From Tannerella sp. (GTDB lineage Bacteria > Bacteroidota > Bacteroidia > Bacteroidales > Tannerellaceae): DNA of 23,750 nucleotides. The stretch is taken from the NCBI GenBank assembly GCA_031283785.1, contig JAITBC010000111.1, forward strand, positions 1-23,750, written 5' to 3'. The position numbers and the translations under genes were made by a program. The notes beneath the pieces were generated by a model, which made no database searches, had not been told where the DNA came from, and worked only from the letters and a program-made list of their open reading frames with translations. Positions 1 to 23,750 of the stretch are shown here, in pieces (the first letter of the stretch is position 1; each line of letters starts with the position of its first letter).

Positions 1-1
1 T

Positions 2-127
2 AATCCGGTGATGGACAAGTTGGACTGCACACAGAATCCGGACCTTGCTACCCTGTATATGAGCAAAACCCAGAATTGTTCCGTACTTAAGAAAGACGGG
101 CATACGGAAATAAAACACACGGATTAG
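2..127 (+). CDS. C-terminal end of a leucine-rich-repeat protein (partial)
   Basis: The reading frame is open from the left edge of the window to a TAG at 125-127 and gives 41 residues. The fragment contains LDCTQNPDLATLYMSKTQ, which has the L-x-C-x-x-N-P-x-L-x-x-L-x-x spacing of the cysteine-containing leucine-rich repeats common in secreted Bacteroidales proteins. It ends with a short polar tail (KKDGHTEIKHTD) of the kind that often closes such LRR domains. These proteins are usually exported and bind other macromolecules, but the fragment is too short to give a function. It lies on the same strand as the two secreted proteins that follow, about 400 bp downstream. Confidence 0.6.
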   Translation, partial: NPVMDKLDCTQNPDLATLYMSKTQNCSVLKKDGHTEIKHTD

Positions 128-507
128 AGCCGGGAAATGAAATATGGATAACGAAGATGGAACCTTCAGGATAGAGCTGGATAAGTTGGTCAAGTGGGAA
201 AGGGAACAACTTAAAAACGGTTCTGACGGTTCTGATGTTGTAAAACTTCGGATATGTTGTTGTATGGAGAATCGTATGTGGAATCATGTTTCAACGATAT
301 GAGAAATGCTAAATTTTTTCGTGTGCTAAGCGATTCTACTTTAGAGATAGATTATTCTAACATTGTTACTGCCGAATACTCCACACTTATAATGACTTGT
401 GAGAAAAAAAATATACCTGACAATTAAACATACGGTAAGATGAAACAGATAATTTTATTTTTAATACCGGCAAGCATTGAATCAATTTATTTTAGTTTTG
501 AGAGAAT
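128..507. other. gene-poor stretch with paralogue-tail remnant
   Basis: No convincing gene is seen in this stretch. A 52-codon open frame at 144-302 (+) and a 23-codon frame at 440-511 (+) have no recognisable features. The last part (475-501) closely matches the sequence just after the second paralogue (2345-2373), including an in-frame AAG CAT TGA at 472-480 that equals the K-H-stop end of that family. It is probably the footprint of an earlier tandem copy. TAGTTTTG at 493-500 fits the Bacteroidetes -7 box, but no TTTG-like -33 lies at the right distance. Confidence 0.4.
475..501 (+). repeat. tandem-paralogue flank repeat, copy 1
   Basis: CATTGAATCAAT, then TTA, then a TTTAGTTTTGA block; it matches 2345-2373 with only small length differences. 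Copy 2 spans the stop codon of the second subtilase-like paralogue, so copy 1 likely marks where a previous paralogue ended before gene 526-1410. Confidence 0.55.
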
Positions 508-525
508 ATGAACAATTTTAAAATA

Positions 526-1410
526 ATGATGATGAAGAAAATAATAATTGGTATGCTGTTCTGTCTTGCGGCGGTTTATACGTTCGGACAGGACTTTTGT
601 TACTATGTGGGAAACGAAAAAGTCTGTCGCGGGATATCCGTAACGAAAATGCTGGTGAAGTCGGATCTTGATATAACCAATATTGAAAACGCATTGCAGA
701 ATACGGTTGCCGGCAGTCTAAAGGGAATTGTTTTCCTGCAGAAAGGAATACTTATGGTCGAAATGGAGAATACAAGTAAAGAAAATCTTCTGGAACTGAT
801 ACGTCAATGGCATTCCAGAGAAGACGTCGTTTTTGTATCCCCTGTTTGTGTGGATGAATATGGCGGTGAAGCAGGCGGATATACGAATGAGATAATTGTA
901 AGATTGAAGTCGACAGACGACTATTCTGTTTTGCAACAATACGCCGAAGCTTATTCGATTACAGACATAAAACACGATGCGTCTTTTAATGAGTTTCATT
1001 ATATTCTGACCCTTCCCAGTAATTCGGAGAAAAATGCCCTGGATATAGCCAATGAACTGCATGAGACAGGTTTTTTTGAGTATGCTACACCAGAACTAAT
1101 CCTTTTCGGGCAATTAGACGGGGGAGGAGACAACAATGTCTACATTCCTGATCAATGGGACGGTTCTTTTACGGTCTATCCGAATCCCGCCGGGGATGTT
1201 TTATATATCGAGATAGGCCGGCAAATGGATAATCCTGCCTGCGAACTCAATATTTACAATTTACACGGTGGTAAAGCGTTTCAAACCGTCACGAACGACA
1301 ATAAAATAGAAATTAATGTATCTGTTTTACAAAACGGTATTTATTTTTTACGTCTTTACAACATTTCGAGCGGCAAACAGGAGATGAAGAAGATCGTAAT
1401 CAAACATTAA
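526..1410 (+). CDS. secreted subtilase-prodomain-like protein with T9SS sorting domain (paralogue 1)
   Basis: This is a 294-residue exported protein. A signal peptide (MMMKKIIIGMLFCLAAVYTFG) is followed by a region resembling the N-terminal pro-region of Bacteroidetes S8 subtilases: an initial CYYVGNEK strand, then a second part with NEIIVRLKSTDDYSVLQQYA and IANELHETGFFEYATPEL. In full subtilases that last motif is followed by a QW motif and the catalytic domain; here PDQWDGS leads at once into FTVYPNP and a T9SS type A sorting domain ending NGIYFLRLYN...KIVIKH. No Asp/His/Ser catalytic blocks are present. An upstream ATG at 508 would add six residues, but the paralogue at 1454 starts at the equivalent MMMKK, so 526 is preferred. 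Roles as a secreted protease inhibitor or chaperone are inference. Confidence 0.75.
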   Translation: MMMKKIIIGMLFCLAAVYTFGQDFCYYVGNEKVCRGISVTKMLVKSDLDITNIENALQNTVAGSLKGIVFLQKGILMVEMENTSKENLLELIRQWHSREDVVFVSPVCVDEYGGEAGGYTNEIIVRLKSTDDYSVLQQYAEAYSITDIKHDASFNEFHYILTLPSNSEKNALDIANELHETGFFEYATPELILFGQLDGGGDNNVYIPDQWDGSFTVYPNPAGDVLYIEIGRQMDNPACELNIYNLHGGKAFQTVTNDNKIEINVSVLQNGIYFLRLYNISSGKQEMKKIVIKH

Positions 1411-1453
1411 TAAGCAGTTTAGAGTGATACAATAATTACTAATTTTAAAAGAA

Positions 1454-2350
1454 ATGATGATGAAGAAAATAATAATTGGTATGCTGTTCTGTCTTGTAGC
1501 GGTTTATACGTTTGGGAAGGATGTTTGTTATTATTATGTTAATGAGAAAATCTGTTATGAAGTTTCTGCGACGAGAATGGTGGTGTACTCGGAAACGCTT
1601 GATATAACCGGCATTGAAAATGCGTTACAGAATCCGGTTGCCGGCAATCTGAAAAATGTTTATGATATGGGTGACAACACGTTATTCGTTGTTGAAATGG
1701 AGCATACGAGCAAGGAAGATATGTGGGCATTACAGCGTCAACTTGGTTCCAGAGAGGATGTAATCTATACCTCTCCGGTTTTTGGGGGTTACCCCGCATC
1801 GGCATATACAAATAAGGTATATGTAAGCATAAAGTCGGAAGACGACTATCCTGTTTTACAGGAATATGCCAATAGTTATCACATTACAGACATAAAGAAG
1901 GATTTTTCCGGATCCTATGTATTAACCCTTCCTCATAATCCTGAAAAAGATGCAGCGGAGATAGCCGTCGAGTTGCATGAAACAGGTCTTTTTCAATATG
2001 TCGAGGCTGATTTCATCATCCTTTGTCCGTTTGACTGGTGTCCATTTGAACCTGAACCGGATGGCAACATGAATGTACTTGAGGAGCGGACAATAGTCTT
2101 TTATCCTAATCCTGTGAGCGATATTCTTTATATTGATTTGGAAAAGTTTGTGCGTACCCAAAACAAAACTGTCGCTTCTTACGATATTCGACTGTATAGC
2201 AGTCTGGGGCAGATGTCTCGTCAGGCAAAAGCGTCGGGCGGGATTGTAGAATTTAGCGTCTCGAACCTTCCGGATGGCATCTATTTCCTGCATATCTACG
2301 GCGGAATCGCTACCAAACCCGAAACACATAAAATCATCGTGAAACATTGA
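1454..2350 (+). CDS. secreted subtilase-prodomain-like protein with T9SS sorting domain (paralogue 2)
   Basis: This 298-residue protein is a tandem paralogue of the gene ending at 1410, 43 bp upstream. The first 60 nt, covering the signal peptide MMMKKIIIGMLFCLVAVYTFG, are almost identical at the DNA level, whereas the mature regions have diverged, which suggests an old duplication with a conserved or converted 5' end. The order is the same: N-terminal CYYYVNEKICYE block, NKVYVSIKSEDDYPVLQEYA and IAVELHETGLFQYVEADF (subtilase pro-region-like, residues about 22-188), a short Cys/Pro/acidic linker (CPFDWCPFEPEPD), then a T9SS type A sorting domain from IVFYPNP (residue about 214) to KIIVKH. No catalytic protease domain is present. 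Surface display or release through T9SS follows from the sorting domain; the binding partner is unknown. Confidence 0.75.
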   Translation: MMMKKIIIGMLFCLVAVYTFGKDVCYYYVNEKICYEVSATRMVVYSETLDITGIENALQNPVAGNLKNVYDMGDNTLFVVEMEHTSKEDMWALQRQLGSREDVIYTSPVFGGYPASAYTNKVYVSIKSEDDYPVLQEYANSYHITDIKKDFSGSYVLTLPHNPEKDAAEIAVELHETGLFQYVEADFIILCPFDWCPFEPEPDGNMNVLEERTIVFYPNPVSDILYIDLEKFVRTQNKTVASYDIRLYSSLGQMSRQAKASGGIVEFSVSNLPDGIYFLHIYGGIATKPETHKIIVKH

Positions 2351-2373
2351 ATCAATAATTTATTTAGTTTTGA
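2345..2373 (+). repeat. tandem-paralogue flank repeat, copy 2
   Basis: Overlaps the stop codon of paralogue 2 and continues 23 nt downstream. It matches 475-501 and again contains TAGTTTTG, so both copies carry a -7-like element in the position where a next paralogue's promoter would lie. Confidence 0.55.
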
Positions 2374-2390
2374 TGGTTACTGCGCGCATG

Positions 2391-2429
2391 AAGCCGGATA
2401 ACAAAGACAGTCCGATAATCCGCCGGCTT
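2391..2429. terminator. inverted repeat downstream of paralogue 2, possible terminator
   Basis: AAGCCGG (2391-2397) and CCGGCTT (2423-2429) form a perfect 7-bp stem around a 25-nt loop, about 40 bp after the stop of paralogue 2. No clear T-run follows, so termination is only a guess. The rest of 2374-2660 shows no gene; an 88-codon open frame at 2571-2837 has no family features and overlaps the AraC start. Confidence 0.3.
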
Positions 2430-2662
2430 TCGCGTGCCAACCGACATGCCGCCCGATTATACTCTGTCCTCAATTTTAAACAGTCAACCCTCGCCATGAT
2501 GGGAAAATCCGTAGTCCCTCATTGATAAGACGTCGCCATGCATACGCCTTATTACATGACGGTTATGTGAATGAACGGGGCAAGTTTGGTTAGAATCAAA
2601 TTCTATTTTCGGTGCGAGGGCAAATCGACCCACGCCCCACATAAAAAATTTCTACGTTTTTT

Positions 2663-2694
2663 CTTGTGCACTAATTTTATTTTCCATAATTTTG
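2663..2694 (+). promoter_or_regulatory. Bacteroidetes-type promoter for the AraC-family gene
   Basis: CTTG at 2663-2666 (consensus -33 TTTG), a 20-nt spacer, then TAATTTTG at 2687-2694 (consensus -7 TAnnTTTG). It would give a leader of roughly 130 nt before the ATG at 2834. Confidence 0.55.
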
Positions 2695-2833
2695 ACGCCA
2701 ATCTTTGTTTTTTCCTGTTTTATAAATGTTTTATGACTGTAACCTGCTACTTTTTGATTTCCAAAAATCAATTCAGATATCACTGCGAGCGGCAAATTTC
2801 CCGTTCCCGGTTTCAGATTTCGGAGGTGAAAAT

Positions 2834-3694
2834 ATGATGCACGAATTGTTAAATATTAACGAGCATGTCCCCGTTATAGCGCGAAACTACAATTATGAAC
2901 GGTTCACGTATCCATGGCATTTCCACCGTGAATATGAGATTATCTACTTTGCGGAAGGCGACGGGAACCGTTTTGTGGCGGACAACATGGAAGCGATCCG
3001 GCGCGACGACATTATCCTTATGGGCAGCAGTGTGCCTCATTACATGCGAAGCGCTGAAAAATACTACGCTGACGACGCTTCGCTGCGTATTCATGGAGTG
3101 ATTGTCCAGTTCGCCAATGATTTCATGTCGTTTGCTATCAACAATTACACCGACATGATACCCATCCGTGAACTGTTGAAAGCGGCTGACAGGGGTGTAT
3201 ATTTCCCAGCTCCGGAGAATGTCGAACTTATAGAACGAATCATGGAACTTCCCACGCTCAAGGGCGTTAAACGCATGACGCAACTGTTGCATTTATTAGA
3301 CGGAATGGCGCATTTTCAACAGCGGCGCATACTCGGCTCGCCGTACTTCAACCTGCAAACACTCCCGTATATAGACAGCCGGATAGAAAAAGTCCTTGTA
3401 TATATTAACAGGAAGTATGCAGAAAACATCAAACTAAGCGACATTGCATCCATAGCCTCGATGAACACATCGGCTTTTTGCCGCTATTTCAAGGAGAAAC
3501 TGGGCAAATCGCTGGTGAACTATATTCAGGAACTGCGCGTAGGGTATGCCTGCAAATTGTTAACAAGCAGCCGCCTCGATATTGTACAGATATGTATTGA
3601 GTGCGGCTTTAACACGCCAAGCTATTTTAATAAAGTCTTCAAGCGCGACACCGGCCTGACACCTGCAGAATATCGTAAACAGTTCCTGAAATAG
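2834..3694 (+). CDS. AraC-family transcriptional regulator
   Basis: The protein has 286 residues. The N-terminal half is a cupin-like sensor: YPWHFHREYEIIYFAEGDG (residues 26-44) with its two His and a Glu, then a second conserved patch at MGSSVPHYM (63-71). The C-terminal 100 residues are a double helix-turn-helix AraC domain: INRKYAENIKLSDIASIASM (191-210), FCRYFKEKLGKS (215-226), then IECGFNTPSYFNKVFKRDTG (255-274) and TPAEYRKQ at the end. The start at 2834 is fixed by GGAGGTG seven to eleven bases upstream, an unusually strong Shine-Dalgarno for this phylum; the longer frame from 2726 lacks one. It converges with the polysaccharide-lyase operon, with stop codons about 210 bp apart. Control of that operon in response to a sugar is plausible from location but unproven. 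Confidence 0.9.
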   Translation: MMHELLNINEHVPVIARNYNYERFTYPWHFHREYEIIYFAEGDGNRFVADNMEAIRRDDIILMGSSVPHYMRSAEKYYADDASLRIHGVIVQFANDFMSFAINNYTDMIPIRELLKAADRGVYFPAPENVELIERIMELPTLKGVKRMTQLLHLLDGMAHFQQRRILGSPYFNLQTLPYIDSRIEKVLVYINRKYAENIKLSDIASIASMNTSAFCRYFKEKLGKSLVNYIQELRVGYACKLLTSSRLDIVQICIECGFNTPSYFNKVFKRDTGLTPAEYRKQFLK

Positions 3695-3703
3695 CTCAAT
3701 CGC

Positions 3704-3895
3704 TTACCTTGTGTATGCGCCGATCTCGTAAATAGACACGTTTTTGCTGTTTCCTCCCGATGGCGCTTTACATTCCGGGCGTTTCATTCACGTCTCCGCC
3801 AAACATTACAATGTCGTGAATGGGGGTTTGCCCTATTTTTCATGTCCACTGCAATCCGGTGAGGATAATCTGTCTGTACGGGACTCTCTGATGGA
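3704..3895 (-). pseudogene. decayed C-terminal coding remnant downstream of the GH88 gene
   Basis: On the minus strand, three stretches read like one protein tail interrupted by two lesions. RVPYRQIILTGLQWT runs into an in-frame TGA (3840-3842); the same frame continues with IHDIVMFGGDVNETP; then a one-base shift in the CCCGG near 3775-3780 is needed to join NSKNVSIYEIGAYTR and a TAA at 3704-3706. The pieces are rich in beta-strand patterns, and the ending resembles carbohydrate-binding beta-sandwich domains, but the family was not identified. It follows the lyase operon in the same orientation, so the operon probably once had another gene here. Confidence 0.45.
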
Positions 3896-3906
3896 GTTTT
3901 GAGGAA

Positions 3907-5097
3907 TTATTTTAATTTCGCGTCCCTGTATCTAAGCAGCGCTTCAATGTAATAATAATCTGCGTACGTAAGCGGCACGTCTACTTCCGATTTGCCCATC
4001 AGGTGGCCGACGGAATGTTTGAGGATGAAATTGCCGTTTGTTCCCGTTTCTGCAAAATATTCGGGCGATGAGAGGGTGCGTATCTGGCGTTCGGCCGTTT
4101 TTATATATTTGTCGGCCTGTTCTTTTTCGACATACGCGCTCAGTTCGATAAGCGCCGAAGCGATGATGGCGCCTGCCGATGCGTCGCGTTTGGCATCGGG
4201 GATATCCGGCGCATTGAAATCCCAATAGGGTATCTTGTCGGCAGGCAGGTTGGGATGATTGATGATAAAGTCGGCAATTCCTTTTGCCTGTTCCAGATAG
4301 GCCGGTATTCGTGTTTCGCGATACATCAGCGTATAACCATACAGGCCCCACGCCTGACCGCGCGACCATGCCGATTCGTCATTGAAACCCTGGTGGGTGT
4401 TCTTCTTCTCCGGCAGACCGGAAACGGTATCGTAGGAAACGACATGATAGGAGCTGTAATCCTGGCGGAAATGATTTTTTATGGTTTTGTCGCTATGTGA
4501 GAGGCAGATATCCTTGAATTTCGGATCGCCGGATTCCTTTGATGCCCAGAGTAGAAATTCGAGATTCATCATGTTGTCGATGATGACGGGGAATTGCCAT
4601 TTGGCATTTGAGTTCCATGATTGTATACATCCTACCGTTGGATTGTAGCGTGTTATAAGCGATTCGGCGCCTGTCAGCAGGATGGATCGGTATGCCATAT
4701 TGCCCGTCAGCCGGTAACCGTTTCCGTAACTGCAATAGAGCATAAAGCCGAGGTCGTGCGTACCGGTGTTATACTGTTCTTTTTCGATCCGGCCGGTGTA
4801 AATCTTCGCGTATTCAAGGAATTTTGTATCATTCGTATGTTGATACAGATACCATAATGTGCCGGGCATAAAACCGCTGCACCACCATTCGGAATTGCTT
4901 GTGATAAGTTTGTTCTGCTCATAGCTTCGTGGGAGTTTGTCGGGTTGCGAGAGGAGGGATTCGGCCATCAGGCGATACTGTTCAACCGAACGGTCAAGCC
5001 TGTCGGCGATCAGGGACTTCATTGATTCTTCCGTTGTACACGACTGGGAGGCGATCAATGTAATAATGCTTGCGATAAAAATTTTTTTCAGTTTCAT
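3907..5097 (-). CDS. GH88-family unsaturated uronyl hydrolase (lipoprotein)
   Basis: The protein has 396 residues and is the last gene of the lyase operon. GH88 enzymes hydrate the 4,5-unsaturated uronic acid that lyases leave at the non-reducing end of oligosaccharides, releasing it from the neighbouring sugar. The fold is an (alpha/alpha)6 barrel. Two expected acidic residues are seen: D115 in THDLGF and D174 in VIIDNMMNLE, matching the two catalytic-site Asp of characterised unsaturated glucuronyl hydrolases. HQGFNDESAWSRGQAWGLYG (residues 235-254) is the family's most recognisable motif. The N-terminus is a hydrophobic signal ending SQSC with C20, consistent with a lipoprotein in the periplasm or on the membrane. 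It lies 36 bp after the beta-helix gene. The exact substrate (glycosaminoglycan, ulvan-like, rhamnogalacturonan or other) cannot be read from sequence. Confidence 0.92.
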   Translation of the reverse strand: MKLKKIFIASIITLIASQSCTTEESMKSLIADRLDRSVEQYRLMAESLLSQPDKLPRSYEQNKLITSNSEWWCSGFMPGTLWYLYQHTNDTKFLEYAKIYTGRIEKEQYNTGTHDLGFMLYCSYGNGYRLTGNMAYRSILLTGAESLITRYNPTVGCIQSWNSNAKWQFPVIIDNMMNLEFLLWASKESGDPKFKDICLSHSDKTIKNHFRQDYSSYHVVSYDTVSGLPEKKNTHQGFNDESAWSRGQAWGLYGYTLMYRETRIPAYLEQAKGIADFIINHPNLPADKIPYWDFNAPDIPDAKRDASAGAIIASALIELSAYVEKEQADKYIKTAERQIRTLSSPEYFAETGTNGNFILKHSVGHLMGKSEVDVPLTYADYYYIEALLRYRDAKLK

Positions 5098-5133
5098 GTG
5101 TTTATTATTAATTAATTATACTTTCGGATTCAC

Positions 5134-6708
5134 TTATTTTTCCCTTATCCCGACGTTCCGGAACATGTACCGGTTTTCGCTCAGGATATATGGTTTGCCG
5201 CTTTTGACGGTCAGATTCCTTATTTCGATTTCCCCGGTTATCATATAGGGGTACTTTTCTACATATTCTTCGCTCGTATATGCGTTGTTGAAAGGAGCGA
5301 AAATTTTCGGACCCGGATAACCGTCCACAGGATTGCCGTCATTTATTACAAGACCGTCAATCGTTATCTTTCCCGGCATATAACACGTATATCCGAAGTT
5401 ATGCTGACCGGAATAGCTGCCGTTTATCAACACGGCGTCGGACGGTGCGCCGTTACGCGGGACATATTCGCAGTTGCGTATGATAAACTCGCCGTTAAAC
5501 GTGCTGCCGTAGTCGCTGCGCAAATTGATGAAGTTCGTGCCGCATACTTTGGTGTTCTCTAAGAGGAATACGCCGCACCCTATGATATTAATACCCTGAT
5601 GACCGAGAACCGAATTTCTTATCGTCGCGTTTGCCACACCCATGTGCGCATCGAAGCGCGAAAACTCCACCCGGTCGAACGTGATATTTTTTGAATAATT
5701 CGAGCCGAAAATGCCCCACAGCGTCCTGTCGTGTATATCGTTTATCTGCTTACAGTTTTTGAATGTCACATTGGTAGATCTGCCAACCGATATGTCGTAG
5801 GAACCCATCGAAACCGGCGCGTTTGCTGCGCCAATCGTAACGTATGTTTTGTGTCCCGACAGTTTGCAGTTTTGTACCGTGACGCCGGTGCAATTCGATA
5901 TCGAGATGAAACCGCCGTATGGAGCGCCGTGGTCAAGTTCTCCCGTAATCACGTGGCAGATCCCGTCAATCACCACGTTGGAGCGCGTTATGCCAATGCC
6001 TCTGGAATAATACGTGTACCGCGATTCGGCCTGGTTGGCGACGGTTGTGAAATGTCCTCCGCGAACGGTCAGTGTTTTTGCGTCAACCGGGTAAGCCGTC
6101 ATCGAAGTAATCCGGTTAAAATCCCATATTATGGGGGCTTTCATATCTACTTTGCCGTTTTTTCCGGCGACGAAAACGTCCGTCTGGTCGGAACCGTTGT
6201 TTTGGTTAAGCCCGTAGCGTATGTAGCGTTTCGTCGTACTGTCGGTCACTGTTATGAAAGAATTGCAGGGAAGTGACAGATCAAGTTTCTTCTGGTTTTT
6301 CACGAGCGTTTTCACGGTTGTTATCCTGGTGGAGGGAAGTTTGGACGAAACATTGAATAGTTGCGCATTGCGGTTTTCGACATTTGTGTCGTCGATGATA
6401 AACCGGGCATCACCCCAGTCGGTATCGGTCTGTATACGGGCGGTTTTGTTTGCCCCGCCGATGTAGTAGGTTGCGCCGGCGTCCGCACGCACGTTCACTC
6501 CCGCTTCATTTGCCGCGTCATGCGCTTTGATAATTGCGTCAAAGTCGTCGGTCACGCCGTCGCCCACAGCTCCGTATTCGCTGTAACAGATGACCTTGCC
6601 GTCCCGGTTTAAACTTGACTCTCCCCTTTCACCGGCGCTTTCAACTGGGCAGGCAGCCCGGACGAAAAGCGGTAATATGAACAATAAAAAATAGAACCTG
6701 TTTCTCAT
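5134..6708 (-). CDS. secreted right-handed parallel beta-helix (pectate-lyase-superfamily) protein
   Basis: This 524-residue exported protein begins with a hydrophobic signal ending RAAC (C20), which could be a lipoprotein box. YGAVGDGVTDDFDAI (residues 45-59) is the signature at the start of Pectate_lyase_3-type beta-helix domains. The rest is a long run of short beta-strand repeats with stacked Asn and Ile/Val, such as SNVVIDGICHVITG, ISISNCTGVTVQNCKLSG, STNVTFKNCKQIND and KNITFDRVEFSRFD, typical of rungs in such helices. Family members include glycoside hydrolases, lyases and epimerases, so the reaction is not settled. The position between a heparinase-like lyase (9 bp upstream) and GH88 (36 bp downstream) argues for action on the same acidic polysaccharide. 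Confidence 0.85.
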   Translation of the reverse strand: MRNRFYFLLFILPLFVRAACPVESAGERGESSLNRDGKVICYSEYGAVGDGVTDDFDAIIKAHDAANEAGVNVRADAGATYYIGGANKTARIQTDTDWGDARFIIDDTNVENRNAQLFNVSSKLPSTRITTVKTLVKNQKKLDLSLPCNSFITVTDSTTKRYIRYGLNQNNGSDQTDVFVAGKNGKVDMKAPIIWDFNRITSMTAYPVDAKTLTVRGGHFTTVANQAESRYTYYSRGIGITRSNVVIDGICHVITGELDHGAPYGGFISISNCTGVTVQNCKLSGHKTYVTIGAANAPVSMGSYDISVGRSTNVTFKNCKQINDIHDRTLWGIFGSNYSKNITFDRVEFSRFDAHMGVANATIRNSVLGHQGINIIGCGVFLLENTKVCGTNFINLRSDYGSTFNGEFIIRNCEYVPRNGAPSDAVLINGSYSGQHNFGYTCYMPGKITIDGLVINDGNPVDGYPGPKIFAPFNNAYTSEEYVEKYPYMITGEIEIRNLTVKSGKPYILSENRYMFRNVGIREK

Positions 6709-6717
6709 ATCGAAAAG

Positions 6718-8667
6718 TTATTTTACTTTAGTAAAAAAGAAAGAATATGTCCCTGTCGGTTTCGGTTGCAGAAGGATCATGCGTATACGTGTCAGGCCGT
6801 CGGGCCAGTAGCGTTGCAGCTGTTGATCCGTTATGTCTGTAAATTCTATTTCGGGGCGGAGGATTTTTGCATCGTAACTCATGTTGAGGTTGAATCCGTC
6901 GCCTTCGAATTTTAGTATGCCGGGTTTTACAATACTGACTTTGCAGTATGTCATGAGGTTCGAACTCGTCACCTTGTCGCTGACTTCTTTCAGTTGATAT
7001 CTGTCGCTTATTGTAAAACTTTTACCGCGTTTCAGCGTATAAGTGCGCACCCAGCTTTCTACTTTGGCGTCGTCGGGATAAGAGCCGGCTATGTCGGTAG
7101 AGAAGACGACCGTACCGGCGTCGGCCTTAAAGGATGTATTTTTTGCTTTAAAGGCCTCGCCTTCTTTCTGGTCGACGCCGTTTATGACGGGCAGGTTATG
7201 ATATCCGGACTGCATGGTCCATATCTCGTAACGACGCGAACTGAATGTTTTGGCTACATATTTCTCGCGTCCGGCATCGACGAGGCAGGGCTTGCCGTCG
7301 AAATACATCAGGCAGGAGCCTATGTCGTTGTGGTTATGACTTTCGGCGTTGAATCCGCCTTTTGCGCCGAAGAAGAATCCGCCGAAGCTGCCTTTGCGGT
7401 CACGTCCGCCGGCTATTTCGGTATCGGGAAACCAGAAATCGGCGACAAGCGCTTCTTCTTTTTCGGCGTTGCGGATCTCGTCAATCAGTTTGAGGTTGCG
7501 CAGTTGTGTGCCGATTTTCCCTCCCATTGATTTTACGCCCCATTGATTCAGTTCCGCAAGAAAGGCTCCGAACTTTTGCATTGCGGGGTCGTTTATCGCT
7601 TTACCGTAGCGGTATACGATGGACGGTTCGCCGCCGGTTTTGGGATCGGCGTCAGCAAAGTTTATAAAATAAGGGGCATGGATGTTTACCTGGTAAAAAT
7701 ACTGACCGATGTTTTTAATCAACTGATTATCGTAAACATCAAATGCTCCGCCGGTAGCATTTCCCATTATTTCGAGACATTCGTAAAGGTAAGCGCCGGC
7801 TGCACCCCAGTATGAAGGGCCTTCGTCGCAACCGCCATCGTCGGGGTAGCCGTTGAGGAACTTGTCTAACGAGAGCAGGATTTTCTGCACGGCGGCGGTT
7901 TTGCGTTGAGGATTGTCTTCGAGCAGGAGGTAGCAGGTCAACATATTGTAGTTAATCCATGGATTCCAATTGTTGGGACGTCCGCCTGTCAGACCCATAT
8001 ACCGGAAATCATCGCGGATAAAATACGGATTAAGGACTTTTTCCATTATTTCCTGTTTCAGACGTTTGGCTATCAAAGGGTGAACATTGTCAAATTCGTC
8101 TTTGAAAAGATACAGCGTCCAGGAAAGATTACTTGCCACTTCTCCTACGCCGAGGTCGACAATCGGATCGTTGACGTCGGGCAATCCCGAACCTGCTTTT
8201 TGCGGACTTAGGTGAGCCGACCAGCCCCACCACGTCTGTTCGCTGTAATACCATACGGCGTTGATGATTTGATCGATGAAGCGGCCGCGGCCTTCGGCAA
8301 GTTCGCCCATTACTAATGAAATAAGCGCGTTGTTGCAGGCGGCATAGACCTGTTGACGGCGGTCGCCGGAACGGATGAATTCGAGATAGTCGGTGGCTTT
8401 GACTGCCGGCCAGTCGTAGTTGAGGTATTTTTCGGCCTGCTCGACGTACGAGCGGCTTATTTCCTGGGGAATAGATGACAGGAAAGCACGGTCTTTGTAG
8501 CCTGAAATTCCGCTCCAGGCGTTTCCTTTGGCGAGCGCACCGGCAAGATTTACGGCCGCAGCTTCGTTCGTCAATATGTTGCGTTCTTTTATTTCGGGCT
8601 GCGCCATGATTGCATGTGTTGATAACATGATGGCGGCGAGCATTGATATTAATATTTGCTTTTTCAT
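6718..8667 (-). CDS. heparinase II/III-family polysaccharide lyase
   Basis: The protein has 649 residues with a signal peptide (MKKQILISMLAAIMLSTHAIMAQ). The N-terminal two-thirds is an alpha-helical toroid with GRPNNWNPWINYNML (229-243) and GYPDDGGCDEGPSYWGAAGAY (273-293), where Y286 is the likely catalytic Tyr. The C-terminal beta-sandwich (Hepar_II_III type) contains ESHNHNDIGSCLMYFDGKP (442-460), with H444 and H446 as metal-site or catalytic His candidates, then VDAGREKY. These enzymes cleave uronic-acid glycosides by beta-elimination and leave unsaturated ends suited to GH88. The Asn-His pair common in characterised alginate and heparin lyases is Asn-Asn-Trp-Asn here. It lies 13 bp after the first lyase gene and 9 bp before the beta-helix gene. 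The polysaccharide lyase family number and substrate are uncertain. Confidence 0.88.
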   Translation of the reverse strand: MKKQILISMLAAIMLSTHAIMAQPEIKERNILTNEAAAVNLAGALAKGNAWSGISGYKDRAFLSSIPQEISRSYVEQAEKYLNYDWPAVKATDYLEFIRSGDRRQQVYAACNNALISLVMGELAEGRGRFIDQIINAVWYYSEQTWWGWSAHLSPQKAGSGLPDVNDPIVDLGVGEVASNLSWTLYLFKDEFDNVHPLIAKRLKQEIMEKVLNPYFIRDDFRYMGLTGGRPNNWNPWINYNMLTCYLLLEDNPQRKTAAVQKILLSLDKFLNGYPDDGGCDEGPSYWGAAGAYLYECLEIMGNATGGAFDVYDNQLIKNIGQYFYQVNIHAPYFINFADADPKTGGEPSIVYRYGKAINDPAMQKFGAFLAELNQWGVKSMGGKIGTQLRNLKLIDEIRNAEKEEALVADFWFPDTEIAGGRDRKGSFGGFFFGAKGGFNAESHNHNDIGSCLMYFDGKPCLVDAGREKYVAKTFSSRRYEIWTMQSGYHNLPVINGVDQKEGEAFKAKNTSFKADAGTVVFSTDIAGSYPDDAKVESWVRTYTLKRGKSFTISDRYQLKEVSDKVTSSNLMTYCKVSIVKPGILKFEGDGFNLNMSYDAKILRPEIEFTDITDQQLQRYWPDGLTRIRMILLQPKPTGTYSFFFTKVK

Positions 8668-8680
8668 GATAAATTGATTC

Positions 8681-10549
8681 TTATTTTACGAGTTTCATTT
8701 TGATCGTTCCCTTGCCGTCGTTGAGTGTCCAGGCGGGGAGGCGCAGTTCGATCCTTTTCAGTCCTTTAATCTGTCGGTCGAGAGCCAGGGGCGCGGGGTC
8801 GAGGGAGATCACCGACAGGGTGTAATGTGGGTGCGAGAGGTTTTTGAGATGAAGCGTCCGGCCGTTTTGCCGCAGGATGGCGCCGTCGTTCGTCGGTTCG
8901 ACATCGGCGGTGGTCATGAGTTGCCATGTTATCAGTTTTGCTTCTGGAAGTGTTTCGATTTCGTCGGTTATGACCAGGGACGAAGGGCTGTCTTTTGTAA
9001 ATGTACGCCTGGCGTTTTTCAGCAGGTCGGCGTATGGGGCGGTTATGTCGAAGATGGCTTCGGGACTGGCGCCTTCGCGGACTTCGAGCAGTGTGGCCTG
9101 TCCGTCGACGCGGTGCAGGCGGTCGTTGACGGTGAGCGTACTGTGTCCGTAATTATTTTTGGTGATGAGCGTCCACCTTTCACATTCCTGACAGCTGCCC
9201 CAGAGGTCGAAACCCGTCTGTTCGAGTTCATTATAGTCCTGGTTTCCGGGGTCGACGACCCAGCGGACGCTGTCGAGTTCGAAGATGAACGATCCGGCGT
9301 CCATATTGCCGTGGCTGGTTGTGGCGCGGCCGCCCTTGCCTCCGAAATAGTAACCGTTTTCTCCTGTGAAGACTGCGATCGGGTTATGCCCGCGTCCATA
9401 CCATACAGATGGTACGTCGATACCCGTTTTTTCTTCGTATTGTGATATCCATACGAGGGCGGCTCCTCCGAGACGTGAGAGTTTGCCCAATTCTTCGGGA
9501 GACTGTGACATGCGTTCTTTTTCGAAGAAGGCTTTGTTGCCGGTTTTTGAGGCGAACCATGCGAGGACTTCGTCGAAGCTTCTCCCGCGGCGGTCGCCGC
9601 AGTCGGCAAAGTTGTAATACCATCCGGACGGGGCGTCGCAGATCACTCTGAACATGGCGCTTGCCATGAAGGCTTCGTGACGTGCATGTCCGAAATCAGT
9701 GCCGAAAGCGCTTTCGAGCATTGCTGCTGTGATGACGGAGAATCCCGTACCGTAGCCCCAGTATGTGGAGCCTTCGGGGTAGACGCCGTCGGGAAGGTAT
9801 GACGACAGGGCGTGCGGTATGCCGTCGAGCGCACGGCGGATGGTTTTGGCGGCAAGGTCGGGGTCTTTTTCGGCTATTGCGATCGATGCTGCAATCATGC
9901 CTCCGTTGCAGACCTGATTCCAGTTGTTCGTCCCCGACGCCCAGCCGGGGTCTTTGCCGTTTTCGGGCCAGCCCGGTTTGATGCCTTTTTCTATCAGTGC
10001 GTTTATCGCCAGCTCGACCGTCGACGCGGGCAGGCGGTCGGCGCACCAGTCGATTGCCAGCGCTACGGCCATCGACATTTCGGCTACGTCGAGGTAGTGC
10101 GACGGGTTCCAGTCGGTGAAATTGCATACGGCAACGACTTCGTCGTTCAGGCGTTTGAGTATCGCCGGGTCTTTTTCAATCCTGTATACAATGCCGAGCA
10201 TGTTGACGCGGTATAGCATCTCGCGTGAGACGGCAAGAAGCCGGCGGCCTTCCTGTATGCGCTCCAGCAGTGGCTTGGCGGTTATCTCGCGGGCGTTAAG
10301 GCGGATTGCTTCGTAAATGTTTTTGACGACCGGGTCGGTACTGAGTTTCTTCTTCAGATGATGTTCTGTTGAAGAGTTCAGCACTAATCTGGGATGCGTT
10401 TTTCGCAGGTTTTTCTTCAGCCATGCTGCCGACATCGGGTTGTCGAGCTTCTGCAGGCCGTCTTCATGCTGTGCCGACAGGCTTCCGGCGATGCTTCCGG
10501 CGATGAGGAGGCTGATTGTAAGTAGCGATGTGTTGAATAAATGTTTCAT
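8681..10549 (-). CDS. heparinase II/III-family polysaccharide lyase (first gene of operon)
   Basis: The protein has 622 residues with signal peptide MKHLFNTSLLTISLLIAGS...SAQ. The helical domain carries GTNNWNQVCNGGM (206-218) and DGVYPEGSTYWGYGTGF (254-270), with Y263 as candidate catalytic Tyr. The beta-sandwich part has TTSHGNMDAGSFIFELDSVRW (410-430) with H413, followed by VVDPGNQDY. This layout is that of heparinase II/III-like lyases; the NNWNQVCNGG form is a recurrent subfamily in Bacteroidetes. Its motifs differ from those of the next gene (HGN rather than HNHND), so the two probably attack different linkages or lengths rather than being a recent duplication. It is the promoter-proximal gene, and by eye it is among the more GC-rich genes here, which explains the many long antisense open frames over it. 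Confidence 0.87.
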   Translation of the reverse strand: MKHLFNTSLLTISLLIAGSIAGSLSAQHEDGLQKLDNPMSAAWLKKNLRKTHPRLVLNSSTEHHLKKKLSTDPVVKNIYEAIRLNAREITAKPLLERIQEGRRLLAVSREMLYRVNMLGIVYRIEKDPAILKRLNDEVVAVCNFTDWNPSHYLDVAEMSMAVALAIDWCADRLPASTVELAINALIEKGIKPGWPENGKDPGWASGTNNWNQVCNGGMIAASIAIAEKDPDLAAKTIRRALDGIPHALSSYLPDGVYPEGSTYWGYGTGFSVITAAMLESAFGTDFGHARHEAFMASAMFRVICDAPSGWYYNFADCGDRRGRSFDEVLAWFASKTGNKAFFEKERMSQSPEELGKLSRLGGAALVWISQYEEKTGIDVPSVWYGRGHNPIAVFTGENGYYFGGKGGRATTSHGNMDAGSFIFELDSVRWVVDPGNQDYNELEQTGFDLWGSCQECERWTLITKNNYGHSTLTVNDRLHRVDGQATLLEVREGASPEAIFDITAPYADLLKNARRTFTKDSPSSLVITDEIETLPEAKLITWQLMTTADVEPTNDGAILRQNGRTLHLKNLSHPHYTLSVISLDPAPLALDRQIKGLKRIELRLPAWTLNDGKGTIKMKLVK

Positions 10550-10614
10550 GATATGTGTATGTGTGTATATGAATTTAATATGATGTTTTGATGATTTGTG
10601 ACGACTTGCGACTG

Positions 10615-10622
10615 CAAATATA
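10615..10622 (-). promoter_or_regulatory. -7 box of the lyase operon promoter
   Basis: Read on the minus strand this is TATATTTG, a full match to TAnnTTTG, about 65 nt before the ATG at 10549. A TTTG-type -33 is not seen 19-21 nt upstream; that region is A/T-rich. A weak -33 would fit a promoter that depends on an activator bound farther upstream, where the 21-bp array begins at 10671. Confidence 0.45.
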
Positions 10623-10670
10623 ATCTTTTTTTTTCGATAAAATAGCCGTTTGCGGCATATTTTCTGTTCG

Positions 10671-10922
10671 CATCATATATGTGATTATTTTCATCACACA
10701 TGTGACGGACTTCATCACGTGTGTGATTTTTTTCACCACGTGTGTGATTTTTTTAATAACATGTGTGATGGTTTTCACCACGTGTGTGATTTTTTTTACC
10801 ACATGTGTAATTTTTTTCATCACATGTGTGATGGTTTTCATCACATGTGTGATTTTTTTAATTACATGTGTGACGGACTTCATCACATGTGTGACGGATT
10901 TCATCACATGTGTTATACGGGG
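10671..10922. repeat. 21-bp tandem repeat array, 12 units, each with a dyad
   Basis: Twelve consecutive 21-bp units start at 10671, 10692, 10713, 10734, 10755, 10776, 10797, 10818, 10839, 10860, 10881 and 10902, with no change in spacing. Most have the core ATCACATGTGTGAT (6-bp arms ATCACA / TGTGAT around TG; centre CACATGTG), and the remaining 7 bp are a variable T-rich or GGAC-type spacer. The first and last units are the most diverged. Because 21 is a multiple of 3, all six frames tend to stay open, giving spurious ORFs with 7-residue repeats. The array lies between the lyase operon promoter and the 11-bp array. Confidence 0.93.
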
Positions 10923-10930
10923 GCGATCGG

Positions 10931-11073
10931 CGTGCGTTCGGAATGTGTTCGGCATGCGCTCGGCGTGTGTTCAACGTGTGTTCAACGTGTGTTCAACGTG
11001 CGTTCGGACTGCGTTCAGACTTCGTTCGGCGTGCGTTCGGACTGTGTTCGGACTGTGTTCGAACTGCGTTCGT
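10931..11073. repeat. 11-bp tandem repeat array, 13 units
   Basis: Thirteen 11-bp units follow without indels, of the type CGTGCGTTCGG, CGTGTGTTCAA and ACTGTGTTCGG. The TTC core is nearly invariant (one unit has CTC), and variation is mainly at units' first two bases, the T/C in the G-T/C-G centre and the last two bases. It starts 8 bp after the 21-bp array and shares no obvious unit with it. Confidence 0.9.
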
Positions 11074-11092
11074 GCGGCGACATTGGCGTTCT

Positions 11093-11127
11093 GGCTGCTG
11101 GCTGCTGGCTGCTGGCTGCGGGTTGCT
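11093..11127. repeat. 7-bp tandem repeat (GGCTGCT)
   Basis: Three exact GGCTGCT units and two diverged ones (GGCTGCG, GGTTGCT) in a row. The following 30 bp stay G/C-rich (GGCGGGCGGCG-like) without clean units. It resembles the 7-bp array at 13627-13682. Confidence 0.75.
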
Positions 11128-11170
11128 GGCGGGCGGCGACATTTGCGGGCGGCGCGGCGGCGTAAAAAAA

Positions 11171-11220
11171 TGGCGGTATTTTACGTCATGCGCCTGCGCA
11201 TGTTGAATAAAATACCGCCA
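11171..11220 (-). terminator. large nested hairpin, intrinsic terminator for the minus strand
   Basis: Perfect 13-bp outer arms TGGCGGTATTTTA (11171-11183) and TAAAATACCGCCA (11208-11220), with a nested perfect stem CATGCGC (11187-11193) / GCGCATG (11196-11202) around CT. On the minus strand the hairpin is followed directly by seven T (11164-11170), the form of a Rho-independent terminator. It lies 25 bp after the stop of the broken gene at 11246-11683. Confidence 0.8.
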
Positions 11221-11245
11221 CACAGAGCGGTGGATTACGAAGAAA

Positions 11246-11683
11246 TCATTCGGAAACGGCGGCAACAGGGGTGAACACTTCCATCACGACGGCTCTGTCG
11301 CGTGCTACGAAGACGTCGTTTGCCGTGTATGAGCCTTTGTCGTTTGTTACCGTATAGTTGAGCGTTATCCCGTCGCGTTCCTTGTTTCCCCATTCGTAGG
11401 CTTTGGATTTGAACTCTCCGCTGCCTGTGGCCGTATAGGATGCGCCTTCGGGGGCTGAGACGGTGCAACTGTTGCCGTCGAACGTCAGTACCAGCTCGAA
11501 CGCTCCGGTGATGATACAGGATTCAAAATTCAGGCTCATATTCACCTGATGCCGGGCTGTTGTGATCATTTTTGCAGCAGGATTGTTTCAGGCATATTTT
11601 TCCGTATTGTAAGCTGTATTTTCGACCGTCGTGCCTGCGGCATGTATTTCGATTAAACGAATAATTCTCTCGAATGGTTTCAT
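11246..11683 (-). pseudogene. truncated C-terminal domain of a Bacteroidales surface protein, with in-frame TGA
   Basis: One minus-strand frame of 146 codons starts with MKPFERIIRLIEIHAAGTT (ATG at 11681-11683) and reads to a TGA at 11588-11590. It then continues in the same frame with NNPAAKMITTARHQVNMSLN to a stop at 11246. The part after the TGA (107 residues from M at 11569) is a beta-rich domain with FELVLTFDGNSCTVSA, ASYTATGSGEFKSKAYEWGN, RDGITLNYTV and VFVARDRAVVMEVFTPV. This pattern recalls the C-terminal domain of Bacteroidales surface lipoproteins with DUF1735/DUF5627-type domains, named from memory and not certain. There is no signal peptide and the N-terminal domains are missing, so it is best read as a gene remnant. 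A strong terminator follows. Confidence 0.5.
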
Positions 11684-11742
11684 GAATATAATATAATAAT
11701 GTAGACATTTACGGCTTTCAAGCCCCATGAAAACCACAATTT

Positions 11743-11894
11743 AACAAAACAAAAGCGTGGGACTGAACTTATATTTGCTTCTGAGGTCTTAGGATACCAT
11801 GGCACAAATAAGCCGCCCACGCCGATAAACAGTATAAACGTCAACCTGTTTATTCCGTGCCTTTTGAAAGTTCATAAGTGCAGGAAGCAGAATA
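11743..11894 (-). ncRNA. candidate structured RNA
   Basis: The stretch has no plausible reading frame but several complementary segments. Read on the minus strand: a GCGTGGG / CCCACGC stem (11816-11822 with 11755-11761) followed by TTTTGTTTTGTT, like an intrinsic terminator; inside it TTTG/CAAA and CTTA/TAAG pairs; a 9-bp hairpin AATAAACAG / CTGTTTATC (11846-11854 with 11824-11832, one G-U); and long-range GGCAC/GTGCC (11857-11861 with 11801-11805) and GAACTT/AAGTTC (11868-11873 with 11765-11770) pairs. The last pair and the terminator stem interleave, so alternative folds are possible. A 6S-like RNA is one guess; the family was not recognised, and no good promoter was found. Confidence 0.4.
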
Positions 11895-11979
11895 AAAGAT
11901 AACGCTTTATCAAACGGTCTGTTTCGTATGATTTTTTTTCAGTAATACAAAATTACATGGATATTTAATATTTTCAAAT

Positions 11980-12040
11980 GCGTAAAAAAAACATGAACCG
12001 ACCTCATTAAAATGAGTTGCGGCGTAAAAAAAACATGAAC
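11980..12040. repeat. 19-bp direct repeat pair around a short palindrome
   Basis: GCGTAAAAAAAACATGAAC occurs at 11980-11998 and again at 12022-12040. Between them lies CTCATTAAAATGAG, a 6-bp-arm palindrome. On the minus strand, downstream of the PhoH gene, each repeat reads as a run of eight T, so the block may help end that transcript. The rest of 11895-12096 holds nothing recognisable. Confidence 0.55.
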
Positions 12041-12096
12041 TCTCTCTCGCCGCCATGTCATTGATTAGATGACGCGATCGTCGTTGTTTCAAGAAG

Positions 12097-13434
12097 CTAA
12101 AGCAGGTCTGCCGCCAGTTCGGACAGTTTGCTGCGTTCGCCTTTAACGAGATTAACATGTGCAAAAATATTCTGACCTTTCATCCGGTCTACCATATAAG
12201 CCAGTCCGTTACTTTGCATGTCGAGATAAGGCGAATCGATCTGTTGGATGTCGCCTGTGAACACCATTTTTGTGCCCTCTCCCGTACGGGTTATTATCGT
12301 TTTGATTTCATGAGGCGTAAGGTTTTGAGCTTCGTCGACAATACAGAATGTGTCGGCAAGGCTTCGTCCCCTGATGAATGCCAGGGCTTCAATAATGAGT
12401 TGGTTATTCTTCAGCATCTCGTCAATATTATGGACTTCCTTGCCGTTTAGCTGGAACTGTCCTTTTATCACATTAAGATTATCGAACAAAGGTTGCATAT
12501 AAGGCGCTACTTTATCCTTTTCGCTTCCGGGCAGGTAACCGATATCTTTGTTTGCCAGAGCCACGATTGGCCGGGCAAGCAGTATCTGTTTATAGCTTCT
12601 GGATTGTTTCAACGCCGAAGCAAGGGCAAGCAAAGTCTTCCCCGTACCGGCTTTTCCCGTTATACCGACTAATCTGATATTGGGATCATTAAGTACTTCA
12701 AAGGCAAACTTCTGTTCGTTATTACGCGCTTTGATGCCGTAATTGAGAGCGCCCGCATCAATTTTTTTCACATTCCCGGTAAACGGGTCATAACGTACAA
12801 GCACGCTGTTTCGTTCACTTTCCAATATACAGCAGTCATTTGCCGACAAACTAATCTGCGGATATTTTGCCCTGAAATCTTCTACAGTAACGCCTTCTTG
12901 ACTAATATAAAAACCGTCAATAAATTCAGCGTCGATACACGAATAAGTTTCCTGCGCTTTTTCAAAAATATTGACGTCTTTCACTTTATCCGTATTATAA
13001 TCCTCAACCATGATACCGAGCGAACGCGCTTTCATACGCATATTGATATCTTTCGTCACGAGGATGGTCTTTATGTCGGGCTGTCTTTCCGAAACGTCCA
13101 TAGCGCACGAAAGGATACGGTGATCCGGTATACGCTCCGGAAATGATTTTGACACCTTTGTATGATATTCCGTACCTGCAACTATATAAAGCGTACCTTT
13201 TCCCTCTCCCAGCGATGCGCCTTTCAGGTAAAAATCATTAGAAGTAAGCGCATCCAGTTCGCGCACGAACTCACGCGCATTATAGTTAATCTGTTCGCTG
13301 CCTTTCTTAAACCGGTCTAATTCCACAAGCGCGGTAATCGGAATATATACATCATTTTCCTGAAAATTAGACAAACAATCATAATCGTGTAGAATTACGT
13401 TTGTATCAAGCACAAAATTTTTCTTCGTTTTCAT
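12097..13434 (-). CDS. PIN domain-PhoH-like ATPase
   Basis: The protein has 445 residues from the ATG at 13434; the frame extends upstream to 13491, but MKTKKNFVLDTNVILHD is the usual family start and the upstream part is A/T-rich leader-like sequence. The N-terminal PIN nuclease domain (residues about 5-150) shows FVLDTNVILHD with D10, a conserved E near TALVELDRF, and VTKDINMRMKA. The PhoH ATPase domain follows, with Walker A GKAGTGKT (260-267), ARPIVALANKDIGYLPG, and Walker B CIVDEAQNLTPHE (364-376), then MVFTGDIQQID. Such PhoH2-type proteins couple an RNA helicase-like ATPase to a ribonuclease. It stands alone, flanked by repeat-rich DNA on both sides. Confidence 0.93.
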   Translation of the reverse strand: MKTKKNFVLDTNVILHDYDCLSNFQENDVYIPITALVELDRFKKGSEQINYNAREFVRELDALTSNDFYLKGASLGEGKGTLYIVAGTEYHTKVSKSFPERIPDHRILSCAMDVSERQPDIKTILVTKDINMRMKARSLGIMVEDYNTDKVKDVNIFEKAQETYSCIDAEFIDGFYISQEGVTVEDFRAKYPQISLSANDCCILESERNSVLVRYDPFTGNVKKIDAGALNYGIKARNNEQKFAFEVLNDPNIRLVGITGKAGTGKTLLALASALKQSRSYKQILLARPIVALANKDIGYLPGSEKDKVAPYMQPLFDNLNVIKGQFQLNGKEVHNIDEMLKNNQLIIEALAFIRGRSLADTFCIVDEAQNLTPHEIKTIITRTGEGTKMVFTGDIQQIDSPYLDMQSNGLAYMVDRMKGQNIFAHVNLVKGERSKLSELAADLL

Positions 13435-13626
13435 ATCCGTGTATTTTAAAATTAAAAATTCGACACGGTAAAGGAACAATTTTTTTTGCAATTATCATAG
13501 ACAACCGGAAAATAAATTCTCGCTGAAAATCATATCGAAGGCGAACCGTTTTATTGTAAAGATTCCGTGACCGTCATGTCTGCGGGAAGAAAAACAGATG
13601 CGACGCCATCATTCGGTGGAAACTGC

Positions 13627-13682
13627 GGCGGTCGGCTGGCGGCTGGCGGCGGGCGGCGGGCGGCGGCTGGCGGCGGGCGGCG
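13627..13682. repeat. 7-bp G-rich tandem repeat (GGCTGGC / GGCGGGC)
   Basis: Eight 7-bp units in register: GGCGGTC, GGCTGGC twice, GGCGGGC twice, GGCGGCT, then GGCGGCG twice. All the G-runs are on the plus strand. It lies in the 323-bp gap between the phoH-like gene and mutS2, otherwise empty apart from the 58-bp repeat. Confidence 0.8.
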
Positions 13683-13696
13683 GCAGACGAAGTCCC

Positions 13697-13832
13697 GGCT
13701 ATTCCAGTTCTACGACACATTCAAGCAGCCTGTTCATTTGACGACGTATAGCGGGGCTATTCCAGTTCTGCGACACATCCAAGCAGCCTGTTCATTTGAC
13801 AACGTATAGCGGGGCTATTCCAGTTCTACGAC
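13697..13832. repeat. 58-bp tandem duplication including the 3' end of mutS2
   Basis: GGCTATTCCAGTTC starts at 13697, 13755 and 13813, exactly 58 bp apart. The first two copies are full length with few differences; the third is cut to 20 bp because it enters mutS2. On the minus strand the repeat holds the last codons of mutS2 (V-E-L-E-stop), so each extra copy has a tiny ORF, M-N-R-L-L-x-C-V-x-E-L-E-stop. Confidence 0.92.
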
Positions 13833-16265
13833 TGTTATGCCGGCGCCGCCGAATTGAACGTTCTCGTCGTGGTATTTTTTTATACCCTGAACGGTCGACA
13901 GGTAATTGCGTATGAGCTGCCGCAGGATGCCTGTACCCGTACCGTGCAGTATCCTTACAGGCGAGACATCGGCAAGTATGGCGTCGTCGATGAAGTAGGT
14001 GACGGCTTGTAGCGCTTCGTCGCCACGCATGCCGCGCACGTCGATTTCCTGTTTGAAATTCAGTTTCTTCTCATATATTGAATCAGCCGTTTGTGCGCTG
14101 ATAAAAGTGTTTTTCTTTTCCTCCTTTTTGATCCTGCTGCTGTTTGTTTTCTCTAACCTGTCGGTCTTGACGGTGCTTTTTATCATGCCGAATGTTACGA
14201 TAACATGCCTGTCTTTTATCTCGGCGACGATGCCCGTTGCGTTTTGTCCTTTCACGCGGACGGCGTCGCCGATTCTTATTGCCGGCTGCATATCCACCTC
14301 TTCGCCTTTCGCTTTCCTCCGTATCCTGATCCTGTTTTTTGTCTCCTTACCGTCATCATTTACGTCTGAAATGACGACGGTTTTAAACGACTCCAGCTTC
14401 CGGCGTATGTCTTTTGTACGTTCTTTTTCGGCCTGAGCTTCTTTTATCTCGCGAATTGTTTTTTCGATTTCGGCATTTGCTTCGGAGAGAATCTGCTGTG
14501 CTTCTTTTTTTGCAGCCTGAACGATTTCTTTACGCTGTTTGTTGACTGCTTCCAATTCCTCTTCATAGCGTGAGATCGTAACTTCGAGTTTCTTTTCCTG
14601 TTGATGAATGTTCCGTCGTTTGTTTTCCCAGTAACGTTTGTCGCGCACAATATCCTGGAGATATTTATCCATATCGATATATTCGCTGCCGACTTTTTCG
14701 GAAGCATCGGATATGACATCTTCCGGCAGGCCTGTTTTCCGAGCTATCTCTATTGCGAAAGAACTTCCCGGGCGTCCGATTGAGAGTTTGAACAGCGGTT
14801 GCATCAGATTGCGGTCGTAGAGCATGGCTCCGTTGATTACTCCGTCGTTATTCCCGGCATAATGTTTAAGGTTTTGATAATGTGTGGTCACAATCCCGAA
14901 ACTTCCGTTTTTATTGAAGCGGTCGAGTAACGCTTCGGCCAAAGCGCCTCCGATGAGGGGTTCCGTACCGCTTCCGAACTCATCGATGAGGAGTAACGTT
15001 TTTTCGTTGCAGTTCCTTACGAAGAATTTCATGTTCGTAAGGTGTGAGCTGTAAGTGCTTAAATCGTTTTCGATACTTTGTTCGTCGCCTATATCGATAA
15101 AGATACGGTCGAAGATGCCTGTCCGTGAGTTTTCATGAACGGGAATCAACAGTCCGCATTGCAGCATGTATTGTAATAATCCAACCGTTTTCAGGCATAC
15201 GGATTTCCCTCCCGCATTCGGGCCGGAGATGACAAGCAGCCGTTCGTTGTCGTGCAATTCGATATCTAAGGTGACGATTTTCTTTTCCTGTTTTTTCAGC
15301 GAAAGATACAGTAGCGGGTGTACCGCATCTCTCCATTCGATGGAAGGTTTGTCGTCGACGACCGGTTTTATTCCGTTGATGTCTATGGCGAAGAGCGCTT
15401 TTGCACGGATGAAATCTATTTCCGCAAGAAAAATAAAAGACTGTATTATTTCCTGTACTGAGGGACGTATGATATCGGTGAAAGCCGTCAGTATGCGTAC
15501 GGTTTCGCGTTTTTCTTTGCTCTCGAGTTCGCGTATGCGATTGTTTGCTTCGATGACGGCTTCCGGTTCGATAAAGACGGTTTTCCCCGTTGCCGATTCG
15601 TCGTGTACGATGCCGCGTATTTTTCGTTTAAAAGAAGGTGACACAGGTATCACGAGGCGTCCGTCGCGCATGGCCGGCGTTACGTCTTTATCGATAAAAC
15701 CTTCTGCCTGAGCCGATTTTAATATTGAATGGAGGGTGCGCGATATATTCCCTGTCGTCGTCGTAATATCTTTACGTATTATCAGAAGTTCGGGCGACGC
15801 GTTGTCTTTCATTTTGCCGTATTTGTCGAGTATGCCCTCTATCTTTGAGATAATATGCGGGAACACACGTATGTCGCCTGTCATGTCTGTAAGCGCAGGG
15901 TATTTTATTTCATCATTTTCTGCCGTATGCCTTAAAAAGCGTACGATATCGCAGATCGTCATAAGCGAACGTTTCAGATCGAAGAGTTCTTTTTCATCGA
16001 GGAAGGTGCCTTCCGGTCTGATACGCCTGAGAGAAGGGCGCACATCTATAAAATAATCGGTCGGAAATGGATCGTCGTCCATGATGATTTGTACAAACTC
16101 GCTTGTCTGTTCCAGTTTTTTTTTGAAGGCGTGAATGTCGGAAGAAAATTTTATACTGTCCACACATTCTTTACCTAAAACACTGAGGCATTTATTGTCG
16201 ATCAACTGCCTGATTTTATCGAAACCGATTTTTTGTTCGAAATTATTCGGGTATGTTATATCCAT
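13815..16265 (-). CDS. mutS2: MutS2 family ATPase/endonuclease with C-terminal Smr domain
   Basis: The protein has 816 residues, full length for the family. The MutS ATPase core has Walker A GPNAGGKS (348-355), the DEQSIENDLSTYSSH signature (394-408), Walker B LLLIDEFGSGTEP (424-436) and the TTHY switch (460-463). A long charged coiled coil follows (about 520-640, rich in Lys/Glu with NKQRKEIVQAAKKEAQQIL), as expected for MutS2. The C-terminal Smr domain has EIDVRGMRGDEALQ and LHGTGTGILR, ending GAGITVVELE. MutS2 lacks the mismatch-recognition domain of MutS; reported roles are suppression of recombination and rescue of collided ribosomes. The gene starts 4 bp after the stop of the PDZ-protein gene, so the two are probably co-transcribed. 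Its last bases are part of the 58-bp duplication. Confidence 0.96.
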   Translation of the reverse strand: MDITYPNNFEQKIGFDKIRQLIDNKCLSVLGKECVDSIKFSSDIHAFKKKLEQTSEFVQIIMDDDPFPTDYFIDVRPSLRRIRPEGTFLDEKELFDLKRSLMTICDIVRFLRHTAENDEIKYPALTDMTGDIRVFPHIISKIEGILDKYGKMKDNASPELLIIRKDITTTTGNISRTLHSILKSAQAEGFIDKDVTPAMRDGRLVIPVSPSFKRKIRGIVHDESATGKTVFIEPEAVIEANNRIRELESKEKRETVRILTAFTDIIRPSVQEIIQSFIFLAEIDFIRAKALFAIDINGIKPVVDDKPSIEWRDAVHPLLYLSLKKQEKKIVTLDIELHDNERLLVISGPNAGGKSVCLKTVGLLQYMLQCGLLIPVHENSRTGIFDRIFIDIGDEQSIENDLSTYSSHLTNMKFFVRNCNEKTLLLIDEFGSGTEPLIGGALAEALLDRFNKNGSFGIVTTHYQNLKHYAGNNDGVINGAMLYDRNLMQPLFKLSIGRPGSSFAIEIARKTGLPEDVISDASEKVGSEYIDMDKYLQDIVRDKRYWENKRRNIHQQEKKLEVTISRYEEELEAVNKQRKEIVQAAKKEAQQILSEANAEIEKTIREIKEAQAEKERTKDIRRKLESFKTVVISDVNDDGKETKNRIRIRRKAKGEEVDMQPAIRIGDAVRVKGQNATGIVAEIKDRHVIVTFGMIKSTVKTDRLEKTNSSRIKKEEKKNTFISAQTADSIYEKKLNFKQEIDVRGMRGDEALQAVTYFIDDAILADVSPVRILHGTGTGILRQLIRNYLSTVQGIKKYHDENVQFGGAGITVVELE

Positions 16266-16269
16266 GAAT

Positions 16270-17712
16270 TTATTCTACTGCAATATTGTTTTCCATACGA
16301 ATTTCAGGGCGCAGTATAAATTCCAACTTTTCTTTCCCGCGCCGTAGTTTGAATGAGCACGTATTATTTCCCGACGGATTGATAAAAGGCGCATATTTAA
16401 ACAGGTATGAAAAAACCGTCAGGTTTTTTTTGTCGTTAAATTCCTTTACTGTCTGTGGATATTTAATTTCGTCCCAATACATGCAATCAGGAAATCCGTT
16501 GGCATCGGCAAACCGTGTGTTTTCGTCGCGTAATTTCAGCGTATTGAAAATAAACCGGCGGTAGGCGGCGGTTAATTGCTGCGATGTGCGGTCCATGCGT
16601 TTATCTTCGATCGCATCGATCCTGTCATACGGCAGTATACCGGCATTGGCTGCCGGAGAATAAGGGTCGACGGATGCAATTTCCGATATATTATCTATGT
16701 TATAATTAATGCCGGTGTAGTTATATTTTTTTTTGGATAGCCGGAATTGTACATTCCTGCCGTATTTCATGTAAGGAAATTGCATACACATAAGAGGGAT
16801 ATGGATAAATGCGAAATTTTCGAGTGAATAAGTCTCGTCCAAAAGTTCGTTTGCTTCACATTCCCAAATGATACGCCCGTCTTTCAGTTTCCGGTCTTCA
16901 AGACGGAGTCCGAGTTTCAGTATGTATTCGGCTTCGGTTTCGATGGTATTGGGAGGCAGGAATGGAAATTTTGTCATGCGGTCGCGCGTCATATCATAGC
17001 GGTATTCATAATGGCGGTCGTCGTCTTCCGGTTTGGCGATACGGTCGTTTTTCCTGTTTTTTTTCTGTTTATAGTTAGGATTCTTGTTGAATGAATAATA
17101 TATCTGTATCATCAGGTCGGGATTCACAGGGTCGTATTTCAGATTCCTCTTCATTAGTTCCGTTTTAATGATGTCGTTCATCTTTTCCGCCAATTCGGGA
17201 CGGTTGTTTTCTTCGCCGATAAAATCAAACGACTTGAAAACGGAAAAGTCTATTTCATCTTTTGTTTGAACGGTTATGAACGGACATGTGAAAAGCCGCT
17301 CGTGCGTGTGTTCGACGGCATACATGGCAAAAGCCGTAGCCAGTTGGTCTTCAGATATGGAATGAGTGTCTTTACATTCTTTTTTTATTTTGATTTTGTG
17401 CCCGTCGCCGGCGAAATTCCTGATTGTCAGTTCTACGGTATCTTTCCCTTCGGGATTCAGGAAAAGATAGATGTCATCCAATACATTTTCGGTAACAGGC
17501 ACGCCTTCGACAGCTTCGATGATATCGTAAGGTTGTATTCCGGAGCGTTCTGCCGGCGAATTCGGATATACGCTTGTTATCACAGGCTTGTTTTTCCCCC
17601 AGTGTGGATCGTTACTTATCTCATAACTAAAACCGTAACGACATGATATCTCCTGCGCATTTGCTGCAAATACCGGAATGATAACCGCGATAATAAAAAA
17701 TATACGTTTCAT
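16270..17712 (-). CDS. exported protein with two PDZ-like domains around a DUF4136-like domain
   Basis: The protein has 480 residues from the ATG at 17712, starting MKRIFFIIAVIIPVFAANAQ, a clear signal peptide. The open frame runs on to 18198, but that extension lies over the divergent promoter and antisense to grpE and is not protein-like. Residues about 27-110 form a PDZ-like domain (ITSVYPNSPAERSGIQPYDII). Residues about 140-315 resemble DUF4136 (FTCPFITVQTKDEIDFSVFKSFDF, DLMIQIYYSF). Residues about 335 to the C-terminus hold a second PDZ-like domain (IASVDPYSPAANAGILPYDRI). The likely location is the periplasm or outer membrane. No protease motif is seen, so a scaffolding or substrate-binding role is possible but unproven. 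It sits directly upstream of mutS2. Confidence 0.8.
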   Translation of the reverse strand: MKRIFFIIAVIIPVFAANAQEISCRYGFSYEISNDPHWGKNKPVITSVYPNSPAERSGIQPYDIIEAVEGVPVTENVLDDIYLFLNPEGKDTVELTIRNFAGDGHKIKIKKECKDTHSISEDQLATAFAMYAVEHTHERLFTCPFITVQTKDEIDFSVFKSFDFIGEENNRPELAEKMNDIIKTELMKRNLKYDPVNPDLMIQIYYSFNKNPNYKQKKNRKNDRIAKPEDDDRHYEYRYDMTRDRMTKFPFLPPNTIETEAEYILKLGLRLEDRKLKDGRIIWECEANELLDETYSLENFAFIHIPLMCMQFPYMKYGRNVQFRLSKKKYNYTGINYNIDNISEIASVDPYSPAANAGILPYDRIDAIEDKRMDRTSQQLTAAYRRFIFNTLKLRDENTRFADANGFPDCMYWDEIKYPQTVKEFNDKKNLTVFSYLFKYAPFINPSGNNTCSFKLRRGKEKLEFILRPEIRMENNIAVE

Positions 17713-17742
17713 AAAAACAGGTGTAAAATTGATTTTATAAGG

Positions 17743-17773
17743 CAAAGTTAGATATATTTTTATAATTGGCAAT
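17743..17773 (-). promoter_or_regulatory. promoter for the PDZ protein-mutS2 unit
   Basis: On the minus strand: ATTG (17773-17770; consensus -33 TTTG), a 19-nt spacer, then TAACTTTG (17750-17743; full match to TAnnTTTG). It gives a leader of about 25 nt before the ATG at 17712. Confidence 0.6.
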
Positions 17774-17789
17774 ATTTTTGCCGTTGGCA
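17768..17789. promoter_or_regulatory. overlapping palindromes in the divergent promoter region (possible operator)
   Basis: GGCAA-TATTT-TTGCC (17768-17782) overlaps TGCC-GTT-GGCA (17779-17789), giving three GGCA-type half-sites. The first covers the -33 of the minus-strand promoter and all lie 50-75 bp upstream of grpE. No clear TAnnTTTG box for grpE was found and the CIRCE element of HrcA is not present. Confidence 0.3.
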
Positions 17790-17840
17790 GAAAGGAAAGG
17801 TTGAAAAAATAAGTATAAATATATGAATTAACAAGCAGAA

Positions 17841-18599
17841 ATGATGAATCGGGAGACAGAGAAAACGTATTCGGATATAAATCCGGAATTTGAAAACATG
17901 CAAAAAGACAGGACAGATTTGCAGGTAAATACTGAAAAGACGTCAGGAAATTTTGGGCCGTCTGACAATATGTCTGATGGAGTAAAGTCTGTGGAACAGA
18001 CGGATACAAAGGAAGGCGAAAAAGAAGGAACGGGGATGACTGCCGCTTCCGATGCTTCCGGTGCGAAAACGGAAGCATCGGCCGGCGACCGGGCGGAAGC
18101 TGATCCGGCGGATGATCGCAGTTCAATCGGCGGGGATGATGAAAATAAATCGAAAGAGCCGTCGTTGGAGGAGAAATATATCCGGCTGAACGATGCACAT
18201 CTGCGTTTGATGGCGGAATTTGATAATTTCCGGAAACGCACTTTACGCGAAAAAGCCGATTTGATAAAAAGCGGCGGCGCTACGGTTCTAACAAACCTTC
18301 TTCCTGTAATTGATGATTTTGAACGTGCGTTAAGTACTTTAAATGCTGCCGGAAATATTACGTCTGTCGGTGAAGGTATAAAACTGATATATGACAAATT
18401 CATGGGTTATCTGTCGCAACAGGGAGTTAAATCGATTGAGGCCATAGGGAAGCCTTTTGATACGGAACTGTTCGAAGCTATAGCAGCCATTCCCGCGCCG
18501 GAAGAATGCATGAAGGGGAAAGTAATTGATTGTGTGCAGACCGGTTATACGCTGTATGATAAAGTATTGCGACATGCTAAAGTTGTTGTGGGAGAATGA
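17841..18599 (+). CDS. grpE: GrpE nucleotide exchange factor
   Basis: The protein has 252 residues. GrpE releases ADP from DnaK and works with DnaJ, whose gene follows 24 bp downstream. The conserved domain is the C-terminal part, from about residue 110: EEKYIRLNDAHLRLMAEFDN, FRKRTLREKADLIKSGGATV, then the FDTELFEAIAAIPAPEE and VIDCVQTGYTLYDKVLRHAKV motifs of the beta-domain. The first 110 residues are a low-complexity acidic extension with many Glu, Asp, Ala and Ser (for example TEASAGDRAEADPADD). This makes the protein longer than the usual roughly 200 residues. Such tails are disordered and variable in Bacteroidetes. A second ATG directly follows the first (17844). Confidence 0.95.
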   Translation: MMNRETEKTYSDINPEFENMQKDRTDLQVNTEKTSGNFGPSDNMSDGVKSVEQTDTKEGEKEGTGMTAASDASGAKTEASAGDRAEADPADDRSSIGGDDENKSKEPSLEEKYIRLNDAHLRLMAEFDNFRKRTLREKADLIKSGGATVLTNLLPVIDDFERALSTLNAAGNITSVGEGIKLIYDKFMGYLSQQGVKSIEAIGKPFDTELFEAIAAIPAPEECMKGKVIDCVQTGYTLYDKVLRHAKVVVGE

Positions 18600-18623
18600 A
18601 ATTGCCGTCTGCTGGAATAAATA

Positions 18624-19808
18624 ATGGGAAAAATGGCGAAAAAAGATTATTATGAAGTTTTAGGCGTTAGTAAAAACGCAAGCGCAGACGAGATGAAAGC
18701 CGCTTACCGGAAGAAAGCGATTCAGTATCATCCCGATAAAAATCCGGGAGATAAAGATGCGGAAGAGAAATTCAAGGAAGCGGCGGAAGCTTACGATGTG
18801 TTAAGTAATCCCGAGAAACGTCAGCGTTACGACCAGTTTGGTCATGCGGGCGTTGGAAGTTCGGCTGCCGGAGGCGGGTTTAGCGGCGAAGGAATGTCTA
18901 TGGACGATATATTTAAACAGTTCGGAGATTTGTTCGGCGGACATTTCGGCGGATTCGGCAGTTTCGGCGGATTCGGCAGTTTCGGCAGTCGTTCGCGTAG
19001 CGGCGGAGGACGTGCCGTTCAAAAAGGCTCGGACCTGCGCGTTAAAGTGAAGCTTAACCTGAAGGAAATAGCGCGTGGCGTTGAGAAAAAGATAAAAGTG
19101 AATAAATATGTCGCATGTACGGCCTGTCACGGTAGCGGTGCGAAAGATGACAAAAGTATTACTGCTTGCCGGACGTGTCATGGAAGCGGATACGTCACCC
19201 GTGTTGCGAATACGATATTGGGGCAGATACAGACGCAGTCCGTCTGTCCTGACTGCGGCGGCGGCGGGCAGACGATCCTCAACAAATGTCATGTGTGTAA
19301 CGGCGAAGGGGTCGTCCGCAATGATGAAGTGATAAGTATCAATATACCGGCCGGGGTGATGGAAGGTATGCAGCTTTCCTTGCGCAGCAAAGGAAATGCT
19401 GCACGTCGCGGCGGCATAAACGGCGATCTGCTTGTCGTAATCGAAGAAGAACAGGATAAAGATCTTGTACGTGATGAAAACGACCTGATATATAACCTCC
19501 TGCTCAGCATTCCGCAGGCCGTACTCGGCGATACGGTTGAAGTGCCGACGGTGGAAGGACATGCAAAAGTGAAGATCGAAGCCGGAACGCAGCCCGGTAA
19601 AGTGTTACGCTTGCGAGGCAAAGGATTGCCGTCGGTAAATGGATACGGTACCGGCGACTTGCTTGTGAATATCAGCGTTTATATACCCGAAGTATTATCC
19701 TCCGACGAGAAAGCGGGAATACGCCAAATGCAATCTTCTCCGAACTTTCAACCTGACCAATCCATTAAAGAAAAGATATTTAATAAATTCAGAAATTTTG
19801 TAAGCTGA
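18624..19808 (+). CDS. dnaJ: DnaJ (Hsp40) co-chaperone
   Basis: The protein has 394 residues with the full type I DnaJ layout. The J domain has [15 protein letters not shown] and the HPD triad at 36-38, which stimulates DnaK ATPase. A Gly/Phe-rich region (about 75-130) follows; part of it is an 18-bp DNA repeat, two exact copies at 18945-18962 and 18963-18980, coding for FGGFGS. Four zinc motifs CxxCxGxG are CTACHGSG (165-172), CRTCHGSG (182-189), CPDCGGGG (208-215) and CHVCNGEG (222-229). The C-terminal substrate-binding domain has [20 protein letters not shown] and [19 protein letters not shown]. An alternative start at the second Met (18633) would remove three residues. It is in an operon with grpE. 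Confidence 0.97.
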
Positions 19809-19850
19809 CAAAAATGTTTTTTATTATGAGCCTTTTTGAAAATAATTCGT

Positions 19851-19858
19851 TACTTTTG
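19851..19858 (+). promoter_or_regulatory. -7 box of the purH promoter
   Basis: TACTTTTG fits TAnnTTTG and lies 26 bp before the purH ATG, in the 75-bp gap after dnaJ. A consensus -33 at 19-21 nt upstream is not evident; TTTTTG at 19833-19838 is too close. No clear hairpin terminator for dnaJ was seen in the gap. Confidence 0.4.
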
Positions 19859-19883
19859 TACGATTTATTAAAAAGAAGGCAAA

Positions 19884-21413
19884 ATGGGAACTTATAAAAC
19901 AATACGACGGGCATTAATATCCGTCTATTATAAAGACGGTTTGGACGATATAATTAAAGAACTTTACCGGAATGACGTCCGCATCGTATCGACTGGAGGT
20001 ACGCAGCAATATATAGAATCAACAGGTATTCCTTGCGAATCCGTTGAATCACTGACGGGTTATCCGTCAATTTTGGGCGGAAGGGTCAAGACGCTCCATC
20101 CGAAAATATTCGGCGGTATACTTGCCCGGCGTGATAATGAAAACGACAGGGAACAGGCCGAACTGTACGGGATACCGGAAATAGACCTGGTGATTGTAGA
20201 TTTATATCCGTTCGAGGATACCGCAGCTTCCGGTGCAGGAGAACCGGATATCATTGAGAAGATAGACATCGGCGGTATTTCGTTGATACGTGCAGCCGCC
20301 AAAAATTATGAAGACGTTTTGATTGTCGCATCGAAAAACCAATATTGCCCCTTGCTGTCTCTGCTGGCAGAAAATGGCGCGCAGACAACGATAGAAGACC
20401 GCCGCTGGTTTGCCGGACAGGCATTTGCCGTTTCGTCCGCTTACGACAGCGCGATTTTTAATTATTTCGATAGAGGCGACGGTGGGTCGGCATTCCGTAT
20501 GGCTGCCGACCGGGCGCATGTGATGCGTTATGGGGAAAATCCTCACCAGAAAGGCGTGTTTTACGGCGATATTGACGCCTTGTTTGACAAACTCCACGGC
20601 AAGGATATCTCGTATAATAATCTGCTTGATATAGATTCGGCAGTAACGCTTATCGACGAACTCGACGAACTGACGTTCGCTATTCTGAAACATAACAATG
20701 CCTGTGGTATCGCTTCGCGTCCGACGATGATCGAGGCGTGGAAAGATGCTTTGGCCGGAGATCCCGTTTCTGCCTTCGGCGGTATATTAGTGACAAACGA
20801 CACGATAGATAAAGAGACTGCCGAGGAAATAAACAAGATATTTTTCGAGGTGGTAATCGCTCCCTGTTACACGGATGATGCGTTGGATGTACTTATGCGG
20901 AAAAAGAACCGTATCATATTGAAACGCAAGACTTCGGGAGATGTTTCCGTAAAACAGTTCCGTTCTTTGCTCAATGGTGTGCTGGTGCAGGAGCGTGACT
21001 TGAGTATACAGACGCCTGCCGACCTTGAACCGATGACAAAGAAAACGCCCTCAGATGCGGAGATTGCAGATTTATTGTATGCAAACAAACTGGTTAAACA
21101 TAGTAAGTCGAATGCAATAACGCTTGTCAAAAACAAACAATTGTGTGCAAGTGGAGTAGGACAGACTTCGCGAGTTGACGCACTTAAACAAGCCATCGAA
21201 AAAGCTCGTTCGTTCGGCTTTGGACTGAATGGCGCGGTGATGGCCTCAGATGCATTTTTCCCTTTTCCCGATTGTGTGGCGATTGCAAGGGAAGCAGGTA
21301 TTACCGCCGTTATACAGCCCGGCGGTTCCATCAATGATAAAGCTTCGGTAGCATATTGTGACGAACATGGTATGAGTATGGTAAAAACAGGGATCCGTCA
21401 TTTTAAACATTGA
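19884..21413 (+). CDS. purH: bifunctional AICAR formyltransferase / IMP cyclohydrolase
   Basis: The protein has 509 residues, a normal length. It catalyses the last two steps of de novo IMP synthesis: transfer of a formyl group from 10-formyl-tetrahydrofolate to AICAR, then ring closure. The N-terminal MGS-like cyclohydrolase domain shows ALISVYYKDGLDDI, STGGTQQYIESTGI and GGRVKTLHPKIFGGIL (65-80). The C-terminal transformylase domain shows RYGENPHQ (215-222), the KHNNACG motif (269-275) with catalytic Lys-His, and DPVSAFGGI; it ends with DAFFPFPDCVAIAREAGITA, QPGGSINDKA and HGMSMVKTGIRHFKH. It precedes mreB by 46 bp, an order found in other Bacteroidales, so it may share transcription with the mre genes. 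Confidence 0.97.
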   Translation: MGTYKTIRRALISVYYKDGLDDIIKELYRNDVRIVSTGGTQQYIESTGIPCESVESLTGYPSILGGRVKTLHPKIFGGILARRDNENDREQAELYGIPEIDLVIVDLYPFEDTAASGAGEPDIIEKIDIGGISLIRAAAKNYEDVLIVASKNQYCPLLSLLAENGAQTTIEDRRWFAGQAFAVSSAYDSAIFNYFDRGDGGSAFRMAADRAHVMRYGENPHQKGVFYGDIDALFDKLHGKDISYNNLLDIDSAVTLIDELDELTFAILKHNNACGIASRPTMIEAWKDALAGDPVSAFGGILVTNDTIDKETAEEINKIFFEVVIAPCYTDDALDVLMRKKNRIILKRKTSGDVSVKQFRSLLNGVLVQERDLSIQTPADLEPMTKKTPSDAEIADLLYANKLVKHSKSNAITLVKNKQLCASGVGQTSRVDALKQAIEKARSFGFGLNGAVMASDAFFPFPDCVAIAREAGITAVIQPGGSINDKASVAYCDEHGMSMVKTGIRHFKH

Positions 21414-21459
21414 TATATTTCAGGCATTAATAGATTTTTTAATAAAGATAGATAAGCAT

Positions 21460-22482
21460 ATGGGATTATTCTCTTTTACTAAAGATATTGCAATTGACTT
21501 GGGTACGGCCAATACGATCATTATATGTGATGATAAGATTGTGGTTGATGCGCCTTCGGTTGTTGCGCTCGACAGACGGACAGACAAGGTGCTTGCCGTT
21601 GGAGAACAGGCTCGTCTGATGTATGAAAAGACTCACGATGAGATACGTACCATACGTCCTCTGGGGGATGGCGTTATTGCAGACTTTTATGCTGCGGAAC
21701 AGATGATACGCGGCATGATAAAAATGATAAACTTTAGAAACCGTTGGTTTTCCCCTCCGTTGCGCATCGTCATTTGCGTTCCGTCGGGCGCTACTGAGGT
21801 AGAACGCCGTGCGGTGAGGGATTCGTCGGAACGGGCGGGTGGACGTGAAGTCTATTTGATTGACGAACCGATGGCGGCGGCGGTAGGAATTGGTCTTGAT
21901 GTGGAGGCGCCGGAAGGACATATGGTTGTGGATATCGGCGGAGGTACGACGGAAGTTGCCGTCATTTCTCTGGGCGGTATTGTGACCAAGACGTCTATCC
22001 GCACGGCAGGAGATGTTTTTACCGAGGATATCATGGAATATATGCGCCGGCAGCATAATGTCAAAGTTGGAGAACGTACGGCGGAGATGATAAAAATAAA
22101 TGTAGGTTCCGTACTTACATCGCTGGATAATCCGCCGGCCGATTTTGTCGTTCACGGCCCCAACCAAATGACGTCGCTCCCGATGGAGGTGCCGATTTCA
22201 TATCAGGAAATGGCTCATTGTCTTGATAAATCAATCATTAAGGTGGAGGTCACAATTATGAATACGCTGGAAAATACCCCGCCGGAATTATATTCGGATA
22301 TTGTGCGTAACGGAATTTTTCTAACGGGCGGAGGGGCGCTCATGCGCGGTCTGGAAAAACGCTTGACGGACAAGATAAACATTAAGTTTCATGTTGCCGA
22401 AGACCCTCTTCGTGCCGTTGCACGGGGAACAGGCGTTGCCCTGAAGAATCTGAATAAATTCAATTTCCTGTATAGGAGTTAA
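21460..22482 (+). CDS. mreB: rod-shape-determining actin homologue MreB
   Basis: The protein has 340 residues. MreB forms membrane-bound filaments that guide lateral cell-wall synthesis. Actin-fold motifs are in place: phosphate-1 loop DIAIDLGTANTII (9-21), the connecting region VICVPSGATEVERRAVRDSSERAGG, YLIDEPMAAAVGIGLDV (132-148), phosphate-2 VVDIGGGTTEVAVISLGGIV (156-175), and the adenosine site FLTGGGALMRGLEKRL near the C-terminus. The N-terminal MGLFSFTKD is a short membrane-binding segment typical of MreB. mreC follows after 8 bp and then mreD, so this is the usual mreBCD operon. Confidence 0.97.
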   Translation: MGLFSFTKDIAIDLGTANTIIICDDKIVVDAPSVVALDRRTDKVLAVGEQARLMYEKTHDEIRTIRPLGDGVIADFYAAEQMIRGMIKMINFRNRWFSPPLRIVICVPSGATEVERRAVRDSSERAGGREVYLIDEPMAAAVGIGLDVEAPEGHMVVDIGGGTTEVAVISLGGIVTKTSIRTAGDVFTEDIMEYMRRQHNVKVGERTAEMIKINVGSVLTSLDNPPADFVVHGPNQMTSLPMEVPISYQEMAHCLDKSIIKVEVTIMNTLENTPPELYSDIVRNGIFLTGGGALMRGLEKRLTDKINIKFHVAEDPLRAVARGTGVALKNLNKFNFLYRS

Positions 22483-22490
22483 TTCCGGTT

Positions 22491-23360
22491 ATGCAAAAAC
22501 TGCTGGCGTTTCTCATCTCGAAAAGGCATTGGATTTTATTTCTTTTATGTGAAGTGATCTCATTTTCAATTATATACAGAAATAATGCATATCAGCGCAA
22601 TATCATGTTGAGTTCGGCAAATGTAATTACAGGCAGTATGATGTCGGTGTCTAATACCGTATTTTCTTATCTCAACCTTCGAAAGGTCAATCAAGAGCTT
22701 CTTGAACAGAATAGCATGCTTGCAAAGGAAGTCGTCCGCCTGCATGAACAGCTTAAAAACAGTGCGCTTGATACAACTGATTTCCGCAGCGTTTTTTTGA
22801 ATGATACCATGCGCAGTCATGAAGGTTACACATACGAATACATAACGGCAAGAGCGGTAAACAACAGTGTTGGCTATGTAAATAATTATATTACGGTCAA
22901 TAAAGGCTCTGCCGACGGTATACGTCCTGATATGGGCGTTATTTCCGTCCGTGGCGTGGCCGGCATTGTTGTGACGGTTAAAGAGCATTATTCGGTTATA
23001 ATATCCCTCCTTAACACCGGTAGATATAAATTGAGCTGTAAGGTGAAAGATTCCAATTATTTCGGTGCGTTAACATGGAAAGGCGATAATATATCGTATG
23101 CTTACTTGGAGGAGCTGCCTACCCATGCTGTGTTTCATGTCGGCGACACGGTGGTGACAAGCGGTTATTCGGCCATCTTCCCGCCTGATATCATGGTAGG
23201 CGTCGTGGAGTCGTATGATAAACAGCGTGACGATAATTTTTATTCTTTAAAAGTGCGTCTTGCTACCGATTTCCAGTCGTTAGACGCTTTATGTGTGATT
23301 AGTAATAATTCGCAGGAAGAACAAAGGGAAATAGAACGGGAGACGATAAAAAATGATTAA
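22491..23360 (+). CDS. mreC: rod-shape-determining protein MreC
   Basis: The protein has 289 residues. One transmembrane helix is near the N-terminus (about residues 13-28, ILFLLCEVISFSIIY), preceded by basic residues, so the bulk lies in the periplasm. A coiled coil follows (about 58-88: RKVNQELLEQNSMLAKEVVRLHEQLK), then the MreC beta-barrel domain with ITARAVNNSVGYVNNYITVNKGSADGI, MGVISVRGVAGIVVTV and DTVVTSGYSAIFPPDIMVGVV. MreC links MreB to the MreD, RodA and PBP2 machinery. It overlaps mreD by 8 nt, which implies coupled translation. The C-terminal 12 residues are acidic and without domain features. Confidence 0.93.
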   Translation: MQKLLAFLISKRHWILFLLCEVISFSIIYRNNAYQRNIMLSSANVITGSMMSVSNTVFSYLNLRKVNQELLEQNSMLAKEVVRLHEQLKNSALDTTDFRSVFLNDTMRSHEGYTYEYITARAVNNSVGYVNNYITVNKGSADGIRPDMGVISVRGVAGIVVTVKEHYSVIISLLNTGRYKLSCKVKDSNYFGALTWKGDNISYAYLEELPTHAVFHVGDTVVTSGYSAIFPPDIMVGVVESYDKQRDDNFYSLKVRLATDFQSLDALCVISNNSQEEQREIERETIKND

Positions 23361-23750
23361 GTTCCGGTTTTACATAACTGTTTATTTTGTCATATTTGTA
23401 TTGTTACAGGTATTGGTGATGAATAACGTACATTTGTTTAACTTTGCGACGTCGTTCATTTATATTTACGTATTTTTGAAATTCCCTGTCGACATGACAC
23501 GCATGAGCGTTATTTTTATGTCGTTTCTGCTCGGCCTTACGATTGATATATTTTCAAATACTTTTGGCATGCATGCTGCCGCGTGTTCGTTTGCCGGTTT
23601 TATACGTAAACCTTTGCTGGAGCGTTTTGTAGATATAAAAGACCTGCCGGAAGGGAGTATACCTTCCTATAAGTTATTCGGATTCGGAAAATTTATCCGT
23701 TACGTTTTCATAATGACGGTTCTCCATCATGTTGCATTGTTTGTGATAGA
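23353..23750 (+). CDS. mreD: rod-shape-determining protein MreD (3' end outside window)
   Basis: The frame starts at ATG 23353, inside the last codons of mreC, and stays open to the window edge (132 complete codons). The protein is hydrophobic with several membrane helices: FYITVYFVIFVLLQVLVM, then FATSFIYIYVFLKFP, MSVIFMSFLLGLTIDIFS, and a further helix at the edge (YVFIMTVLHHVALFVI). GLTIDIFSNTFGMHAAACSF is the most conserved MreD segment. Position after mreC and the helix pattern make this assignment firm although it is partial. Confidence 0.9.
   Translation, partial: MIKFRFYITVYFVIFVLLQVLVMNNVHLFNFATSFIYIYVFLKFPVDMTRMSVIFMSFLLGLTIDIFSNTFGMHAAACSFAGFIRKPLLERFVDIKDLPEGSIPSYKLFGFGKFIRYVFIMTVLHHVALFVI

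Follow-up and report, generated by a model that had tools for sequence, protein, structure and literature searches.

The window, by which we mean the whole stretch of DNA that was analysed (23,750 nucleotides from a Tannerella sp.), contains on its minus strand a putative lyase operon and, upstream of the first lyase gene, a tract of tandem repeats. The features to which we refer below are as follows.

2726-3694: AraC-type gene
3907-5097, minus strand: GH88-like protein of the putative operon (open reading frame and Pfam)
5134-6708, minus strand: protein of the putative operon that gave no Pfam match (open reading frame)
6718-8667, minus strand: second heparinase-like protein of the putative operon (open reading frame and Pfam)
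8681-10549, minus strand: heparinase II/III-like protein, first gene downstream of the array (open reading frame and Pfam)
10575-10955, minus strand: open and putatively coding frame through the array, with ITHVMKK-type heptads (list of open reading frames)
10614-10622, minus strand: −7-like box TATATTTGC of the lyase promoter (motif found in the sequence)
10671-10922, minus strand: array of twelve 21-bp dyad units, with a gene-ward unit of approximately GATGAAAACCATCACACATGT (Tandem Repeats Finder, alignment and inspection)
10923-11072, no strand assigned: second satellite, of period 11/22/33 and GCGTTCGGACT type (Tandem Repeats Finder)
11091-11130, no strand assigned: third repeat, of period 7 (CTGGCTG; Tandem Repeats Finder)
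11164-11220, minus strand: hairpin with T-run, probably terminating the DUF5627 gene (by eye)

The part of the putative operon after its first gene extends over 3907-8667 (minus strand). The box TATATTTGC, which we take to be a Bacteroidetes-type −7 box, is placed on the minus strand between the array and the lyase start, at 48 bp from the array, and the lyase start codon is 121 bp from the array. This agrees with the initial annotation of this DNA, in which the array was put about 50 bp upstream of the −7 box; as was also stated there, this promoter has no clear −33 box, no TTTG being seen by eye at −33. One intergenic gap of the window is filled by three satellites (10671-11130), with the 11/22-bp satellite abutting the 21-bp array at zero gap, and this composite tract of 21-, 11/22- and 7-bp repeats sits between the terminator-like hairpin and the lyase promoter. 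Elsewhere in the window, the DNA between a PhoH-like gene and a gene that is presumably MutS2-like has, at 13625-13832, repeats of 7/24 bp that are rich in GC and 2.3 copies of a 58-bp repeat. By the PhoH protein, the closest named relatives of the window are Tannerella sp. metagenome bins (89% for L015, 83% for L001 and 82% for L035, best segment), which presumably come from termite guts, with the oral T. forsythia being farther away (72-73%). Satellites of 21 and 42 bp also occur in related bins (L152:2941-3414, L003:3-262 and L001:5087-5348), two of them near the phoH locus.

The array itself consists of twelve consecutive 21-bp units that, on sequence inspection, fill 10671-10922 exactly, as had been described before. 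Tandem Repeats Finder gives 10671-10913 with period 21 and score 241, and the wrap-around alignment of the array with its own consensus gives 210 matches, 36 substitutions and 0 indels. It is noted that 21 bp is two turns of B-DNA. An ATCACA-TG-TGTGAT dyad had been ascribed to each unit, which holds for the consensus and not for the single units: the exact 14-mer ATCACATGTGTGAT is present in 2 of the 12, and the 6-bp arms pair, in the order of the units, at 5, 5, 5, 4, 5, 4, 4, 6, 6, 4, 5 and 5 out of 6 positions. The probability of two perfect 6-bp arms in a shuffled consensus unit is 0.005, and the symmetry score of the whole consensus unit is not significant relative to shuffles (p = 0.18). 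It had also been claimed that the dyad is better conserved than the spacers, and a weak contrast of this kind is present, 17 of the 168 cells in the dyad being variant as opposed to 25 of the 84 in the spacer (p = 0.007 by permutation), where the chosen register ranks third among the 21 possible ones and the units are non-independent. A CRISPR array was considered and rejected for these repeats, the 7-bp spacers recurring among the units and not being unique.

It might be expected that such an array is an operator with multiple sites that is dedicated to the lyase operon, with an AraC-type or CRP-like regulator as the candidate binder, as had been suggested in the initial annotation. The array adjoins the promoter, the promoter has no clear −33 and the window contains an AraC-type gene, all of which would be in line with this reading. 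The orthologous lyase loci, however, argue against it. Close orthologues of the first lyase are present in 4 of the 13 genomes searched, with any match in 10 of the 13; that in L062 starts too close to the contig end for its upstream region to be read and was left out. The three readable ones are L061 (84%, with phoH sequence beside it by blastn), L064 (88% in the best segment, its protein interrupted by a gap; DUF5627 sequence adjoins it by blastn) and L063 (77%, different neighbours), L061 and L064 both being close to phoH, and by both inspection and the lag test none of the three has an array upstream of the lyase, the very observation at relatives that the annotation had set against its own reading. 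The distance from the DUF5627 stop to the lyase start is 140 bp in L064 versus 696 bp in the window, a similar hairpin is seen by eye 3′ of the DUF5627 gene in L064, the array-less L061 retains the TATATTTGC box, and the lyase promoters of L061 and L064 seem by eye to have a −33 TTTG. Since the array is absent at the orthologous promoters, the repeat tract is probably a lineage-specific gain at the window locus; loss in the other lineages would also give this distribution, addition being the simpler. It is also observed that the L064 lyase, the orthologue nearest to the window, is without about residues 129-198 (matches at 15-128 and 199-453).

The geometry of the units also differs from that of CRP sites, which is TGTGA-N6-TCACA. 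As in a CRP/FNR-type operator, TGTGA and TCACA half-sites are present in the window units, but they are arranged as TCACA-N2-TGTGA or, across the spacer, as TGTGA-N9-TCACA, so that they do not have the arrangement of a CRP site; moreover, here there are at least 10 phased copies, with the dyad sequence changing by locus. Multivalent, helix-phased short repeats are also known from phased operator or centromere arrays, among them the omega-repressor heptads of pSM19035, in which 7-bp units of a single sequence follow one another directly, and from the multi-site arrays of Lrp-type proteins. The ATCAC half-sites of the window resemble the omega heptad, which we take as a lead only, whereas the half-sites here are inverted and 2 bp apart and the sequences are private to loci. 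Because arrays upstream of homologous genes differ in their dyads (see below), and with the same array family at unrelated genes, one CRP-like or local AraC-type protein would hardly account for the class, and we regard a dedicated operator of the lyase operon as very unlikely.

The sequence family of the window array recurs at other loci. Of the 123 family genomes, 6 have pairs of TCACATGTGTGA at 21-bp spacing with at most 3 mismatches, the control giving 0, and 6 have exact TCAC-N4-GTGA pairs, the two patterns combined giving 10 genomes; note that the second search has no clean null, as its reversed control, which also matched (14 in G009, 1 in G021), is itself a 21-bp dyad pattern. In the order-wide sample 1 of 392 other genomes matches, with a different core. 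The fifteen arrays of this family, the window included, have unrelated-looking neighbours and mixed orientations, and the spacer is partly common (GTGACGGACTTCATCAC in the window and GTGACAGACTTCATCAC in G009). Six arrays of G009 have a common flank, the copies having in common the array and roughly 120-165 bp of flank. A miniature transposable element, which would be recognised by terminal repeats and defined ends of its dispersed copies, was considered on this ground; by eye, the flank of the G009 copies is missing next to the window array. A phage or plasmid origin was rejected: the exact array pattern has 0 matches in viral_contigs, the array query has no match in plasmids and the longer window query none in phages (both by BLAST with the low-complexity filter on). 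Concerning the two gene families described below, neither RRWHG nor DYLP has a confirmed relative in viral_contigs, and DYLP has no relative in plasmids or phages. PADLOC gave no hit.

Beyond this sequence family, the related genomes contain a general class of satellites. Contigs were sampled in numbered order, at most 20 kb each (C1-C37 of G009, 19 contigs of G013, 20 of G001 and C1-C40 of G108), with G009 and G108 chosen for their pattern matches, G001 and G013 for being closely related; the named related genomes are almost all metagenome bins, and the genes were called by an open-frame script. Strong satellites, defined as those with at least 3 copies and a score of at least 100, number 44 in 522 kb of G108, 6 in 155 kb of G013, 6 in 352 kb of G009 and 3 in 210 kb of G001, and 51 of these 59 have periods of 20-23 bp (32) or 41-45 bp (19), with mostly unrelated sequences. 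Single related genomes contain several families that are equal in length and unlike in sequence, G108 for example having, in its 522 kb, 27 arrays with a 20-23-bp unit. The control loci gave 2 strong satellites in 272 kb of other Bacteroidales and Chlorobiota, with periods of 84, a multiple of 21, and 100, and 3 in 164 kb of Brachyspira and spirochaetes, with periods of 18, 102 and 102. Relative to shuffles, the dyad symmetry has a mean z of 1.54 for the 20-23-bp units and 3.18 for the 41-45-bp units (p <= 0.05 in 11 of 32 and 13 of 19), and relative to nearby GC-matched DNA the z is 1.55 for 20-23 bp and 2.84 for 40-45 bp (12 of 32 and 12 of 19). Dyads are present in many units of the class, not in all. 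A second dyad axis 21 bp away in the 42-bp units was also considered and set aside, being weak (p 0.03) and partly implied by geometry. One 41-bp satellite family, with AAATTCCGC and GAATTTTT, is common to G001 and G108 (L181:3619-3847 and L210:3448-3622).

As to position, 1 of the 52 bulk arrays is inside a called gene, 9 are at a contig edge, 13 are between divergent genes, 18 between co-directional and 11 between convergent ones, the array-free gaps being 62 divergent, 147 co-directional and 29 convergent. Gaps between convergent genes thus account for 11 of the 42 bulk arrays with both neighbours versus 29 of 238 in the background, an excess (p = 0.028). Taken together, the arrays are intergenic and, if they favour any setting, it is that between convergent genes, with two gene families keeping arrays at their start.

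Judged by its sequence, the window array fits the published constant-size satellites in size and behaviour. The sections of the study of Subirana and Messeguer (PMC8161180) considered here describe, for Bacillus, satellites of 20-21 and 52 nt whose size is fixed and whose sequence varies, and mention 20-23-nt satellites in many groups; most families are species-specific, with sharing between close species allowed. At least 4 tandem copies define a 20-23-nt satellite, and the window array has 12 units of 21 bp. The two sets are alike in the unit of two helical turns, in the presence of several unrelated families per genome, in the intergenic placement (here 1 of the 52 bulk arrays is inside a gene, the window array being an open frame with some codon-position bias) and in that the function is unknown. 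They differ in that the sections considered treat Bacillus, with other groups in passing, whereas ours are from Tannerella-related Bacteroidales, and in that the family of the window array is common to several related genomes (10 of 123), where most of theirs are species-specific. Those sections mention no dyad per unit, no scarcity of indels and no linkage to two gene families, the literature search made here covering open-access papers.

The first of the two gene families, which are multicopy and uncharacterised, became apparent in G009, where the copy of the shared flank at C82 encodes the start of a protein and the N-terminus of the family member P0009 nearly matches the frame beside the C43 array; the array has been copied there along with a fragment of a gene of this family, RRWHG. 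Intact RRWHG members have 303-330 aa (for example L265:1614-2522) and no Pfam, NCBIfam or PHROG assignment, with weak hits only; there are 196 database relatives, all hypothetical or unnamed among the 120 listed. Among the 123 family genomes, 20 contain RRWHG, with as many as seven matches in one genome, and it is present in 0 of the 392 other genomes of the order-wide sample. Clustering of the frames flanking 78 arrays gave the second family, DYLP, at nine arrays (one doubtful). It has about 220 aa (for example L143:5997-6656) and likewise no domain-family assignment; among the 120 listed of its 284 relatives are Prevotellaceae, Planctomycetaceae and Opitutaceae, and it is present in 41 of 123 family genomes. 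The predicted structures of both families comprise a helical bundle and a fibronectin-III-like sandwich (Foldseek; pLDDT 77 and pTM 0.45 for RRWHG, pLDDT 92 and pTM 0.56 for DYLP).

Starting from the arrays, a DYLP gene is found by tblastn within 900 bp at 8 of the 54 bulk and window arrays, with one weak RRWHG match. Starting from the genes, by one lag criterion with a hand-set threshold of 0.58, a 21/42-bp array is upstream of 17 of 20 RRWHG and 18 of 20 DYLP copies, which were hand-picked out of the matches listed (52 for RRWHG, more than 150 for DYLP) with intact starts and different genomes preferred, versus 28 of 594 background genes, which come from four genomes (2/173 in G009, 2/76 in G013, 1/96 in G001 and 23/249 in G108) and include some DYLP genes, the sampled copies being from more genomes. 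The misses are L271 (0.57), L277 and L279, and L296 and L301. Outside the family set, 7 of 9 DYLP copies from seven order-sample genomes pass the lag test, the misses being L312 (0.57) and L309. The dyad cores vary between loci, as exemplified by CACCGCGGTG, CCCGTACGGG, TTCCCGGGAA, CTCGCGCGAG and TTCACGTGAA. Read gene-ward, the window array agrees with the RRWHG arrays in its spacer GATGAAAACCATC and in its orientation, and it therefore looks like a solitary array of the RRWHG type. In L278 (G101:C87, 190-480) the spacer flips from GATGAAAACCATC to GATGGTTTTCATC within one array, with the palindrome unchanged.

Spacing within the arrays is kept to a high degree: in 33 arrays, a set selected for a clear 21-bp period, 1216 substitutions versus 26 indels were counted, with 20 of the indels in insertion/deletion pairs and 23 of the 33 arrays without any, and whole-unit turnover could also erase indels. 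As for symmetry, both arms are changed in 51 cells versus 56.4 expected, which is no excess; pairing is restored in 34 of the 51, a single array accounting for 12 of the 34. Transcribed repeats acting as RNA hairpins could in principle account for the symmetry, as the dyads could fold and, in the part of PMC8625621 considered here, satellites of Bacillus coagulans are reported to be transcribed. On the gene-ward strand, however, the mismatched arm pairs are G-T in 157 cases versus A-C in 155 (43 of 47 arrays, the 4 with a weak dyad having been dropped by the script beforehand), so that there is no excess of G-U-compatible pairs and no sign of selection on RNA pairing in these 43 arrays; such strand-neutral mismatches fit a role at the DNA level. 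With, in addition, no Rfam match within the window and the promoter box placed between the array and the gene, we find RNA hairpins hardly credible.

Note also that 21 bp is seven codons, and the array might be a short coding repeat that gives a heptad peptide (ITHVMKK in the window) upstream of the gene. In the window, the frame stays open over 10955-10575 and the array has codon-position counts of 15/11/30 (p = 0.005, with overlapping comparisons); in 26 arrays, with MK-like frames preferred, the counts are 321/257/373 (p = 2.4e-5), and 272 of 951 substitutions in these arrays are synonymous versus 247.9 expected. By contrast, when the frame is chosen by stops alone, the bias is weak in 17 RRWHG arrays (433/386/448, p = 0.08) and gone in 23 DYLP arrays (279/300/299, p = 0.62), and 21-bp repeats give open frames by chance. 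Moreover, the class includes arrays of 41, 43 and 23 bp, those of 41 and 23 bp disrupting the frame, the database search with the window heptad peptide scored nothing (1338 candidates shared words), and at 26 loci the dyads are above the synonymous-codon null on average (5.69 versus 4.60, mean p 0.26). Coding heptads, which the open, position-3-biased frame of the window had suggested, are unsupported in the DYLP arrays and may apply to the window array; as an explanation of the arrays we consider them improbable.

We assign the window array to a class of helix-phased dyad satellites of Tannerella-related Bacteroidales and propose that it may serve, upstream of the promoter, as a platform for many protein dimers, a reading to which we give somewhat less than an even chance. 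In this model, a small dimeric or nucleoid-type protein would bind dyad after dyad along the same side of the helix, and the bound protein would bend or organise the DNA beside the core promoter and so adjust the expression of the gene behind it. Selection would preserve the spacing and the symmetry more than any single motif, and the array sequences would turn over by homogenisation within each array. The period, the dyad excess, the scarcity of indels and the linkage to genes come from measurement, the protein and a possible effect on transcription from inference. The geometry of the window, with array, box and gene in this order, is as at the gene-linked arrays. A featureless minisatellite is unlikely, because the near-exact 21-bp phasing, the dyads and the position upstream of genes recur in many arrays; to this extent the earlier preference for an operator or DNA-bending array over a neutral minisatellite is upheld, the part that tied it to its own operon being unsupported. 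Counted against the platform are the array-less orthologous lyase promoters, the arrays between convergent genes, the few DYLP or RRWHG neighbours and the lack of an excess of both-arm changes, and also the selection of the 33 arrays by their period, given that arrays of 41, 43 and 23 bp occur, and the origin of the background genes in four genomes.

The main and strong rival of the platform is a satellite with no function of its own that is carried along with spreading genes, which we hold to be a serious possibility, if not the one we favour. It would arise by slippage and unequal exchange, with copying that favours two-turn dyad units and whole-unit turnover that removes indels, and the link to gene families would exist because the genes spread together with their upstream DNA. 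The three repeat types at one spot in the composite tract, the orthologues with no array, the many solitary arrays, some of them between convergent genes, and the G009 array copied with an RRWHG gene fragment are all as expected from it. By contrast, the few indels at 15-25% divergence speak against it, and so does the fact that 35 of 40 gene starts retain arrays with unrelated sequences, which simple co-spreading would not predict.

A more far-reaching reading of these arrays can also be put forward, which we regard as doubtful. Each member of RRWHG and DYLP would own about ten upstream palindromes at two-turn spacing, with the sequence renewed at each locus and the symmetry, phase and position kept, and the cell would recognise the geometry, i.e. 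a dyad every 21 bp, and not a motif; ordinary genes such as those of the lyase operon would acquire such arrays. If this is true, these private palindrome arrays would be a new kind of cis-element. The fixed unit size and free sequence of bacterial satellites are an open puzzle in the sections of PMC8161180 considered here, and the puzzle gains three handles, namely the dyad tendency, the few spacing indels and the array upstream of 35 of 40 sampled gene copies, which make function testable and give a route to the protein, if one exists.

Finally, we note that a dyad excess is also seen on average over the 26 Bacillus 52-nt repeats that were tested, as circular units, out of the 27 printed in Table 1 of PMC8161180, with a mean z of 1.37 relative to shuffles (SE 0.26) and 9 of the 26 at p <= 0.05.
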